This document shows positions 1-64,000 of a stretch of DNA of 64,000 nucleotides, one piece after another. Positions within the stretch are counted from its first letter, which is position 1; each line of letters begins with the position of its first letter. The DNA comes from Myxococcales bacterium (lineage in GTDB: Bacteria > Myxococcota_A > UBA9160 > UBA4427). The position numbers and the translations under genes are program-made. The DNA lies in assembly GCA_014240165.1 (NCBI GenBank), contig JAAZXM010000001.1, forward strand, positions 124,001 through 188,000. The letters run 5' to 3'. Below the pieces are notes generated by a model. That model was not told where the DNA came from and searched no databases. It worked only from the letters and a program-made list of their open reading frames with translations.

Positions 1-1187
1 TCCGCCGCCCTCAGCGCCTCGGCATATTCGCGTTGAAATATCTTGCGTCGGCTCGTATTCGTGCGCGGCTCGAAGACCGCCAGAAGACGGCCCTGGGGAT
101 AGCGCGCGCGCAGCGCTTCGATACTTCCGCCCACAGCTGTTGGGTGATGAGCGAAGTCGTCAATGACCGTGATCCCGCGCACGGAACCACGAACCTCCTG
201 ACGTCTCTTGACCCCCTTGAAAGCGGACATCACCTTGATGCTCTCCTCGAGTTCAACCCCGAGAACCTGAAGCGCAACCATCGCCGCCAGGACATTCTCC
301 ACGTTGAAATGCCCGAAGAGAGGAGACCGAACAAGCCGATCGGGTTGTCCTTGGGCCTTCAGGACAAAACTCGTTCCCCGAGCGTCCGCTTCGATTCGGG
401 TGGCCAGAAAATCCGCCGCTTGCCCATTCGCGGTTTCCGAATCATCCAGGCCGTAGCGAAGCACCCGGCATGGCGCGTTTTCAACGACTTCGCGGACATG
501 GAGATGATCCCACGCCGCGATAATCGTTCCCTCCTCGGGCATTTGGCGCACCAACTGGCCAAAGGCTGATTTGACGGCGTCGAGGTCTTGATAGATATCT
601 GCGTGATCGAATTCCACCGAGGTGATGATCAGGGTGCGGGGGTGGTAGTGGAGAAATTTTGGGGTCTTGTCGAAAAAGGCCGTGTCGTACTCGTCACCCT
701 CCACGACGAAATGCTCGCCCGCACCTTCCTTGAAGGGACTCTCGAAATCTCGGGCGATGCCACCCACCAGGAACGAGGGATCTCGCCCAGTGGCATGAAG
801 GAGATAGGCGCACAAACTCGTCGTCGTCGTCTTGCCGTGGGTCCCGGTCACAGTCAGGCTGTGTTTAGACGCCATGGCGAGATCGAAGAGCGCATCGGAA
901 AACGAGGCATAGGGCAGACCTGCCTCGATCGCAGCCAGCGCCTCGGGATTGTCGCCCCGAACTGCGTTGCCGATCACCACGAGATCCGGGCGACGGCGCA
1001 GCACGTTATCGGGATGAAAGCCCTCGACCACGTCGATTCCCCAGCCTGCCAGGGCGGTGCTCATGGGCGGATAGAGCGCGCGGTCTGAGCCGGTGATCTC
1101 GAGCCCGCGCGCCTTCAGAAGACCCGCCAGGCTTCCCATTCCCGTCCCTCCGATGGCAATGAAGTGGACATGGCGAAGAGAATTCAT
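1..1187 (-). CDS. mpl: UDP-N-acetylmuramate:L-alanyl-gamma-D-glutamyl-meso-DAP ligase, 3' end outside window
   Basis: Cytoplasmic Mur-ligase family enzyme that reattaches the recycled tripeptide L-Ala-gamma-D-Glu-mesoDAP to UDP-MurNAc. About 395 codons are present and the frame stays open to base 1, so the C-terminus is cut by the window. The N-terminal Rossmann part reads HFIAIGGTGMGSLAG (residues 8-22). The ATP loop is GTHGKTT (about 115-121). Downstream are the Mur central motif VEGDEYDTAFFD, the SVEFDHADIY block and the C-terminal FAHHPTAV...EPRTNTSRR. The order and wording fit Mpl rather than MurC. ATG at 1187 follows the preceding serine hydrolase by 12 bases, and ldcA lies further upstream, so the three probably form a peptidoglycan-recycling operon. 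Confidence 0.93.
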   Translation of the reverse strand, partial: MNSLRHVHFIAIGGTGMGSLAGLLKARGLEITGSDRALYPPMSTALAGWGIDVVEGFHPDNVLRRRPDLVVIGNAVRGDNPEALAAIEAGLPYASFSDALFDLAMASKHSLTVTGTHGKTTTTSLCAYLLHATGRDPSFLVGGIARDFESPFKEGAGEHFVVEGDEYDTAFFDKTPKFLHYHPRTLIITSVEFDHADIYQDLDAVKSAFGQLVRQMPEEGTIIAAWDHLHVREVVENAPCRVLRYGLDDSETANGQAADFLATRIEADARGTSFVLKAQGQPDRLVRSPLFGHFNVENVLAAMVALQVLGVELEESIKVMSAFKGVKRRQEVRGSVRGITVIDDFAHHPTAVGGSIEALRARYPQGRLLAVFEPRTNTSRRKIFQREYAEALRAA

Positions 1188-1199
1188 GGGCTCCCGGCC

Positions 1200-2366
1200 T
1201 CAGCCCGCCGTCAGACCTTCGATGATGAGATCGTGAACCTTGGGGCGCAAAGCGAATTGGCTGCGTTTGGCGATCAGGTGGGCGCGGTTCGTCAACATCA
1301 CGATGATCGCTTCGGTCTGGAGATCGATCCACAGCGATGTACCCGTGAACCCAAGATGCCCAACCGAATCTTCCGAAAAATATTGCCCCGATGAGGATTG
1401 GCCCTGGGTGGGCGTATCCCAGCCCAGAGCCCAATCGGAATTTTCGGGCAGTCGCTGACGCTGGGCGAATTCCTTGACCCAGCGCGGCGGCAACGCATCG
1501 CTGCGGCCATGCCATGCATCGAGAAAGGCCTGGGCAAAGCGCATGACATCGTCCGCGGGCGCGAAGAGCCCGGCATGCCCAGCGACGCCTCCCATGGCAA
1601 ACGCATTGGGGTCGTGAACCTCTCCCCACAAGATGCGCTTTCGCCACGGACAATTTTCCGTGGCGGCAATGCGACGACGCTGGAGATCGGGCATCCCGGG
1701 GGCTTCATCCCATTCGGCTCCGAGAGGAAGAAAGCGCGTCTCCTTCATTCCCAAGGGCTCGAAGACCCGCTCGGCGCAGAAGCGTTCCAAGGGGAGCCCG
1801 CTGACCTTCTCCACCAAGGCACCCAGAACGATAAAATCAAGATCTCCGTAGACCGAGGCTTCACCGGGCTCATGAACTCGGGCTGAGCGCAAAACGCGAT
1901 CCAGAATCCACTCGCGACCTTCCGCGGTACAAAGGATTCGTTCGCCTGTTTTGCGTTCCTTCTCGAGCATGGGCTCGTGATAGCCCCGCCAGGGTTTCAG
2001 ACCGGCCGAGTGCGTTAACAGATGGCGCAGGGTGACTGCTTCTTTATCGCGTTCTGCAAATGCGGGAAGGAATTTTGCGACCGGGTCATCGAGCGCAACG
2101 AGCCCGTCCTCCACCAACCACATGATCGCCGTGGTGGTGGCAATATTCTTGGTCAGCGAAGCGAGATCAAAGACTGTTTCGCGAGTCATGGGGAGGCGCT
2201 CGGGCCGGACCACCGAGAGGCCCTGGGCCCAGGCGAATTCGAGGACTTCGCCCTCCCTCGGCATCCGGGCCAATACCACGGCCCCGGGCATCTCGGCGCC
2301 CTCGATCGCCTTGTCGAGCGCGCGCTCGACCTTTCCCAATTTTCGCTTGATCAGACTGAGCTTCAT
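1200..2366 (-). CDS. Beta-lactamase-family serine hydrolase
   Basis: A 388-residue protein of the class C beta-lactamase/DD-peptidase fold. The catalytic S-L-T-K tetrad (SxxK) is at residues 70-73. A Y-G-D motif at 173-175 stands in the YxN place, and an H-L-G-F-T-G-T-S stretch near 337-344 matches the HTG box of this esterase/peptidase branch. No signal peptide is visible, which points to a cytoplasmic enzyme. Its position between ldcA and mpl suggests it acts on peptidoglycan fragments or a related ester or amide, but the substrate cannot be read from the sequence. It is less likely to be a true antibiotic-degrading beta-lactamase, because it lacks an export signal and sits in a recycling operon. 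Confidence 0.85.
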   Translation of the reverse strand: MKLSLIKRKLGKVERALDKAIEGAEMPGAVVLARMPREGEVLEFAWAQGLSVVRPERLPMTRETVFDLASLTKNIATTTAIMWLVEDGLVALDDPVAKFLPAFAERDKEAVTLRHLLTHSAGLKPWRGYHEPMLEKERKTGERILCTAEGREWILDRVLRSARVHEPGEASVYGDLDFIVLGALVEKVSGLPLERFCAERVFEPLGMKETRFLPLGAEWDEAPGMPDLQRRRIAATENCPWRKRILWGEVHDPNAFAMGGVAGHAGLFAPADDVMRFAQAFLDAWHGRSDALPPRWVKEFAQRQRLPENSDWALGWDTPTQGQSSSGQYFSEDSVGHLGFTGTSLWIDLQTEAIIVMLTNRAHLIAKRSQFALRPKVHDLIIEGLTAG

Positions 2367-2458
2367 GACTCCCGATCCATCAAAAGTTTCCGCATCGCGT
2401 GATTTCTTTGCAGCGTTTCTTGCGACTCGCGAGGGATTCGAATATCCAGGCCGGGGGG

Positions 2459-3388
2459 TCAGCCGTTCGTGACTGCCGATTCTAACAGTTCCAACTCGCC
2501 GCGATCACCATCGAGTGAAGCGCGAGCCCCGAAAGGCCAACACAAATTGCGCTGTACGTGACCGAAGGGGAGACCGAAAACCACGGGCACGGCCAGGGGG
2601 TCCAGGAATTCCCTGAGAACCACCTCGGCATCGCGCTCGGGATAGCGCGGGTCCTCGCAGCCCTCGAGGCCACCGATCCCAACCCCGGCAAGCGCTTCCA
2701 GCTTGCCCGCGGCCCGCAATTGCTCGAGCATTCGATCAATGCGGTAAGGGGGTTCCTGAACCTCCTCGAGCAGCAGGATTCCCCCGCGCGTATCGATTTC
2801 CCAGGCCGTGCCCAAGCTCGCGGTCACAAGGCTGAGGGAGCCGCCCAGAAGCCGGCCCTGCCCCCGCCCGCCGACACCCGACCGGCCCTGCAGCCGGGAA
2901 CTCCCGAGATCACCCATCAGGGCCTCACGCAGGGCTTCGGCCACCTCTTCGGAGAGCCCTTCCTCACGTTCGAGCATCGGGCCGTGGATCCCCATCAGAC
3001 CCGCTTCTCGCCATTGCCAGAGCAGTAGAGCCGTGATGTCGCTGTAGCCCACCAGGGGCTTCCGGGCGCGGCGAAAGGCAGCGGCATCGAGACCGGCCAG
3101 GAGCCGGCTGCTCCCATACCCCCCACGCGCACAAATGATGGCGTCGATATCCGGCGCGGCGATCAATTCGGCCAGTTCCGCGGCTCTTCGCTCATCGTCG
3201 CCAGCGAGATAACCGGCACGAGCGGTGAGGTCCCCTCTCCGGACGGGCTCGAAGCCCAGCCGACGCAGCGCCTCTTCACCCGCCTCCAGGCGCTCCGGGT
3301 CCACCGCGCCCGCAGGCGCCGCGATTCCGATCCGGGCACCTGCTCGAAGAGCGCGGGCTTGCAGGGCAGCGGGCAACGGCCTCCTCAT
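2459..3388 (-). CDS. ldcA: Muramoyltetrapeptide LD-carboxypeptidase (peptidase S66)
   Basis: A 309-residue S66 peptidase that removes the terminal D-Ala from recycled murein tetrapeptides, giving the tripeptide that Mpl uses. The N-terminal block IGIAAPAGAVDPERLEAG and the ARGGYGSSRLL block are typical. The nucleophile is Ser116 in VGYSDITA. The charge-relay Glu lies in LLLEEVQEPPYRIDRM (about 208-209) and the His is 277 in FGLPFGHVQRN. The length and the Ser-Glu-His order match LdcA. No signal peptide is seen, as expected for the cytosolic enzyme. It is the first gene of the ldcA-hydrolase-mpl group. A microcin-immunity MccF role is possible for the fold but less likely in this context. Confidence 0.92.
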   Translation of the reverse strand: MRRPLPAALQARALRAGARIGIAAPAGAVDPERLEAGEEALRRLGFEPVRRGDLTARAGYLAGDDERRAAELAELIAAPDIDAIICARGGYGSSRLLAGLDAAAFRRARKPLVGYSDITALLLWQWREAGLMGIHGPMLEREEGLSEEVAEALREALMGDLGSSRLQGRSGVGGRGQGRLLGGSLSLVTASLGTAWEIDTRGGILLLEEVQEPPYRIDRMLEQLRAAGKLEALAGVGIGGLEGCEDPRYPERDAEVVLREFLDPLAVPVVFGLPFGHVQRNLCWPFGARASLDGDRGELELLESAVTNG

Positions 3389-3459
3389 CTCTCGCGAAAT
3401 GACGTCAATTCGCCGGTGAGTATACGAAGGGGCCGCAATGGCGTCGACCGAGCCCAGCT

Positions 3460-4941
3460 TCAGAAGGGATCGTCATCGGGAAAACCCGCCGACCCGGAAA
3501 AACCGGAAGGGGCGTTGGCGAAGCCTCCAGCCGAATCCGATCCGCCATAGGGATCGTCGGATAGGGGCCAATCGCGAAATTGGGCATAGCGCCCCTCGAA
3601 CTCCAGGCGAACGGTATCGGTCGGCCCGTTGCGCTGCTTGGCGATAATCAACTCGGCCAGGTTTTCGTGCTCGGTTTCCCGGTTGTACACCACGTCGCGG
3701 TAGATGAAGCCGATGATATCGGCATCCTGCTCGATGGCGCCGGACTCGCGCAGATCGGCGAGCATGGGCCTCTTATCCTCTTTCCGGCTCTCGGGTCCGC
3801 GGTTGAGCTGAGAGAGCGCAAGCACCGGAATATTGAGTTCTTTGGCCAGCCCCTTCAGACCTCGGCTGATCTCCGAGATTTCCTGCTCTCGGCTACCCGC
3901 GCCCCCATCGCCGTGGGCGAGCTGCAAATAGTCGACGACGACCAGATCGAGGCCGTGTTCGGCCCGCAGGCGCCGACTCTTCGCCCGAATTTCCAGGACT
4001 GTCGCCGCCCCCGTATCGTCGATCCAAATTCCCGCCTCGGCAAGCCGAGCCGCGGCCGCCATCAGCCGACCGTGTACTTCGCTCGAGATCAATCCGCTGC
4101 GAAACGCGGAGAAATCCACCTTTGCCTCGGAGGAGAGCATTCGCATCACCAGGGAGCGCGTCGTCATTTCCAACGAGAACACCGCAACTTTCAGGCCCGA
4201 ATCGACCGCCGCATTCCTGGCCACATTCAAAGCCAGGGCTGTTTTGCCCATGCTCGGGCGGGCGGCGAGAATGAAAAGATCGCCGGGCTGTAGCCCCCCC
4301 GTGAGCTGATCGAGTTTGGCGAAACCCGTGGGCAGGCCCGTCAACTCACCGCTGCGGTTCATCAACATATCAATATGGTTGATGGCATCGTGCATACCGG
4401 TGCTGAGGCTCTCCAGCGACTGGCTCCCCTGCTCGGTGCCCAGGGTGAAAATGCGACCTTGGGCAGTGTCCAGGAGTTTGTCCGCAGATTCGCGGCGGTC
4501 GTAACCGAGGCTCGCGATCTCCGAGGCCACGCTGATCAAATTTCTCTTCTTGGCCGCTTCGCGAACGATGCCCGCGTAGTGCGCCGAGTTGGCCGCAGTG
4601 GCCTCGTAGTCGGCGATCTCGGCGAGTGCCACAACACCGCCGACCGCCTCGAGGAGATCTTCGTCCTGGAGGGCTGAGTTCAGCGTGGTCAGATCCACGG
4701 GCTGATTGCGATCCTTGAGACGCACCATCGCCCCGAAGAGGATCTGGTGGGCGGGGTGATAGAAATCCTCGTCCCTCAGGTCCGTCACCAGGCCATGGAT
4801 CACGCCGTTGTCCAAGAGGATTGCCGAAAGTACGGCTTTCTCGGCCGACAGATCATGGGGCGGCTCCCGGCCGATGCTATCCGCCTGGCTCCCGCCTCTC
4901 GGGACTCCCCGGGAGCGACCCGGAACCGCGTCGAGACTCAT
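3460..4941 (-). CDS. dnaB: Replicative DNA helicase DnaB
   Basis: Hexameric 5'-3' helicase of the replication fork, 493 residues. The N-terminal helical domain (DLSAEKAVLSAILLDN onward) is followed by the RecA-like core with GLPTGFAKLDQLTGGLQ, Walker A ARPSMGKTALALN, the LVVVDYLQL Walker B and the ALSQLNRGPESR motif H4. I place the start at ATG 4941, which has an AAGGGGGTG-like ribosome binding site just upstream; the longer frame would need a TTG at 4965. A short Gly/Ser/Phe-rich tail ends in DDDPF. It lies 164 bases downstream of rplI, the common rpsF-rpsR-rplI-dnaB order of many bacteria. Confidence 0.97.
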   Translation of the reverse strand: MSLDAVPGRSRGVPRGGSQADSIGREPPHDLSAEKAVLSAILLDNGVIHGLVTDLRDEDFYHPAHQILFGAMVRLKDRNQPVDLTTLNSALQDEDLLEAVGGVVALAEIADYEATAANSAHYAGIVREAAKKRNLISVASEIASLGYDRRESADKLLDTAQGRIFTLGTEQGSQSLESLSTGMHDAINHIDMLMNRSGELTGLPTGFAKLDQLTGGLQPGDLFILAARPSMGKTALALNVARNAAVDSGLKVAVFSLEMTTRSLVMRMLSSEAKVDFSAFRSGLISSEVHGRLMAAAARLAEAGIWIDDTGAATVLEIRAKSRRLRAEHGLDLVVVDYLQLAHGDGGAGSREQEISEISRGLKGLAKELNIPVLALSQLNRGPESRKEDKRPMLADLRESGAIEQDADIIGFIYRDVVYNRETEHENLAELIIAKQRNGPTDTVRLEFEGRYAQFRDWPLSDDPYGGSDSAGGFANAPSGFSGSAGFPDDDPF

Positions 4942-5105
4942 CCCACCCCCTTCCGGAGGCCTCAAGCAGGAACGAATCCGGGGCCGCCGGTCGCGGCATC
5001 ATATCATCCGATGACCCGGGACCGAAAGCGCGAATCGGTCGCGAGAGAAATTAGATGCCTGCGCGTTCGCCCGGGGGGGGGCTGGCGGCAGGGCAGCAAG
5101 GGGGC

Positions 5106-5561
5106 TCAGTCGACCGCCCGGACGATGACCTTCAGGTTGGCGACGACGTCACTTCGTAGCCGGATACTCACCGTGTGCTCACCCACGCTTCGGATTGGCT
5201 CCGCCAGCGTAATCTTCCGGCGATCGACCTTTTGACCCTTCTCGGCCAACTGATCGGCGAGTTGCAGGGCCGTCACCGAGCCGAAGAGCTTGCCCTCTTC
5301 GCCCACCTGAGCGTCGAATTCCAATACGACGTTCTCCAAGCGCGTCTTGAGAGCCTCGAAATCCTTCATCTCCTTGGCGAGTTTGTCGACGATGATGCGC
5401 TGTTGGTGTTCGATTTCCTTGACTCTGCCGCGGGTGGCCAAAACGGCCTTTCCCTGGGGCAGAAGAAAATTCCGGGCATAACCGGGTTTGACGCTGACAA
5501 CGTCTCCTGCGTCGCCCAGGCGATGAATCTCTTCCCGAAGGATCAATTTGACCTGCGACAT
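5106..5561 (-). CDS. rplI: 50S ribosomal protein L9
   Basis: A 151-residue large-subunit protein. The N-terminal domain MSQVKLILREEIHRLGDAG...VKPGYARNFLLPQGKAV is the classic L9 signature. A connecting helix rich in charged residues follows, then the C-terminal domain with KLFGSVTALQLADQL and the ending SIRLRSDVVANLKVIV. The length is usual. The gene starts 15 bases after the rpsR stop and is co-transcribed with rpsF and rpsR. Between it and dnaB are 164 bases holding a run of nine G (5073-5081) and no gene. Confidence 0.98.
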   Translation of the reverse strand: MSQVKLILREEIHRLGDAGDVVSVKPGYARNFLLPQGKAVLATRGRVKEIEHQQRIIVDKLAKEMKDFEALKTRLENVVLEFDAQVGEEGKLFGSVTALQLADQLAEKGQKVDRRKITLAEPIRSVGEHTVSIRLRSDVVANLKVIVRAVD

Positions 5562-5576
5562 CGGTAGGCCCTCTTC

Positions 5577-5993
5577 CTAGTAGTGGCTCGGCGCGTAGGG
5601 GAGCATTGCAATGTGACGCGCTCGCTTGATCTCGGTGGCGAGCTTCCGCTGATGCTTGGCGCAAGTTCCCGAAATCCGGCGGGGCGTGATCTTGCCCGTC
5701 TCCGAGATGAAAAGCCGCAGGGTCTTGGCCTCCCTGTAACTGAGAACCGCAGTCTTGTCCGCACAGAATCGGCAGACCTTGCGGCGCTGGAACATCCCCT
5801 TCTTCTGGCCCTTGCGCGCCTTCTTGCGCGCTGCGGAACGCAGCCGCGCCTTGACGCTCCACGTCCCGCTCCGCGGGCCTCGATCGCCGCCGGATCGGGA
5901 ATCACCACGCGGGCGTCCCCCTCCGCGATTATCTTCGGACTCGGGGGCCGGCGAAGTCGCCGGGGCTTGGCTGGGCGCCTCGGCATCGCTCAT
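5577..5993 (-). CDS. rpsR: 30S ribosomal protein S18 with Gly/Arg-rich N-terminal extension
   Basis: S18 binds S6 and 16S rRNA on the platform of the small subunit. The conserved core starts near residue 69 (RRKVCRFC) and ends with [14 protein letters not shown]. It is a cysteine-bearing form: a CxxC pair in VCRFC and a third Cys with a following His in TCAKHQ could bind zinc. The 138-residue product is about 55-60 residues longer than common S18 because of a low-complexity N-terminus rich in Pro, Gly, Arg and Ser. The ATG overlaps the rpsF stop by four bases (ATGA), so translation is probably coupled, in keeping with S6-S18 heterodimer formation. Confidence 0.96.
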
Positions 5994-6661
5994 GATTTCT
6001 CCTCCTCACTTGCGTTCGCATCGGCATCCGTTTCGGGTGCGGGCGCCGTTTCCTCGGCGGCATCCGGAACCTCGGCCGGGGCAGCTTCCGCGGCCGGTGC
6101 AGCTTTTTCCTGAGCGCTATCCGCAGCTTCAGCGGGCGCATCCTCGCTGGACGCTTCGGACTCGGCTTCGCCCTCGCCTTCAGTCTCAGCGGATGCTTCG
6201 GACCGGGCGGCGGCTTCTTTGGCTGCAGCCGCTGCACGCTCGGCGGCCAGCGCCTCGGCCTCCTCCCGCGCCTTGGCATCCTCGGCCTCCCGCGCCGCCT
6301 TTTCGGCTGCGCGCTTCGCGAGTTCTTCCTCTCGCTCCTTGGCTTCGGCCACCCGCGCGTCGATATCCGCCACCTGATCGTTGACCTTCACGGTCAGAAA
6401 GCGGAGAACCGATTCTTCCAGGCGCAGCACACGTTCGAGTTCGGGAACGGCCTTGCCTGAATCTAGAAACGACAGCAGGTGATAGTGGCCTTTTTGAAAA
6501 CGATCGATCTCGTAGGCCAGCTTGCGCTTGCCCAGGTCATCGCACAACAACCGGATCGCAGAATTCGTTTTCAGCAACTCATCCAGCCGACCCAGAAGCG
6601 TGGCGGATCCCTCTTCGGAGATCTCCGGCTGGATGATGATGGTCAGTTCGTACTCCCGCAC
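5990..6661 (-). CDS. rpsF: 30S ribosomal protein S6 with long acidic Ala/Glu-rich C-terminal tail
   Basis: S6 partner of S18. I choose the GTG at 6661 because AGGAGGAGG lies eight bases upstream and the protein then begins directly with the S6 core [16 protein letters not shown]; a longer in-frame ORF from 6799 has no support. The core covers about 100 residues ([20 protein letters not shown] is typical). About 120 more residues of Ala, Glu and Ser follow, first as a predicted charged helix ([16 protein letters not shown]) and then as a disordered acidic tail. Total 223 residues, roughly twice the common S6 length. First gene of the rpsF-rpsR-rplI-dnaB group; the 184 bases upstream should hold its promoter. 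Confidence 0.95.
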
Positions 6662-6845
6662 GCTTGACTCCTCCTCCTGGACAGACGCTCGAAGCGCCCG
6701 AGCCCTTCGGCAAAACGCGCCAGGTCGGGACCGGCGCGGGCCATTGGGACTGAGGGATAATTCGATTAAGGGGCCCGGAGGGCCCGAGTGAGCGCGCATT
6801 GATACCCCAAATGGCCATCCTCAGCCAGCGGGGCCTCGACCTCGA

Positions 6846-7424
6846 TCAGAGCCCGAGGAGCAGTGCGTGGACCCGCGGGTCGCCCGCCAATTCGGGGTGG
6901 AAGGTGCTGGCGAGGACTCGCCCCTGGCGAACGAGGACAGGAAGGCCATCCACCCTCAGCAGGACCTCTACCCCGGGACCCGGATCCACGATCTGAGGGG
7001 CTCGGATGAAGACGCAGCGCATCCCCGAGAGGCCGCCTTCGTCGCCTGCATCCGCTGGAGCCACGAAGGAGTCGACCTGGGTCCCATAGGCGTTGCGAAG
7101 CGCACGCACATCCAGGAGTTGCAGGGTCGGTACGGGATGATTCTCGCACTCCCGGGCGAGCAGGATCGCGCCGGCGCAGGTTCCGAGAATCGCCCCCCCG
7201 GCGCGACCGAAAGCGCGGATCGGTTCGCAGAGCCCCAGGCGGTCCAGGCCCTTGGAGATGGTTGTGCTTTCTCCCCCGGGGATGATCAAGCCGTCCAGGC
7301 CGTCGAGATCTTCCTTGCGGAGAACCCGACGCGCAGCCACATCGAGTTGCTCAAGCATGGCCAGGTGCTTGTCTACCGCGCCCTGGATTGCCAGCACCCC
7401 GACCTGCGCGCTGCCCGCTGCCAC
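6846..7424 (-). CDS. pdxT: Pyridoxal 5'-phosphate synthase glutaminase subunit
   Basis: Class I glutamine amidotransferase that hydrolyses glutamine and channels ammonia to PdxS. The 192 residues contain VGVLAIQGAVDKHLAML, the oxyanion strand GLIIPGGESTT, the nucleophile Cys83 in GTCAGAILL and the His176/Glu178 pair in STFHPEL. The length is normal. The gene begins 27 bases after the pdxS stop, and the two make the ribose 5-phosphate-dependent (DXP-independent) vitamin B6 pathway. Confidence 0.96.
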   Translation of the reverse strand: MAAGSAQVGVLAIQGAVDKHLAMLEQLDVAARRVLRKEDLDGLDGLIIPGGESTTISKGLDRLGLCEPIRAFGRAGGAILGTCAGAILLARECENHPVPTLQLLDVRALRNAYGTQVDSFVAPADAGDEGGLSGMRCVFIRAPQIVDPGPGVEVLLRVDGLPVLVRQGRVLASTFHPELAGDPRVHALLLGL

Positions 7425-7451
7425 CGTGGTTCTCGCTCCCCTGGCGCCCGG

Positions 7452-8378
7452 CTACCAGCCCCGGTTGGCCAGGCGCTCGCTCTCGGAGAGGGTCGACATT
7501 TCGATCCCCTCCATGGCGCTGGCCAAGCCCCGGCAAGCCGCAACGACTTCCGCCGCATCGTCCCAATGGGTATTCGCGCGAACGATCGCCCGCGCTCGGG
7601 CGGCCGGGTCTGCGCTCTTGAAAATGCCCGAGCCCACGAAAACCGCCTCTGCTCCCAATTCCCGGCACAGGGACGCATCCGCCGGGGTGGCGATCCCGCC
7701 TGCGGCGAAATTCGGCACCGGAAGGCGGCCGTTTTCATGCACGAAGCGGACGAGGTCGTAGGGGGCCTGGTGGTGCTTGGCCTGGGCCATCAACTCCTCG
7801 GGGCGCAGCGCCTGCAGAGCCCGAATTTCACCGCACACCGAGCGCAGGTGGCGCACCGCTTCGACGATATTGCCGCTCCCCGCCTCCCCCTTCGTGCGAA
7901 TCATCGCCGCACCCTCACCGATTCGGCGTAGCGCCTCGCCCAGGTTGCGCGCACCGCAGACGAAGGGCGACTTGAATCCGTGCTTGTCAATGTGGTGCTC
8001 GTCATCCGCCGGGGTCAGCACCTCGCTTTCGTCGATGAAGTCGACTCCCAAGGCCTCGAGAACCCGAGCCTCGGCAATATGGCCGATTCTGACCTTCGCC
8101 ATGACGGGGATCGAGACCGATCGCTGGATGCCCTCGATCATGTCCACCGCGCTCATGCGGGCCACGCCCCCATCGCGGCGGATATCGGCCGGAACCCGCT
8201 CTAGTGCCATCACCGCACAGGCCCCTGCGTCCTCGGCAATCTTCGCCTGCTCCACATCGGTGACGTCCATGATGACGCCCCCCTTGAGCATTTCGGCCAG
8301 TCCGATCTTCAATTCGAAGGCTTCGGCGCCCCGCCGCGACTTTCCGCTGCCGTTTTCGCTCTCTGACCTCTTCGCCAT
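7452..8378 (-). CDS. pdxS: Pyridoxal 5'-phosphate synthase subunit PdxS
   Basis: TIM-barrel synthase that builds pyridoxal phosphate from ribose 5-phosphate, glyceraldehyde 3-phosphate and ammonia. ATG 8378 is chosen because AAGGAG lies just upstream and the sequence then runs [10 protein letters not shown] into the conserved [23 protein letters not shown]. Other signatures are [58 protein letters not shown] and [13 protein letters not shown]. At 308 residues it is slightly longer than usual because of a charged N-terminal extension. The 197 bases between it and the mrp cluster hold no gene. Confidence 0.97.
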
Positions 8379-8575
8379 GGGGAACTCCTTGATCGCCGAC
8401 GCGCTTTGCCGGCTCAGCGCTGGGTATCCGGCTTCACCCCTCCTCGGATTGGGGGCCAAAATCAGCCGGAAGCACACTCTAGACTAGACAGCGAACGCGA
8501 ACAATCCGGCAACCGGGGTAGGGCCGGTGGATTCGACACCCCGAGCAGCCAACCAGGCCGGCGGGCCAACGCCGA

Positions 8576-10267
8576 TCAGAGGTAGGCCATGCCGAGATAC
8601 GCCACCAGCAGAAGCGCCGCCCAGAGTGCTGTTGCGCCGATGGACCAGGGGTCTCCGAGCGCACCGGTTGGAGCGTGGTGCCCTCGCACATAGCGAACCG
8701 TGCGCTCGATACCCGCGAGGCTGCGCGCCTGGATCCGGCCCTTCAATCGGCCCGCGCCCCCAGCCACTTTCTGCACCAGGGCGGGCAGCGCCTTCCGGTA
8801 GAGCCAGTCGATATCGAGATTTACCGATTTCAATTCCGGGGGATAGAGGCCAGTCTTCTGCAGGAATACGAATGCGCCCGCGGAGAAGAGAAGGAGTTGG
8901 AGTTGATTGACGACGTGGGACGTCGTGTAGGGGTCGTATTCAACCGGATAAGGAAGGAGTGCGTAGAGATAACCCGGCGCGACGCCCAGGGCGATGCACA
9001 AGAAGGCCGCGCATCCCATTGCGATGAGCATATTTCGCGGCGCCTCCTCGCAACGAATGCCGCTGTCATGGGCAAAGAAAGCGAAGTAGGGAATCTTGAT
9101 TCCGGAATGATGGAATACGCCGGCTGATGCAAAGAGGAGGACAAGGAAGGTCAACGTATAGTGGTTTTCCGCCGCCGCTGTCAGAATCAGCGACTTCGAA
9201 ATAAAACCACTGAAAAGTGGGAACGCGGAGATCGAAGCTGCCCCGATAATGCAGAACGTTGTCGTCCAGGGCATGGATTTGTAGAGCCCACCGAGCTCCG
9301 ACCCCTTGATGGTCCCCGTACGGTAGAGAACCGCACCCATGGACATAAAGAGAAGCCCTTTGTAGATAACGTGAGCGAAGGCGTGGGCCGCGGTTCCGTT
9401 CAGGGACATCTCGGTTCCGATCCCGATCCCCACGACCATGAAGCCGAGCTGATTATTCAGGCTATACGCGAGCACCCGGCGGAGGTCGTTCTCGATCACT
9501 GCGTAGAAGATGGGAAACGCAGTCATCAAGGCGCCGATGGGAACCAGGATCTCCGTGCCGGGAAAGCCCCGGGCCAGGGCGTAGATCGCCAACTTGGTGG
9601 TGAACGCCGAAAGAAATACGGTGCCTGTGACCGTCGCCTCGGGATAGGCGTCCTGAAGCCAACCGTGGAGAAGCGGAAAGGCCGCCTTGATTCCAAAGGC
9701 CAGGAAAATCAGTGCCGTGCCCGTACTGACGAGGCCCAACTCCTGGAACTCGAGAGAGCCCGTATCCGCGTAATGAAGAATCGTGCCCGCCAGGAGAAGA
9801 ACTCCCGAACCCACCTGGATGATGAGGTAACGGAGTCCCGCGCGGTAGGCCCCCTCGGTGCGGCGAGCCCAGATCTGGAAGAGCGAAGCAATGGCGGTCA
9901 GTTCCCAACATATGAAGAGACTGATGAGATCGCCCACGAAAAGAGCCGAAATGGCCGCACCCGCGTAGATCAGCCCGGATACGAACTGAACATTGTCCTT
10001 GATATGCAAGGCGTAGAGAACGCTGAGGAAGGCGGCTATATGGAACACGTAGGCAAAAACCCGGCTCAGCTCATCCACCCGGACAAGCGTCAGGTCGTAA
10101 CCGAACATCTGGATCGACCAGACGAAAGTCGAAGGGAGCATCACCACCTGGACAAAACCCAGGACGGGAAGCGCCAGCATATAGGCCTGTCGCACGCGCC
10201 CCCTCAAAAGGGGAACCAGCAGCGCTCCAAGGACCATCACCGCTCCAGGCGGGACGAGATCAATCAT
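8576..10267 (-). CDS. Third large proton-conducting (MrpD/NuoN-like) subunit of the Mrp-type antiporter
   Basis: A 563-residue polytopic inner-membrane protein of the NuoL/NuoM/NuoN/MrpA/MrpD family. Family features are ELTAIASLFQIWARR, the buried-lysine segment GIKAAFPLLHGWLQDAYPEAT and SAFTTKLAIYALARGF. Helices fill the first 450 residues; the last 100 residues carry an amphipathic region and one more hydrophobic segment near the C-terminus. It is the last gene of the operon and overlaps the small upstream gene by eight bases. By family it translocates protons or takes part in cation/proton exchange. The exact subunit equivalence (MrpD or MrpA-N) is uncertain because the operon encodes three such proteins. 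Confidence 0.85.
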   Translation of the reverse strand: MIDLVPPGAVMVLGALLVPLLRGRVRQAYMLALPVLGFVQVVMLPSTFVWSIQMFGYDLTLVRVDELSRVFAYVFHIAAFLSVLYALHIKDNVQFVSGLIYAGAAISALFVGDLISLFICWELTAIASLFQIWARRTEGAYRAGLRYLIIQVGSGVLLLAGTILHYADTGSLEFQELGLVSTGTALIFLAFGIKAAFPLLHGWLQDAYPEATVTGTVFLSAFTTKLAIYALARGFPGTEILVPIGALMTAFPIFYAVIENDLRRVLAYSLNNQLGFMVVGIGIGTEMSLNGTAAHAFAHVIYKGLLFMSMGAVLYRTGTIKGSELGGLYKSMPWTTTFCIIGAASISAFPLFSGFISKSLILTAAAENHYTLTFLVLLFASAGVFHHSGIKIPYFAFFAHDSGIRCEEAPRNMLIAMGCAAFLCIALGVAPGYLYALLPYPVEYDPYTTSHVVNQLQLLLFSAGAFVFLQKTGLYPPELKSVNLDIDWLYRKALPALVQKVAGGAGRLKGRIQARSLAGIERTVRYVRGHHAPTGALGDPWSIGATALWAALLLVAYLGMAYL

Positions 10268-10514
10268 AATAATCCTCGTCTCGCTTGAGAATCTTTCTCA
10301 ACTGCGTCGCGGCGATCACCAGGGCGACGCAGGAAACGAAGCCGAAGAGCGCATAGAAGCCCGGAAAATTCTCCCAGGAATAGTGCCCGTGCTTTTCGTA
10401 GAAGAAATCCGCAGCCACCACGGCGACGCAAACACCGATCAGTGCGCGAATGATCTTCCCCACGCTTCCGGGACGCTCGAGCCAATAGGATGAAGGTTTG
10501 CCGTCTTCGGTCAT
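10260..10514 (-). CDS. Small two-helix membrane protein within the mrp operon
   Basis: An 84-residue protein of unknown function. A short polar N-terminus (MTEDGKPSSYWLERPGS) is followed by two hydrophobic segments at roughly 20-40 and 50-72, then a charged tail, KILKRDEDYYD. It starts one base after the preceding large-subunit stop and overlaps the next gene by eight bases, so it is translated as part of the operon. It has no counterpart in the classical MrpABCDEFG set. It may be an accessory or assembly subunit for the second and third large proteins; this is inferred from position only. Confidence 0.75.
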   Translation of the reverse strand: MTEDGKPSSYWLERPGSVGKIIRALIGVCVAVVAADFFYEKHGHYSWENFPGFYALFGFVSCVALVIAATQLRKILKRDEDYYD

Positions 10515-10515
10515 T

Positions 10516-12027
10516 TCATCTTCCGAGGCTCATGGTTTGGAGGAGATCGAGAACTTTCGGGGCGTAGAAAAAGAGCAATATGCACCCGGTGGCGGTAACG
10601 CAAAGTGGTGCCACGCAAAGAACGGGGGCTTCCTTGATCGATGACCAGAAACCGGAGGCAGGCGCCTCCCCTGCCCCCGACATCGACTCGGCATCGTGAG
10701 ATGGAGTTGGCGCAAAGAAGAAAGCTCGGCCAACAAGGGGCATCAGGTACCCGATGCTCAGCAGGGAACTGATCATGAATACGCCCACAAAGATCGCATG
10801 ATGGCCTTCGGCTGCGCCCAGAGCGAGATACCACTTGCTCCAGGATCCCCCGGTTGGCGGCAAGCCGATGATGCTCATGGAGGCCACGAAGAAAGCCGTC
10901 AGCGTAAAGGGCATGGTGCGCCCCAGACCGTCCATCTCGCTGACGTTCTTCTTATGCGTTGCAACGAAAATTGCGCCTGCGCAGAAAAAGAGCGTGATCT
11001 TGCCCACAGCGTGCATCGCGATGTGCATACCGCTTCCAAAAACGCCCGTCGCCGTGGCGAGCGCCGCTCCCAATACGATGTACGCGAGTTGGCTGATGGT
11101 CGAATAGGCGAGCCGCGCCTTGAGATTGTCCTTCGTGAGCGCGATGACGGATGCCGCGAGGAGGGTGAACGAAGCGGCATACATCAGCCAAATCGATGCC
11201 CCGGTCTCAGTCAGGAAATCGATTCCGAATACGTAAACGATCACCTTCAAGATCGTGAATACGCCCGCCTTGACGATCGCAACCGCGTGCAGGAGCGCAC
11301 TCACGGGGGTGGGAGCCACCATCGCGGCGGGCAGCCAGCGGTGAAAGGGCATCAGCGCGGCTTTCCCTGTGCCGAAGGCGTAGAGCGCCAGGAGGACCGC
11401 AACCAGGGGGCCCTCCACTCGGCCCGCCAGGATCCCGCCTGGGCTGAACTCCAGGGTTCCGCTCACATGCCAAGTCCAAATGATGGCGAGGAGGAGAAAG
11501 AGAATCGAGGTCGTGAGCAGAATTCCAAGATAAGTACGCCCGGCACGGCGCGCCTCGTCGTTCCCGTAATGGGTGACCAGGGGATAAGTAGAGAGCGTCA
11601 GAATCTCGTAGAAGAGAAAGAGGGTGAAGAGGTTTCGAGAAAACGCAATTCCCAGCGCGGCGAAAATCGCCAGGGCGAAACAAGCAAAGAAGCGAGTCTG
11701 ATTCTCTTCTCCGTGCGCTCGGCAATAGCCGATGGAATAAAGCGCGGTCGGAATCCAAAGACCCGATGCCACCAACGCATAGAGCATCCCCAGAGGCTCG
11801 ATCTCGAACGCCAACGCCAGACCCGGCATGACTTGCAGGGCTGTGAAACCCGGCCGAGCACCACTCATAACCCCCGGCAACAGATTCAGAACGACCCCGA
11901 AGACCACCAGGGAAGTCAAGATCGTGACGCCCTCGCGGAGATTGGGCCAGCGCCCCGTCGCCAGGATGCCCACCGCCGCAAGCAGCGGAAGGCAGAGAGC
12001 CAAGGCCATGGAAGCCTCCGGACTCAT
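10516..12027 (-). CDS. Second large proton-conducting (NuoL/MrpA-like) subunit
   Basis: A 503-residue polytopic membrane protein. The segment GTGKAALMPFHRWLPAAMVAPTPVSALLHAV is the hallmark of the NuoL/MrpA/MrpD quinone-oxidoreductase family, with the lysines and histidines used in proton transfer. FLFYEILTLSTYPLVTH is the conserved Glu helix of the same family. This one looks nearest to NuoL/MrpA because of the PTPVSALLHAVAIVKAG motif, but it lacks the long C-terminal MrpA extension, which is encoded separately (14298-14837). Its ATG overlaps the previous stop by four bases. Confidence 0.88.
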   Translation of the reverse strand: MSPEASMALALCLPLLAAVGILATGRWPNLREGVTILTSLVVFGVVLNLLPGVMSGARPGFTALQVMPGLALAFEIEPLGMLYALVASGLWIPTALYSIGYCRAHGEENQTRFFACFALAIFAALGIAFSRNLFTLFLFYEILTLSTYPLVTHYGNDEARRAGRTYLGILLTTSILFLLLAIIWTWHVSGTLEFSPGGILAGRVEGPLVAVLLALYAFGTGKAALMPFHRWLPAAMVAPTPVSALLHAVAIVKAGVFTILKVIVYVFGIDFLTETGASIWLMYAASFTLLAASVIALTKDNLKARLAYSTISQLAYIVLGAALATATGVFGSGMHIAMHAVGKITLFFCAGAIFVATHKKNVSEMDGLGRTMPFTLTAFFVASMSIIGLPPTGGSWSKWYLALGAAEGHHAIFVGVFMISSLLSIGYLMPLVGRAFFFAPTPSHDAESMSGAGEAPASGFWSSIKEAPVLCVAPLCVTATGCILLFFYAPKVLDLLQTMSLGR

Positions 12028-13499
12028 AAGCCACCGCCCAGCAGATATTGGGCTGCGCGATTCGCCACACCCGCGGTGAGGTCAGTATCGAGGCCGAAAT
12101 AAATCGTGGATCCGATCAGGACCCAGGTGGGGATGAGCATGGAGAGCGGGGCCTCCTCGCGAACCGGCGCGTGGGAGGGGCTCTGGAAATACATGACCTC
12201 AACAACGCGCCAGATATAGACCACGGCGAGCAAAGAGCTGGCCAGGATGATGAAAGCCACGAAATAGAGCCCCTTGTCGAGAGCCCCCAGCACGAGAAAC
12301 CATTTACTGACGAAGCCCACGGTGCCGGGCACGCCGATCAGGCTCAAGCCGCCCACGACAAAGGCCGCCATGGTGAGCGGCATCCTTCGCCCCAGCCCAC
12401 TCAAGGCCTCGATTGTTGGAGAACCCACGCGCAAGAGCGCGCACGCCACAACGAGAAAAAGCCCACCCTTGATCAACCCATGGTTGAAGAGATGAACCAG
12501 GCCACCGGTCAGGCCATCGACATTGGCCAGGCTCAGCCCAAGGGTCATGTAGCCAATCTGGGCGATGCTCGAATAGGCGAGTAAGCGCTTGATATCGGTC
12601 TGGTAGATCGCGGCCAGGGAACCCACCGCCATGGCGATCAGTGAGAGAGGCAAAAGTAGATTGGAGAGCCCGACTCTCTCGAAAACGAAAGCCGCTCCGA
12701 AGATCGTGAAGACCACCCGGATCAAGACGTAATAGGCAACCTTGGTGGCGGTCGCAGAAAGAAAGGCCGTGACAATGGACGGAGCGTAGGTGTAGGCATT
12801 CGGCAGCCATTGGTGAAGAGGAAAGGCCGCGAGCTTGATACTCGTCCCCACCACCAGAAAGGCGAAAGACATCCAGACCGTACGAGTGCCGGAAACGGCG
12901 GGCAGGCGATCAGCGAGGTCGACAATATTCAGCGTGCCCGTCATCTGGTAGACGAGACCGGTTCCGATCAGAATGAAAGTGCCGCCCACCGTTCCCATGA
13001 CGAGATACGAGAAACCCGCCGTCAGCGCTCTCCGGTCGGTGCCCAGGCCGATCAGTGCGTAGGCGGCCAGGGAGGAGATCTCGAGAAAGACGAAGATATT
13101 GAAGAGGTCTCCGGTGATTGTGATTCCGAGTAGACCCGAAATGCAGAGAAGAAGAAGGGCGTAGAAGAGGAAGTGGCGTTCACGGGGAATCCGCAACTCG
13201 CTCCCCTCAAGAGGGAAGGCCATCACCACCGAAGCAATCGCCGACACCAGGACCAGGACATACGCGTTCAGCAGGTCGACACGATATTCGATGCCCAGAG
13301 GCGCCACCCAGCCCCCCAGCGCGTACGAAATGGGTCCATCGGTCGAAACCATCTCGAGAAGCGTCAAGGCAATGGCGAGACATGTCCAGGCCACAGCCAC
13401 CGAAAAGATCCTCACCAGGGTAGCCTGGCGGAGCAAGACACAGATCGGCGCCGCCATCAGCGGCAGAACGGTTTGAAGCGCGGGAAGATGCTCAGTCAC
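12024..13499 (-). CDS. mrpD: First large subunit, MrpD/MnhD-like
   Basis: A 491-residue polytopic antiporter subunit. The GTG at 13499 is preferred: it overlaps the mrpC stop as GTGA and gives a hydrophobic N-terminus (TEHLPALQTVLPLMAAP), whereas the longer ORF to 13832 would be antisense-like, Arg/His-rich and inside mrpC. Family motifs are FLEISSLAAYALIGLG, the lysine-bearing AAFPLHQWLPNAYTYAP and SATATKVAYYVLIR. The protein couples outward cation movement with proton entry together with the neighbouring small subunits. It is the clearest MrpD of the three large proteins. Confidence 0.9.
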   Translation of the reverse strand: MTEHLPALQTVLPLMAAPICVLLRQATLVRIFSVAVAWTCLAIALTLLEMVSTDGPISYALGGWVAPLGIEYRVDLLNAYVLVLVSAIASVVMAFPLEGSELRIPRERHFLFYALLLLCISGLLGITITGDLFNIFVFLEISSLAAYALIGLGTDRRALTAGFSYLVMGTVGGTFILIGTGLVYQMTGTLNIVDLADRLPAVSGTRTVWMSFAFLVVGTSIKLAAFPLHQWLPNAYTYAPSIVTAFLSATATKVAYYVLIRVVFTIFGAAFVFERVGLSNLLLPLSLIAMAVGSLAAIYQTDIKRLLAYSSIAQIGYMTLGLSLANVDGLTGGLVHLFNHGLIKGGLFLVVACALLRVGSPTIEALSGLGRRMPLTMAAFVVGGLSLIGVPGTVGFVSKWFLVLGALDKGLYFVAFIILASSLLAVVYIWRVVEVMYFQSPSHAPVREEAPLSMLIPTWVLIGSTIYFGLDTDLTAGVANRAAQYLLGGGL

Positions 13500-13861
13500 T
13501 CGCTCGCCCGATCCATTTCGCGCAAAGTATCTTCTTCGATGCTCGAATACGCTTCGTAAATGCGAACGATGAGCGCGAGCCCCAAACCGGTCGTTGCAAC
13601 CCCGACAACGATGGCCGTCAGCATGAGCACGTGGGGAAGTGGGTTTGAGTAGACGACATCTTCCGCGCCCTCGGGAATGATCGGCGCTGTGCCTCCCCGA
13701 ACTTTTGCGATCGACACCCAGAACATGATGACCGAGACCTGAAAAATATTGAGGCCCATCATCTTTTTCACGAGATTGTCGCGAGCGATCAGGATATAGA
13801 GCCCGACCATCATCAAGACGATCACCATCCAATAATTCCAGAGGCCGAGGATCTCCATCAC
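13496..13861 (-). CDS. mrpC: Antiporter subunit MrpC (NuoK-like)
   Basis: A 121-residue protein with three transmembrane helices, homologous to NuoK. The first helix, LGLWNYWMVIVLMMVGLYIL, is followed by KKMMGLNIFQVSVIMFWVS, which is typical of MnhC. A loop of about 20 residues (IIPEGAEDVVYSNPLPH) precedes the last helix, as is usual for MrpC. The short acidic tail ends in REMDRASE. It overlaps mrpB upstream and mrpD downstream by four bases each, which indicates coupled translation. Confidence 0.9.
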   Translation of the reverse strand: MMEILGLWNYWMVIVLMMVGLYILIARDNLVKKMMGLNIFQVSVIMFWVSIAKVRGGTAPIIPEGAEDVVYSNPLPHVLMLTAIVVGVATTGLGLALIVRIYEAYSSIEEDTLREMDRASE

Positions 13862-14301
13862 GCCGCCCTTCGCCCCGCGAATGCGTAGAAAATCGCCAAC
13901 ATGGAGGCGCTCACCGTCACACCAACGCCCAATTCAACGAGCAGAATGCCGAGATGAAGCCCGTGCTTCGCATCGTGAGGATCCAGAACCTTGTAGTCCA
14001 GGTAATTGCCCCCAAGCAGAAGCGAAGCAACTCCCACTCCGGCGTAGATGAGCACCCCCAAAGCCAGGCTCACCTCGACAAATCGCCAGGGCACGACACG
14101 CTGCAAATCATCGAGGCCATAGACCAGGCCGTAGAGGAAGAACGCCGCTGCGAAGATCACACCCGCCTGGAACCCGCCCCCAGGGCCATAATCACCGTGG
14201 AATTGCACGTAGAGGCCAAAGAGGAGGATGAAGGGGATGAAGAAGCGCGAAACAACGCGCACGACGAGCTTCTCTCGCATCCGCATTGCGGGAATTTTCA
14301 T
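13858..14301 (-). CDS. mrpB: Antiporter subunit MrpB (MnhB domain)
   Basis: A 147-residue membrane protein with the MnhB/MrpB domain. After a basic N-terminus (MRMREKLVVRVVSRF) come four hydrophobic segments and the conserved loop VQFHGDYGPGGGFQAGVIFA, the signature of this family. The usual role is a small subunit of the multisubunit monovalent cation/proton antiporter. It overlaps the DUF4040 gene upstream (14298-14301) and mrpC downstream by four bases each. Confidence 0.9.
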   Translation of the reverse strand: MKIPAMRMREKLVVRVVSRFFIPFILLFGLYVQFHGDYGPGGGFQAGVIFAAAFFLYGLVYGLDDLQRVVPWRFVEVSLALGVLIYAGVGVASLLLGGNYLDYKVLDPHDAKHGLHLGILLVELGVGVTVSASMLAIFYAFAGRRAA

Positions 14302-14837
14302 TCTTCTTCCTTCGCCCGCTTGCCCCGACTGCTGGCGAGGAGGGCCATCACGCCCAACGCGGCCGTAAAGATCACAGCGGTCTCGCCCAATGTGTCGAAG
14401 CCTCGATAGCTCGCCAGAATGGCCGTCACGATATTCGGCAAACCAAACTCGGTTTCGGCTCCTTCGATATAGTCGGGCGCCAGGTAGTGGTGAATCGGGG
14501 CATCGGGATCCCCATATGCGGGCATGTCCAACGTGCCAAAAAAAAGCGCGCCGCCTGTCAACAAGACGATCAGGAAGGGCAGCACGCGCAGGGGCTTCTC
14601 CCTTTCTTCACGAACCGTCAGGGAAAGCGTTCCCAGCATCAGGATCGTGGAGACTCCGGCTCCCACGGCGGCCTCGGTAAAGGCCACATCCACCGCATCC
14701 ATCAGGGTGAAGAGACCCGCTGAAAGAAGACTGAAAATCCCCGTCAGCATCGCGGCGGCAAAGAGGTAATTCATCCGCGAGATCACAAGGGCGGTGACCA
14801 CCAGGAAGGAAATCAGAAGGAACTCAATCGGAACCAT
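14298..14837 (-). CDS. DUF4040-type antiporter subunit (detached MrpA C-terminal part)
   Basis: A 179-residue membrane protein corresponding to the region that in classical MrpA is fused behind the NuoL-like core (DUF4040/MbhD-MbhE-like). It shows several hydrophobic helices, the conserved AFTEAAVGAGVSTILMLGTL and, near the C-terminus, NIVTAILASYRGFDTLGETAVIF, which matches the MbhE/MrpB-N segment. A separate gene for this part resembles the layout of Mbh/Mbx hydrogenase-linked antiporters and some proteobacterial clusters. It overlaps mrpG by 14 bases and mrpB by four. Confidence 0.82.
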   Translation of the reverse strand: MVPIEFLLISFLVVTALVISRMNYLFAAAMLTGIFSLLSAGLFTLMDAVDVAFTEAAVGAGVSTILMLGTLSLTVREEREKPLRVLPFLIVLLTGGALFFGTLDMPAYGDPDAPIHHYLAPDYIEGAETEFGLPNIVTAILASYRGFDTLGETAVIFTAALGVMALLASSRGKRAKEEE

Positions 14838-15171
14838 CTGAATTTTCCCCAGGCGCTTCGACGCCGGTAGTCAATGCGGCAAAGGGAACCCCGTAGGCAT
14901 GGGCTGCCCGAAAAATCGCGTGGCCGGCGGTGGGGCCAGCCAGATAAAGAAAGGCCAGGATCATGACGAGCTTGACCGCAACCAGGGTCAACCCCGCTTG
15001 AAAGATCAAACCGACAAGAATCAGCCCGACACCCATGGTGTCCGTAATGCCCGCGGCGTGGGTGCGCGTCCAGAAATTCGGCATCCGGAGCAGGCCGATT
15101 CCCCCGATGATGCAAAAGACCGAGCCGGCGATGAGGCATAGCCAGCTGATGAGATCGGCGAAACCAGTCAA
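14824..15171 (-). CDS. mrpG: Antiporter subunit MrpG
   Basis: A 115-residue protein with three hydrophobic helices and the MnhG/PhaG signature GSVFCIIGGIGLLRMPNFWTRTHA, followed by AGITDTMGVGLIL. The typical polar tail ends in GENSDGSD. It is a small subunit of the Mrp complex. Its start overlaps the mrpF stop by four bases (15168-15171). Confidence 0.9.
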   Translation of the reverse strand: MTGFADLISWLCLIAGSVFCIIGGIGLLRMPNFWTRTHAAGITDTMGVGLILVGLIFQAGLTLVAVKLVMILAFLYLAGPTAGHAIFRAAHAYGVPFAALTTGVEAPGENSDGSD

Positions 15172-15464
15172 GAGCCCACTTCCTCATCATCCCGTGCGAG
15201 ATTTCCAAAACGAACGAATTTCAGCACCGCCACGGTGCCAATGAAATTGACCAGCGCGTAAACCAGGGCCAGATCGAGCCATTCCGGGCGGCCGGTCAGA
15301 AACCCGCTGACGGCAATGAGCAGGACAGTCTTGGTTCCAAATATATTGATGGCGAGAATTCGATCAAAGACCGTCGGGCCCCGAACCGCGGCGATCAGCG
15401 CGATGAGCATCGTTACGAGAATCGCCACCATGGTCACTTCGAACATGCTGAAATCGAGCATCAA
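15168..15464 (-). CDS. mrpF: Antiporter subunit MrpF
   Basis: A 98-residue protein with three transmembrane segments and the MnhF signature RGPTVFDRILAINIFGTK, then EWLDLALVYALVNFIGTVAVL. In the Mrp complex, MrpF lies between the small subunits and influences sodium or bile-salt export in known examples. The gene overlaps mrpE upstream and mrpG downstream by four bases each. Confidence 0.9.
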   Translation of the reverse strand: MMLDFSMFEVTMVAILVTMLIALIAAVRGPTVFDRILAINIFGTKTVLLIAVSGFLTGRPEWLDLALVYALVNFIGTVAVLKFVRFGNLARDDEEVGS

Positions 15465-15937
15465 GCGCCCTTCTCGGTTCGCTTGACTCGTGCGCCCATC
15501 TCGCCGCTCTCGAGGTCAGCCGCGAACTCAGCATTGAGCGCATGCACGAGAATCTGACCGTCTCGTATGTCGAGACTCGCGGTCCCGGGAGTGAGGGTGA
15601 TGGAGTTCGCATAGATCGCCTGCCCGGTGGGCGTCCTCTGGTTGGCGGGAACCCTGATCAAACGCGGGCTGATGGGCAGCTTGGGGTCGAGAATGATTCG
15701 AGCGACTGCGAGATTGGACAGAAAAATCTGCCATAGCAACCAGGGGATATAGAGGAGAAAGCGCGGACCCGGGTATTGGTTTCTCTCGGACTCGGCGAAA
15801 CGGTCCATGCGGCGGGTGATCGCGACGACGATGATGACCGAAAGCAAACCGAAAGCCAGCAAAAGGGGCTCGGTATGGCCGGACCAGAGCAGCCAGACTG
15901 CGACCAATATCAGCGCCGTTTTGAGGGTCCGGTTCAA
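15461..15937 (-). CDS. mrpE: Antiporter subunit MrpE
   Basis: A 158-residue MnhE-family protein: two N-terminal hydrophobic helices (LILVAVWLLWSGHTEPLLLAFGL), a basic loop (RRMDRFAESERNQ), another hydrophobic segment and the conserved cytoplasmic domain NSITLTPGTASLDI with LVHALN. It is the first gene of the ten-gene operon; the other nine follow with overlaps or a one-base gap. The 126 bases between it and pth should hold the operon promoter, but I cannot point to a convincing one. Confidence 0.9.
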   Translation of the reverse strand: MNRTLKTALILVAVWLLWSGHTEPLLLAFGLLSVIIVVAITRRMDRFAESERNQYPGPRFLLYIPWLLWQIFLSNLAVARIILDPKLPISPRLIRVPANQRTPTGQAIYANSITLTPGTASLDIRDGQILVHALNAEFAADLESGEMGARVKRTEKGA

Positions 15938-16063
15938 GAGATTCCCGACAAAGTGAATCGATGCGATTCTGTTCGCCCGAACCGGAAATCTATGCTTTTC
16001 GGCTGCGAAGTTCCAGACGCTAGCGGGGGGCAGGGGCGGAACCCGGCATGCTGACCAGCAGTT

Positions 16064-16693
16064 TCAGCCCTCCGCCTCGGGATCCGCTTCCTGGGCTGCC
16101 GGGGAGGTGCCGGCATTGACGACCTCCATCGCTCGATCGATTCCATGGGTCAGAAAACAATCAACCGCGTCCGCCGCTTCATCCATGCGGGAAGCCAGCG
16201 TCGCCGACTCCCCGGGGTCGAAGCGCGACAGAACGAAATCGATCACCTCCCGGTCGGGCCCTGGGGGTCTACCCACGCCGAAACGGAGACGGGGGAACTG
16301 AGAGTCACCCAGGGCGGCGATGATGCTCTCCATGCCTCTGTGCCCCCCTGCCCCTCCCGAGGAGCGCAATCGCAGGCGCCCGAAGGGAAGGTCCAGATCG
16401 TCATAGATCACCAGCAGATCCCGAGCGGGGTTCAGTTCGGAGCATTCCGCCAGGGCGAGCCCCAACGATTCTCCGGAAGCGTTCATGAAAGTCTGGGGTT
16501 GGAGGCAGCCGGTCGGGGTACCCGCCACCGAGCCACGACCATATCGGGCCCTCCAGCACTGCTCCTGCAGCGAGATACCATGCCGACTCGCGAAAGCAGC
16601 GACGATGGCGAAGCCGATATTGTGCCGCGTGCCCACATATTGGGGGCCGGGATTCCCGAGCCCGGCAATCAGGCGAAGGCCGGGGCCGCTCAG
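16064..16693 (-). CDS. pth: Peptidyl-tRNA hydrolase, probable CTG start
   Basis: Releases peptides from peptidyl-tRNA that drops off the ribosome. The motif LIAGLGNPGPQYVGTRHNIGF holds the catalytic Asn and His, and DDLDLPFGRLRLRSSGG the catalytic Asp region. The first ATG/GTG/TTG-type start in frame (GTG at 16636) falls after the essential GLGNPG motif and would remove the Asn. The upstream frame begins with CTG at 16693, overlapping the rplY stop as CTGA and preceded by GAGGCGAAGGG. I therefore infer a CTG start, giving 209 residues with Asn14 and His24. The C-terminal tail is acidic (PAAQEADPEAEG). Confidence 0.88.
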   Translation of the reverse strand: MSGPGLRLIAGLGNPGPQYVGTRHNIGFAIVAAFASRHGISLQEQCWRARYGRGSVAGTPTGCLQPQTFMNASGESLGLALAECSELNPARDLLVIYDDLDLPFGRLRLRSSGGAGGHRGMESIIAALGDSQFPRLRFGVGRPPGPDREVIDFVLSRFDPGESATLASRMDEAADAVDCFLTHGIDRAMEVVNAGTSPAAQEADPEAEG

Positions 16694-17406
16694 TCGCCCT
16701 TCGCCTCGTCGCCAGAATCTCCCCCGGCAGAAGCGGACGAATCCGCGGAATCGTCTGCACCGTCGGCGGGCGGCGCTCCCTCTTCGCCCTCGACACCCTC
16801 CTCGCCTTCTTCCGGTTCCGCGACCTCTTCTTCCACGATCTTGGGCAGAACAACTGAAACCACGGAAAGTTCCGGGTCGCTGACGAGTTCTGTGCCTTCG
16901 GGAAGAGGAAGATCCGCTACGTGCAGGGATTGGCCCAATTCGAGGGCGGATACGTCACCGATGACTTCGTCGGGAATCGCGTTGGGCAAGCAGGCCAATT
17001 CCAACTCGCGCAGCGCATGCTCGATCACGCCTCCCTCGAGGATACCGGGGGCGGAGCCGGAGAGGTGAATGGGGACGAAAACATGAATGCGCTCCGTCAA
17101 ATCGATCTCGAAGAAGTCCGCGTGGACAACAGCACCCCGAATGGGCTCGCGCTGCAGGGCCTTGACCATCACTGTTCGATTGGCCACCGCCGAATCACCC
17201 TCCAAATCGAAGAGGGTATTGATACCCGCGTGGCTCTCCTTGATCTTGCCAACAAGGATTTTTGGGTCAAAGCTCACTGCGACCGGTTCTTTGCCGCCGC
17301 CGTAAACCACACCCGGTGCCTTGCCTTCCTGGCGGAGCTTCCGATTGTAGGATTTGCCCTTGCCTTCGCGACGTTCCAATGAAATCGAGACTTCAGCCAC
17401 CAACAC
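16690..17406 (-). CDS. rplY: 50S ribosomal protein L25 (TL5/CTC form) with acidic tail
   Basis: A 5S rRNA-binding protein, 238 residues. The N-terminal L25 domain (SLERREGKGKSYNRKLRQEGKAPGVVYG) is followed by the beta-rich TL5/CTC domain (VHADFFEIDLTERIHVFVPIHLSG...). The final 45 residues are almost all Glu, Gly, Ala, Asp and Ser, an acidic low-complexity tail seen in many CTC-type proteins. The gene starts 50 bases after prs and is followed by pth with overlapping stop and start, the common prs-rplY-pth arrangement. Confidence 0.96.
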   Translation of the reverse strand: MLVAEVSISLERREGKGKSYNRKLRQEGKAPGVVYGGGKEPVAVSFDPKILVGKIKESHAGINTLFDLEGDSAVANRTVMVKALQREPIRGAVVHADFFEIDLTERIHVFVPIHLSGSAPGILEGGVIEHALRELELACLPNAIPDEVIGDVSALELGQSLHVADLPLPEGTELVSDPELSVVSVVLPKIVEEEVAEPEEGEEGVEGEEGAPPADGADDSADSSASAGGDSGDEAKGD

Positions 17407-17456
17407 TCTCCTTGAATTTCAGACCGCGGGACATTGCCACTGCGGCCAGAGCCCGT

Positions 17457-18392
17457 CTAGAACAGGCTGCTTACGCTCTCTTCGTTGTTAATCCGGCGAA
17501 TCGCTTCGCCGAGCTGCTCCGCAACAGAGACCACGATGATCTTGCCGCTTTCCGTCGCCTCCGGTCGAAGCGGAATCGTATCTGTCACGATGAGCTTGGC
17601 GAGTGAACTCTCACCAATCCGCTTGATGGCCGGGCCGGATAGAACCGGATGAGTAATTGCCGCATAGACATCCGTTCCGCCCGCATCGAGCAGCGCACGA
17701 GCCGCTTCGCAGAGCGTACCCGCCGTATCCACCATGTCATCGACGATTACGCACGTCTTGCCTTCGACGTCACCGATAATATTCATCACTTCGGCAACGT
17801 TTGCGACTTCGCGTCGCTTATCGATGATGGCGAGATTGGCACCGAGTCTCTTTGCGTAGGCCCGCGCACGTTCGACGCCTCCCGCATCCGGAGAGATGAT
17901 CACGATCTCGCCGCGAACCTGAGACTGGATGGCCTGCAGCAGGAGCCGGGTCGCGTAGAGATTGTCCACCGGAATATTGAAGAAGCCCTGTGCCTGGCCG
18001 GCGTGAAGATCCATGCAGAGCAGGCGATCAGCGCCTGCCGTCGTCACCAGATCCGCAACCAGCTTCGCGGTGATCGGAACCCGGGGTTTGACCTTCTTGT
18101 CCTGCCGGGCATAGCCGTAGTAGGGAACCACCGCGGTGATTCTTCGGGCCGAGGCCCGCTTGAGTGCGTCGATCATGATCAGCAATTCCATCAGGTGCGC
18201 GTTCGCGGGAGCGGACGTCGATTGCAGGATGAAGCAATCCTGCCCGCGAACGTTCTCCCCGATCTCTACGCTGCACTCGCCGTCGCTGAATGTCCCCACG
18301 TCGGCATTGCCAAGGGGGATCCCCAAACAAGCCGCCACTTCCCGGGCCAAGGCCTGGTTGGCGTTTCCTGAAAAAAGTTTGAGACTCTGCAT
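17457..18392 (-). CDS. prs: Ribose-phosphate pyrophosphokinase
   Basis: Makes 5-phosphoribosyl 1-diphosphate from ribose 5-phosphate and ATP for nucleotide, histidine and tryptophan synthesis. The 311-residue product begins [21 protein letters not shown] and carries the catalytic RQDKKVKPR flexible loop, [22 protein letters not shown] and the PRPP-binding loop [14 protein letters not shown]. The length matches bacterial class I enzymes. tRNA-Gln and ispE lie directly upstream on the same strand. Confidence 0.97.
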
Positions 18393-18452
18393 ATCTATGC
18401 CTTCGTCCTGCCCCGGCGCGGCCGGAGGCGATGTTCCCGCACGAGGCGGGCT

Positions 18453-18527
<75 letters not shown>

Positions 18528-18606
18528 GCGGTCACTTGCCGCCCGACCGTCCACATCGCCAGACGCAATCCTCCTCGCCTACTGCCCTTCCGATCCAGGC
18601 GCTAGC

Positions 18607-19560
18607 TTACCGAGCGGGCAGCGTCCGAGCGAGCCGAGCCCATCCATCCCCCCGCAGGGCGAACTGCCTGATCGCTCCCTTCGCCTCCGACTCCGATGCG
18701 AAGACTCCGAAGCTCGTCGCACCACTGCCCGAAAGACCCACTGCTTCCGCGCCCCCTTCGCGCAGGGCCTGCTGAACCCGGTCGATTGACGGGCAAAGGC
18801 GCCGCGCGGGCTCCTGAAGATCGTTCTCAAGGACCTCGCGGAGCCCCAGCTTCCAGCGCGCGGAATCTCCCGGATCCAGCTCCAGCCAATCCGAGAGGGA
18901 GCGCAGCGTAGAACCTGGGTCGACCGGCGTCAACGCAGGCGAAAAGGCATCCCAGGCCTCGAAAACAGCGCCCGTGGAAAGCCCCTCCCCGGGGTTGGCC
19001 AGCACCAGGCTCAGCGCGGGAAAATCGCGAATCGGGCTGAGCTTCTCCCCCACGCCCTCGACCCGGGCGGGGACCTGGCCCAGGAAGAAGGGCACATCAG
19101 CGCCCAGGGAGAGCGCCACCGAGGCCAGGCGCTCCGGGCCCAGGGCATCGGGGACGAGGGCATTCAGCGCGCGAAGCACCGCCCCGGCATCACTCGACCC
19201 GCCCCCGAGCCCCGCGGCGACGGGGATCCGCTTGACGAGGCCCAGGGAGACCGCGAGGGAGCGCTGGCTTTCCTCCAGGAAAGCCTCGGCCGCGCGCACC
19301 GCGAGATTGCTCCCACCCTCGGGAAAATCATCCACACCCTCGGCATCGGGTGCGACCCGGCACTCGAAATCCACCCGGGAAACCGGGCTCGGGACCACCT
19401 CGACGGAAACCTCGTCCGCGAGATCCACCGGCACCAGCACGCTCTCCAGAAGGTGATACCCATCCGGCCGACGGCCCAGGACCCGCAATCCGAAATTGAC
19501 CTTCGCACAGGCCGTCTCGCGGCGAAGCCAGATCGAAGAATCGGCGGCCGCCTCCGCCAC
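18607..19560 (-). CDS. ispE: 4-diphosphocytidyl-2-C-methyl-D-erythritol kinase
   Basis: GHMP kinase of the MEP isoprenoid pathway, 317 residues from a GTG start. The N-terminal CAKVNFGLRVLGRRPDGYHLLES is the IspE signature. The ATP-binding loop is VAAGLGGGSSDAGAVLRALN, and SLGADVPFFLGQVPARVEGVGE holds the catalytic Asp region. The C-terminal motif GLSGSGATSFGVF is also typical. Nine bases separate it from the DUF1844 gene. With ispG at 22427 it shows that the cell uses the MEP route. Confidence 0.95.
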   Translation of the reverse strand: MAEAAADSSIWLRRETACAKVNFGLRVLGRRPDGYHLLESVLVPVDLADEVSVEVVPSPVSRVDFECRVAPDAEGVDDFPEGGSNLAVRAAEAFLEESQRSLAVSLGLVKRIPVAAGLGGGSSDAGAVLRALNALVPDALGPERLASVALSLGADVPFFLGQVPARVEGVGEKLSPIRDFPALSLVLANPGEGLSTGAVFEAWDAFSPALTPVDPGSTLRSLSDWLELDPGDSARWKLGLREVLENDLQEPARRLCPSIDRVQQALREGGAEAVGLSGSGATSFGVFASESEAKGAIRQFALRGDGWARLARTLPAR

Positions 19561-19568
19561 TGATCCGC

Positions 19569-19871
19569 CTAGGCGTCGAGCTCGACGAAATGCAGACGAA
19601 GCTCGTAGAGCAGGCTATCGATGAGCTTCTCTTCGTCGGGCTCGAGGTTGCCGCGGGTTTTCTCGCGCAGCAACTCGATGGTATCGATGGTCTGCTGGGC
19701 AATCGCGCGGCTAGGGGCGGTTTTCTCTTTCGTCTGGGGATCGGCGATCAGACCCATCTGGTACAGGGCGGTCGTGGACAGGGAAAGTACGAAGGTCGAA
19801 AAATCGATGGCGGGGAGTTCCGCACCCTTGGAGCCCTTCGCACCGCCTTCTGCCTCGGGATCAGCGACCAC
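19569..19871 (-). CDS. DUF1844 family protein
   Basis: A 100-residue soluble protein of unknown function. The conserved segment DFSTFVLSLSTTALYQMGLI, followed by ELLREKTRGNLEPDEEKLIDSLLYELR, identifies the DUF1844 family, common in deltaproteobacterial and related genomes. The first 20 residues are low-complexity (DPEAEGGAKGSKGAE). The start is a GTG with GGGGGG upstream. It lies nine bases ahead of ispE and 15 bases after the CDP-alcohol transferase gene, so it is probably co-transcribed with both. Confidence 0.85.
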   Translation of the reverse strand: MVADPEAEGGAKGSKGAELPAIDFSTFVLSLSTTALYQMGLIADPQTKEKTAPSRAIAQQTIDTIELLREKTRGNLEPDEEKLIDSLLYELRLHFVELDA

Positions 19872-19886
19872 AGCCCCCCCTTGCGT

Positions 19887-20498
19887 TCAATCTCTCTCGC
19901 CCAGCGCCGAGGCTTCCTGCTCGGCGTCCAGGGCATGGCGAGCGCCCTCGAACCTCTGCACCACCGTGGCGGAAGAACCAACGGCCAGAATCCAGAGCGC
20001 CGGCACCATCAAGCCAAGAATTCCCCCGGCGATGAGCAGGCCGATCCGTTCGCCTCGCTCCACCACACCCCCGGGCAGGTTGATATTCAGCGACTCGGCG
20101 CGTGCGCGGGTATAGGAGGTCAGGATGCTCGCGGTCAGCCCCAAGGAGGCAACCAGGGCTGTCATTTGATCCCCCGCCATGGCGAAGTGAATGATCAGGC
20201 CCAACATGACCGCCATATCGACAAGACGATCCATCGTTGAATCCAGGAACGCGCCGAAGCGGGTCTCGATCCCGTGAAATCGGGCAACGACGCCGTCCAC
20301 GAGGTCGCAAAGCCCGCCGGTCGCGAGCAGCAGCGCGCCGACAAAAAACTGGCCAGCTCCGAATGCCGCAGCCGCAACCAGGCACAGCATCGCTCCCAAA
20401 ATCGTCAGTAGATTCGGGTCGATCCGCCCCTTGAAGAGGAAGGGGAGAAGCGTCTGAACCCAGCTATCGAGCCTATGGCCGAATTTTGCTTTGATCAC
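19887..20498 (-). CDS. CDP-alcohol phosphatidyltransferase family protein
   Basis: A 203-residue integral membrane enzyme that joins CDP-diacylglycerol (or a similar CDP-activated lipid) to an alcohol. The active-site pattern DxxDGxxARxxxxxxxxGxxxDxxxD is complete: D65, D68, G69, A72, R73, G82, D86 and D90. Several hydrophobic helices flank it, and ILTSYTRARAESLN is usual for the family. The product (phosphatidylinositol phosphate, phosphatidylglycerophosphate or another) cannot be decided from sequence alone. The start is GTG at 20498. Confidence 0.85.
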   Translation of the reverse strand: MIKAKFGHRLDSWVQTLLPFLFKGRIDPNLLTILGAMLCLVAAAAFGAGQFFVGALLLATGGLCDLVDGVVARFHGIETRFGAFLDSTMDRLVDMAVMLGLIIHFAMAGDQMTALVASLGLTASILTSYTRARAESLNINLPGGVVERGERIGLLIAGGILGLMVPALWILAVGSSATVVQRFEGARHALDAEQEASALGERD

Positions 20499-20603
20499 GA
20501 CAGCTCACTCACCCCATTTTTCGCCGAGATCACCCGGGCGAATATTTTTCCGGGATCTCGGTTGCCAGACGGCGACGGCGAGCCCCGGAGCCTTTCTATA
20601 AGG

Positions 20604-20792
20604 CTAGAAGCCCTCGGGTGCAGACAATGCGGCCCCGGTCTCAGCGCCCTCTTCCTCTTCTTCGTCAGCGACCTTCTCCGCAGAATCGGGAAGCGAGGCC
20701 AACTCGGCCTGTACTTCCTCCTCGCTCGCCCAACCCGGGCGCCCCTGCATGCGGCGGTCAAATTTCAGCTTCCGTTCAGCCTCGAGATTCAT
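20604..20792 (-). CDS. Small acidic protein of unknown function
   Basis: A 62-residue protein. The first half (MNLEAERKLKFDRRMQGRPG, then WASEEEVQAELASLPD) looks like a compact helical unit with a Trp, and the second half is a Glu-rich low-complexity tail. A clear AGGAG lies about ten bases before the ATG, which supports translation. It is divergent from bamD with 163 bases between the starts. I do not recognise a named family and give no function. Confidence 0.6.
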   Translation of the reverse strand: MNLEAERKLKFDRRMQGRPGWASEEEVQAELASLPDSAEKVADEEEEEGAETGAALSAPEGF

Positions 20793-20955
20793 TCGGGTTT
20801 CTCCTGGAATACGCTCTTTTCGAATAGGTCATCAGACTCTTCTGCTCAGCAGGGAGGAGCGAAGAGGGCCCGTAAGCTAGCAGATTGGCGCCCATGGGGG
20901 ATATCGGCGTTTTCCAGCGCTGGGGCTGGCCACGTCGGGTAGACTCCTCCCCGCC

Positions 20956-21753
20956 ATGGACCGAACTCATTGCCCGAAAAAAACCTTCACCCGCCTGGCC
21001 CTGGCCCTCATGTTGGCCCTGTCGGCCAGTTGCTCCACGGACTCGCCCGGCTTTGAGGATGTCGCCCCCGCCGACCAACTCTACGCCGAAGGCTTGGAAC
21101 TCCTGAAGGGCCGAAACATTCTCGGAATTTATACCTGGATCAACTACTCCGGGGCTCGGGAGCCCTTCCAGGCAATCATCGACAACTACCCCTACAGCAA
21201 ATACGAGGTCGAAGCCCAGATCAAGATCGCGGACACCTACTTCAAAGAGGGCAACTACGACGAAGCCCTCTCCTATTACCGTGGATTCGCCGACCTTCAC
21301 CCCCAACATCCCAAGGTTCCCTACTCGATCCTTCGGTCCGCGCTCTGCTACTACAATCAGATCGAATCGATTGATCGCGATCAAACCGCCACGCGAGAGG
21401 CGCTCAAATATCTGGAACTCCTCAGCACCAACTACCCCTACGAAGCTGCGACCCAGGAAGGTGAGATCATCCTTCACCGACTGCGCACTCGCCTTGCGGA
21501 CAACATGATGGAAATCGGCGATTTCTATCTCGAGCGAACCCAATACCAATCTGCGGCAACCCGCTACCGCAGGGTCCTCGACGACTACCCCGGCCTGGGG
21601 AACGATGGCGAGGCGCTCTACAAACTTGGGCTTTGCTACGAGGAGATGAAGCGGGTCGATGAGGCCTTGCGGCTCTACCATGTCGTCCTGGAGAACTTCT
21701 CCGATTCAAGAGATGCGGAGCGCGCTGCCGAGAGGATCGCTGGAGCCGAGTAG
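20956..21753 (+). CDS. bamD: Outer membrane protein assembly lipoprotein BamD (YfiO family)
   Basis: Periplasmic lipoprotein of the BAM complex, which inserts beta-barrel proteins into the outer membrane. The 265 residues start with a basic then hydrophobic signal (KKTFTRLALALMLALSASC) with the lipobox Cys at 26. Five TPR-like helical repeats follow; the pattern AREPFQAIIDNYPYSKYEVEAQIKIADTYFKEGNYDEAL is typical of BamD repeat one, and similar blocks recur to the end (RYRRVLDDYP, LYHVVLENF). It is direct evidence for an outer membrane. It stands as a short plus-strand unit with cvpA 127 bases downstream. Confidence 0.92.
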   Translation: MDRTHCPKKTFTRLALALMLALSASCSTDSPGFEDVAPADQLYAEGLELLKGRNILGIYTWINYSGAREPFQAIIDNYPYSKYEVEAQIKIADTYFKEGNYDEALSYYRGFADLHPQHPKVPYSILRSALCYYNQIESIDRDQTATREALKYLELLSTNYPYEAATQEGEIILHRLRTRLADNMMEIGDFYLERTQYQSAATRYRRVLDDYPGLGNDGEALYKLGLCYEEMKRVDEALRLYHVVLENFSDSRDAERAAERIAGAE

Positions 21754-21880
21754 ATTGCGTCGCGGGAACCAGGGAGAGGCCTGACCTCGAGCCGCTGAGG
21801 GTTTTGAAGACAGGGAAACGGGAAGCTCGACATCGCCTGAATACGGGAAGGGTTCGCTCGAACCGTAGTAAGGAGAGCAT

Positions 21881-22405
21881 ATGGGAAACGAAGACTCCTT
21901 GACGATTCTCGACGGAATCGTTCTGGTCATCCTCTTGATTGGACTCACTCGCGGAATCTTCATCGGTTTGGTGCGAGAAAGTTTCTCCATGGCGGCGCTG
22001 GGTGCGGCCATCCTCGCCGCCCGATACGGAACCCAGGGTTTCTCCACGGCACTCGAAGAATTGAGCCGTGGAGCAATCGGCCCAAGCCTCGCCCCCTGGT
22101 TGGCCGGGGCAATTCTTGGAATCGGCACCGTCGTCATCATGACCTTGATCGGTCGCGCAGTTCAAAGCGGAGTGCGAGCAGCTGGTCTCACCTGGCTCGA
22201 CCGAACCGGGGGCGCTGCCCTGGGAGCGGCGGAAGGCGTACTCATCTCGCTCTTGGTCGTTCTCGCCGCAACATTCGTCGTTGGCCGGCAACATCCGGTG
22301 GTTGACGGTTCGCGAAGCTTGGCGCTCTACGACGCCGCACGAGATTACCTGGGAGAGAAAGCCGACAAACTTCCCAATGTCGCGGCGCCCAAGGATTGGC
22401 TCTGA
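21881..22405 (+). CDS. cvpA: CvpA family membrane protein
   Basis: A 174-residue inner-membrane protein with four hydrophobic segments: LDGIVLVILLIGLTRGIFIGLV (a typical CvpA opening), SMAALGAAILAARYG, WLAGAILGIGTVVIMTLIGRAV and ALGAAEGVLISLLVVLAATFVV. The SGVRAAGLTWLDRTGGAALGAAEG link is characteristic. CvpA was first linked to colicin V production; in other bacteria it contributes to envelope stress resistance. GTAAGGAGAGCAT upstream gives a good ribosome binding site. It ends 21 bases from the convergent ispG stop. Confidence 0.85.
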   Translation: MGNEDSLTILDGIVLVILLIGLTRGIFIGLVRESFSMAALGAAILAARYGTQGFSTALEELSRGAIGPSLAPWLAGAILGIGTVVIMTLIGRAVQSGVRAAGLTWLDRTGGAALGAAEGVLISLLVVLAATFVVGRQHPVVDGSRSLALYDAARDYLGEKADKLPNVAAPKDWL

Positions 22406-22426
22406 AGCCACTGGCGGCGCTGGGCC

Positions 22427-24454
22427 CTACTTCTCGGAGTACTCGCCGATCAATTCGAGCAATCGATCCGGGGCTTGATCCTCGGCGACGTTGCGGGCGA
22501 CCACATCTTTGCCCGCGTAAAGCGTAACCACACCCGGACCCGACCCGACGTAACCGAAATCTGCGTCGGCCATCTCGCCTGGGCCGTTCACGATGCAGCC
22601 CATGATCGCCACCTTGACCCCCTTGAGATGAGATGTCGCCGATTTGATTCGCGCAGTGGTTTCCTCGAGATCGAAGAGGGTCCTTCCACATGAGGGGCAG
22701 GAAATATATTCGGTTCGTGTCGTACGCAGCCGTGCCCCCTGTAATATCCGGTAGGCGATATCCAGGGCATTCCCGGCATCCGAAACGCCGCCGAGTGAGA
22801 TCATGTCACCGATGCCATCGCAGAGCGGCGCTCCGAGTTCGATCGAGGCTCCGATCATGCCGACTTCCTGATCGCCCGAATTCGTCCAGGTATGCCTGAG
22901 TACGATGGGATGATCACCGGCTTTCCTCGCCTCCAACTCAGCTGCAAGCTGGCGCGCTCCGTGAACCGCCCGCTTGGACTCCACCGAAAAAATCACCGAG
23001 GGCGGCGGTTGAAGCTTCGCGACCTCCAGCACCTGATCGATCAGGACGGAAAGCTCGGCTGCCTCTCCAACGAGGCACCATTCCAACGCGACCCCTTTCC
23101 CAACGGCAACCCTGCACGCCGTCTCCAAGGATTCTCGCGAGCATGAAGGCAGCACGACGACGACAAGGCGTTCCATCTCATCGGGGAGTTCGAAAGCGTC
23201 ATCCAGGCAGCCCAGGGGAACCCGAGCCGAAAGAGGAATCTCGAGGCCCTCTTCCTCAAGTGCCGAATGGAAGGCTGAGAATCGCGTTGCGCTCTCTTCG
23301 TCCGCAACCCCGACCAGGAGAGACTCGCACTCAACATCGGCCACAGAGGAAAACGCGGCGCGAAGAGTTCGAGCGGTTTGATCGGGTACAAGCCAATCTT
23401 CCCACCGGGAAAGCTCCAATTCCACTCGCACCGGATGCGTATCTCCCAAGGAGAGGCTTGGCATCCGGATCGCGCGGCTTTCCCTGCGAACATGGGAGTA
23501 GGGATCCATTGAGGGCTGCAAATCCAGGCGCAAGTCGCCCAGCGCCGAATCTTCGGACCACCTTCGCTCGCTTCGCCGAGCGATCTTTTCGGCCACGGAA
23601 ATTTCCCGAACAGGATTCTCCGTCAGCGAAACCCTGATGGTGTCGCCGATTCCGTCCTCGAGAAGCGACCCAATCCCGATTGCGCTCTTGATTCGGCCAT
23701 CCTCTGCATCCCCGGCCTCGGTCACGCCCAGGTGAAAGGGATAACTCGCCTTTCCTTCGGAGCGCTCTTCCAGCCGCGCTGCGAGCAAACGGTAGGCCTG
23801 AATAGCGACGTGGGAGTTCGAAGCCTTCATGCTGAAAATGATGTCGAAGAACGCTTCGTCCTCACAAACATCGAGAAATTCAAGCGCACTCTCCACCATT
23901 CCCAGGGGAGAATCGCCATGGCGGTTCATCACACGATCGGAGAGAGAGCCGTGGTTCGTGCCAATTCGCATCGCCACGCCGTTCTGCTTACAGCGCAAAA
24001 CCAGCGGGCGAAAACGATCCGCAACCCGTGCGAGTTCATCGGCGTACTCGAGGTCGGTGTATTCTCGAATCTCGAATTTCTTCTTGTCCGCATAGTTGCC
24101 GGGATTGATGCGAACCTTCTCAACGAAATCCGCGGCGATGAGCGCGGCGTTGGGCGTAAAGTGAATGTCCGCAACCAGGGGAATGTCCACGCCCCGGCCC
24201 TCAAGGCTCTTCTTGATCTCACGGAGATTCTCGGCATCACGGATCGAGGGCGCCGTCACCCGAGCAATTTCGCAGCCTGCCGCCGACAGCTTTTCGATCT
24301 GATCCACCGTACCGCGAGTGTCCATGGTGTCGGTGTTGGTCATGGACTGGATTCGGATCGGATGATCTCCGCCGACGCCTACATCTCCCACCTGAACAAC
24401 GCGGGTAACTCGCCTTCGCGTCAGCCATGGGTCTACCAGGAAGGAGTATTTCAT
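22427..24454 (-). CDS. ispG: 4-hydroxy-3-methylbut-2-enyl-diphosphate synthase, large three-domain form
   Basis: Iron-sulfur enzyme of the MEP pathway that makes HMBPP. At 675 residues it is almost twice the common 360-400. The N-terminal TIM barrel (IRIQSMTNTDTMDT, VRINPGNYADKK, VAMRIGTNHGSLSDR, GVTEAGDAEDGRIKSAIGIG) is followed by an extra domain of about 250 residues from near 300 to 550. The C-terminal 4Fe-4S domain has Cys in ISCPSCGRTLFDLEETT and in IMGCIVNGPGEM. This A-A*-B layout is known from plants, Chlamydiae, Bacteroidetes and scattered other bacteria. It lies 19 bases downstream of alaS. Confidence 0.95.
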   Translation of the reverse strand: MKYSFLVDPWLTRRRVTRVVQVGDVGVGGDHPIRIQSMTNTDTMDTRGTVDQIEKLSAAGCEIARVTAPSIRDAENLREIKKSLEGRGVDIPLVADIHFTPNAALIAADFVEKVRINPGNYADKKKFEIREYTDLEYADELARVADRFRPLVLRCKQNGVAMRIGTNHGSLSDRVMNRHGDSPLGMVESALEFLDVCEDEAFFDIIFSMKASNSHVAIQAYRLLAARLEERSEGKASYPFHLGVTEAGDAEDGRIKSAIGIGSLLEDGIGDTIRVSLTENPVREISVAEKIARRSERRWSEDSALGDLRLDLQPSMDPYSHVRRESRAIRMPSLSLGDTHPVRVELELSRWEDWLVPDQTARTLRAAFSSVADVECESLLVGVADEESATRFSAFHSALEEEGLEIPLSARVPLGCLDDAFELPDEMERLVVVVLPSCSRESLETACRVAVGKGVALEWCLVGEAAELSVLIDQVLEVAKLQPPPSVIFSVESKRAVHGARQLAAELEARKAGDHPIVLRHTWTNSGDQEVGMIGASIELGAPLCDGIGDMISLGGVSDAGNALDIAYRILQGARLRTTRTEYISCPSCGRTLFDLEETTARIKSATSHLKGVKVAIMGCIVNGPGEMADADFGYVGSGPGVVTLYAGKDVVARNVAEDQAPDRLLELIGEYSEK

Positions 24455-24473
24455 CGCTTACCCGCCCGGGAGC

Positions 24474-27113
24474 TCAATCCACGCCGCAGAGTTTGTAGAA
24501 GTCCGCTATCGCTGCGTCGATCTTCGAGGGGTCGCGCCCTCCCGCTTGGGCGAAATCGGGGCGCCCTCCCCCTTTCCCGCCTACCGTGGTCGCCACCTCA
24601 CGAATCAGATCGCCCGCCTTGAAGCGATCGACGAGATCCTTCGTCACACCCACTGCGATGACGACCTTGCCTTTATTCTCCGCCATCAACAAAACCACAC
24701 CCGACCCCAACCGATTGCGCAGGTCATCGACCATGCCCCGCATCGCCTTGGCGTCCACTCCCTCGACGCGTGCGCCGAGAACCTTTGCGCCGTCTACTTC
24801 CTTGACCGCGCTGAGAAGGTCCGAAGCCTCTGAACCGCGGCTCGCGCTACGAAGCGCTTCCAATTCGCGCTCGAGGTCGCGCGCTTCGTGGACGAGTTTC
24901 TCGACCCGGGCAGGCAAGTCATCGAGGGAAACTTTGAGCAGACCGGCGGCTGCACGCGCTGTCTTTTCCTGCTCGCGGATATGCTGCAGAGCGCCCAGGC
25001 CCGTGAGGGCCTCGATTCGGCGAACTCCACCGGCAATCCCGGTCTCCGAGACCACCTTGAGGAGCCCAAGATCACCCGTTGCCTGGGCATGGGTCCCCCC
25101 GCAGAGCTCGGTACTGCAATCACCAAAGGAAACTACCCTGACCTGATCGCCGTACTTTTCATCAAAGATGGCGACTGCACCGCTCTCTAGCGCTTCGTCG
25201 TAGCTCTTGATCTGGGTGCTGCCGGCCGAATTGGCCTCGATCCAGCCGTTGACCCTGTCTTCGATCTGCGAGATCTCATCTTCAGTCAGGGGCGCATCGT
25301 GGGTGAAATCGAAGCGAAGGCGATTCGGAGCCACCCTGGAACCCTTCTGCATCGCCTGGCTTCCGAGCACTTCACGCAGAGCCGAATGAAGCAAGTGCGT
25401 GCCCGTGTGATTTCGCACCGTGGCCGCCCGCAGGTCGCCATCGACAATGGCTTCCACCTGGGCATCGATGCTGATCTCGCCTTCGGTCACGCGACCCACA
25501 TGCATGAACAACTTGTCATGCGGTTTCTGGGTATCGCCAATCGCAACTCGGCCTGTCGCCGTCACCAGGCTCCCTTGATCACCCACTTGACCGCCGCTTT
25601 CGGCATAGAAGGGCGTTTGGTCGAGAACCACTTCGACTTCGTCGCCCTCTCGAGCGCTTTCAACAGGCTTTCCATCCACCAGAAGAGCGACGATTTGCGC
25701 ATCGCTCCGGGTCGTGTCGTAGCCAAGAAATTCGCTGCTGTGCACTCCGGCCAACTGCCCGTAGATCTCCGCGACGCCCGAGTCTCCACTCCCCGACCAG
25801 GCGGCCCGGGCCCGCTCACGCTGAACCTGCATGGATTGGTCGAAGCCATCCTGGTCGACTTCCATATCGTGCGAGCGGAGAATATCCGCGGTCAAATCCA
25901 GCGGGAACCCGAACGTGTCGTAGAGCCTGAATGCTGCTTGACCATCCAATGCCGAAACGCCCTTGGCTTTCGCTTCTTGAATTTCTTCTTCCAGCATTTG
26001 CAGACCCTTGGAAAGAGTCGTTAGAAACCTCTCTTCATCTCGCTTGATTCGGTCCAGGATGAACTCGCGCCGATCCCGAAGGTCTGGGTAGGCTTCTCCC
26101 AATTCGTCGATCGCTGCGTCGGCCACCTGGTAGAGAAAAGGCTCTTCGAGACCGAGCAGAACCCCGTGACGTGAACCCCGTCGCAGAATTCTCCTCAGCA
26201 CATATCCGCGACCGGCGTTCGAAGGCAAAACCCCGTCGCCCACCATGATGGCGAGGGTTCTCGCATGATCGGCCACCACCCTGAGCGACACGTCTTTTTC
26301 GGCATCCTGTCCGAGCGCGACACCCGAAACGTCCTGCGCACGGGAGAGAAGGCCGGCAAAGAGATCGGTGTCGTAGTTGTTCCGCACGCCCTGGAGAACA
26401 GAAGCCCAGCGTTCGAGCCCACCGCCGGTATCAATGGAAGGGCTGGGCAGGGGGTGCATGGTCCCCTCTTCGTCGCGATTGAATTGCATGAAGACCAGGT
26501 TCCACAACTCGAGCCAGCGCCCACATTCACAAGACGGATCGCAGACTTCGCTCGTGCAGCTATCCGGGCGACCAAAATCGTAGTGGATCTCCGAGCACGG
26601 CCCGCAAGGACCGGTATCCCCCATGGCCCAGAAATTTTCCTTTTCGTCCAGCCAGTAGAGTTTGCTCTCCGGCAAACCCATCCGATCGCGCCAGAGTTCG
26701 CCCGCCTCGTCGTCGTCTTGGAAGACCGAAACAGCCAACTTCTCGGAAGGGATACCCATTTTATTCGTCAGCAATTCCCACGCGAACTCGATGGCCTCGA
26801 GCTTGAAATAGTCGCCGAACGAAAAGTTGCCCAGCATCTCGAAAAAAGTGTGATGACGCGGAGTACGGCCCACGTTCTCGAGGTCATTATGCTTCCCCGA
26901 GACCCGAATGCATTTTTGCGCCGTCGTGGCTCGCTTGTAGCCACGCAATTCTTCGCCCAGGAAGACTCGCTTGAAAGGCACCATCCCGGCATTCACGAAC
27001 ATCAACGTGGGATCAGAGTCGGGAATAACCGATGCGCTCTTGACACGCTGGTGGCCATGGCCTTCGAAGAAGCGCAAGAACTCTTCGCGAATCTCCTTGG
27101 CGGCGCGGCTCAT
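24474..27113 (-). CDS. alaS: Alanyl-tRNA synthetase
   Basis: Class II synthetase of 879 residues. ATG 27113 is chosen because the family start SRAAKEIREEFLRFFEGHGH follows directly; the longer ORF adds a non-conserved N-terminus. The catalytic domain has PDSDPTLMFVNAGMVPFK and TPRHHTFFEMLGNFSFGDYF. The editing domain has the zinc ligands RNHTGTHLLHSAL and ELCGGTHAQATGDLG. The C-terminal C-Ala ends with VGGKGGGRPDFAQAGG. All usual domains are present. The 222 bases upstream to pilT contain a perfect inverted repeat (27228-27255). Confidence 0.98.
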   Translation of the reverse strand: MSRAAKEIREEFLRFFEGHGHQRVKSASVIPDSDPTLMFVNAGMVPFKRVFLGEELRGYKRATTAQKCIRVSGKHNDLENVGRTPRHHTFFEMLGNFSFGDYFKLEAIEFAWELLTNKMGIPSEKLAVSVFQDDDEAGELWRDRMGLPESKLYWLDEKENFWAMGDTGPCGPCSEIHYDFGRPDSCTSEVCDPSCECGRWLELWNLVFMQFNRDEEGTMHPLPSPSIDTGGGLERWASVLQGVRNNYDTDLFAGLLSRAQDVSGVALGQDAEKDVSLRVVADHARTLAIMVGDGVLPSNAGRGYVLRRILRRGSRHGVLLGLEEPFLYQVADAAIDELGEAYPDLRDRREFILDRIKRDEERFLTTLSKGLQMLEEEIQEAKAKGVSALDGQAAFRLYDTFGFPLDLTADILRSHDMEVDQDGFDQSMQVQRERARAAWSGSGDSGVAEIYGQLAGVHSSEFLGYDTTRSDAQIVALLVDGKPVESAREGDEVEVVLDQTPFYAESGGQVGDQGSLVTATGRVAIGDTQKPHDKLFMHVGRVTEGEISIDAQVEAIVDGDLRAATVRNHTGTHLLHSALREVLGSQAMQKGSRVAPNRLRFDFTHDAPLTEDEISQIEDRVNGWIEANSAGSTQIKSYDEALESGAVAIFDEKYGDQVRVVSFGDCSTELCGGTHAQATGDLGLLKVVSETGIAGGVRRIEALTGLGALQHIREQEKTARAAAGLLKVSLDDLPARVEKLVHEARDLERELEALRSASRGSEASDLLSAVKEVDGAKVLGARVEGVDAKAMRGMVDDLRNRLGSGVVLLMAENKGKVVIAVGVTKDLVDRFKAGDLIREVATTVGGKGGGRPDFAQAGGRDPSKIDAAIADFYKLCGVD

Positions 27114-27227
27114 GGGGCAACTCCTGGTCGGCGCACAGCGGCGGCGGGTATTGAGGTGGAGGTGGATAAGAGGTGGCGAATATACCCGACCCCTGGAGGG
27201 CACGCTCCGGCAAGCGGCCATCCACTG

Positions 27228-27255
27228 TCTCGGCAACGCTTCCCAAATGCCGAGA
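27228..27255 (-). other. Perfect 8-bp inverted repeat between pilT and alaS
   Basis: TCTCGGCA and TGCCGAGA form an eight-base-pair stem with a 12-base loop in the 222-base gap. On the minus strand it lies about 80 bases after the pilT stop and 115 bases before the alaS start. There is no T-run, so a simple intrinsic terminator is unlikely. A leader hairpin or protein-binding site for alaS is possible. Confidence 0.35.
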
Positions 27256-27335
27256 TCGACTGCGAATCCTGCCGTCCCGCGCTTCGCCGACGAGGGGCGA
27301 TGACTCCGCCCCCAATCCGCCCTGCCGAACCCGGC

Positions 27336-28526
27336 TCAGAACCGATCGATGCTAAAATCGTCGGCCTTCTCGTCGTCCTCGAGAACATCCTCTTCGAGGC
27401 CCTCGGTGGGCTCGGCCTCCGGCCCCTGGAAATCGTCCCAATTCGAGTCGGAGGTCGAAGCGATTCCGCGATAGCGCAATGCGAAGTCGTCGGGGTTCGA
27501 CACGTTCTTGAGCGCTTCTTCGTAGGTCACGAGGCCTTCCTTGACCAATTGCATGAGCGATTGGTCAAAGGACTGCATTCCGTAGGTCGTGTGGCCCTTG
27601 GCAATCGCCTCGGAGAGTTCCTTTGTGCGGTCCTTGTCGGCGATCAGCTCGCGAACAAGCCCCGTGGATACGAGAATTTCCAGGGCCGGTACGCGACCCT
27701 TGCCATCGGCTCGGGGCACCAGGCGCTGGGAGATGACCGCTTTCAAGACCGTGGACAGCTGCAGGCGAACCTGCTTCTGCTGGTAGGGAGGGAAGACCGA
27801 GATGATTCGGTTGATGGTCTCGGTCGCGTCCAGGGTGTGAAGCGTGCTCATCACCAGATGACCCGTTTCCGCCGCGGTCAACGCTGTCTCGATGGTCTCG
27901 AAATCGCGCATTTCACCCACCAGGATCACGTCGGGATCCTGACGCAGGGCGCCGCGAAGGGCGTTGGCAAAGCTATGTGTATCCACCCCGATCTCACGTT
28001 GGTTGACAATGGACCGACGGTCTCGGATCAAAAACTCGATCGGATCCTCGATGGTCATGATATGCGAGGTTCGCTCGGAATTGATCTGCTCGATCATGGC
28101 GGCGAGGGTTGTCGACTTGCCCGAGCCGGTTGTACCCGTAACAAGAATCAGGCCGCGATTCTCACGCGAAATAGCCTCAACCACCTCGGGGAGATGCAAC
28201 TCCTGAACCGTCTTGACGCCGAATGGAATGACTCGGAGAACGATCCCAATCGTTCCTCGCTGCTGGAAAATGTTTACACGGAAGCGGCCAAGACCCGGGA
28301 CGCCATAGGCGAGGTCCGCCTCCCGCTGCTCTTCGAATCGGGCCTTCTGGACCGGATTCATCATGGAAAAGGCGATGGTCTTCATCTCTTCGAGGGTGAC
28401 GCGTTCTCCATCGCGCAGAGGAACCAACGCGCCATCCACCCGAAATAGCGGCGGCAGACCCGTCTTCAGATGGATATCAGATGCGCCGCCCTTGATCGCG
28501 ACTTTCAAGATTTCGTTGAGATCCAT
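27336..28526 (-). CDS. pilT: PilT/PilU-family twitching motility (pilus retraction) ATPase
   Basis: Hexameric secretion-superfamily ATPase powering type IV pilus retraction, 396 residues. The N-terminal PAS-like domain begins LLKVAIKGGASDIHL-like (GGASDIHLKTGLPPLFRVDG). Walker A is TGTTGSGKSTT (about 130-140). The Asp box is IMTIEDPIEFL, Walker B is DPDVILVGEMRD and the His box is GHLVMSTLHT. The C-terminal YGMQSFDQSLMQLVKEG is shared with PilU and with deltaproteobacterial PilT copies. A 40-residue acidic tail (PTEGLEEDVLEDDEKADD) is extra. No pilus structural gene is nearby. Confidence 0.93.
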   Translation of the reverse strand: MDLNEILKVAIKGGASDIHLKTGLPPLFRVDGALVPLRDGERVTLEEMKTIAFSMMNPVQKARFEEQREADLAYGVPGLGRFRVNIFQQRGTIGIVLRVIPFGVKTVQELHLPEVVEAISRENRGLILVTGTTGSGKSTTLAAMIEQINSERTSHIMTIEDPIEFLIRDRRSIVNQREIGVDTHSFANALRGALRQDPDVILVGEMRDFETIETALTAAETGHLVMSTLHTLDATETINRIISVFPPYQQKQVRLQLSTVLKAVISQRLVPRADGKGRVPALEILVSTGLVRELIADKDRTKELSEAIAKGHTTYGMQSFDQSLMQLVKEGLVTYEEALKNVSNPDDFALRYRGIASTSDSNWDDFQGPEAEPTEGLEEDVLEDDEKADDFSIDRF

Positions 28527-29001
28527 TTAGCCCCTACTCCGATGCTTCCGATGCTGACGCGATTCATTCGCAACTGCCGTGCAGCCCCGCCGCTCCACGG
28601 CTCGCCACGTCCCCGTCTTATCGACCTTTTCGGCCGATTCCTTTAGGGCCTCGGTAGCCGGCAACGCACACGCAACGCGCAAGCGCAGCGGGCTTCTCGA
28701 ACCCCTCACGAGCCCGAGAACGTGCCGCGTCAGGCAGGCGACAACCACCCCGCGCATCCACCCCGCGCACCCCGCGCATACCGCAATTCTTCGGATCGAC
28801 GCGCCGGCCGGGATTCCTGGCTGATCGCAGCGATCCGCGGCCGATGAGAGCCCGCTCCGGCGTATCGCGCCCGAAACGGCTGCAACGCGCTTCAACGCGG
28901 GGGCGCTTGTCCGCGCCCCTCGGGTCCTGCTCCGCCTTACGGCGAAGCCCCCCGGACCCGAGGAGCGCGGGTGAGTTTCGGCAGAAAACCGAGTGGAAAC
29001 C
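28527..29001. other. Non-coding GC-rich gap with two stem-loops and a short tandem repeat
   Basis: No convincing gene lies in these 475 bases; a 167-codon minus-strand ORF is Arg/Ser-rich and has no family features. Just downstream of the recA stop are two adjacent GC-rich hairpins. One has arms CTCGGGTCC (28919-28927) and GGACCCGAG (28954-28962) with an inner CGCC-TTAC-GGCG. The other has arms GGGGCGC (28900-28906) and GCGCCCC (28913-28919). They may stop or protect the recA transcript. Near 28748-28785 the unit ACCCCGCGCATCC/ACCCCGCGC is repeated imperfectly about four times. Confidence 0.5.
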
Positions 29002-30156
29002 TCAGCTCGCCGCTTCAGGCGGAGTTTCAACCTCTTCGGCCTTCGCCGAGGAATCGTCCGTTTGAGCGAGTACGGGCAGCTTCAACCCGCGTGAGGCATA
29101 GACCTCCTCGGTCAGCCGCACGCAAGCATCCACGTTCTCTTTGAGAAAGCGCCGTGCGTTCTCTCTTCCCTGACCAATACGCTCGCCCGCATAGGAGTAC
29201 CAGGAACCGCTCTTCTCCACGATGCCGTCTTCGACGCCGAGATCGAGCAGATCCCCTTCACGCGAGATGCCTTCGTTGTAGACGATGTCGAATTCCGCTT
29301 GCTTGAACGGCGGCGCCACCTTGTTCTTGACAACCTTCACGCGTGTCCGATTGCCCACCACGTTGTCGCCGTCCTTGATCGCCGCTATTCGACGCACGTC
29401 GATTCGAATCGAAGAATAGAATTTGAGCGCATTTCCACCTGTAGTCGTTTCCGGGCTCCCAAACATCACGCCGATCTTCATCCGGATCTGATTGATGAAG
29501 ATCACCGAGGCCCCGGACTTGGACACCGTTCCCGTGAGCTTGCGCAGCGCCTGGCTCATAAGTCGAGCCTGAAGCCCCACATGGTGGTCGCCCATATCCC
29601 CCTCGAGCTCCGCACGAGGCACCAGGGCCGCCACCGAGTCGATGACCACGAGGTCGATCGCTCCGGAACGAAGCAGCACATCGGCGATTTCGAGGGCTTC
29701 TTCACCGGTATCCGGCTGAGAAACCAGCAACTCTTCGACATTCACACCCAGGCGGCGTGCGTAGTTGACATCCAACGCGTGCTCCGCGTCGATGAACGCC
29801 GCGACGCCACCACTTTTCTGGATCTCTGCGATGGCGTGCAGGGTCAGGGTTGTCTTGCCGCTCGATTCCGGGCCGTAGATCTCGATGACGCGACCGCGCG
29901 GATATCCCCCGATACCCAGCGCGATATCAATGCTGGGCCCGCCGGATGAAAAAGAGGGCACATCGTTATATGAACCTTCTTGGTTCATCGTCTGGATCGA
30001 CCCCTTGCCAAACTGCTTTTCGATGCTCGAAACGGCAAGTTCGATGGCGTTGCGTCGGGCAGCATCCTGATCCTTGCCCCCCGCTCCGCCCTTGATCGCT
30101 TCTGCTTTTGCACCGACCTTTGCTTCACTCTTTGCGCCTGCTTTCGTCCTCGCCAT
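29002..30156 (-). CDS. recA: Recombinase RecA
   Basis: Strand-exchange and SOS co-protease protein, 384 residues. ATG 30156 has GGAGG about eleven bases upstream and follows the cinA stop by four bases; the longer ORF would run into cinA. A Lys/Ala-rich extension of some 30 residues ([19 protein letters not shown]) precedes the conserved [17 protein letters not shown]. Walker A is [10 protein letters not shown], Walker [12 protein letters not shown]. Loop L2 lies in [18 protein letters not shown]. The C-terminus is acidic ([16 protein letters not shown]). No recX follows. Confidence 0.98.
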
Positions 30157-30160
30157 TGTC

Positions 30161-31567
30161 TTAATTTCCTCCAGAGGTTTCATGGGCGCGGTCGAGACCG
30201 GCCGCGCCGCTACGGGGGGTGAAATTTTTCGCGGGCTGCATACCCGCGTGAGAGCCAGGGGCGGAGCCCCCACCGCTACGCAGCAGACTGGGCCCGACCA
30301 GTTCGAGGCCCAAGAGCAGGCGCCTCACCCAATCGAGGCCCACCTGGGCGGTCAATACGCGATGCCGTGCCCGGTCGACTGCGAAAACGAAGCGTTCGAC
30401 CCGAGAATGATCCGAACCCTGAGTGGCCTCGCTCCACGCGATGCCCACGTAGACCAGGCCGACGGGCTTCTCCTCGGAGCCGCCTCCAGGGCCCGAGATG
30501 CCCGTGGTGGCGACCCCGATATCCGCGTTGAAGCGCTCACGAACGCCCTCGGCCATGGCCCGGGCAACGGGTTCCGAAACAGCGCCGTGCTCAACCAGCA
30601 GGTCCTCGGGAACGCCGAGCAGCGAGTGCTTGGCTTCGTTCGAATAGGCAACGACTCCGCCCAGGAAATATTCGGATGAGCCGGGCACATCCGTGAAGCG
30701 ATGCGCGATCAGGCCCCCGGTGCAGGACTCTGCGACGGCGACGGTTTGCCCCTTCTCGGACAAGAGCCGACCCGCCACCGCTTCCAAGGTGTCGTCCCCT
30801 TCGCCGTAGATCAGGTCGCCAATTCGCTCCCGGATGGCTTCGACCACCTCTTCTATCCGGGTATCGGCGTCGGCCACCGATGCGCCGCGCGCCACAACGC
30901 GCAAGAAATTATCCGGAAAGCTGGTGCGAAAGGCGAGTTCTGCATGGCCGTCGCGGGCGAGATCCGAGAGTTCGCCTTCCAGGCTCGACTCCCCCATGCC
31001 GAAAGTCCTGAGCAGCCTCGCCCGGACCCGAGATGCCCCGCCGGCCCCCTGCACCTTTTCGGCAATGCGGGGCAGAACCTGCTCATCCAGCATAAGGGAG
31101 AGTTCGCGGGGAACGCCCGGCATGCAAACAAGGACCGCGCCCTGCTCTTCGATCATGAAACCCGGTGCGGTTCCCACAGGGTTCTCGAGGATCTCAGCAC
31201 CGGCCGGAAAATAGGCCTGCTTTCGATTGGTTTCGTTCATCTCTCGGCCTACCCGGGTGAAGAAGGCGTGGATGATTTCGAAAGAGGCTTCGTCGAACTC
31301 GAGTTCCCGGCCGAATGTCTCGGCGAGCACCTCGGTGGTGAGATCATCCCGGGTCGGCCCAAGGCCGCCGGTCACCAGAAGGATGTCGCTGCGCGCAGCC
31401 CCTCGCAGGAATGCGTCGCGCATATCGCTGGGATCGTCGCGCACCGAACTCTGGTAATGGCATTCAATATCGAGTTGCAACAGACGCGAAGCGATGAGCG
31501 CCTTGTTGGAATCGACGATTTCGCCGCGCAGCACTTCATCACCGATGGTCAATATCTCGGCCTTCAT
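30161..31567 (-). CDS. cinA: CinA-like protein (MoaB-like domain plus nicotinamide-nucleotide amidase domain)
   Basis: A 468-residue protein in the pgpA-cinA-recA order. ATG 31567 overlaps the pgpA stop as ATGA. The N-terminal COG1058 domain starts [20 protein letters not shown] and has [19 protein letters not shown]; members act as ADP-ribose pyrophosphatases. The C-terminal PncC domain ([50 protein letters not shown]) deamidates nicotinamide mononucleotide. Both domains look intact. The last 40 residues, beyond LLGLEL, are low-complexity and specific to this protein. Its position before recA recalls the competence-linked cinA-recA operon. Confidence 0.93.
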
Positions 31568-32322
31568 CCCGCGGCACCGCCCGGCTTGCCCGGCTGTGAA
31601 GCACTCGGTTTTGAACCGCGGAAATGACGTCCAACGCCCTGGCAGACCCATAAGGCGACGAGAGGAAGCACCGCTTGCCCGGCGGGCTCGGCCGAGGGAA
31701 GCGGCGCTTGCAATTCGGCGCTCAACTTCGTTGCCACGATGATATACGCGGGGAACATCACCACGACGGCGGCAAGAGAGCCGGCCACAACATCGTCGGC
31801 CATCACACCCGCGCCGCGCTCGAATTTTTCTTCTGCCCATTTCACCGGTCCCGGTTTTCGAATATCAAACCACCTGAATGCGACAAATCCGGTCACGACC
31901 AGCAGCCACCAGAAGTCAATATTTCCGGCCGGGGTCGATTCGAGGCCGGGTAGATGGAAACCCCCCAGCGAAACGTCGTGGAGCAGAACCAGCGGGAAGA
32001 GCGCCACCAACTGACCCACGACCTCGTCGATGACGATGCGGCCATCGTCATGGCGCCCCAAATCACGCTCCGCTGCGGTCGAGGCCCAGACCCCCAGTGC
32101 TGCCAGACCGGCGAGGAAAAGGCCGTACACCGCCGCGTGGAGGTGATAGAGGCCAAGGCAGAACGCCACCACGGCCAAAAGGGCCCCCCATGTGCCCGGG
32201 GCCCAGGGCCCGAACCCCACACCCCCCGCCGTGGCGACCCACACAGCGGGGCTGAGATGCGTGGAGGCGCTTGGGGAACCAGGGGCACCGGAATCCGCGG
32301 CCCCCGAAGCCTTCGCCCGCAT
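31564..32322 (-). CDS. pgpA: Phosphatidylglycerophosphatase A
   Basis: Membrane phosphatase making phosphatidylglycerol, 252 residues. The PgpA signature is present: GFGPWAPGTWGALLAVVAF, the acidic RIVIDEVVGQLVAL, WFDIRKPGPVKWAEEKFERGAGVMADDVVAG. About four hydrophobic segments follow these blocks. The first 30 residues are low-complexity (ASGAADSGAPGSPSAST), so the true start could be internal. The C-terminal 30 residues are also poorly conserved. It is the first gene of a pgpA-cinA-recA operon and overlaps cinA by four bases. Confidence 0.9.
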   Translation of the reverse strand: MRAKASGAADSGAPGSPSASTHLSPAVWVATAGGVGFGPWAPGTWGALLAVVAFCLGLYHLHAAVYGLFLAGLAALGVWASTAAERDLGRHDDGRIVIDEVVGQLVALFPLVLLHDVSLGGFHLPGLESTPAGNIDFWWLLVVTGFVAFRWFDIRKPGPVKWAEEKFERGAGVMADDVVAGSLAAVVVMFPAYIIVATKLSAELQAPLPSAEPAGQAVLPLVALWVCQGVGRHFRGSKPSASQPGKPGGAAG

Positions 32323-32570
32323 CGAATCGAGCCCCTGCGCTCGGTCCGAAGTATTTGATTCTAAAGGATTATTCTCTTCGCTCAGGAGTCCGACCCGATT
32401 CCTGGGACCGCACGGAGAAAACGCGGTGCACTCTTGCCATCGGGGGGGCGACAGCGGGGCAAGATTAGCTGGCCCCGCTTTGACGCGTCAACAAAAAAGC
32501 GAAAGAAAGGAGAAAATAAAGAGACTGCCTCCCGAGACGGCGGCCGGCGCTCGCTACACTCGCCGCCCTG
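32323..32570. promoter_or_regulatory. Divergent intergenic region between pgpA-cinA-recA and ruvX-mltG
   Basis: These 248 bases separate two outward-reading operons and must hold promoters for both. An AT-rich patch at 32350-32372 contains TAGAAT (minus strand, 32363-32358), a possible -10 for pgpA, but no good -35 is found at the right distance. A second A-rich patch, 32489-32520, lies before ruvX. I see no clear LexA-type palindrome, so SOS control of recA cannot be claimed. Confidence 0.4.
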
Positions 32571-33008
32571 ATGCGTGTGCTCGGCCTCGACCTCGGAAGC
32601 AAGCGAATCGGCATGGCCGTGTCGGATGCGGAAGCCAGCTTCGCGTTTCCCGCTGGCACCCTGCGGAGCGCCGGCCGCAAGGCAGATATCGCCGCGGTCT
32701 GCGAAGTCATTGCAGAACGCGAGATCGGAGCCGTGGTCGTGGGGCTCCCAAGGCATATGGATGGACGACACGGACCCGAAGCCGACGCGGCCGAACGCTT
32801 TGCCGCCGCGCTCGAGAAATCCTCGGGCGTCCCAGTGGAGACACTCGACGAGCGCCTGACAAGCCAGGAGGCGGAGCGGGTTTTGCTTGCCCAGGGCCAG
32901 GCACCGAGCCGAAGCCGGCCACGAGTCGACGAGATCGCCGCCGCGATTCTGCTGCGCACCTACCTGCAGATGCGCGAGAAGGCCCCGCGACCGGAAGGAA
33001 AGGGTTGA
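32571..33008 (+). CDS. ruvX: Putative pre-16S rRNA nuclease / Holliday-junction-resolvase-like protein YqgF
   Basis: A 145-residue RNase H-fold nuclease. The first acidic residue is in VLGLDLGSKRIGMAVSDAEAS. AVVVGLPRHMDGR, ETLDERLTSQEAE and the final acidic motif RVDEIAAAILLRTYL complete the family pattern, so the active site looks intact. YqgF processes the 5' end of 16S rRNA. It starts a two-gene plus-strand operon; its TGA overlaps the mltG ATG (TGATG). The ruvX-mltG neighbourhood is common in many bacteria. Confidence 0.93.
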   Translation: MRVLGLDLGSKRIGMAVSDAEASFAFPAGTLRSAGRKADIAAVCEVIAEREIGAVVVGLPRHMDGRHGPEADAAERFAAALEKSSGVPVETLDERLTSQEAERVLLAQGQAPSRSRPRVDEIAAAILLRTYLQMREKAPRPEGKG

Positions 33009-34009
33009 TGGCGCGATGGGGGGTTCTCCTCTTCGCCATCCTGGGCCTCGGCGCTTTGGCCGGGATCGAGTATGGGCGCTCGCTTCTCGACCCGGTTTCG
33101 AAACGCGAAGAAATCCAAATCTTCAGCGTCAAGAGGGGCAGCTCCTTTGGCGCTGTCGCTGCCGAGCTCGAGGCCGCTGGGCTGATCCGAAATGCCCGGG
33201 TCGCCGGCTTGCTCGCTCGCTCCCAGGGCATCGACCAGAGCCTGCACGCAGGCGAATACGAACTCTCACCGCATCTCGGGACCGAGGTGATCCTCGCAAC
33301 GCTCAGCTCGGGCAAGGTCAAGACATGGCCGCTGACTCTCCCTGAAGGCATCCGGGCCTCGGAGATCGCGACCCGAATCGAAGCCGCAGGCCTCGGCAGC
33401 GCCGCTGAATTTTTGGCCGCAGCACAGGATTCCGAATTCGCCGCTGACCTCGGTGTCGAGTCGGCGAGCCTCGAAGGGTACCTCTACCCTGACACCTACC
33501 TCCTGCCTCGGGGTCTAACGGCGCGAGATATCGCCCGCATCATGGTGCGACAATTCAATCGGGTCTGGGAGGCGCAGATCGCCGAGCTTGCCAACGCCTC
33601 GACGCTATCGAAAGACGAGATCGTCATTCTCGCTTCGATTGTCGAGAAGGAAACCGGAGCTCCCCAGGAGCGGCCGGTCATTGCCTCGGTTTTTCTCAAC
33701 CGGCTCGGCCTGGGGATGCGCCTGGAAACCGACCCCACCGTGATCTACGGAATTCCGAACTTCGATGGCAACTTGAAGAGGCGCCATCTCAAGGACCGGA
33801 GCAACCCCTACAACACGTATAAAATTCCGGCACTCCCTCCCGGAGCCATTGCCAACCCGGGAGCGAATGCGCTGCTCGCAGTCGTCAAGCCGGAACCCTC
33901 GGAATATCTCTACTTCGTCTCGCGAAACGACGGGACGCACCATTTCTCTGTCGAATACAGGGAGCACGTCAACGCCGTCAACCGATACCAAAAGCGACGG
34001 CGACGCTGA
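33008..34009 (+). CDS. mltG: Endolytic murein transglycosylase MltG
   Basis: Inner-membrane lytic transglycosylase that ends glycan strand growth, 333 residues from the ATG that overlaps ruvX; the much longer in-frame ORF upstream is not coding. One N-terminal membrane anchor (WGVLLFAILGLGALAGIEYG) precedes a LysM-like part (SVKRGSSFGAVAAELEAAGLI). The YceG catalytic domain follows: EGYLYPDTYLLPRG, the catalytic Glu in LASIVEKETGAPQERP, ASVFLNRLGLGMRLETDPTVIYG and the C-terminal NPYNTYKIPALPPGAIANPG. Complete and of usual length. Confidence 0.96.
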   Translation: MARWGVLLFAILGLGALAGIEYGRSLLDPVSKREEIQIFSVKRGSSFGAVAAELEAAGLIRNARVAGLLARSQGIDQSLHAGEYELSPHLGTEVILATLSSGKVKTWPLTLPEGIRASEIATRIEAAGLGSAAEFLAAAQDSEFAADLGVESASLEGYLYPDTYLLPRGLTARDIARIMVRQFNRVWEAQIAELANASTLSKDEIVILASIVEKETGAPQERPVIASVFLNRLGLGMRLETDPTVIYGIPNFDGNLKRRHLKDRSNPYNTYKIPALPPGAIANPGANALLAVVKPEPSEYLYFVSRNDGTHHFSVEYREHVNAVNRYQKRRRR

Positions 34010-34035
34010 AGGCGGCGTAAACCCGGCCTCGGCGC

Positions 34036-35679
34036 CTATTCGCTTCCCAGACTCGCCTCGAGAAGGGGCAGTGCACGCTCGCCGCCGATCGTGGTCAGCA
34101 GCGTCGTCAACTTCGGCCCATGATCGCGACCCACCAGGAGATCGTAGGCGACGGGGCAGAAGGTTTTCAGCGTGAGATCGGTTTCATCGCAGAGTGTCTT
34201 CATCTTGGGAATCAAAGCGCCTTCGCTTATCTCGGGCTCTTTGCGAAGCACATCCACCAGGCGCCCGAGTGCCGTGGATTGATCCTGGGTGAGCGATCGC
34301 GATACGGCTTCGGTTCGCAGCCGATAACAAAATTCTTCGGGTGCGTACTCCTCGATCCAGCGCCAGCAGCACTCGGCGCGCTGACGAAAGAGGGCCTTTT
34401 CCTTTTCACCCTTGACCTCGCCCATGGATTCGAAGCGGGCCTGGCTGCGATCGATATCCCCATCGTAGGCCTGGAGAACAACCGAAAGGCCACGAAAACC
34501 CGGAACCGAGGGCAACTCGGTTCCCGGTTCGATTCGAGCCGGTTCCACCGCAGCAAGCTCGAAGGTGCGACGCGCGATTCGGCGTTTCTTGTCTGCTTTG
34601 GTCCCGTCCTCGGCTTCGTGTGCGAGACGGCGTGCGCGGTCATAGTCCTCGTAGAGCTTGATGACATCCAGGTCGAAGGAAATTTGGAATTCGCTCCCCG
34701 GGCGCTGACTCGCGAAGATCCAACGCAGCATCTCGGGTTCGTAGATCGCGAGACAATCGTCCACGGTAATGACCTCACCCGTGGAACTCGAAATCTTGCC
34801 TCCCCGCCCCTTCACTCGAACAAAATCGTAGGCCACGTATTGCGGAGCCTCGCCCTGGTAGACCCTCGCCACGATTTCCCGGCCGGTATCGTAACTGCCG
34901 CCAGCGCTGCTGTGATCCTTGCCCCCGGGCTCGAAAGCCACCGCTTCATGGCACCAACGCATGGGCCAGTCGACCCGCCACGGAAGCTTCACGTTCCCGC
35001 CCTCGCGTAGATCCACAGTGGCTTCCTGCTCACAGCTGCGACAGCTGTAGACAACACTCCATTCGCCTGGCCAGGAAAAGACGATCTCGTCGCGACCACA
35101 GGCGTCGCAGAAGCCTGCCAGGGGGAGCCAGTCTGGATCGAGCGGCTGAGTCCGGTGGGCATTCAGGATTTCGCGCAGAGCTTCGCGATCTTCCAGGGCT
35201 CTGCGGATGCCCTCGGCGTAGTCCCCTCCCCGGTAGCGCCGGGATTGCCGGATGAACTCGGGCTCGATGCCCAGGGGAGCGAGGCTGGACTCGAAGGCCG
35301 CAATAAAGTGGGATGCATAGCTGTCTTGCTCGCCGAAGGGATCCGGAACGTCGGCCACGCTGCGCCGCAGGTTATCCTCCAGCATATCGGCCTGGGGAAC
35401 GCCGGCGGGCACCTTCCGAAAGACGTCGAAATCATCCCAGGAGTAGATGAAGCGAACTTCCACGCCCTGGTCGCGGAGAGCGCGAGCCACGAGATCCACC
35501 GTCATCACTTCGCGAAAATTTCCGATGTGGACGACGCCCGAGGGCGTGATCCCCGCCGCCACGGTCAGGGTCGACTTCCCTGGATGGGCCTGGCGGGTTT
35601 GACGCGCAGCGTGGTCGGCCCAATGGGCGAAGTGGGCTTCGGGGGAATTTGGCTGCGAAGTATCGTCGGCACGGCTCAT
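34036..35679 (-). CDS. lysK: Class I lysyl-tRNA synthetase
   Basis: A 547-residue class I enzyme unrelated in fold to the common class II LysS. The HIGH motif appears as GVVHIGNFREVM and the KMSKS motif as GKISSSTGEV. The body has SWDDFDVFRKVP, FCDACGRDE with a further CRSC pair (probable zinc site), and the AYDFVRVKGRGGK block. ATG 35679 precedes a polar leader (SRADDTSQPNSPEAHFAHWAD). Class I LysRS is standard in archaea and occurs in spirochaetes, alphaproteobacteria and some other bacteria. Convergent with mltG, 26 bases away. Confidence 0.95.
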   Translation of the reverse strand: MSRADDTSQPNSPEAHFAHWADHAARQTRQAHPGKSTLTVAAGITPSGVVHIGNFREVMTVDLVARALRDQGVEVRFIYSWDDFDVFRKVPAGVPQADMLEDNLRRSVADVPDPFGEQDSYASHFIAAFESSLAPLGIEPEFIRQSRRYRGGDYAEGIRRALEDREALREILNAHRTQPLDPDWLPLAGFCDACGRDEIVFSWPGEWSVVYSCRSCEQEATVDLREGGNVKLPWRVDWPMRWCHEAVAFEPGGKDHSSAGGSYDTGREIVARVYQGEAPQYVAYDFVRVKGRGGKISSSTGEVITVDDCLAIYEPEMLRWIFASQRPGSEFQISFDLDVIKLYEDYDRARRLAHEAEDGTKADKKRRIARRTFELAAVEPARIEPGTELPSVPGFRGLSVVLQAYDGDIDRSQARFESMGEVKGEKEKALFRQRAECCWRWIEEYAPEEFCYRLRTEAVSRSLTQDQSTALGRLVDVLRKEPEISEGALIPKMKTLCDETDLTLKTFCPVAYDLLVGRDHGPKLTTLLTTIGGERALPLLEASLGSE

Positions 35680-35929
35680 TGCGCCGGAATGTCGCGCAGC
35701 AGGGCTGAAATAGCCAATGCAGAACACGAATCGAACGATTCTGTCAGGGCGGGAGCGGCCGTTGGGAAGACTGCCCCCAGCGTCAATGCACGCGGCGAGC
35801 ATCTACTGATCACGCGTCGGGTAAACTGAGCGAGTCGTAAACTTGGAAACCGCTGCCAACGAAAGAAGGCGAATGCCCTTTCGGACATCCGCCTCCTCCC
35901 ATCCCCCCGCGTGTATACCCTTGCGCGCT

Positions 35930-36967
35930 CTAGCTTCGTGCCACCTCTCGAAGCAGAGCGAGGTCATCCAGCGCCTTCCCCGCACCCTGCACAACGGCCG
36001 AGTAGGGATCATCGCTGCGTACGATGGGCAGCTGAGTCTCTAAACGAAGGACCTGGTCGAGATCCTTCAGGAGCGACCCGCCGCCGACAAGCATGATGCC
36101 GCGATCAACGATGTCCGCTGCCAGTTCAGGAGGCGTCTTCTCCAACGTCTGGTGCACTGTTTCGACAATCGCGTGAATCGGCTCGACGAGCGCCTCTCGG
36201 ATCTCGCTGCTGCTGGTCTCCACCACCTTGGGAATCCCGGCAATCAGATCGCGACCCTTGATTTCCATCGTCGTGACTTCGGTGTCGACGGATGCTGTGC
36301 CGATGGCCATTTTGACCGTCTCGGCCGTGCGCTCTCCAATCAACATATTGTATTTGCGTCTAACGTAATTGATGATGGCTTCGTCCATCTTGTCGCCACC
36401 CGTCCGAATCGACTGGGAAGTCACGACACCCGAAAGCGAAATGACCGCTACGTCAGTGGTTCCGCCGCCGATGTCAACGACCATGTTGCCCGTAGGGGCG
36501 GTGACGTCCAGTCCGGCGCCTATGGCCGCTGCCATGGGCTCATCGATCAAATAAACCTCACGCGCACCTGCGGATAGTGCGGATTCGCGAACCGCTCGGC
36601 GCTCAACGTTCGTAATGCACGGAGGAACACAGATCACGATCCGGGGCCGCGCCAGCACACGTCGATTGTGTGCGCGCTGAATGAAGTAACGAAGCATGGC
36701 CTCGGTAATCTCGAAGTCGGCGATCACCCCATCCTTGATGGGGCGAATGGCGCGAATCGAGCCGGGCGTGCGACCCAGCATTTCTTTGGCGGCATGACCA
36801 ACAGCCAGAACGCGCTGGCCTCCGCCGTCGTTTTTGTCCACGATGGCGACAACGCTCGGCTCTGAACAAACAAGCCCCTCGCCGCGTCCGTAGACCAGCG
36901 TGTTGGCGGTGCCGAGATCGATGGCGAGGTCGTGAGAGAAACGGCCTACAAGCGAATCGAGCAACAT
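35930..36967 (-). CDS. mreB: Rod-shape-determining actin homologue MreB
   Basis: Cytoskeletal ATPase that guides lateral wall synthesis, 345 residues. Start at ATG 36967. The N-terminal FSHDLAIDLGTANTLVYGRGEG is the phosphate 1 region. PTGNMVVDIGGGTTDVAVISLSG is phosphate 2, and GIMLVGGGSLLKDLDQVLR is the adenosine motif. AVKMAIGTASVDTEVTTM-like sequence (TVKMAIGTASVDTEVTTME) and the C-terminal VVQGAGKALDDLALL are as usual. No mreC, mreD or rodA is adjacent. Next upstream on the same strand is a coiled-coil membrane protein gene. Confidence 0.97.
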   Translation of the reverse strand: MLLDSLVGRFSHDLAIDLGTANTLVYGRGEGLVCSEPSVVAIVDKNDGGGQRVLAVGHAAKEMLGRTPGSIRAIRPIKDGVIADFEITEAMLRYFIQRAHNRRVLARPRIVICVPPCITNVERRAVRESALSAGAREVYLIDEPMAAAIGAGLDVTAPTGNMVVDIGGGTTDVAVISLSGVVTSQSIRTGGDKMDEAIINYVRRKYNMLIGERTAETVKMAIGTASVDTEVTTMEIKGRDLIAGIPKVVETSSSEIREALVEPIHAIVETVHQTLEKTPPELAADIVDRGIMLVGGGSLLKDLDQVLRLETQLPIVRSDDPYSAVVQGAGKALDDLALLREVARS

Positions 36968-37200
36968 TGACCAAGTCCTTCTGGGCCCTGAAATGCGGTC
37001 GGGATAACCGGCTTGGCCCCTTGGGTTGCGTATCGGCAAGCGGCCCGCAGTCCTTGAGGAGTCGGGCCGATTTTCTGCACCCGATCGCGGCCAGTGGGCT
37101 CTCGAGGCCGCCCAGCGGTGGACGAGGCGGAAAGCGAACCGCAGGCGGGCCTGAGTGAGCGCAGGGCCGGCGGGTTCTGCAGGCGAACCGCAGACTCGGC

Positions 37201-37638
37201 TCAGTCGGACGAGCCGGAATCCTGGGCCAGGGGCAACCGGGTAATGGCATCCCCTTCGGGGATATTGGTCATGGGTCCAGCTGCCGGATCGCGATCGACG
37301 AGACCCCGGAGCCGATCCAAAAGCCCACCCAAATCACCGACCGCCACTCGAATTTCGGCCAAATGAACTCGGTAAGCACTCAGTTCCGCATTGGTTTCGA
37401 CCAGTTCCGCCTCAAGAGAGACCACGGTCTGGGCCAGGGACTCGGCCCGCCGGTACTGGCTGAAGGCCGCCCAGGCGAGAAGCGCAATTGCAACCACGGC
37501 TCCCGCCGCGAGCATCCGGTTCCGAGGAGGCCAAACCCGCGCTGGCTTCGGGGCATCATCCGGCGCACGGGGAGGCAAGGCCGAGGCCGGATCTTCGTCC
37601 CGCACGATGCTCAACTGAGAATCCGAACCCGCAGTCAT
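37201..37638 (-). CDS. Single-span membrane protein with coiled coil, unknown function
   Basis: A 145-residue protein from ATG 37638. A disordered N-terminus of about 40 residues rich in Pro, Asp and Ala is followed by a basic stop-transfer (PARVWPPRNR), one transmembrane helix (MLAAGAVVAIALLAWAAFSQY) and a heptad-like helix (AESLAQTVVSLEAELVETNAELSAY) that probably faces the periplasm. The short tail is acidic. No named family is recognised. It lies between pafA (175 bases upstream) and mreB (233 bases downstream) on the same strand, so it could belong to either unit. Confidence 0.65.
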   Translation of the reverse strand: MTAGSDSQLSIVRDEDPASALPPRAPDDAPKPARVWPPRNRMLAAGAVVAIALLAWAAFSQYRRAESLAQTVVSLEAELVETNAELSAYRVHLAEIRVAVGDLGGLLDRLRGLVDRDPAAGPMTNIPEGDAITRLPLAQDSGSSD

Positions 37639-37813
37639 TCGCTGCCTTCCCGGGCCAGGAAAACCGCTTGCCCAGGGCAAGTAATTCGCCGCCTGTCCAG
37701 GCCTTCCCAACTAAAGGATGGACTTGCCCGAGTATACGCCCGTGCGAGAAGCGGTCGCAAGCGGGTGCGAAGGGTCCTTGCGCTTCGAGTTCGGGCGGCG
37801 AAAAACGCTCCGC

Positions 37814-39220
37814 TCAGGATTGGATGACGAGCTTGGACAAGCTGGTCTTGCGGAGATTCGTCTTTTGGATCGTGCGAACGAGCTCCGCGACCTTCTCCGT
37901 ATCCGTCTCGAAGGGGTTGTTGCAGATCACGCGGACGTTTAGAAGGTTCCCGAGCCGGATATTCGACCAGTCGAGGTCATATTGGATCGAGTGCTCGCGG
38001 GCCAACTTGATGAACTCTCCGCGCATTCGAGCTCTCGTGTCCTGGGGCGGTTGAACCTTCGCCTCATCGACCTCTTCATCGGTGAAGAGACGATCCACTG
38101 CCCCATTGCGCTCGAGCAGGTAATAGAGACTTCGCTGCCGCTGAATGTCGTGGTACTGGAGATCGAGCATGAAAACCTTCGGATCATTCCACGATGTGCC
38201 GCGGCTGTCGATATAAGACTCAATCAGGCGGCGTTTGATCAACCAGTCGATCTTACGGTCGAGCTTGTTGGGATCCGTATCGAGACAGTCCAGAACATAT
38301 TGCCACATATGAACGGCTTCTTTGTGCTCATCGCTCACGGGGTACTGTTCGATGTATTTCTGGGCCATTTCGCAGTATTCGCGCTGAATCTCGATAGGCG
38401 AGTACTCTCTGCCACTATCGAGTCTCAGCCGGCGCTTGCACGAAACATCGTACGTGATGTCCTTGATTGCCTTGACCGGGTTACGAAGCGTGAAGTCCTT
38501 GTTGATGTAGTTGTCTTCGATCATCTGGAGCACAACCGAGCAAGTACCCACCTTGATGAAGTTGGTGTACTCGCTCATATTCGAGTCGCCAACGATCACG
38601 TGGAGCCGGCGGTACTTCTCCCTATCTGCGTGGGGCTCATCTCGGGTATTGATGATCGAGCGATCATTCGTCGTCGTTCCTGAGATCTTTTGATAGATGT
38701 GCTGCGCCCTCTGGCTCACGCAATAGTGAACCCCGTCCTGGGTCTGGAAGACCTTGCCCGCACCGGTATAGATCTGGCGAGTTACGAGGAAGGGGATCAG
38801 CTGCTCGGCGAGGTAGTAGAAATCAACATCCCGATCGACAAGGTAATTCTCGTGGCACCCATAACTATTGCCGACGAAGTCCGTGTTGTTCTTGAAGATC
38901 GAGAGTTTGCCGGGAATTCGCTCTTCGCGAATCTTTTCTTCGGCGTACTGCTGAAGATCTTCGAGAATCCGCTCGCCCGCCTTGTCGTAAATAATCAATT
39001 GCTTGGGCGATGCACACTCGGGCGTCGCGTATTCGGGGTGGCAGCCGGTGTCCTGGTAGAATCGGGCGCCGTTCTCGAGAAAAACATTGAGGAAATGCTC
39101 GGTGGTAATCAGCTTCTCGAAGAGAAAGCGAATCGCTTTCTCCACCGGGAGGGTCTTACGCCCTTCGGGCGTAAAGATGATCCCGTATTCCGTTTCTACC
39201 CCGTAGATTCGCTTCTGCAT
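37814..39220 (-). CDS. pafA: Pup--protein ligase PafA
   Basis: Joins the C-terminal Glu of Pup to a lysine side chain of the target protein, using ATP. The 468-residue product starts at ATG 39220. The glutamine-synthetase-like core carries the metal/ATP ligands in RIYGVETEYGII (Glu9, Glu11) and the probable base Asp57 in NGARFYQDTGCHPEYATPE. Other conserved blocks are NSYGCHENYLVDRD, SIINTRDEPHADREKYRRLHVIVGDSNMSEYTN and MLDLQYHDI. It lacks the N-terminal insert of Dop. It is the last gene of the proteasome operon, 56 bases after prcA, instead of standing apart as in mycobacteria. Confidence 0.96.
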   Translation of the reverse strand: MQKRIYGVETEYGIIFTPEGRKTLPVEKAIRFLFEKLITTEHFLNVFLENGARFYQDTGCHPEYATPECASPKQLIIYDKAGERILEDLQQYAEEKIREERIPGKLSIFKNNTDFVGNSYGCHENYLVDRDVDFYYLAEQLIPFLVTRQIYTGAGKVFQTQDGVHYCVSQRAQHIYQKISGTTTNDRSIINTRDEPHADREKYRRLHVIVGDSNMSEYTNFIKVGTCSVVLQMIEDNYINKDFTLRNPVKAIKDITYDVSCKRRLRLDSGREYSPIEIQREYCEMAQKYIEQYPVSDEHKEAVHMWQYVLDCLDTDPNKLDRKIDWLIKRRLIESYIDSRGTSWNDPKVFMLDLQYHDIQRQRSLYYLLERNGAVDRLFTDEEVDEAKVQPPQDTRARMRGEFIKLAREHSIQYDLDWSNIRLGNLLNVRVICNNPFETDTEKVAELVRTIQKTNLRKTSLSKLVIQS

Positions 39221-39276
39221 TGCCTCAACCGCCCCTTCGGCCCATTGCTTTGCAGGGAAAGTCCCTGGACGAACCT

Positions 39277-39975
39277 TCAGGCCTCGAGCATTCTCTTCAC
39301 TTCTTCGACTGACATCCGAGTAAACTTGCGTCCCGGCTTGGCGCGATCCAAAACGCACACTTCCAGGGTACTTTCGTTCAGATTTGCACTGCTTTCGGAT
39401 CCAGTATCGAGGGCCTTTCGGCCCAATTTGACCGCTTCGCCGGCACCCAGGCCCTCTCGGTATTCGCTTGCCAACACCGTTTCGACCTCATCGACATTAC
39501 CACCTATGACGCAGTAGTCAGCGTGGTCGCTGATGAACCCGTCGAAAGTGACCCGATAGAGCGAATTTCGCCTGTGATCCTCCCACCGATCATCGCCGAC
39601 CTCGGCCACGATGATCTCGATCTCCAGGGGTTTCATCTCGCGGGTAAATACCTCTCCGATCGCCTGGGAGTAGGCATTCGCCAGGGCCTGCCCCGCCACG
39701 TCTTCTCGACTGTAGGAGTAGCCCTTTGTGTCGGCGAAGCGGACACCGATCTTCCTCAGCTGATCAAACTCGCTGAATTTTCCTACACCCGCGAAGGCAA
39801 TGCGATCGTATATCTCGCCGACTTTCGAAAGACTTGTCGCATTCTCTGCAACGAGCAAAACACCGCCGTCAAATTCAAGAGCGATGATCGATTTGCCGCG
39901 GCTGATGCCCTTGCGAGCGAACTCAGCCTTGTCGGCCATGATTTGTTCGGGAGAAGCGTAGAAGGGCATACTCAT
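39277..39975 (-). CDS. prcA: 20S proteasome alpha subunit
   Basis: A 232-residue outer-ring subunit of the 20S core that gates substrate entry. ATG 39975 overlaps the prcB stop as ATGA. The N-terminus SMPFYASPEQIMADKAEFARKGI has the same layout as actinobacterial PrcA (FPYFISPEQ type), giving the gate segment and helix H0. It lacks the N-terminal Thr, as expected of an alpha subunit. KFSEFDQLRKIGVRFADTKGYSYSREDV and FTREMKPLEIEIIVAEV are family blocks. The C-terminus (MSVEEVKRMLEA) is short. Coupled translation with prcB should help keep the subunits equal. Confidence 0.96.
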   Translation of the reverse strand: MSMPFYASPEQIMADKAEFARKGISRGKSIIALEFDGGVLLVAENATSLSKVGEIYDRIAFAGVGKFSEFDQLRKIGVRFADTKGYSYSREDVAGQALANAYSQAIGEVFTREMKPLEIEIIVAEVGDDRWEDHRRNSLYRVTFDGFISDHADYCVIGGNVDEVETVLASEYREGLGAGEAVKLGRKALDTGSESSANLNESTLEVCVLDRAKPGRKFTRMSVEEVKRMLEA

Positions 39976-40766
39976 TGAGACGATCCTCCGTTGCCCCTTC
40001 TCGAGACTGCATCCCGATAGGCGCTCTCGATATCCGCTTCTTCGCAATCTTGCACGCCGTCGCCGGAACAAGCCTTTACGACCGGAAAGATTCGGCGTTC
40101 GAGATCGACTCCACCCGTCGCACGGTCTTCGTCCGCGGCCGCTGTCAGCGCCGCCACTGCGAGACTGAGCGCACTGGCCTGGTCCAAGCCCGGCCTCCAG
40201 GCCTGCTTGATGGTTTCACGGGCGTAAAGCCCACCCGAACCCGTGGCATCGAATTCCGCTTCTTCGTAGCGGCCACCCGTGATATCGAATTTCCATAGTC
40301 GGCCACTTCGCCGACGCAGGTCATATCCGGCAAAAAGAGGAACAACTGCCAGTCCCTGCATCGCGGCCGGCAGATTTTGCCGAATCATCTGGGACAACTT
40401 GTTGGCCTTACCATCGAGTTCGAGGGCCTGACCTTCAATTTTCTCGTAGTGCTCGAGCTCAACCGAGAGAATTCGCGCCATCTCGATGGAGGGTCCTGCG
40501 GCTCCCGATATCGCCATACAGGAATGGCTATCGGTAGCGAAGACCTTGACCACGTCTCTCGAAGCGACCGAGTGCCCTGCTGTCGCGAGTCGATCACCCG
40601 CGACCAGCACCCCTCCTTCATAGAGCATCGCAAGCACTGTAGTGCCATGCGGAATCGAGTCCTTGGCGGCCTGATCCCAAGCCAAGACATTCGGTAGCAA
40701 CTGAGGCTGTTCGACTTGCAACAGCTCGAAGAAGCTTGACCCCTGATAGCTGCCTCTCCAACTCAC
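39972..40766 (-). CDS. prcB: 20S proteasome beta subunit with propeptide
   Basis: Proteolytic inner-ring subunit, 264 residues. A 41-residue propeptide (ending KDSIPHG) precedes the catalytic Thr42 in HGTTVLAM. With Thr42 as residue 1, Asp17 is Asp58 (AGDRLAT) and Lys33 is Lys74 (SRDVVKV), so the active site is complete. ELEHYEKIEG, AAMQGLAVVPLFAGYD, GSGGLYARETIK and RATGGVDLERRIFPVV are conserved PrcB blocks. The propeptide should be removed on assembly with PrcA. It lies 56 bases after pup. Confidence 0.97.
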   Translation of the reverse strand: MSWRGSYQGSSFFELLQVEQPQLLPNVLAWDQAAKDSIPHGTTVLAMLYEGGVLVAGDRLATAGHSVASRDVVKVFATDSHSCMAISGAAGPSIEMARILSVELEHYEKIEGQALELDGKANKLSQMIRQNLPAAMQGLAVVPLFAGYDLRRRSGRLWKFDITGGRYEEAEFDATGSGGLYARETIKQAWRPGLDQASALSLAVAALTAAADEDRATGGVDLERRIFPVVKACSGDGVQDCEEADIESAYRDAVSRRGNGGSSQ

Positions 40767-40822
40767 CTATCGCCCCCCCCACGAAAAACCACGACAAGTC
40801 AATATTGCGGTCGCGCAGAATT

Positions 40823-41098
40823 CTACTGGCCACCTCTTTGAACGTAGTTCTTGACGAACTCTTCTGCGTTCTCTTCGAGAACAGAGTCGATTTCCTCCAT
40901 CAAGGAGTCCATGTCCTCTTTGAGTTCTTCACCCTTCTTGGCCATTTTCTGGCCACCCTCTTCGGTGCTGTCGGAGGATTCTTCTCCTCCGCCCTTGGAC
41001 TTCTTCTTCTGTTCCCCGGATGCTGCCATCCAGATCGACGAAGAAATGTCAGCGGCGTCGCTCCGCCGCCTCTCCAAACTCTTGATAAATTTTGCCAT
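40823..41098 (-). CDS. pup: Prokaryotic ubiquitin-like protein Pup, N-terminally extended
   Basis: A 91-residue tag protein. The C-terminal 25 residues contain EEIDSVLEENAEEF and end VKNYVQRGGQ, nearly the same as actinobacterial Pup, which ends AYVQKGGQ in Mycobacterium. The final Gln must be deamidated by Dop before ligation. The middle is a Lys/Glu/Ser/Gly-rich disordered stretch. Most Pups have about 64 residues; here MAKFIKSLERRRSDAADIS and a few more residues precede an internal Met (residue 24) that would give a 68-residue Pup. GAGGT lies about ten bases before the first ATG, while the internal one has no evident ribosome binding site, so I favour the long form. Confidence 0.95.
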   Translation of the reverse strand: MAKFIKSLERRRSDAADISSSIWMAASGEQKKKSKGGGEESSDSTEEGGQKMAKKGEELKEDMDSLMEEIDSVLEENAEEFVKNYVQRGGQ

Positions 41099-41139
41099 TG
41101 GCTGATACCTCGATGGTCGTCGTAGCTCTGGTACTTGGG

Positions 41140-42624
41140 TTATGACTCCAAATTCTCAAGCAATTCCGTCGCGCTTTCGGATCGATTCAGTAGCTCCTCA
41201 ACATGTACTCGGCTGCCCTTCAAGGGCTCGCTCATCATGATTCGCCTGACGGGATCCTCTCCCTGTGCAAACGAGATCGAGTCCCAGTTAACGCCGAAGA
41301 CCTCGCCAGGATAGCGCCGAAGGCACTCTCCGCGGAAGAACGCGCGCGTATCGTCCGGCGGATTATGGGCCGCGGCATTGATCTCCTCATCGCTACAAAT
41401 ACGCTCAACCCTCCCTTGCCGCTCCAACATGTAGTACAAGCCTTTATCGGGTCGCGTATCGTGATACTGAAGGTCGAGCATCTGTACTCGAGAATCTTCC
41501 CAATCCGCGCCCTTGCGTTCGATAAAGCCCTCGAGAAGCTGCTTTTTGGCGACCCAGTCGATTTCCCGGGCCAAATCCATCGGGTCTTCCCGCAGACAAG
41601 TCATGACATGCTGCCATTTCTCGAGCACGTCCTGCGTGCATGGATCAATAGGGTTTCTGGCCGCGTAAGTGAGGGCCATTTCTAGGAATTCGCTCTGGAT
41701 CTGCACTGCTGTCATGCGTTTACCGTTATCGAGCAGAATCTCCTTCTTGAGATTCGAATCGTGCGAAACCTCCTTGATCGATCTCACCGGGTTGCTGAGA
41801 GCGAGATCCCGGTCAATGGCGCCGTCCTCGATCATCGACAGAATCAGCGCCGTAACACCATTGCGAAGATATATCGTGTACTCGCTCATATTCGAGTCAC
41901 CCACGATCATATGGAGACGTCGGTATTTTTCTCGATCGGCATGCGGCTCATCTCTCGTATTGATGATTGGCCGCTTTACCATCGTGTCCAGCGCGACTTC
42001 CGTTTCGAAGAAATCCGCTCGCTGACTGATCTGAAAATCGCAGGGATGGCTTCGGTTTTCGCTTCCCACCTTGCCAGCTCCGCAATAGATCTGGCGAGTC
42101 ACGAAGAACGGAAGAAGGTTCTCGACGATTCGCTTGAAGGAAGTCCGGCGATCCATGAGATAATTCTCATGACACCCGTAACTGTTCCCCTTCCGGTCGC
42201 TGTTGTTCTTATGAAGCAACATCAATGCGCCTTCGGGGAGGAGCAAATTCGCCTCACGGCGACTGACTTCCAGAATTCGCTCGCCAGCTTTTTCGTGAGC
42301 CACCAGGTCGCGCGCGTTGGTGACCTCTGGCGACGAGTACTCAGGGTGCGCGTGATCCACGTAATAGCGAGCGCCATTAATCAGGGTCTTGTTGCGGGCG
42401 ATGTTTTCCTGCTGATTCGGCGTGTACTTCTCACCGTCCACCTGAAACCCGCGCGCATCGGCGAGGGGGTTTTCCTGGTCGTAGTCCCATAGGATCCTCC
42501 CTTCAGGATCCTCCCTGTAGGCGTTGACCAGAAGCACGCAACTGGAAATGGGATCGAAGTCGGGATCGTTCTTGACGATAATCCCAAATTCGATCTCCGT
42601 TCCCATCACCGTGGGTATCGCCAT
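41140..42624 (-). CDS. dop: Pup deamidase/depupylase Dop
   Basis: Converts the C-terminal Gln of Pup to Glu and removes Pup from substrates. The 494-residue product is a paralogue of PafA. The metal-binding start is TVMGTEIEFGII (Glu10, Glu12) and the catalytic Asp is probably Asp90 in NGARYYVDHAHPEYSSPE. Between them lies an insert of about 30 residues (DYDQENPLADARGFQVDG) in the place of the Dop loop, absent from PafA; this and the YVDHAHPEYS wording separate Dop from PafA. NSYGCHENYLMDR and IINTRDEPHADREKYRRLHMIVGDSNMSEYT are shared. It sits 41 bases before pup. Confidence 0.95.
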   Translation of the reverse strand: MAIPTVMGTEIEFGIIVKNDPDFDPISSCVLLVNAYREDPEGRILWDYDQENPLADARGFQVDGEKYTPNQQENIARNKTLINGARYYVDHAHPEYSSPEVTNARDLVAHEKAGERILEVSRREANLLLPEGALMLLHKNNSDRKGNSYGCHENYLMDRRTSFKRIVENLLPFFVTRQIYCGAGKVGSENRSHPCDFQISQRADFFETEVALDTMVKRPIINTRDEPHADREKYRRLHMIVGDSNMSEYTIYLRNGVTALILSMIEDGAIDRDLALSNPVRSIKEVSHDSNLKKEILLDNGKRMTAVQIQSEFLEMALTYAARNPIDPCTQDVLEKWQHVMTCLREDPMDLAREIDWVAKKQLLEGFIERKGADWEDSRVQMLDLQYHDTRPDKGLYYMLERQGRVERICSDEEINAAAHNPPDDTRAFFRGECLRRYPGEVFGVNWDSISFAQGEDPVRRIMMSEPLKGSRVHVEELLNRSESATELLENLES

Positions 42625-42733
42625 CGAATCTCCTGACCGCTCAAATGAATTCGATGGCGTTCGCGGAGGTCACCATCATGCAACAAATCCGACCCCGGTA
42701 TGAAGTCTCCTACCCTACTCGGCGAGGGCGCAA

Positions 42734-44581
42734 CTACAGGTACTGACCTTGCCCAGAGGGCACAGTTTCGATTGTCTGCTCCTTGCGCTCCATTCCGGTA
42801 ATCAGCGTCCGCACATTGATAATTCGCTCACCCTTGCGGCCCGAAATCCGAGCCCAGTCATCGGGGTTGGTCGTATTCGGGAGATCCTCGTTCTCCTTGA
42901 ATTCCTGCCTGACCGACTCCTGCAAATCCTCAATCTTGATCCCTTGCTCCCCGTGGTCGATCAGGCGCTTGACCGCCTTCCGTTTCGCGCGCGCGACCAC
43001 GTTCTCGATCATGGCCCCGCTGGCGAAATCCTTGAAGTAGAAGATCTCTCGGTCTCCCTTCGCGTAGGTCACCTCAAGGAATTTATTCTCATCGCCCGTT
43101 GAGTACATGCCCTCGATGACATGGTCGACCATGACCTCGCAGAGTTTCTCGGCGTCGCCACCATGTTTCGCCAAACCACTCTCGTGGAAGGGCAGGTCGG
43201 ACCTCAAATATTTGCGAAAAATCTCCCGGGCAGCACCCGCATCCGGACGCGAAACCTTCACCTTCAGGTCGAGTCGGCCGGGGCGCAACACCGCGGGGTC
43301 GATCAAATCCTGGCGATTACTCGCCCCGATCACAATCACGTTCTCGAGCGATTCTACGCCGTCGATCTCCGAAAGGAACTGAGCGACAACAGTCGCTTCC
43401 ATGTCCGAGGAAACCCCCGAGCCCCGCATTCGGAAGAGCGAATCCATCTCGTCGAAAAAGACGACCACCGGCACATCCTGACTCGCCTTCTCGCGAGCCT
43501 TCATGAAGACCTCTCGAAGCTTGCTTTCCGTCTCGCCGACATACTTGTTCAGCAGCTCCGGCCCCTTGACGTTCAGGAAGTAGGCAGTGGTCGACTTCCC
43601 TGTTCGCTTCTCGATCTTCTTCGCCAATGCGTTGGCAACCGCCTTGGCAATCAGAGTCTTACCGCAGCCCGGAGGTCCGTAGAGCAGGATACCTTTCGGG
43701 GGCCGCAATTGATGATCCCTGAATACTTCCGGGTGGAGATAGGGAAGTTCAACCGAGTCCCGCAGGATCTCGATCTGGTCGCCCAGACCGCCAATATCAT
43801 CGTACGTGATATCCGGGATCTGCTCGAGCATCACCTCTTCCACGGTGGACTTGGGCATCTTCTCGAAGGCGTACTGCGTGCGCGAATCGATCATCAGGCG
43901 ATCGCCCACTTTCAACCTTTCGCTCCGCAGAGGCTCGGCCAGGGTCACCAGCCGCTCATCATCGGTATGACCAGTCACCAGAACCCGATTTTCGGACACG
44001 AAGTCGACCACGGTTGCGACCTCGCCGCGCTGGGTGTAACCAGCGGGCTCGACAACGTTGAAGGCTTCGTTGAGGACAACCATCTGTCCCTCTTCGAGTT
44101 GGACAGGGTCCAGGTTCGGGTGGAGATTCACTCGCATAGGACGACCGTCCACGAGGATCTCGACCGTATCGTCCTTGTTGGACCGCAAGAAGACGCCGTA
44201 ACCGTTGGGCGGCGCGCACAACTTATCGACCTCCTCCTTGAGGAGTTCGATCTGCTGCTTGGCTTCCTGGAGCATTCCGACGAGCTTTTCATTCTGTCGC
44301 TCGGCGTCTCGGTGCTGGATGCGAGCCTGGTCGTAACGGCGTCGCAGCGTCTCGAAATCACCCAGCATGCGATCGAGGCGAGTCCGAAACTCGTTTGAGT
44401 CGCTGCCGAAGAATCGAATTGCGTCCTGAAGCCCCTCGGCGTCTCCACCAACCGCGCTGCTGGGACGCCCCTCTGAAGCAGCTTCTTCCGCCTCCTGGGG
44501 ATCTGAAGGAGATATTCGGCCCATGACGTCACGCACGAACCCCTTGCGTCCCCCCGCGCCTCCCGAATCCTGTTCGCTCAT
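42734..44581 (-). CDS. mpa: Proteasome-associated AAA+ ATPase Mpa/ARC
   Basis: Hexameric unfoldase that recognises Pup and feeds tagged proteins into the 20S core; 615 residues. A disordered N-terminus of about 50 residues is followed by the Pup-binding coiled coil (about 65-122), tandem OB domains (about 125-245), then the AAA+ module with Walker A GPPGCGKT (302-309), pore loop KYVGE (346-350) and Walker B FFDEMD (375-380). The sensor and arginine region is NVIVIGASNRQDLIDPAVLRPGRLD. The C-terminus is GQYL, the Gln-Tyr-Leu motif that docks into the alpha ring. GGAGGAGGGG lies before the ATG. First gene of the operon. Confidence 0.97.
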   Translation of the reverse strand: MSEQDSGGAGGRKGFVRDVMGRISPSDPQEAEEAASEGRPSSAVGGDAEGLQDAIRFFGSDSNEFRTRLDRMLGDFETLRRRYDQARIQHRDAERQNEKLVGMLQEAKQQIELLKEEVDKLCAPPNGYGVFLRSNKDDTVEILVDGRPMRVNLHPNLDPVQLEEGQMVVLNEAFNVVEPAGYTQRGEVATVVDFVSENRVLVTGHTDDERLVTLAEPLRSERLKVGDRLMIDSRTQYAFEKMPKSTVEEVMLEQIPDITYDDIGGLGDQIEILRDSVELPYLHPEVFRDHQLRPPKGILLYGPPGCGKTLIAKAVANALAKKIEKRTGKSTTAYFLNVKGPELLNKYVGETESKLREVFMKAREKASQDVPVVVFFDEMDSLFRMRGSGVSSDMEATVVAQFLSEIDGVESLENVIVIGASNRQDLIDPAVLRPGRLDLKVKVSRPDAGAAREIFRKYLRSDLPFHESGLAKHGGDAEKLCEVMVDHVIEGMYSTGDENKFLEVTYAKGDREIFYFKDFASGAMIENVVARAKRKAVKRLIDHGEQGIKIEDLQESVRQEFKENEDLPNTTNPDDWARISGRKGERIINVRTLITGMERKEQTIETVPSGQGQYL

Positions 44582-44962
44582 TCCTGCCCCTCCTCCTTCT
44601 TCGCCCCGCCCCCATGCGGGAATCCTGATAGTTCAGGGAAACGAAGCAAAGACCGTGCCGAAGACCTGCAACCTATTCGGGTTCTCCTCGCGGGGATTCT
44701 TGATGCCGGGCCCAGCCAGCCCGACCCGGGACCGGCCCCCCTTCGGGCCTGTGCCGCATCCAACCGACAGGAACACAAAGATGAGCGTATCCAAATGCTT
44801 GACACCGAACGCAAAGCCTGATCGCAACTCCGGCGGCGACCGTGAAACAGCGCTGAGTCGCCGCAGAGGCCACGACCGATCGGCCACGGGTAGGGAGAAT
44901 TGAGATCGCGAACGGTAAAAACGTCGAACCCCCTGATATTTCGATTCTTTTCGTCAATTATC

Positions 44963-44990
44963 AGTCTATCGGCTGGGTTTCGAGTGTCAA
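44963..44990 (-). promoter_or_regulatory. Candidate sigma70 promoter of the proteasome operon
   Basis: On the minus strand a perfect TTGACA (44990-44985) is followed after 16 bases by TAGACT (44968-44963, four of six matches to TATAAT). It faces mpa and lies downstream of the terminator-like hairpin that ends the lolA unit. Transcription would begin near 44956, about 375 bases before the mpa ATG. This is pattern matching only. Confidence 0.4.
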
Positions 44991-45171
44991 GCGTTGGAAC
45001 TGCAAATATCAACCCTAAACCTCTGTTTTAAAAGGACTCTTGAACTCGGATCATCCGACTGCATCGCATTGGACGGACAAATCTGATCGGAATTGATTTG
45101 GACACGAAGACCAATCGGCCGGTTCCCGCGAAACACCCTTGAGCTGCGAATCAGAAAATCGCCGCGCGAAG

Positions 45172-45204
45172 AAAAAAAGTCCAAAATGCGACGCACAGTG
45201 TCGC
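45172..45204 (-). terminator. Possible rho-independent terminator after lolA
   Basis: On the minus strand GCGAC-ACTGTGC-GTCGC forms a five-base-pair stem with a seven-base loop. It is followed by ATTTTGGAC and seven T. The T-run begins nine bases after the stem, so it is a weak or imperfect terminator. It lies about 230 bases after the lolA stop and before the proposed mpa promoter. Confidence 0.35.
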
Positions 45205-45250
45205 CTGGGGGTATCGAGCTACGCCTGAAATGCCGAAAAACGGACGCCTG

Positions 45251-45278
45251 TTGTCAACAATCGTACTTTAAGGGTACG
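45251..45278. promoter_or_regulatory. Two neighbouring short palindromes upstream of mpa
   Basis: TTGTCAACAA (45251-45260; arms TTGT/ACAA) is followed at once by CGTACTTTAAGGGTACG (45262-45278; arms CGTAC/GTACG with a seven-base centre). The first contains TTGACA on the minus strand (45257-45252), which could also be a -35 element. The pair looks like an operator, but no regulator can be named and the spacing to the mpa ATG is about 670 bases. Confidence 0.3.
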
Positions 45279-45433
45279 TAATCCGGCGGCCCGCCAGAAT
45301 TTGCGTAGCACCGGGGAAGGCTTAGACCGTGGAAATCTCCTGCCCTGATTAGGAAGAAAATCTGACTGAGGGTATATGCCCTCAGATCGAATTGATCGGC
45401 AGCTTCCCCGAACGAGCACAGAGGCAACGATAC

Positions 45434-46198
45434 TTATGGGCGCTCGCTCAGATCCAGGATCTCGGCACCGTCGGGTATGGTGAATTCAAAAAGCTGACTG
45501 TCGGGCGATTGATTGATCTCAACACCGGAAAACAAAATCGTTGTTCGGTTCCCGAAGAGATCCGCGACCATCGTGGAAGTCACCAGGCCGGTGTCGGCAT
45601 CCGTGGTCAACGAAAGTTTCTCATAGGACGAAGGCTCTCGGGGAGACAACTCGAGTTCAAGACCACGCTCACCGCAACTCGGCGGCGACACATCGAAGGC
45701 TTCCTCCAGACGCCCATCTCCAAGCAGGAGTTGCAAGGCAGCACCGGCAAGATACCCCTCGTCCATGGCCATGCGGGTCACTTGCGATGCGCCGACATCA
45801 TAGATCCAGAGCGTTTCCCCGTCGCTGATGACCTGACTTGGCTCGGGCTCCCGGTAGATCCAGCGCATACGACCCGGCTTCGCGAAGACGACTTCTCCCC
45901 GGCTCACTCCCTCCATCGTCTCTGGGGCACCCGAAAGCAACGCCGCTCGCGTGCGTTGCTCAAACTCAGCGCGAAAGTCCGCGATTCCATCGTACCGTTG
46001 CTGGATGAGAACCACGGCTTCCTGAGAGGTCGGACAATCCCGAGTTGAACTCTCTTCGGCGTTCAGGGGCGGGGCGTCAGGCGAAAGGTCGGCTTCGACG
46101 ATGAGTGGTATCAACGAAATCGCACAGAGCACAGGGGCCAGGGAATAAACCCCAAAGCGCCCGGGACCCGTGGATCCATGCCTACGTCTACTCTTCAT
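45434..46198 (-). CDS. lolA: Outer-membrane lipoprotein carrier protein LolA
   Basis: Periplasmic chaperone that carries lipoproteins from the inner to the outer membrane. From ATG 46198 the 254-residue product has a basic N-terminus (MKSRRRHGSTG) and a hydrophobic signal segment (YSLAPVLCAISLIPLIVEA). The mature part shows the LolA pattern: IADFRAEFEQRTRAALLSG, GEVVFAKPGRMRWIYREPEPSQVISDGETLWIYD, a mid-protein GAALQLLLGDG and, near the end, EFTIPDGAEILDL. An ATG-like start at 46249 would add 17 residues. It overlaps the ftsK 3' end by 11 bases; ftsK-lolA is a known pairing. Confidence 0.92.
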   Translation of the reverse strand: MKSRRRHGSTGPGRFGVYSLAPVLCAISLIPLIVEADLSPDAPPLNAEESSTRDCPTSQEAVVLIQQRYDGIADFRAEFEQRTRAALLSGAPETMEGVSRGEVVFAKPGRMRWIYREPEPSQVISDGETLWIYDVGASQVTRMAMDEGYLAGAALQLLLGDGRLEEAFDVSPPSCGERGLELELSPREPSSYEKLSLTTDADTGLVTSTMVADLFGNRTTILFSGVEINQSPDSQLFEFTIPDGAEILDLSERP

Positions 46199-48653
46199 TC
46201 GGATCGCGAAGAAAGACTTCTCGGGGACGATTCCCGACCTGCGGACCAATCATACCGTCGTGTTCCATCTGTTCGATGATCCTTGCCGCGCGGTTGTAGC
46301 CGATCTTCAGACGCCGCTGAACGTACGAGATCGAAGCATTGCGGGTCTCCGAGACAATAGCCACAGCCGGGTCGTACATCTCATCCACATCGCCGTCGCT
46401 CTCTTCGGAAAAATCAGGGGCCTCTTCCGTGAAGCGCACCAACTCTTCATCGAATATCGGCTTGCCCTGTTCCCTCAAGAAACTGACCAACGCCACAACT
46501 TCCTTCTCGCTCACGAAGGGCGCGTGGAGCCGGTCAAGAAGAGCAGTCCGAGGCGGAAGAAAGAGCATATCACCCAGTCCAAGCAGGCTTTCGGCGCCCT
46601 TCTGGTCGAGAATCGTGCGCGAGTCCGTGGCCGAAGATACTTGGAAGGAAACCCTCGAAGGGAAATTGGCCTTGATCACACCCGTCAGGACATCAACGCT
46701 CGGGCGTTGGGTCGCAAGCACAAGGTGGATACCCGCCGCTCGCGCCATCTGAGCCAGCCTTTGCAGCGATTCCTCAACATCTTTTGCCACCATGACCATC
46801 AGGTCAGCGAGTTCGTCCACCACGACTACGATATAGGGCAGTGGCTCCCAGGCGATGGTCTCGACTTCATCTGATTCCGCGCTGCCCTTGGGCCTCAGCT
46901 CAAAGGTTGTGTTGCCTTTTGCAATCTCTTCCCTGGCTTTGGCATTGAACTGGTCGATATTGCGAACCTGAACCGATCCCATCATCTGATATCGCTCTTC
47001 CATCTTGCGAACGACTCCCTGCAGGGCGGAAGCAGCCCTCTTGGGGTTCGTCACGACATCCGCAATCAAGTGCGGAATCCCTTCATAGACAGAGAGTTCC
47101 AGAAGCTTCGGGTCGACGAGCAGGAGCTTCAATTCGTCGGGCGTAGCTCGGCATAGAAGAGAACACAGAAAAGCGTTGAGAAAAACGCTCTTGCCAGTGC
47201 CAGTGGATCCAGCGACAAGTAAGTGCGGCATCTTCGCGAGATCAGACGTGACCGGGTTGCCGAAAATATCCATTCCCATTGCGACACCAAGCGGCGAGTC
47301 GCACTTACGAAATGAATCGCTATCCAAAAGAGTTCGCAGATAAACGGTTTCCCTGCCCGGGTTGGGAACCTCTATTCCAACGACGTTTTTCCCGGGAAGC
47401 GGCGCGATAATGCGAATCGAGATGGCCCGAAGAGCCATCGCAAGGTCATCGGTGAGCCCGACGATCTTGTTGACCTTGATGCCTGCAGCGGGCTCATACT
47501 CGTACATCGTAATGACCGGACCGGGGTGCACACGGACGACGGTTCCCTGCACACCAAAATCAGACAACTTCTTCTCCAGAATCCGAGAATTCATGAGGAG
47601 GCTGTTGCGGTCGAATTTGTGCGAGTCATCCGGAGGTCGCGCGAAAATGGAGGAGTCAGGCATCTGGAAGGGCGCCCCATAGCCCGCTTCCTTGAATTCA
47701 AATGTTTCCTGCTCGGGCTTCCGATCGCGCTCACGCTCCTCGACGTGATCCACGATTTGCGGGCCATCTCCCTTTTCCACTACTTGGCGCGGAGCCGGGG
47801 CGTTGGGCTGCGGAAGAGAGGCGGGCTCCCTTGAGACCTCGACAGCTGACTCCGTAGGCGCGCGAAGCTCGGCCACTCGGCTCCTACGAGCGCGCTGTTC
47901 TTTCCAGACCACCAGGGAGGCCCAGGCCCTATGCAGGGCCCCCATGCCGGCGCGGGTCCCATCAAAGACCGCGCCTACGCCCCTCCGAGACAGGGACCAC
48001 GTGCTCGATGAAAGGCGAGTCAGGAATTGGGCGACGGACGTAACCGCCGCCCCGGCGGCGGATAGGGCAGCCCCAGTGGAGACTCCCGTTACGCTGAGGA
48101 CGCCCACGAGCAACAGGAGTCCATTGACGAGGAGGGCGCCCCAACGACTCAGGAGAAGTTGTTCGACGTCGGCCAATCGACTTCCGAGAACTTCCCCGGG
48201 GCCAACGACGAAACGGTTCGGAACGACGTCACCGAGAAGCGACGGAAGACTTCCTACAGAGAGAATCAGCAGGCAACTCCCCACCCAGAAGCGAGAGGTG
48301 AGCCCGGGCATGCCATGGCCGAGAATGAGGTTGCCCCCGAGGAAGGCAGAGGAAGCCACGAAAACCACCGAGCCGCTTCCCAGGAGCCAGATCAGCCCAT
48401 AGGCGAGGCTCGCGCCCACCGGTCCTGCCAAATTCGCGACATGTTCCTCAAGGGCCCTAATCCCAACCGGATCCGAAGGCGAGTAGGTGGCCAGTGCGAG
48501 GGCCGCCAGGGCAGCGATCCCGACCAAGACAAGCCCAATCGCCTCCGAGACGAGCCTCGACCCTGCGATGGACTTCTCGCTACCAGATCCTTGGGGGACC
48601 TTTTGGCCCTTGAACGCGACCTTAGGCACGAAGATCGACACCCCAATCGTCAT
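46188..48653 (-). CDS. ftsK: DNA translocase FtsK/SpoIIIE
   Basis: Septum-anchored motor that pumps chromosome DNA and activates dimer resolution, 821 residues from ATG 48653; the longer ORF runs under ssb and is not conserved. Four or five N-terminal membrane helices (LVSEAIGLVLVGIAALAALALATYSPSDP first) are followed by a Pro/Glu linker shorter than in Escherichia coli. The motor has LVAGSTGTGKSVFLNAFLCSLL (Walker A), LLLVDPKLLELSVYEGIPHL, VVVDELADLMMV-like Walker B (VVVVDELADLMVMV) and IHLVLATQRPSVDVLTGVIKAN. The C-terminal gamma winged helix (ISYVQRRLKIGYNRAARIIEQME) is present. Confidence 0.96.
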   Translation of the reverse strand: MTIGVSIFVPKVAFKGQKVPQGSGSEKSIAGSRLVSEAIGLVLVGIAALAALALATYSPSDPVGIRALEEHVANLAGPVGASLAYGLIWLLGSGSVVFVASSAFLGGNLILGHGMPGLTSRFWVGSCLLILSVGSLPSLLGDVVPNRFVVGPGEVLGSRLADVEQLLLSRWGALLVNGLLLLVGVLSVTGVSTGAALSAAGAAVTSVAQFLTRLSSSTWSLSRRGVGAVFDGTRAGMGALHRAWASLVVWKEQRARRSRVAELRAPTESAVEVSREPASLPQPNAPAPRQVVEKGDGPQIVDHVEERERDRKPEQETFEFKEAGYGAPFQMPDSSIFARPPDDSHKFDRNSLLMNSRILEKKLSDFGVQGTVVRVHPGPVITMYEYEPAAGIKVNKIVGLTDDLAMALRAISIRIIAPLPGKNVVGIEVPNPGRETVYLRTLLDSDSFRKCDSPLGVAMGMDIFGNPVTSDLAKMPHLLVAGSTGTGKSVFLNAFLCSLLCRATPDELKLLLVDPKLLELSVYEGIPHLIADVVTNPKRAASALQGVVRKMEERYQMMGSVQVRNIDQFNAKAREEIAKGNTTFELRPKGSAESDEVETIAWEPLPYIVVVVDELADLMVMVAKDVEESLQRLAQMARAAGIHLVLATQRPSVDVLTGVIKANFPSRVSFQVSSATDSRTILDQKGAESLLGLGDMLFLPPRTALLDRLHAPFVSEKEVVALVSFLREQGKPIFDEELVRFTEEAPDFSEESDGDVDEMYDPAVAIVSETRNASISYVQRRLKIGYNRAARIIEQMEHDGMIGPQVGNRPREVFLRDPNEE

Positions 48654-48852
48654 TTTCGCGGCGGCGTGCCGCTGACGTCGCTTCCCGACCCCCCCGGAAC
48701 GGGAAACGTCTTTCAGAATACCGTTCCACCCAAGGGCGCGCCATGTTGGACGGTCGCCGGGGCGAGTATTCGCGATCACCCTTGACGGCGAGGGCCACAC
48801 GGGGATGCTTCCGATGGACCCCCAGATCGAGTCCCAAAGGAGAACCCCCCAA

Positions 48853-49299
48853 ATGGCAAGCGTCAACAAGGTCATTCTGATCGGCAACCTGGGTCGCGAC
48901 CCCGAACTCCGATACACCCAGAACGGTCAACCGGTGGCGAATTTCAGCCTCGCGACGAGCGAAAACTGGATGGACAAAACCAGCGGTGAGAAGGTGGAGA
49001 AGACGGAGTGGCACCGGGTCGTGGTGTGGGGTCGCACGGCCGAACACTGCAGTCAGTACCTCTCCAAGGGTCGTTCCGTCTATATCGAAGGGCGCTTGCA
49101 AACCCGCGACTGGGAGGACAAGGAAGGCCAGAAGCGAAGCACAACCGAGGTCAATGCCCTCACGGTGCAGTTTCTAGGCGGCCCCAGGGGCCAGGGCGGC
49201 GGCGAGTCGGGTTCCAACGCCGGAGAATCGAGTGGCGGCGGGTCCTTGGGAGAGAGCTCGGGTGCCCCGCCGGCAGCAGGAGATGACGTTCCCTTCTAG
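48853..49299 (+). CDS. ssb: Single-stranded DNA-binding protein
   Basis: A 148-residue protein with one OB fold. ATG 48853 begins [22 protein letters not shown], the typical start; an upstream in-frame ATG at 48805 adds a non-conserved 16 residues. [22 protein letters not shown] and [16 protein letters not shown] are conserved. A Gly/Ser-rich linker leads to the acidic tip DDVPF, the protein-interaction tail. The gene is divergent from ftsK; the 199 bases between the starts should hold both promoters. Confidence 0.97.
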
Positions 49300-49441
49300 C
49301 CGATCTTGGGGACCTCGTCGCTGACGACTACAGCCTAACATCGAGCAGGAGAGCCCTTGAGGCGGCCCTCCGCCTTCGTCGGGAACCAGATCAGTCGGTG
49401 CCCTTTAGAAAATTCCGGTCGACTTCGGACGCAGCCGGAAG

Positions 49442-49831
49442 CTAGTGCCGGTGGTTTCCCGTGCGAAGTGTTCGTACCAGGCGATCGATTTTGGCTCGGT
49501 CCTGAGCGGTCAAGTCGTCGAACTCGACTCCCATGCCAGGGGGCGTCATCGCATCCCCCTCTGTGGTTCTCACCACACGCCCGGTCGTTTCGATCCCACC
49601 CCCGTCTCCGGGCAGATTGAAATAGAGAGCCACTTCGGTCCCGATCGGCTTCGGCTTCTGCGTTTCGATAAAGAGACCGCCCTCGTTGATATCACGAGTG
49701 AACTCGGAGAAGATCTCGTCCACGGTGGAATAGTCGATCTGCACCATCAGTTCCGCCCGTTCGGCGCTCCGACGTTCGGATTCAGCAAAGTCCGGGGCAA
49801 ATTCGTGATCCCGCAAGCTCAGTTTGGCCAT
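49442..49831 (-). CDS. PilZ domain protein (Myxococcus-paralogue type)
   Basis: A 129-residue single-domain protein. ATG 49831 has GGGAGAAGGA upstream. The PilZ pattern is visible: an Arg-rich entry (ESERRSAERAELMVQIDY), then FTRDINEGGLFIETQKPKPIGTEVALYFNLPG and GMGVEFDDLTAQDRAKIDRLV, like the family described from Myxococcus xanthus paralogues. The second cyclic-di-GMP motif is DINEGG in place of DxSxxG, so binding of the nucleotide is plausible but not certain. Convergent with ssb, with 142 gene-free bases between. Confidence 0.85.
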   Translation of the reverse strand: MAKLSLRDHEFAPDFAESERRSAERAELMVQIDYSTVDEIFSEFTRDINEGGLFIETQKPKPIGTEVALYFNLPGDGGGIETTGRVVRTTEGDAMTPPGMGVEFDDLTAQDRAKIDRLVRTLRTGNHRH

Positions 49832-49985
49832 AAATCCTTCTCCCTTGGTTCCACCGGGGTCCAGAATCTCGTATCGACCGATACAGCAGTCTCCATGAGG
49901 GCCGTGATCCGAGGAATCGGGTGCAAGTACGCTGAACCTACCCATCAAATCCGCAATTAATATATACAAGTATCTGTTTTTAAAA

Positions 49986-50006
49986 GACAAAAAATTATAT
50001 TTTGTC
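49986..50006. promoter_or_regulatory. AT-rich palindrome with TATAAT spanning the radC stop
   Basis: GACAAAA (49986-49992) and TTTTGTC (50000-50006) are perfect seven-base arms around AATTATA. On the minus strand the centre reads TATAAT, a consensus -10 element for pilZ, but no -35 is found at 16-18 bases. The same hairpin followed by TTTTAAAAAC could act as a weak terminator of radC, whose TAA lies inside it. A 70-base AT-rich islet in a GC-rich region makes it stand out. Confidence 0.4.
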
Positions 50007-50735
50007 GTTCTCTTGAAAGCTGTAAAAGCCCCCCTCCGCCACCACCACGTGGTCCACTACCCGGATCCCGACGATCTCGCCGGCTTCCACGAGCCTCTGG
50101 GTCACCCGCTGATCCTCGGCGCTCGGTGACGGATCGCCACTCGGGTGGTTGTGCACCAACACGATTGCAGCCGCGGCCGCGCTCACCGCGGGTCGAAAGA
50201 CCTCTCGCGGGTGAACGAGACTCGCCGTGAGGGTGCCCTGGGAAATCTGTGATTCTCCCACGACCCGATTTCGACCATCGAGCATCAAGACAACGAAATG
50301 CTCCTTTCGCATCCTGCGCATCCGCTGAATGAAGTGGCGATGGACATCTTCCGGGCTGCTGACCCGGTCGCCTCTTTTCAGGGTTCGAGTTGCCAAGCGG
50401 CGCCCAATTTCGACGGAAGCCGCCAGCGAAGCCAACTTGGCCGGCCCTACTCCAGGAAAGAGGCGAAGGCGCGAAGGAGAACAACTCGCCAGAGCCTCCA
50501 GCCCACCACACTCGGCGAGAAGAGATTGAGAGACTTCCAGGGCTGAACTCTGCTTCGTTCCTGTTCGAAGAACCAAGGCCAGGAGTTCTCGATCTGCGAG
50601 AGGCTCGATCCCCAAACGGTCGAATCGCTCTCTCGGCTGATCGGCGAAGTTCTCACCGCGAAGCCGGCAACCTTGCTTGGCAGACTCGCGGTGGCGACGT
50701 GTACTCTGAAATCCGGTCCGACTGTGTTGACTCAC
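49995..50735 (-). CDS. radC: RadC family protein (JAB/MPN domain)
   Basis: A 246-residue protein with the RadC layout. An N-terminal UPF0758 helical domain with a helix-hairpin-helix (SRLRLFPGVGPAKLASLAASVEIGRR) precedes the JAMM metalloprotease-like domain with VLVHNHPSGDPSPSAED and the preceding Glu region GESQISQGTLTASLVHPREVF. The metal-binding motif is intact. The biochemical role of RadC is unresolved; a DNA-repair function was withdrawn for the original mutant. It lies 76 bases after the unknown exported protein gene. Confidence 0.93.
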   Translation of the reverse strand: MSQHSRTGFQSTRRHRESAKQGCRLRGENFADQPRERFDRLGIEPLADRELLALVLRTGTKQSSALEVSQSLLAECGGLEALASCSPSRLRLFPGVGPAKLASLAASVEIGRRLATRTLKRGDRVSSPEDVHRHFIQRMRRMRKEHFVVLMLDGRNRVVGESQISQGTLTASLVHPREVFRPAVSAAAAAIVLVHNHPSGDPSPSAEDQRVTQRLVEAGEIVGIRVVDHVVVAEGGFYSFQENDKI

Positions 50736-50811
50736 GTACGTTCTCCCGGGACCGGGAAAACATCATGATAGCCGAGGGGAGGCTTTGGGCCACGACGGAT
50801 TGACCAATCCC

Positions 50812-52062
50812 TCAGTTGGGTTGGACACAGTCTTTCTCTTTTTTCTCCGAGCGGCTGAGTACTTCGGCGAAAACGTGAGGCGCAAGCTCTGGCGCAACGA
50901 GGCTTCTCAGCGCCTCTCGCTGAAAAATTTCGTCGGCCTCCATCTCCGCTGAAAAGGATCTGAGTAGCGCGAGGTAACCATACGCTCCGACAGCAGCGCT
51001 CATTGCCATCTCGAGTTCGATGGGGTCCTCAACGTCCAAGCGTGTACTGTCGGAAAATTCAACCGATCCTTCTGGAGAGAGTTCCCCTAAGCGACGCATC
51101 GCCGCGCGCAAGAAGCGATCGGTGAAGCTGCCGCTGGGACGAAGCGCTCTCGCGAGGGCTCCGGCTTCTAACTCCCCTCGAAGAGCCGCATCGAACGCCA
51201 ATGCGCACCCCTGAATATCGGAACTGGAAAGTAGCGCGAGGGACTTGATTGCGGCCTGAACTCCACTTGTGTCAGAGCCCTTAGAAACCAGGTCGATCGT
51301 GAAAACATGCAGGCTTCTCGGAAAATTATAGGATTGCCTCGAGCGTACCTCGACCGGACCCGCTTCCGGTCGAAGAACCAATTTGACCATCAAGTCCTCG
51401 CCCAATTGCTGCGAATACCCTTCGAGAACAAGAGGGCTCACTATTTCGCTGACGGCATCGCGTGCCTCGTCGCTGATTGCCGTCTCAGTAAGAATCACTC
51501 CGTAGCCGTCGCTCGCCTCCTGAAGTCTGAACGTCAGCGCCTCAGAAGTAAGAAAGGAGATCGTGGCCCGACCAGCGAAAGAACGATGCGACAAGCCGTC
51601 CAGGCTATTGGGGAGCGGTGCCAAATCTATGTTCACCGCGCCAAAATCTGCACTGAGCTTGAAAGTGACCGATTTCTGACGGTAACCCTCGGCAAAAGCT
51701 CGGATCGTCAAGGAATCTCGCGAGCCTGCGGCTAACCTGGAGGGCAGTATGACGGTCAACGGCGCCTCGGCCTGCTCAAAGCGTTTCTGAAAGCCTGACC
51801 TGACGTAGAAAATATCTAGGTAACTGCTCGCGGGGACCGTCCGAACGACTATTTCGCGAGGCGAATACATGTACCCGCTGCCCCGTATAATGGAGACGAG
51901 AGGCGCTGAGAGATGACGTAACCCCCAGGAAGCGGGGTTTTCTGGACGCATATCCAGAACCTCGCCAGGAGCAGCGTCCGCATCAGCCGTTTGAGCGGCC
52001 GATCCACTGAAACAGAGAACAGCTGGGCAAATTGCCAGTGCAAGAACCAAGCGACGCGTCAT
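50812..52062 (-). CDS. Exported protein of unknown function downstream of an ECF sigma/anti-sigma pair
   Basis: A 416-residue protein with a clear signal peptide (RRLVLALAICPAVLCFSGSAAQ) from ATG 52062. The part around residues 50-130 (EIVVRTVPASSYLDIFY, then APLTVILPSRL and LTIRAFAEGYRQKSVTF) has the rhythm of a PEGA domain. The next part (FAGRATISFLTSEALTFRLQE) recalls an AMIN-like beta domain. Both are tentative readings. The C-terminal third is helical and acidic and ends DCVQPN. It follows the anti-sigma gene by 92 bases on the same strand and may belong to that regulon. I cannot assign a function. Confidence 0.65.
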   Translation of the reverse strand: MTRRLVLALAICPAVLCFSGSAAQTADADAAPGEVLDMRPENPASWGLRHLSAPLVSIIRGSGYMYSPREIVVRTVPASSYLDIFYVRSGFQKRFEQAEAPLTVILPSRLAAGSRDSLTIRAFAEGYRQKSVTFKLSADFGAVNIDLAPLPNSLDGLSHRSFAGRATISFLTSEALTFRLQEASDGYGVILTETAISDEARDAVSEIVSPLVLEGYSQQLGEDLMVKLVLRPEAGPVEVRSRQSYNFPRSLHVFTIDLVSKGSDTSGVQAAIKSLALLSSSDIQGCALAFDAALRGELEAGALARALRPSGSFTDRFLRAAMRRLGELSPEGSVEFSDSTRLDVEDPIELEMAMSAAVGAYGYLALLRSFSAEMEADEIFQREALRSLVAPELAPHVFAEVLSRSEKKEKDCVQPN

Positions 52063-52154
52063 CCGGCCGAGCCATTCAGCGCGGCAGAATCTCCAACCCA
52101 ATTATGTCGATCAGGGATCACCCGAGCAGCATAACCGGAGGCCGCGAATGTTGC

Positions 52155-53180
52155 TCAATCGTTCACGCCAGAGCGATCAGCAATCAGGCCCCGGCCAACG
52201 GAAGCGAAATTCTCTGCGAGCAGATTCGCTTTGGCGTTTGGGCTCTCACGGAGTGCAGCAACGACATCTTCCAGCTCACCCCGCTTGACCGCATGCCTCG
52301 CAAGGTTTGCCACCCAGAGCTCTTGTTCAGCCAATGTCGAGTTGTTCAGGAGAGAGACGAAAGATTCGGGACTATCTCGAAGCCGAGCCAACCATTCATC
52401 GGCGCTGGGCTGCCTCTCAGCAGCCTGAATCGGGGCTTCGGCGCCTGCGCCAAGTCGCTCCGGACCTGGCTTCGCAGTGGGAGCCGCCACCTGGAGAACG
52501 CCGCTTCGATGCGAGGGCCTGGAGAAAGCAAAGGAGGGATTACCTCGCTGCACTGAACCACCGAAACCGAAGGCATCGCGAGCGAGCTGATTCGGGAAAA
52601 CCGGAGTGCGCTCCGCCAATTCGAAGGCTGGGTTCCGAACCGGGCCCGGCAGCGAGCCGTGCCATTGGTTCGGTTGGATCGTGATCTGAATCGAGGGCAA
52701 ACCCCTGACGCGATCCTCGCCCTTCACTTCAGAAGATCCCCTGGCGCCGGAGATCCCGGCCAGCGCAGCTGCCTCAAGGGACTCGTTTTCGTAGGCGAAT
52801 CGGCCTTGGGCGTCCGAAACTTTCAGCGCATCTTCAACTTGCCCGGTACCAAAAACGATGCCTAAAGCGATCATCGCCACGGATGCAGGAACGAGAACCC
52901 TTGGGCTGATCAACAATCGAAAAGCCTCTCCCAAAGTTCCGGCCCATGAGGAGTTGCCTTCGCTCTCCCGGATGCGGTGCATGACAGAGTCGCTGAAGCC
53001 TGTGGGCACCTCGGGCTCCGGAAGTGACTTGAGAAGAGTGATCGTGCGCTGAACATCGCGAATCTCGGACAGACACTCTTCGCAATCATCAAGGTGGGCG
53101 TCGAAGAGCGCGCGCCGCTCAAGGGGAAGGTGGCCTTCCAAATAGTCGGCCATACTATCGTGTACTTCAGAGTGGTTCAC
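52155..53180 (-). CDS. Zinc-finger anti-sigma factor, membrane anchored
   Basis: A 341-residue probable regulator of the ECF sigma encoded just upstream. The N-terminal zinc anti-sigma motif is His29-x3-Cys33-x2-Cys36 (FDAHLDDCEECLSEI). One transmembrane helix follows at about 93-112 (VLVPASVAMIALGIVFG). The remaining 230 residues would be periplasmic and are rich in Pro, Ser and Arg with few recognisable motifs; the segment DEWLARLRDSPESFVSLLNNSTLAEQ suggests a helical C-terminal part. Its ATG overlaps the sigma stop by four bases, so the pair is translationally coupled. Confidence 0.85.
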   Translation of the reverse strand: MNHSEVHDSMADYLEGHLPLERRALFDAHLDDCEECLSEIRDVQRTITLLKSLPEPEVPTGFSDSVMHRIRESEGNSSWAGTLGEAFRLLISPRVLVPASVAMIALGIVFGTGQVEDALKVSDAQGRFAYENESLEAAALAGISGARGSSEVKGEDRVRGLPSIQITIQPNQWHGSLPGPVRNPAFELAERTPVFPNQLARDAFGFGGSVQRGNPSFAFSRPSHRSGVLQVAAPTAKPGPERLGAGAEAPIQAAERQPSADEWLARLRDSPESFVSLLNNSTLAEQELWVANLARHAVKRGELEDVVAALRESPNAKANLLAENFASVGRGLIADRSGVND

Positions 53181-53845
53181 AGTGAGGATTCCTCGTCCGA
53201 CGCGCCCAGAAGGCCCTTCAGTTCAACACGAAGTGCCTGCCTTGCGCGGTGAATACGTGACTTAACGGTCCCTTCAGCTATCCCGAGAACTTCGCCGATC
53301 TCAGCGTACGCCAAGCCCTCTATGTCATAGAGAACTACAGGCATACGAAGTGCGGGTGTGAGCTTCTGCAGCGCTTCCCGAACCCGGCTCGTCAACTCCA
53401 TTCCCGAAGTCGCATCCTCGGGATCCCTCGGGGAATAAGGAAGGTCGTCTCCGGCAGCCTGACGAACAGCCAACTTGGCAATACGCGCTCGGCTACGTCC
53501 AAGTGTGCGGCGTCGATTAAGGGCTGCGTTGGCGGCAACGCGATAGACGAAGGTGGAGAACCGCGAATCACCTCGAAACCGCCGCCCGTGGCGATGAAGG
53601 CTCAAGAACGTCTCTTGGGCGACATCCTCGGCCTCTTCGCGGGTGCCCATCATTCTCATCAACAGCCCGAAAACTCGTTGCTGGTGGCGGCGAACGAGTT
53701 CCTCAAATGCGCTGTCATCACCCTCTTTCCAGCGCCTGATGAGATCGGCGTCCGGGTCTTCGATCATGACTCCCCGCCGCCGACGCGGGGGAGTACCTGG
53801 CTCCACTGCAGCGGCAGGACCGCGCTCCACCATCTCAAAGGTCAT
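53177..53845 (-). CDS. ECF RNA polymerase sigma factor
   Basis: A 222-residue sigma70-family factor. ATG 53845 is preferred; the longer ORF upstream overlaps moaC. Region 2 is DLIRRWKEGDDSAFEELVRRHQ with MRMMGTREEAEDVAQETFLSLHRH and FSTFVYRVAANAALNRRR. Region 4 is LTPALRMPVVLYDIEGLAYAEIGEVLGIAEGTVKSRIHRAR. Regions 1.1 and 3 are absent, as expected. With the overlapping anti-sigma gene it should respond to an envelope or redox signal, but the target genes are not known. The 71 bases between moaC and this gene may hold its own promoter. Confidence 0.93.
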   Translation of the reverse strand: MTFEMVERGPAAAVEPGTPPRRRRGVMIEDPDADLIRRWKEGDDSAFEELVRRHQQRVFGLLMRMMGTREEAEDVAQETFLSLHRHGRRFRGDSRFSTFVYRVAANAALNRRRTLGRSRARIAKLAVRQAAGDDLPYSPRDPEDATSGMELTSRVREALQKLTPALRMPVVLYDIEGLAYAEIGEVLGIAEGTVKSRIHRARQALRVELKGLLGASDEESSL

Positions 53846-53916
53846 CGAATGCCTCCGCACGGACTGACCCCGGTCGGGCTGAGGCAGTTCCCCAGTCTTT
53901 CGATCAAAGCTTCCGA

Positions 53917-54456
53917 TTACTGCTCTCCTTCGGTCCGGGGCTGAAATTCGCCTTCCCCTTCGCGTATATAGTGCCCGCTCTTGCCCCCAGTCTTCGACGC
54001 GAGACGGATATTCTGGACACTCATTCCTCGGTCGATGGACTTGCACATATCGTAGACAGTCAGGCCGGCCGCCGAGGCCGCCACCAAGGCCTCCATCTCC
54101 ACCCCGGTTCGGCTGTGGGATTCAACAGTCGCCTGAATTCTGAGCCGAGAGTTGCCCGGGTCGGGAAGCAGCAGGACCTCCACGGACTCGATGGGAAGCG
54201 GGTGAGCCAGCGGAATCCATTCATCCGTACGTTTCGCCGCCTGAATCCCGGCTATTCGCGCAACCGCCAGGACATCGCCTTTGGGCAGATCACCCGTTCC
54301 TATTCGTTCCAGCGTTTTCTCTTGCATCAATACTTCGCAACGGGCAATACAGCACCTGTGCGAGATCGGTTTTTGCCCAACATTGACCATCCGCGCTCGA
54401 CCTTCTTCATCGAGATGCGTGAGTTCTTCGGAGGAGTTGGAATCTTGCTTGCTCAT
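53917..54456 (-). CDS. moaC: Cyclic pyranopterin monophosphate synthase MoaC
   Basis: Second step of molybdenum cofactor synthesis; acts as a hexamer. The 179 residues begin with a polar leader and then EELTHLDEEGRARMVNVGQK, followed by the MoaC blocks GDVLAVARIAGIQAAKRTDEWIPLAHPLPIE and HSRTGVEMEALVAASAAGLTVYDMCKSIDRGM. The active-site Lys (in YDMCKSID) and Asp are present. The C-terminus SGHYIREGEGEFQP is typical. No other moa gene lies in the window. It overlaps the upstream hydrolase by four bases. Confidence 0.95.
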   Translation of the reverse strand: MSKQDSNSSEELTHLDEEGRARMVNVGQKPISHRCCIARCEVLMQEKTLERIGTGDLPKGDVLAVARIAGIQAAKRTDEWIPLAHPLPIESVEVLLLPDPGNSRLRIQATVESHSRTGVEMEALVAASAAGLTVYDMCKSIDRGMSVQNIRLASKTGGKSGHYIREGEGEFQPRTEGEQ

Positions 54457-55316
54457 GGGGACCCCAATCTGAGGATCCAGTCATGCACATCGTCATAGAC
54501 TCGAGCCCGCTCTGGTTCATTGAATATTTCATGTCGAAGGTTGGGATAGATTCGCAATTCGCTCCCCGCTGCGGACCCCTCTTGAGACAGAGAATCGAAG
54601 AAGAGTTGGCTCCCCTCGACTCGGCATATCGGATCCGACTCCCCATGCATCAACAACGTGGGAACGGAAAGCTTATTCGCTTTTCCTGAAACCCGTTCGA
54701 TCGCTTCAAACATCCCGGCTCCCATCGAAGCGGTGATCTGGCCATGGACCAAGGGATCTGCCTCATAGTTCCGGACAACCTCCGGATCACGCGATATACC
54801 CGAAGCGTCCAAACCCGCTGCCATACTGAATCGAGGCGCCAATCTTCGCAGCAAACGAGCGAAAAACAATTTGGAGCGCGAGATATCTGGGGACAGAGAC
54901 AGCGCGGGACCCGAAAGAACCACCAGATCCGTGTCCACCTTCCTCTCACAAGCCAGGGCCGCAACAACCAACCCCCCCATACTGTGTCCGACGAGTACAC
55001 TTGGAAGCCCGGGGTGGGCTTCGGATGCAAAGCTGATGAATTCTTCGACATCGTCGAGAAAGTCATCGAATCTCCCGACGTGACCGCGTTGGCCGGGGGA
55101 ATGTCCATGGCCCATTTGGTCATGGGCATACACAGAGAAACCTCGCTCAGCGAAGAACATTGCGACTTCTTCGTATCTTCCGCTGTGCTCGCCGAAACCA
55201 TGGACGAGCACCATCAATCTCTCCGGTCGCTCAGGTTGCCAGGAACGGAAGAATAATTCTCTCCCATTGCCCGTCTCGAAATAGGCCTCACTACGGACGC
55301 AATCCTGGAGCATCAC
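54453..55316 (-). CDS. Alpha/beta hydrolase, monoacylglycerol-lipase-like
   Basis: A 287-residue serine hydrolase. The opening FETGNGRELFFRSWQPE and the oxyanion segment MVLVHGFGEHSGRYEEVAMFFAERGFSVYAHDQMGHGHSPGQRG are typical of the lysophospholipase/monoglyceride lipase branch. The nucleophile elbow is VGHSMGGLV. The Asp and His are in LLMHGESDPICRVEGSQ and YPNLRHEIFNEPER. No signal peptide is seen. It lies 66 bases after the transglycosylase gene and overlaps moaC. The true substrate is unknown. Confidence 0.88.
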   Translation of the reverse strand: MMLQDCVRSEAYFETGNGRELFFRSWQPERPERLMVLVHGFGEHSGRYEEVAMFFAERGFSVYAHDQMGHGHSPGQRGHVGRFDDFLDDVEEFISFASEAHPGLPSVLVGHSMGGLVVAALACERKVDTDLVVLSGPALSLSPDISRSKLFFARLLRRLAPRFSMAAGLDASGISRDPEVVRNYEADPLVHGQITASMGAGMFEAIERVSGKANKLSVPTLLMHGESDPICRVEGSQLFFDSLSQEGSAAGSELRIYPNLRHEIFNEPERARVYDDVHDWILRLGSP

Positions 55317-55382
55317 TTTCCTACTCCGCCGCTTCGGGAAATCCTTGCCGGAACTCGCCGCGGAAAAACACTTCGGACGGCG

Positions 55383-56006
55383 CTAGGAAGTGCGCAGTTC
55401 ACGTACGCGTTCGCGAGCTTCCAGAACCTTTTCAAGGTAAGCGACACCGCGAATTCGCGAACCCCAGAAGTAAGCGGAAATCCCCTTCTCCACTCCCAAG
55501 CGTTCGATATTATGAGCCAATATAAAGCAGCCCGCCTCGATATTGCTCTCCACCGTCGCCAAGTTGCCCGCCAACCCCATCGGCCTCATCATATGCGGCA
55601 TCACCTGCATCAGGCCAACAGCACCCTTCGGACTCCGCGCCCAGGGACGGGCATCGCTCTCGACGAGTACGATGGCCATGACCAGATCCGGGGCGAGACC
55701 GTACTGAGCGCTGTACCTGTCGATCGCTTCTACGATCCGAGCCTGTTCCGCCAACGAAAGCGAAGGATTGGCGAGTGCGAGGCTTCGCTCCAGAGCGCCC
55801 CGCATTCCGGTACTCGAAACGATCGCTTGCTCCGGCGCGAGTTCACCACCTGCCAGTGAAACCGAGGGCAGGGGATAATTTCCCCAACTGAGGAGCAGAC
55901 AGGACAAAAGGCCCAGCAGCAACACTCTCCGCCTGCGCCGCCAAAACTGATTTCGATTGCGAGAATCCAAAACCCGAGTCTCCACTAAGTGCAGACCCAG
56001 ACCCAA
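55383..56006 (-). CDS. Lytic transglycosylase, SLT domain
   Basis: A 207-residue exported murein transglycosylase. A run of Arg (RRRRR) and a hydrophobic segment (VLLLGLLSCLLLSWG) form a signal or anchor. The goose-lysozyme-like domain has ARIVEAIDRYSAQYGLAPDLVMAIVLVESDARPWARSPKGAVGLMQVMP, with the catalytic Glu in LVESD, then an unusual MMRPMGLAGNLATVESNIEAG and, near the end, ISAYFWGSRIRGVAYLEKVL. The start is uncertain: 56006 is a TTG, and a GTG 21 bases further in is equally possible. Confidence 0.87.
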   Translation of the reverse strand: MGLGLHLVETRVLDSRNRNQFWRRRRRVLLLGLLSCLLLSWGNYPLPSVSLAGGELAPEQAIVSSTGMRGALERSLALANPSLSLAEQARIVEAIDRYSAQYGLAPDLVMAIVLVESDARPWARSPKGAVGLMQVMPHMMRPMGLAGNLATVESNIEAGCFILAHNIERLGVEKGISAYFWGSRIRGVAYLEKVLEARERVRELRTS

Positions 56007-56272
56007 GATTCATCCCGCTGACACGGTTTGAGACCGTGCCGGAACCAGCTTCTGGGGGGTTCTGCATGTCGACTTGCTATCTCGACGCTCGCCGGGTTAG
56101 CCGCCGCCCCGAGGGGCGAACCTTGCTTCCCTGCTCCACGAGTATAGTCGCGGAGCGACCTGGAAACCATCCAACTTTCTTGCGGCTCGGTCTGGATTCG
56201 AAGCCCTCACCGTCGCTATGGCCTCCTCGCAGAAAACGCTGCTGAACTGCCTAAGAATTTCGAGGCCGATCC

Positions 56273-57868
56273 ATGGGGTTCTCAACCCACGGTTCTGCGA
56301 CTCAGATTTCGGCCCGCCGCGTGGGACCGCTCTGTTACGATTCGGGAAGGCTGACTGCGTGTACAGGCTGGTTGATGGCTTCCTCGTCCGATAAGACCCG
56401 ACTCGAAGCGCGTGAAGTCGAAGAGATTTCTTCGGCTTTCGAGAAACTCAATCCACTGCTCATCGTATGTGACGATGGATTGCGAGTGGTCCGGCTGAGC
56501 AGCGCCTGTAACGAACTCACCGACGCCGTATCCGAGTGGATTGGGCGTGACCTCGAAGAGTTCCTCGGATGCCTCTGCGAGCAACCCGACCTTCAGCGCA
56601 TCAAGGGCTGGTGTGCCGAGTTGGAAGACGCTCTCGCGAGCAATACGAAATCGTTGGCTTTCAGATTGGGCCAGGGGAAAATCCGAGGCCAATTATTCGG
56701 GCTCGATCTGGCCGCCCTTCGAGATCGCCAAGAAGGGCCCGAGAGGGCCGCAGTCCTCGTCGTTCGCCCCGATGACTCCGAGCAAAGCAGCAACTCGATG
56801 AGCTCTCGGGGAAAAAGTGCGCTCAACGCGATTCTCGAAACTTCCCCGGATCCCATCGTGGCAATCGACGCCCGAGGATCAGTCACTTATGCCAATGGGC
56901 CAGCCACTCGGCTCTTCGCACCCGAAGGAAGGAGCCTTGAGGGCCTGGACTCAGAAGCTTTTCGTCCCTACTCACCCGATCTCGCCGAGGCTGTGGCCAG
57001 CCTCGGCGAGGGAGAAGACACCTGTCAACGGGAGATCCAAATCGACCAGCCTGGGGCAGAGCCTCTAAGGTTCGCCCTTTCAGCCCAAAGCGTCGACACA
57101 AGAGCCGACATCGCGACCAGCCACCTGATCTGGCTGCGCAATATCAGCGATGGCGAGGCGCATCATCTCAATTTGCAACGGAGAATCGAGGAACTCGAAG
57201 AATTCATACACGGTGCTTCGCATAATTTACGATCGTCGTTGCTCCCAGTGCTCGGCTTCACCCAATTGCTACGAGACGACTTCGATCATCAACTCGACGA
57301 TACCGGTCGGCGTTACACCGACCGGATTGAAACCGCCGCCCGAAAAATGGATACCCTGATCAGCGATCTCCTCGATTTGTCCAGAATTTTCGTCGGGGAT
57401 ATCCAAAGGCATCACGTGGACAGCCGAGCATTACTGAGTCGACTCGAGTCCGACCTCAAACGAAAGCTCGACGAAGCGGGTGTAAAATTGGAGACCCCCG
57501 CAGTTTGTCCCGCACTATCCGGAGACGCGAACTACCTGTACCAGATGTTCTTCCAGATAATTGTCAACGCCGTAGAGCATATGGGTGAATGCGAAAATCG
57601 CCGAATAGAGATCTCTTTCTCGAAGCAGCCTCAGAGCAACGCTGACCTTGTCTCCGTCCGCGATTACGGTCAAGGCATTCCACCAGAGGAAGTCGAGAAG
57701 GTCTTCGAGGCCTTCCACTCCAGAGAAACTTCTCCAGGTGGGGGGAAATCCAGGGGCCTGGGCCTAACCTTCGTACGAGCGATCGCCGAGGCGCATGGTG
57801 GACACGCTTGGGCTGAGAACCCGGTGCAATACGGCGCGCTTTTCCGAGTGATTCTGCCAAGCGGGTAA
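56273..57868 (+). CDS. PAS-domain sensor histidine kinase
   Basis: A soluble orphan kinase of up to 531 residues. A first sensory region (LNPLLIVCDDGLRVVRLSSACNELTDAV) and a PAS domain (LNAILETSPDPIVAIDARGSVTYANGPATRLFA) precede a dimerisation helix. The phosphorylation site is FIHGASHNLRSSLLPVLGFTQLL; the residue after His is Asn rather than the usual Asp or Glu. The ATPase part has a complete N box (FFQIIVNAVEHM), G1 (VRDYGQGIPPEE) and G2 (GGGKSRGLGLTFVRAIAEAHGG). ATG 56273 has GAGG upstream; ATG 56375 would drop a doubtful 34 residues. No response regulator is adjacent and no membrane helix is seen. Confidence 0.9.
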   Translation: MGFSTHGSATQISARRVGPLCYDSGRLTACTGWLMASSSDKTRLEAREVEEISSAFEKLNPLLIVCDDGLRVVRLSSACNELTDAVSEWIGRDLEEFLGCLCEQPDLQRIKGWCAELEDALASNTKSLAFRLGQGKIRGQLFGLDLAALRDRQEGPERAAVLVVRPDDSEQSSNSMSSRGKSALNAILETSPDPIVAIDARGSVTYANGPATRLFAPEGRSLEGLDSEAFRPYSPDLAEAVASLGEGEDTCQREIQIDQPGAEPLRFALSAQSVDTRADIATSHLIWLRNISDGEAHHLNLQRRIEELEEFIHGASHNLRSSLLPVLGFTQLLRDDFDHQLDDTGRRYTDRIETAARKMDTLISDLLDLSRIFVGDIQRHHVDSRALLSRLESDLKRKLDEAGVKLETPAVCPALSGDANYLYQMFFQIIVNAVEHMGECENRRIEISFSKQPQSNADLVSVRDYGQGIPPEEVEKVFEAFHSRETSPGGGKSRGLGLTFVRAIAEAHGGHAWAENPVQYGALFRVILPSG

Positions 57869-58000
57869 GTCCGGATCGACTAGCCCAGGCAGCCGGAGTT
57901 GCCGGCATTCGGCTCATCCTTTAGGGTTCCGTCCGCGCAGGCCCCAGACAGGCGGCGCCCTGTTTGAGAAAACCCCTGCAGCACCCTGAATCCCAAATCC

Positions 58001-58759
58001 ATGTACCCTGAACTCTTCACTATTCCCGGCATCAACTACACCGTGAGCACCTTCGGCGTAATGATGTCCCTTGGCTTCCTCGTCGGCTATTGGATCACGT
58101 GCGTACGTATGGTCGAGCTCCGGCTGGATCCCGAACCCGTTACGAATATCCTGGTCTGGATCATGCTCGGGGGGGTGCTCGGCTCCAAACTCTATTACGC
58201 CGTCGACGTTTCGATCAGAGAGGGGTACCCCTTCGCTGAACTCCTCTTCGCCCGCGCTGGAATCACCTGGTACGGCGGCCTGATGGGCGGTGCACTTGCG
58301 GGAGTCATCGGCTGTCGAGTCCATAACGTCTCGACGCTCAGCTTCGCCAATGCGGTTGCTCCCGCGCTGGCGGTCGGTCAGGCACTCGGGCGCATCGGCT
58401 GCTTTCTCGTGGGAGACGATTACGGAAAAGTGACCTCCGTGCCCTGGGGTCTGAGCTTCCCCCAAGGCGCCCCGCCCACCCTCGAGACCGTACACCCGAC
58501 CCAGCTCTACGAGGTGGCTTGGCTCCTTCCGGTCGCCGCTTTCCTATGGTGGCGCAGAGATCGAAGCCCTTTCCTTCTCGGGGAGTATCTCGCTCTCAAC
58601 GGGGCCGGTCGAATCGTAATTGAGCACTGGAGAGTCAACGAGAAGGTTCTGCTCGGGCTAACCGAACCTCAACTCATTGGAGTCGGGCTGATTCTGGTGG
58701 GCATGGGGCTCTGGCTTCGTTTCCGAAGCCAGGGCTTGACTCAATCGGGCACCGAATAG
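58001..58759 (+). CDS. lgt: Prolipoprotein diacylglyceryl transferase
   Basis: Inner-membrane enzyme that lipidates the lipobox Cys of prolipoproteins such as BamD, 252 residues. It starts PELFTIPGINYTVSTFGVMMSLGFLVGYW. The signature ITWYGGLMGGALAG contains the conserved Gly motif, GRIGCFLVGDDYGK follows, and VHPTQLYEVAWLLP holds the HPTQLYE block. Seven or so hydrophobic helices are present and the C-terminus is polar. It follows the histidine kinase by 132 bases and converges on an unknown gene 64 bases away. Confidence 0.95.
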   Translation: MYPELFTIPGINYTVSTFGVMMSLGFLVGYWITCVRMVELRLDPEPVTNILVWIMLGGVLGSKLYYAVDVSIREGYPFAELLFARAGITWYGGLMGGALAGVIGCRVHNVSTLSFANAVAPALAVGQALGRIGCFLVGDDYGKVTSVPWGLSFPQGAPPTLETVHPTQLYEVAWLLPVAAFLWWRRDRSPFLLGEYLALNGAGRIVIEHWRVNEKVLLGLTEPQLIGVGLILVGMGLWLRFRSQGLTQSGTE

Positions 58760-58823
58760 CGGAATCTGGGTTCGAGTTGTTGGGTCGCCTAAACCGACCG
58801 GGCTTCGCCTCGACCGAATCGGG

Positions 58824-59771
58824 TCAACCGATCGCTGAAGACCGCAGCAACTTCAAGCGATGTCCCAGATCCGAGAGCTGATTTTGCGAAGCCTCAGAGA
58901 CCAGATCGTCCGCCTCAGTTTTTTCCAGGTGCTTCGCCGCGGCCAAGGCCAAGTCTACCCGCCGCTTCTCCTCTGGCCCCTCGCACTTTCCCGCCCATTC
59001 TGAGAGGCGATCGAGGCACCGCGTGTAATCCCTCGCGAGAAAGGCCTGCATGGCGGAAGCGAACGCAACCGCTCGATCCAGATCCTCGCTCGGCGACGCC
59101 TTGCCCAAGACTTCGAGCGCTTCGTCATAGTATGCGCTTTCCAAGTAGGACTGCGCGGCCTTCATCAGCCCGTTCGTAAGGCTTCCGTGAACCTCCGCGT
59201 AGAGAGCTTCTAAGCCCTGTGGGTAGACCGCGTTGACGGCATCTCGCTCCTCATAGAGACAGCGAGCGAGCAATGCGTTGTCGGACTCCTCGACAAGCAA
59301 ACGAAGCAGCTGATTCCGGGTAAGGGCGAGCAGAACCTCCACTTCCTCCGCCGCTTCACCAAGCCTTGATGCGGAAGAGTTCAGAATCCTGCCAAACTCG
59401 CGGGACAACTCCGGGGCGAGAGGGTTGGCATCCGATTTGAGTGCCTCGACGCGGGAACCGTATCGCTCCTGCTGGTACAGATTCTCCCTCAGAATCATCG
59501 TCTCGTGAAATAGCGACCCAAGGGCGAGATCGAAGAGCGCTTCGGTTCGAATTTCCGTGGGCTGATCGGTGACCTCGGATCGAAAAATCGCGTGGCATTT
59601 TTCTTTCAGGCGATATAGGGGGCTAGCGTCATCATCACCGACCAAACCCTTGACCAGTTCGAAGGACAACGAGCTTTCGTTGTAGAGCTTGATCAGCCCC
59701 GCGAGTTCTTCATGAACCACAAGGAAATCCCGGACGATCTCAACCAGTCCGAGCTGCGTATGGGTACTCAT
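58824..59771 (-). CDS. All-helical protein of unknown function
   Basis: A 315-residue protein from ATG 59771 (a longer form to 59798 is possible). It is strongly helical and acidic throughout, without membrane segments or signal peptide. The second half (AAQSYLESAYYDEALEVLGKASPSEDLDRAVAFASAMQAFLARDYTRCLDRLSEW) has the spacing of TPR-like helical repeats. The first half, LGLVEIVRDFLVVHEELAGLIKLYNES and onward, recalls no named family. It lies 132 bases after the phosphatase-like gene on the same strand. A scaffold or adaptor role is possible, but this is only inferred from the repeat-like structure. Confidence 0.65.
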   Translation of the reverse strand: MSTHTQLGLVEIVRDFLVVHEELAGLIKLYNESSLSFELVKGLVGDDDASPLYRLKEKCHAIFRSEVTDQPTEIRTEALFDLALGSLFHETMILRENLYQQERYGSRVEALKSDANPLAPELSREFGRILNSSASRLGEAAEEVEVLLALTRNQLLRLLVEESDNALLARCLYEERDAVNAVYPQGLEALYAEVHGSLTNGLMKAAQSYLESAYYDEALEVLGKASPSEDLDRAVAFASAMQAFLARDYTRCLDRLSEWAGKCEGPEEKRRVDLALAAAKHLEKTEADDLVSEASQNQLSDLGHRLKLLRSSAIG

Positions 59772-59903
59772 GGGAGCACCAACTGAAAAGCACACCATTC
59801 AAGCCAAACCCGCCGCACGGTTTCGTGACGAGATTTCGAAAGTGGAGAACCTTCCACGTATTCCAAAGGATCGCGGATCGCTGGATATTCCGGGGCAATC
59901 ATT

Positions 59904-60752
59904 TCACATAAACCTCCCCAAAATCCTGCGAATGAGTTCCTCGTCTTCCTCCAATGCGGTCGAAGAGACCAACCAGGCGGGAGTATCCAGGTCTTCCGGA
60001 AAGGGATATCCGTCGCGGCCCCGAACACAAGCCCCCGCTTCGCGAGCAATCACGAGTCCCGCACGACCTCGCACCGAGAGACCCACTTTGTTCTCAGCCG
60101 CTGCGAGTCGTACGCCGCCTCGTACGCCCGAAAGAAGGGGAGCGATCGAGACTACCCCCCCGGAAGCGGGCGTCACGCGCAAGCCTTCAGCCTCGAGGGC
60201 CGCACGAATTTCCTGGGGAACACTGTGTGAGACGATGAAGCCATCGCCGTCAGCACACGCCTCTACGCGTCTGGGTGATGCCGAAGCCTCGATCACCTCA
60301 GCACCTGCACCCCGGGCCCCGCGATAAAGCAAATCTTCGCGAGGCAGCGCGACGAGGGCCGAATGCATACAGCGCTCGACCGCTAGACCCACAATAACCG
60401 AGTAGGGACCAAGACCTTCCAGGTAGGATTGGAGAGTCCCGTCGATCGGATCGATGATGACCAGCGAATCGCTCCCCGAGCCGAATGCAGCCACGCTTGC
60501 CGTGTCTTCCTCAGCCTCCAGGCTGACAGTCGGGTAGTGTTCGAGCAACGCCTTCAGGATTTCCTCCTGAGCGCGGCTATCCGCCTCGGTCAATGCCTGC
60601 TTGACGGCGGTTTCCTCCGAAGCCTTCGGCGTGTTCGCGACACGCCCTTCAAGGCTACGAGCAATTTTCGCCGCCCGCTGAACAGACGGAGTCATCTTGC
60701 TGGAAAACGCGTTCGGGTCCGTCAAATTCTGCATACGAGCGGAGTGATCCAT
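59904..60752 (-). CDS. Inositol monophosphatase family protein with altered third metal motif
   Basis: A 282-residue FIG-superfamily member from ATG 60752 (MDHSARMQNL...). Motif A is SLEAEEDT (Glu81, Glu82) and motif B is IIDPIDGTLQSYLEGLGPYSV (Asp101, Asp104), both intact. In motif C, where WDxAAG is expected, the sequence is SVRGRAGLVIAREAGA: the Trp-Asp pair is replaced and the metal ligand Asp is Arg228. The family hydrolyses inositol phosphates, 3'-phosphoadenosine phosphate or fructose bisphosphate; with a missing ligand the activity or substrate may differ. It lies between nrdJ and the helical protein. Confidence 0.82.
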   Translation of the reverse strand: MDHSARMQNLTDPNAFSSKMTPSVQRAAKIARSLEGRVANTPKASEETAVKQALTEADSRAQEEILKALLEHYPTVSLEAEEDTASVAAFGSGSDSLVIIDPIDGTLQSYLEGLGPYSVIVGLAVERCMHSALVALPREDLLYRGARGAGAEVIEASASPRRVEACADGDGFIVSHSVPQEIRAALEAEGLRVTPASGGVVSIAPLLSGVRGGVRLAAAENKVGLSVRGRAGLVIAREAGACVRGRDGYPFPEDLDTPAWLVSSTALEEDEELIRRILGRFM

Positions 60753-60986
60753 GAGACCCGTTAGGCCTGCTGGGAAATGGAACCGCGGGTTACCGCATAG
60801 CCTACCCGGCAAATTCCCCGTCGCGAGCGAAATCCGAATAGAATCTCCGATCCGTGCGCAAAACGCGGAAAACGGAAACTATCCCTGACAATTTCGATTC
60901 TCGGACTTCACGATGGGGTGTACCGCTCTACACACGAAGCGAGCCGGGCGGGGTCCCGCTCCGGCTCGCAAAACGCTCCCATCGGA

Positions 60987-63812
60987 TCAACTGCAGCCGC
61001 TTGTACTCCCGCAATTCGAGCACTTATAGCAGGCACCGTTTCGAACCATGATCGAGCCACAGTCCATGCAGGAGGGAGCGTCGGCCTGGTTGATAAAACT
61101 CGATTTGCTCGCCGAAGCTTCCTCTCCGACCCCCGAACCCCCTGCCACGGCGCCAATGGCCTGCACGGCAGGGGCTGCATCCTGCTCACCCGCCGCAGCC
61201 GTCGTCACGACGCCGTCGCCCTCTCCTTCGATAAAGCGGTTTCCTATGTACCGAAATACATAATCGGTCACCGATTTCGCTATGGGGATCTCAGGATTGT
61301 TCGTAAAGCCAGACGGCTCAAATCGGGTATGGCTGAATTTATCCACCAAGGCCTTGAGAGGGACACCATATTGAAGGGCGATGGAAGTCATCGTCGCGAT
61401 GGTGTCCATCAATCCAGAAATCGTGCTCCCCTCCTTCGCCATCTTCAGGAAGATTTCACCGGGCTCTCCCTCTTCGTACAAGCCAACCGTGAGATACCCC
61501 TCGTGGCCCGCGATCGAGAACTTGTGCGTAAACGCCTGGCGCTCATCCGACAGCTTGCGCCTGCGGGGGCGGTACTCGTCGAGCTGCGTAACGCTGCCGC
61601 TCTCCTCCTTACCCGAATTCAGGGGCTGAGTTCGCTTGCTTCCATCGCGATATACCGCCAACGCCTTGAGGCCGAATTTCCAACCCTCGACGTAGGCCTT
61701 CATGACGTCATCTACCGTTGCTGTCTCCGGAAGATTCACCGTTTTGCTGATCGCGCCCGAGAGGAAGGGTTGAACCGCCCCCATCATCCGCAGATGCCCC
61801 ATCCAGCCGATGGAGCGCTGGCCATTCTGAGGTCGAAAGGCACAATCGAAAATCTCGATGTGCTCTTCCTTCAAATCAGGCGCGCCTTCGATCGTTTCTT
61901 TCTCGTCCAGGAAGGCGAGGATCGACTCGACCTCCTCGGCTCCATAGCCCATCTTGCGAAGCGCCATACCGACCGTCTGATTGGCGATCTTCAGAAACCC
62001 TCCACCGACCAGCTTCTTGTACTTGATCAGCGCGATGTCCGGCTCCACCCCCGTCGTATCGCAATCCATCATGAAGGCGATCGTCCCAGTGGGCGCAAGA
62101 ACGGTCACCTGCGCGTTCTTGTATCCGTGCTGCCGACCTTCCCCGAGTGCCGAATCCCAAACCTCGCGAGAGGCCTCCAAGAGGTCCCGACTCACCCCTT
62201 CGCCATCAACCTGGTTCGCTGCATCCCGATGCATGCCAATCACTTCAAGGAAGGGCTTGCGGTTCATCCGGTAACGCGGGAATGGTCCCATGGCGTGGGC
62301 GATCTTCGCGCTCATCAGGTAGGCCTCCCCACACATCAGTGAGGTGATGCAGGCCGCCAAATTGCGCCCCCCGTCGCTGTCATAAGGCTTGCCCTCGGCC
62401 ATCAGCAGGGCCCCGAGGTTCGCGAAACCCAAGCCAAGCGGCCGGAACAAATGACTATTCTTCTCGATCGCTCGAGTCGGATAGCTGGCGAAATCAACGA
62501 GAATTTCCTGCGCCAGAATCGTCAATGAAACGGCGAAGCGGAAGTCCTCGACCTGAAAGACCTGCTCGTCAGCCTCACCCAGAAACGTCATCAGGTTCAG
62601 GCTGGCCAGGTTGCAGGCCGTGTCATCCAAGAACATGTATTCCGAGCACGGGTTGCTGGAGTTGATTCGTCCGGAAGCCTTGACCGGATTCCAGCGGTTG
62701 ATGGTGCTGTCGTACTGAATGCCGGGATCACCGCAAAGATGCGCCGCTTCCGCCATTTCCCGAAGCAGGTCATTGGCCTTGTAGGTCTCGAGAGCAACAC
62801 CTTTTGTGACCGATCGGGTATCCCACGATCCGTTCGCCTCGGCAGAGCGCATGAACGAATCCTTCACACGAACCGAGTGATTCGCGTTCTGGAAATAGAT
62901 CGAGTCGTAGGCGCCGCCCGGCACATTGAAGCCACCGTCATAGCCCGCGTCGATCAGCGACCAGGCCTTTTTCTCTTCATCCGCCTTGCAATGGATGAAC
63001 TCTCGAATGTCGGGGTGCTCCGCGTCGAGGATTACCATCTTGGCCGCTCGGCGCGTCTTGCCCCCAGACTTGATCACACCCGCAAAAGCGTCGAAGCCTC
63101 GCATGAAGGAAACGGGGCCGGAAGCCATGCCGCCACCCGCCAATTCTTCGCGGGAGGATCGAATCGCTGAGATATTGGTGCCTGCGCCCGAGCCGCCCTT
63201 GAAGAGCATCGCTTCCGTCTTCGCGAGCCCCATAATCGATTCCATGGTGTCGTCGACGGAGTTGATAAAGCAGGCGCTCGCCTGCTGAGGCGTGTTCTCG
63301 ACTCCCAAGTTGAACCAGACGGGGCTATTGAACGCCATCTTCTGGTGGACCAGCAGGTAGGTCAGTTCGTCGGAAAAAGCCTGGGCATCCTCGGGCGAAG
63401 CGAAATAGCCACCCTTGATCCCCCATTCGGTAATCCGGGCTACGACGCGACCAATGAGCTGCCGAACGCTGTTCTCGCGCCCGGGTTGGCCGACGTGACC
63501 ACGGAAGTATTTGGAGACCACAACATTCGTCGCCAACTGCGACCAGGAAGCAGGGACTTCGATATCCGTCTGCTCGAATACAGTCTCGCCTTTCTCATTG
63601 CTGATATTGGCGGTTCGCGTATCCCACTCGACGCTGTCAAAGGGATCGACGCCGGCTTCGGTGAATCGCCGCGCCACTTTGAGCCCAACCTTCCGGGCCG
63701 CCTTCTTGCCGCGCTTCCCACCGCCCTGCTCTACTGCTGACTCGCCCTTCTCACCCGCGAGCTCCTGCTGAATGCTATTGACACTAAAACCCGAATTAAT
63801 TTCTTCGTTCAC
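60987..63812 (-). CDS. nrdJ: Vitamin B12-dependent (class II) ribonucleotide reductase
   Basis: Reduces ribonucleotides to deoxyribonucleotides with adenosylcobalamin, independent of oxygen. I choose the GTG at 63812 because AGGAG lies seven bases upstream, giving 941 residues (NEEINSGFSVNSIQQELAG); the ORF continues to another GTG at 63842. The large-subunit core has PVWFNLGVENTPQQASACFINSVDD, FKGGSGAGTNISAIRSS, INSSNPCSEYMFLDDTACNLASLNL and the VTVLAPTGTIAFMMDCDTTGVEP block. A linker leads to a C-terminal Cys-rich tail (SCMDCGSIMV and CYKCSNCGST) that probably passes electrons or binds zinc. No nrdR is nearby. Confidence 0.96.
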   Translation of the reverse strand: MNEEINSGFSVNSIQQELAGEKGESAVEQGGGKRGKKAARKVGLKVARRFTEAGVDPFDSVEWDTRTANISNEKGETVFEQTDIEVPASWSQLATNVVVSKYFRGHVGQPGRENSVRQLIGRVVARITEWGIKGGYFASPEDAQAFSDELTYLLVHQKMAFNSPVWFNLGVENTPQQASACFINSVDDTMESIMGLAKTEAMLFKGGSGAGTNISAIRSSREELAGGGMASGPVSFMRGFDAFAGVIKSGGKTRRAAKMVILDAEHPDIREFIHCKADEEKKAWSLIDAGYDGGFNVPGGAYDSIYFQNANHSVRVKDSFMRSAEANGSWDTRSVTKGVALETYKANDLLREMAEAAHLCGDPGIQYDSTINRWNPVKASGRINSSNPCSEYMFLDDTACNLASLNLMTFLGEADEQVFQVEDFRFAVSLTILAQEILVDFASYPTRAIEKNSHLFRPLGLGFANLGALLMAEGKPYDSDGGRNLAACITSLMCGEAYLMSAKIAHAMGPFPRYRMNRKPFLEVIGMHRDAANQVDGEGVSRDLLEASREVWDSALGEGRQHGYKNAQVTVLAPTGTIAFMMDCDTTGVEPDIALIKYKKLVGGGFLKIANQTVGMALRKMGYGAEEVESILAFLDEKETIEGAPDLKEEHIEIFDCAFRPQNGQRSIGWMGHLRMMGAVQPFLSGAISKTVNLPETATVDDVMKAYVEGWKFGLKALAVYRDGSKRTQPLNSGKEESGSVTQLDEYRPRRRKLSDERQAFTHKFSIAGHEGYLTVGLYEEGEPGEIFLKMAKEGSTISGLMDTIATMTSIALQYGVPLKALVDKFSHTRFEPSGFTNNPEIPIAKSVTDYVFRYIGNRFIEGEGDGVVTTAAAGEQDAAPAVQAIGAVAGGSGVGEEASASKSSFINQADAPSCMDCGSIMVRNGACYKCSNCGSTSGCS

Positions 63813-64000
63813 GCTTCGACTCCTGCTCGGTCGATGCGGCACGCTCGGACGATTGAGATTTCTCTACAAACCTGCAGAACCGCGGGGGCTTCTTAATCTC
63901 CCTACTATCCCCGTCGGCTCGCTGCCTGAACCCGGCGCTCACTCGCTATCCGGAACCTTCTCCCCGCGTCCGTCCGACTCTCGACCCGCGCGTTTGCGGC
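63813..64000. promoter_or_regulatory. nrdJ upstream region, cut by the window edge
   Basis: These 188 bases hold the nrdJ ribosome binding site (AGGAG at 63824-63820) and probably its promoter. I do not see a B12-box or other cobalamin riboswitch core in the part that is present, nor a further gene. Any riboswitch would have to lie beyond the edge. Confidence 0.4.

Follow-up and report, generated by a model that had tools for sequence, protein, structure and literature searches.

The best-described relative of the protein studied here is the 64-residue Pup of M. tuberculosis (PDB 7PX9, 3M9D, 7OXY). In the M. tuberculosis complex the Pup helix (approximately residues 21–51) lies antiparallel on the coiled coil of Mpa and the N-terminus threads first, with residues 1–15 visible in the pore and M1 about 35 Å above the 20S gate (PMC8755798). 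The pore loops of Mpa touch Pup by unspecific backbone interactions, and the threading stage before the 20S gate may be rate-limiting (PMC8755798). Pup lengths of 50–90 residues are given in the accessible part of Iyer et al. 2008 (PMC2588565), which does not discuss an N-terminal extension. A literature search, in which few subscription papers were covered, returned nothing on N-terminal extensions of Pup or on pupylation in Myxococcota.

The 64,000-nucleotide stretch of a Myxococcota genome analysed here (the window) contains a complete cluster in the order mpa-dop-pup-prcB-prcA-pafA, all on the minus strand, which is also the order of these genes in Mycobacterium. The proteasomal ATPase gene mpa (42734–44581) encodes the pore loop KYVGE and the C-terminus GQYL. 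The depupylase/deamidase gene dop (41140–42624) belongs to the Pup_ligase family (PF03136, E 1.4e-172), and its product clusters with Dop in a joint tree with PafA. The 20S β gene prcB (39972–40766) matches PF00227 (E 9.1e-33), the 20S α gene prcA (39277–40071) was assigned by a profile match and by alignment with relatives, and the Pup ligase gene pafA (37814–39358) by a profile match and the PafA/Dop tree. To judge from alignments, the annotated starts of prcA and pafA may lie too far upstream, most relatives aligning from about residue 33 and residue 46, respectively.

The pup gene (40823–41098, minus strand) encodes 91 residues ending in RGGQ; translated from 41098 to 40823 the product reads MAKFIKSLERRRSDAADISSSIWMAASGEQ...EENAEEFVKNYVQRGGQ. 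The Pfam Pup model PF05639 (E 1.4e-19; 71.2 bits against a cut-off of 27) covers only residues 28–91 and the NCBIfam model pupylate_cterm (TIGR03687, E 3.1e-16; 59.1 bits against a cut-off of 41.45) residues 61–91. The M. tuberculosis Pup aligns across the same residues 28–91 (phmmer E 1.5e-11) and shares the C-terminal helix that binds Mpa, PafA and Dop as well as the GGQ tail, but it has no counterpart of residues 1–23 and no N-terminal hydrophobic-x-Ala-Ala. UBact, the tag reported from Gram-negative bacteria with related ligases, ends in R-(T/S/Q)-G-(E/Q); the window protein instead ends in RGGQ and scores far above the cut-offs of the Pup models. Only the Pup model matched in an NCBIfam search of the protein, with a model set that may or may not include UBact. 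With profile scores above the curated cut-offs, a tail of the GGQ/GGE kind and linkage to the genes of Dop, PafA, Mpa and the 20S subunits, the protein classifies as a genuine Pup, as the initial annotation of this DNA had it. Apart from the extension of Pup, the Pup-proteasome system of the window is canonical.

The 23-residue extension is encoded at 41030–41098 (minus strand). Its ATG (41098–41096) is the earliest start codon in frame, with the dop stop about 40 bases upstream, and is preceded at a spacing of 8 nt by the Shine-Dalgarno sequence GAGGT (41107–41111, minus strand), which the initial annotation had noticed without giving the strand. The codon of the internal Met24 (41027–41029, minus strand) falls near the canonical Pup start and is not conserved in the class. 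We read 79 Pups of this class; a Pup was present in 78 of 91 class genomes and in 39 of 43 of those of high quality. Among 141 genomes drawn from the phylum there were 29 Pup matches, 28 of them in this class and the 29th below the cut-off. The extension is present in 73 of these 79 Pups and spans both orders of the class, so that it is real and more widespread than first noted and is indeed kept in close relatives; these do not start uniformly at the internal Met (41029), the outcome that the annotation had named as contrary to an extension.

A Shine-Dalgarno match of at least 4 nt lies ahead of the upstream start in 65 of the 73 extended Pups, a count somewhat flattered by a start picker that prefers good Shine-Dalgarno sites; missing internal start codons are unaffected by this preference. 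Seventy extended Pups could be anchored automatically at an Ala-Ala pair, before which the stretch is 16–36 residues long (median 21). Among these 70, no ATG, GTG or TTG occurs near the canonical start in 41, and an ATG is found there in 23, just two of which have a Shine-Dalgarno match of at least 4 nt. Besides the full-length form, an additional product of internal initiation may exist in this Pup family.

In most class Pups the extension opens with Met and then Ala, Lys or Arg together with hydrophobic residues, continues into a middle portion variable in length and sequence, and ends in hydrophobic-hydrophobic-x-Ala-Ala-(Glu/Asp/Gly/Ser), as seen in the 70 anchored Pups. In the window Pup this junction element is I22-W23-M24-A25-A26 (41021–41035, minus strand). 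The first Ala is present in 69 of 70 Pups and the second in all 70, and position -3 is Ile, Val, Phe, Leu, Trp, Met or Tyr in 68 of 70. Hydrophobic residues occupy 124 of the 140 places at -3 and -2, whereas 20,000 shuffles within the extensions gave 38.5 on average and never more than 62. This excess, together with the occurrence in 73 of 79 Pups, shows that the extension is not a product of chance. Across the class, positions 2–6 are 29% hydrophobic and 29% Lys or Arg, and the 30 residues past the junction are 3% hydrophobic and free of aromatics. In within-genus pairs from 14 genera, pN/pS was 0.40 (95% interval 0.23–0.59) at the junction motif, 0.73 (0.54–1.01) at positions 2–5 and 0.06 in the Pup core. 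These values place constraint on the junction, where synonymous sites have varied freely, and at most weak constraint on the first residues; the spacer differs in length even inside genera. The extension thus has a start codon of its own and is conserved, with constraint at the level of the amino acids. It had been described at the outset as basic and partly helical. The charge holds (net +2 in the window Pup, class mean +1.6), and the helix is weakly supported: AlphaFold on the Pup alignment places one at residues 2–27 with low confidence across the extension (pLDDT about 59), and many relatives have Pro there. The strongest conservation lies neither in charge nor in helix but in the hydrophobic-x-Ala-Ala at the junction, which was absent from that description. 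A 29-position profile of the junction element found no other protein of the genome carrying it (best other match E 0.155), and a general leader common to other proteins of the genome was rejected on that score.

Six of the 79 class Pups have no extension, and four changes between presence and absence are needed on a Dop tree comprising 78 genomes. All six begin Met-Ala-(Glu/Asp/Gln) exactly at the Ala-Ala position of the extended Pups. Since the sister order and both outgroup phyla carry the extension, losses are a simpler reading within the class than gains. No residue of Mpa, Dop, PrcA, PrcB or PafA tracks the absence of the extension better than random labels, the best columns being equalled by 12–21 of 200 random label sets. 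The C-terminus is more changeable. The class has 46 GGE and 32 GGQ tails, which require at least 21 changes on the Dop tree of 78 genomes, and within the genus of the window the tail is GGQ in the window genome (G000) and G003 and GGE in G001 and G002. A GGQ end, which had been taken as a mark of type, is therefore not diagnostic of Pup type. Such switching between Gln and Glu at the C-terminus (window 40823–40834), even within a genus, suggests that the need for deamidation by Dop is easily gained or lost while Dop itself stays. One class genome (G053) has two pup genes, one ending in GGQ and one in GGE; the pair may reflect a mixture of strains in the assembly.

For comparison outside the class we read about 30 Pups from Methylomirabilota, 29 from Actinomycetota and 16 from viral contigs. 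No extended Pup was found among these sampled proteins, which are 58–72 residues long with one exception made by the start picker: at the actinobacterial locus L226 it took 97 residues, but a GTG start with a better Shine-Dalgarno site (GGAGG) gives 70. A search of phages and plasmids likewise found no extended Pup. Short Pup-like proteins of 58–65 residues occur on viral contigs, and the gut phage record MT835496.1 encodes a Pup-like C-terminus at 43633–43716. The Pup of Methylomirabilota (Rokubacteria, NC10) has the same core and YVQRGG(E/Q) tail as the window Pup but is 65–67 residues long, with a MAEQ or MPEQ start behind a strong Shine-Dalgarno site and no extension in the copies read. 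In the Methylomirabilota genomes checked, pup lies apart from dop, pafA, mpa and prcAB, with dop and pafA together elsewhere.

Two further groups, Entotheonellota/Tectomicrobia (five genomes) and a small phylum represented by G205 (four genomes), have main Pups of 79–98 residues that start mostly behind strong AAGGAG sites. These too carry extensions, of about 12–33 residues, in which a hydrophobic pair and small residues lead into a Q-rich linker; their spacers are unrelated to those of the class and the junction is often Thr-Cys-Ala or Thr-Ala-Ser. Examples of the junctions are IVTCAEGGQQ, VITASTDQQ, GISYATVDQQ and LLSAAAEQ. The hydrophobic pair fills 14 of 16 places against a null mean of 5.5, in a register picked by eye. 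An hhalign comparison of the class profile with that of these phyla arrived at this register too (E 3e-4, at a probability of no more than 40%), and the junction element is likely homologous across the phyla. With a front end of this type recurring in two further phyla, a functional role in the tag is probable, rather than an error in the choice of start codon. Genomes G205 and G329 also encode a second Pup, which ends in TQRGGE and has a long hydrophobic extension of its own at the N-terminus.

The initial annotation had called the window Pup actinobacterial-type. In a joint tree of PafA and Dop made by a quick method, in which each paralogue roots the other, Actinomycetota group with Methylomirabilota, and in the PafA part all long-Pup phyla fall together on the opposite side; the position of the root inside Dop is left unsettled by this tree. 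The same split between long-Pup and short-Pup lineages is found, unrooted, in a careful PafA tree (support 100/100) and in a quick Dop tree (100 SH-aLRT). PafA and Dop of the window do not group with those of Actinomycetota, and the protein has 91 residues, as against 59–72 in all but one of the actinobacterial Pups read. As a statement of phylogeny the label is wrong, given that both trees part the long-Pup from the short-Pup lineages. A published view, based on few genomes, has the Pup system transferred out of Actinobacteria (PMC7947786); the trees presented here are silent on direction.

The reading that we favour, with a probability of about 0.5, is that the extension is a lengthened N-terminal threader, which would be the first part of Pup to enter Mpa and could extend as far as the 20S gate; a change in the engagement of the tag by Mpa had been proposed in the initial annotation. 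When the start of the Mpa-binding helix is placed by its distance from the C-terminus, at the position matching residue 21 of the M. tuberculosis Pup, 47 residues precede it in the window Pup, about twice the 20 of M. tuberculosis; extended class Pups have 40–60 (median 45) and unextended ones 22–25. The helix of substrate-attached Pup would bind the coiled coil of Mpa in the usual way, and the extension would go into the pore ahead of the rest. Beside a linker rich in Gly, Asp, Glu and Lys, the hydrophobic element could offer a grip to the pore loops or to the Mpa-20S interface, and the length would allow the tip to arrive at the 20S gate ahead of any substrate unfolding, easing the hand-over. 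At approximately 3.3 Å per residue, the 20 or more extra residues would cover the approximately 35 Å involved, a geometry taken from another species; on the M. tuberculosis geometry about 33 residues should reach the gate, a distance that the long Pups should cover or exceed. The pore loops and GQYL tail of Mpa and the N-terminus of PrcA are canonical, and no pore-loop difference separates long-Pup from short-Pup lineages, KYVGE being present in all Mpa proteins read; with such pore loops and tails, nothing in Mpa speaks against a lengthened threader. The C-terminal tail of Mpa departs from GQYL in G051 (GRNYV) and G055 (GQYV). Against a threader, approximately four lineages without the extension retain the system, and no machinery residue tracks its absence above random labels. 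Moreover, because the pore loops bind the Pup backbone unspecifically, threading alone leaves the near-invariant Ala-Ala unexplained.

That sequence-specific conservation of Ala-Ala and the hydrophobic pair, and the hydrophobic and basic first residues, would fit an element that binds a partner outside the pore, such as the 20S α ring, an adaptor, another protease or the membrane, and so controls the turnover or localisation of Pup. We keep this as a live rival, though a less likely one; no co-varying residue appears in the five neighbouring machinery genes and the profile search of the genome argues against a general docking system there. A further live rival, of similarly low probability, is a leader cut at hydrophobic-x-Ala-Ala, by which Pup would be kept inactive, or directed, until cleavage released a mature form with a canonical N-terminus (Ala-Glu/Asp...). 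A conserved junction beside a variable remainder is typical of leaders, and the mature end would match the starts of the six unextended Pups; however, Met-Ala is also merely a common bacterial start, the element does not fit signal peptidase I, its residue -3 being often Met, Arg or aromatic, and the extension has no membrane-spanning stretch. A longer 5' end tolerated with no role would agree with the variable spacer and the approximately four lineages that have no extension, but it is very improbable in view of the near-invariant Ala-Ala and hydrophobic pair and a motif pN/pS of 0.40, below 1. Initiation at the internal Met with an incidental upstream ATG, though this Met falls near the point expected from canonical Pups of 59–72 residues, is scarcely credible and was rejected for the class as a whole from the absent internal starts, the Shine-Dalgarno pattern and the amino-acid constraint.

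The lengthened threader, the favoured reading, is one form of a wider proposal that we put forward tentatively and at somewhat less than even odds: Pup would fall into two deep branches, a short one (Actinomycetota, Methylomirabilota) and a long one (this Myxococcota class, Entotheonellota and one further phylum), the long form having a sequence-specific N-terminal signal as a second functional part, be it a gate-priming threader, a docking element or a cleavable leader, that is present in no studied Pup. In these Gram-negative lineages, ligase and depupylase form a deep branch of their own. In M. tuberculosis the hand-over of a substrate between Mpa and the 20S gate may be the rate-limiting step (PMC8755798), and a natural tag with a doubled threader and a conserved element would allow a direct test of it, with the unextended relatives as controls.
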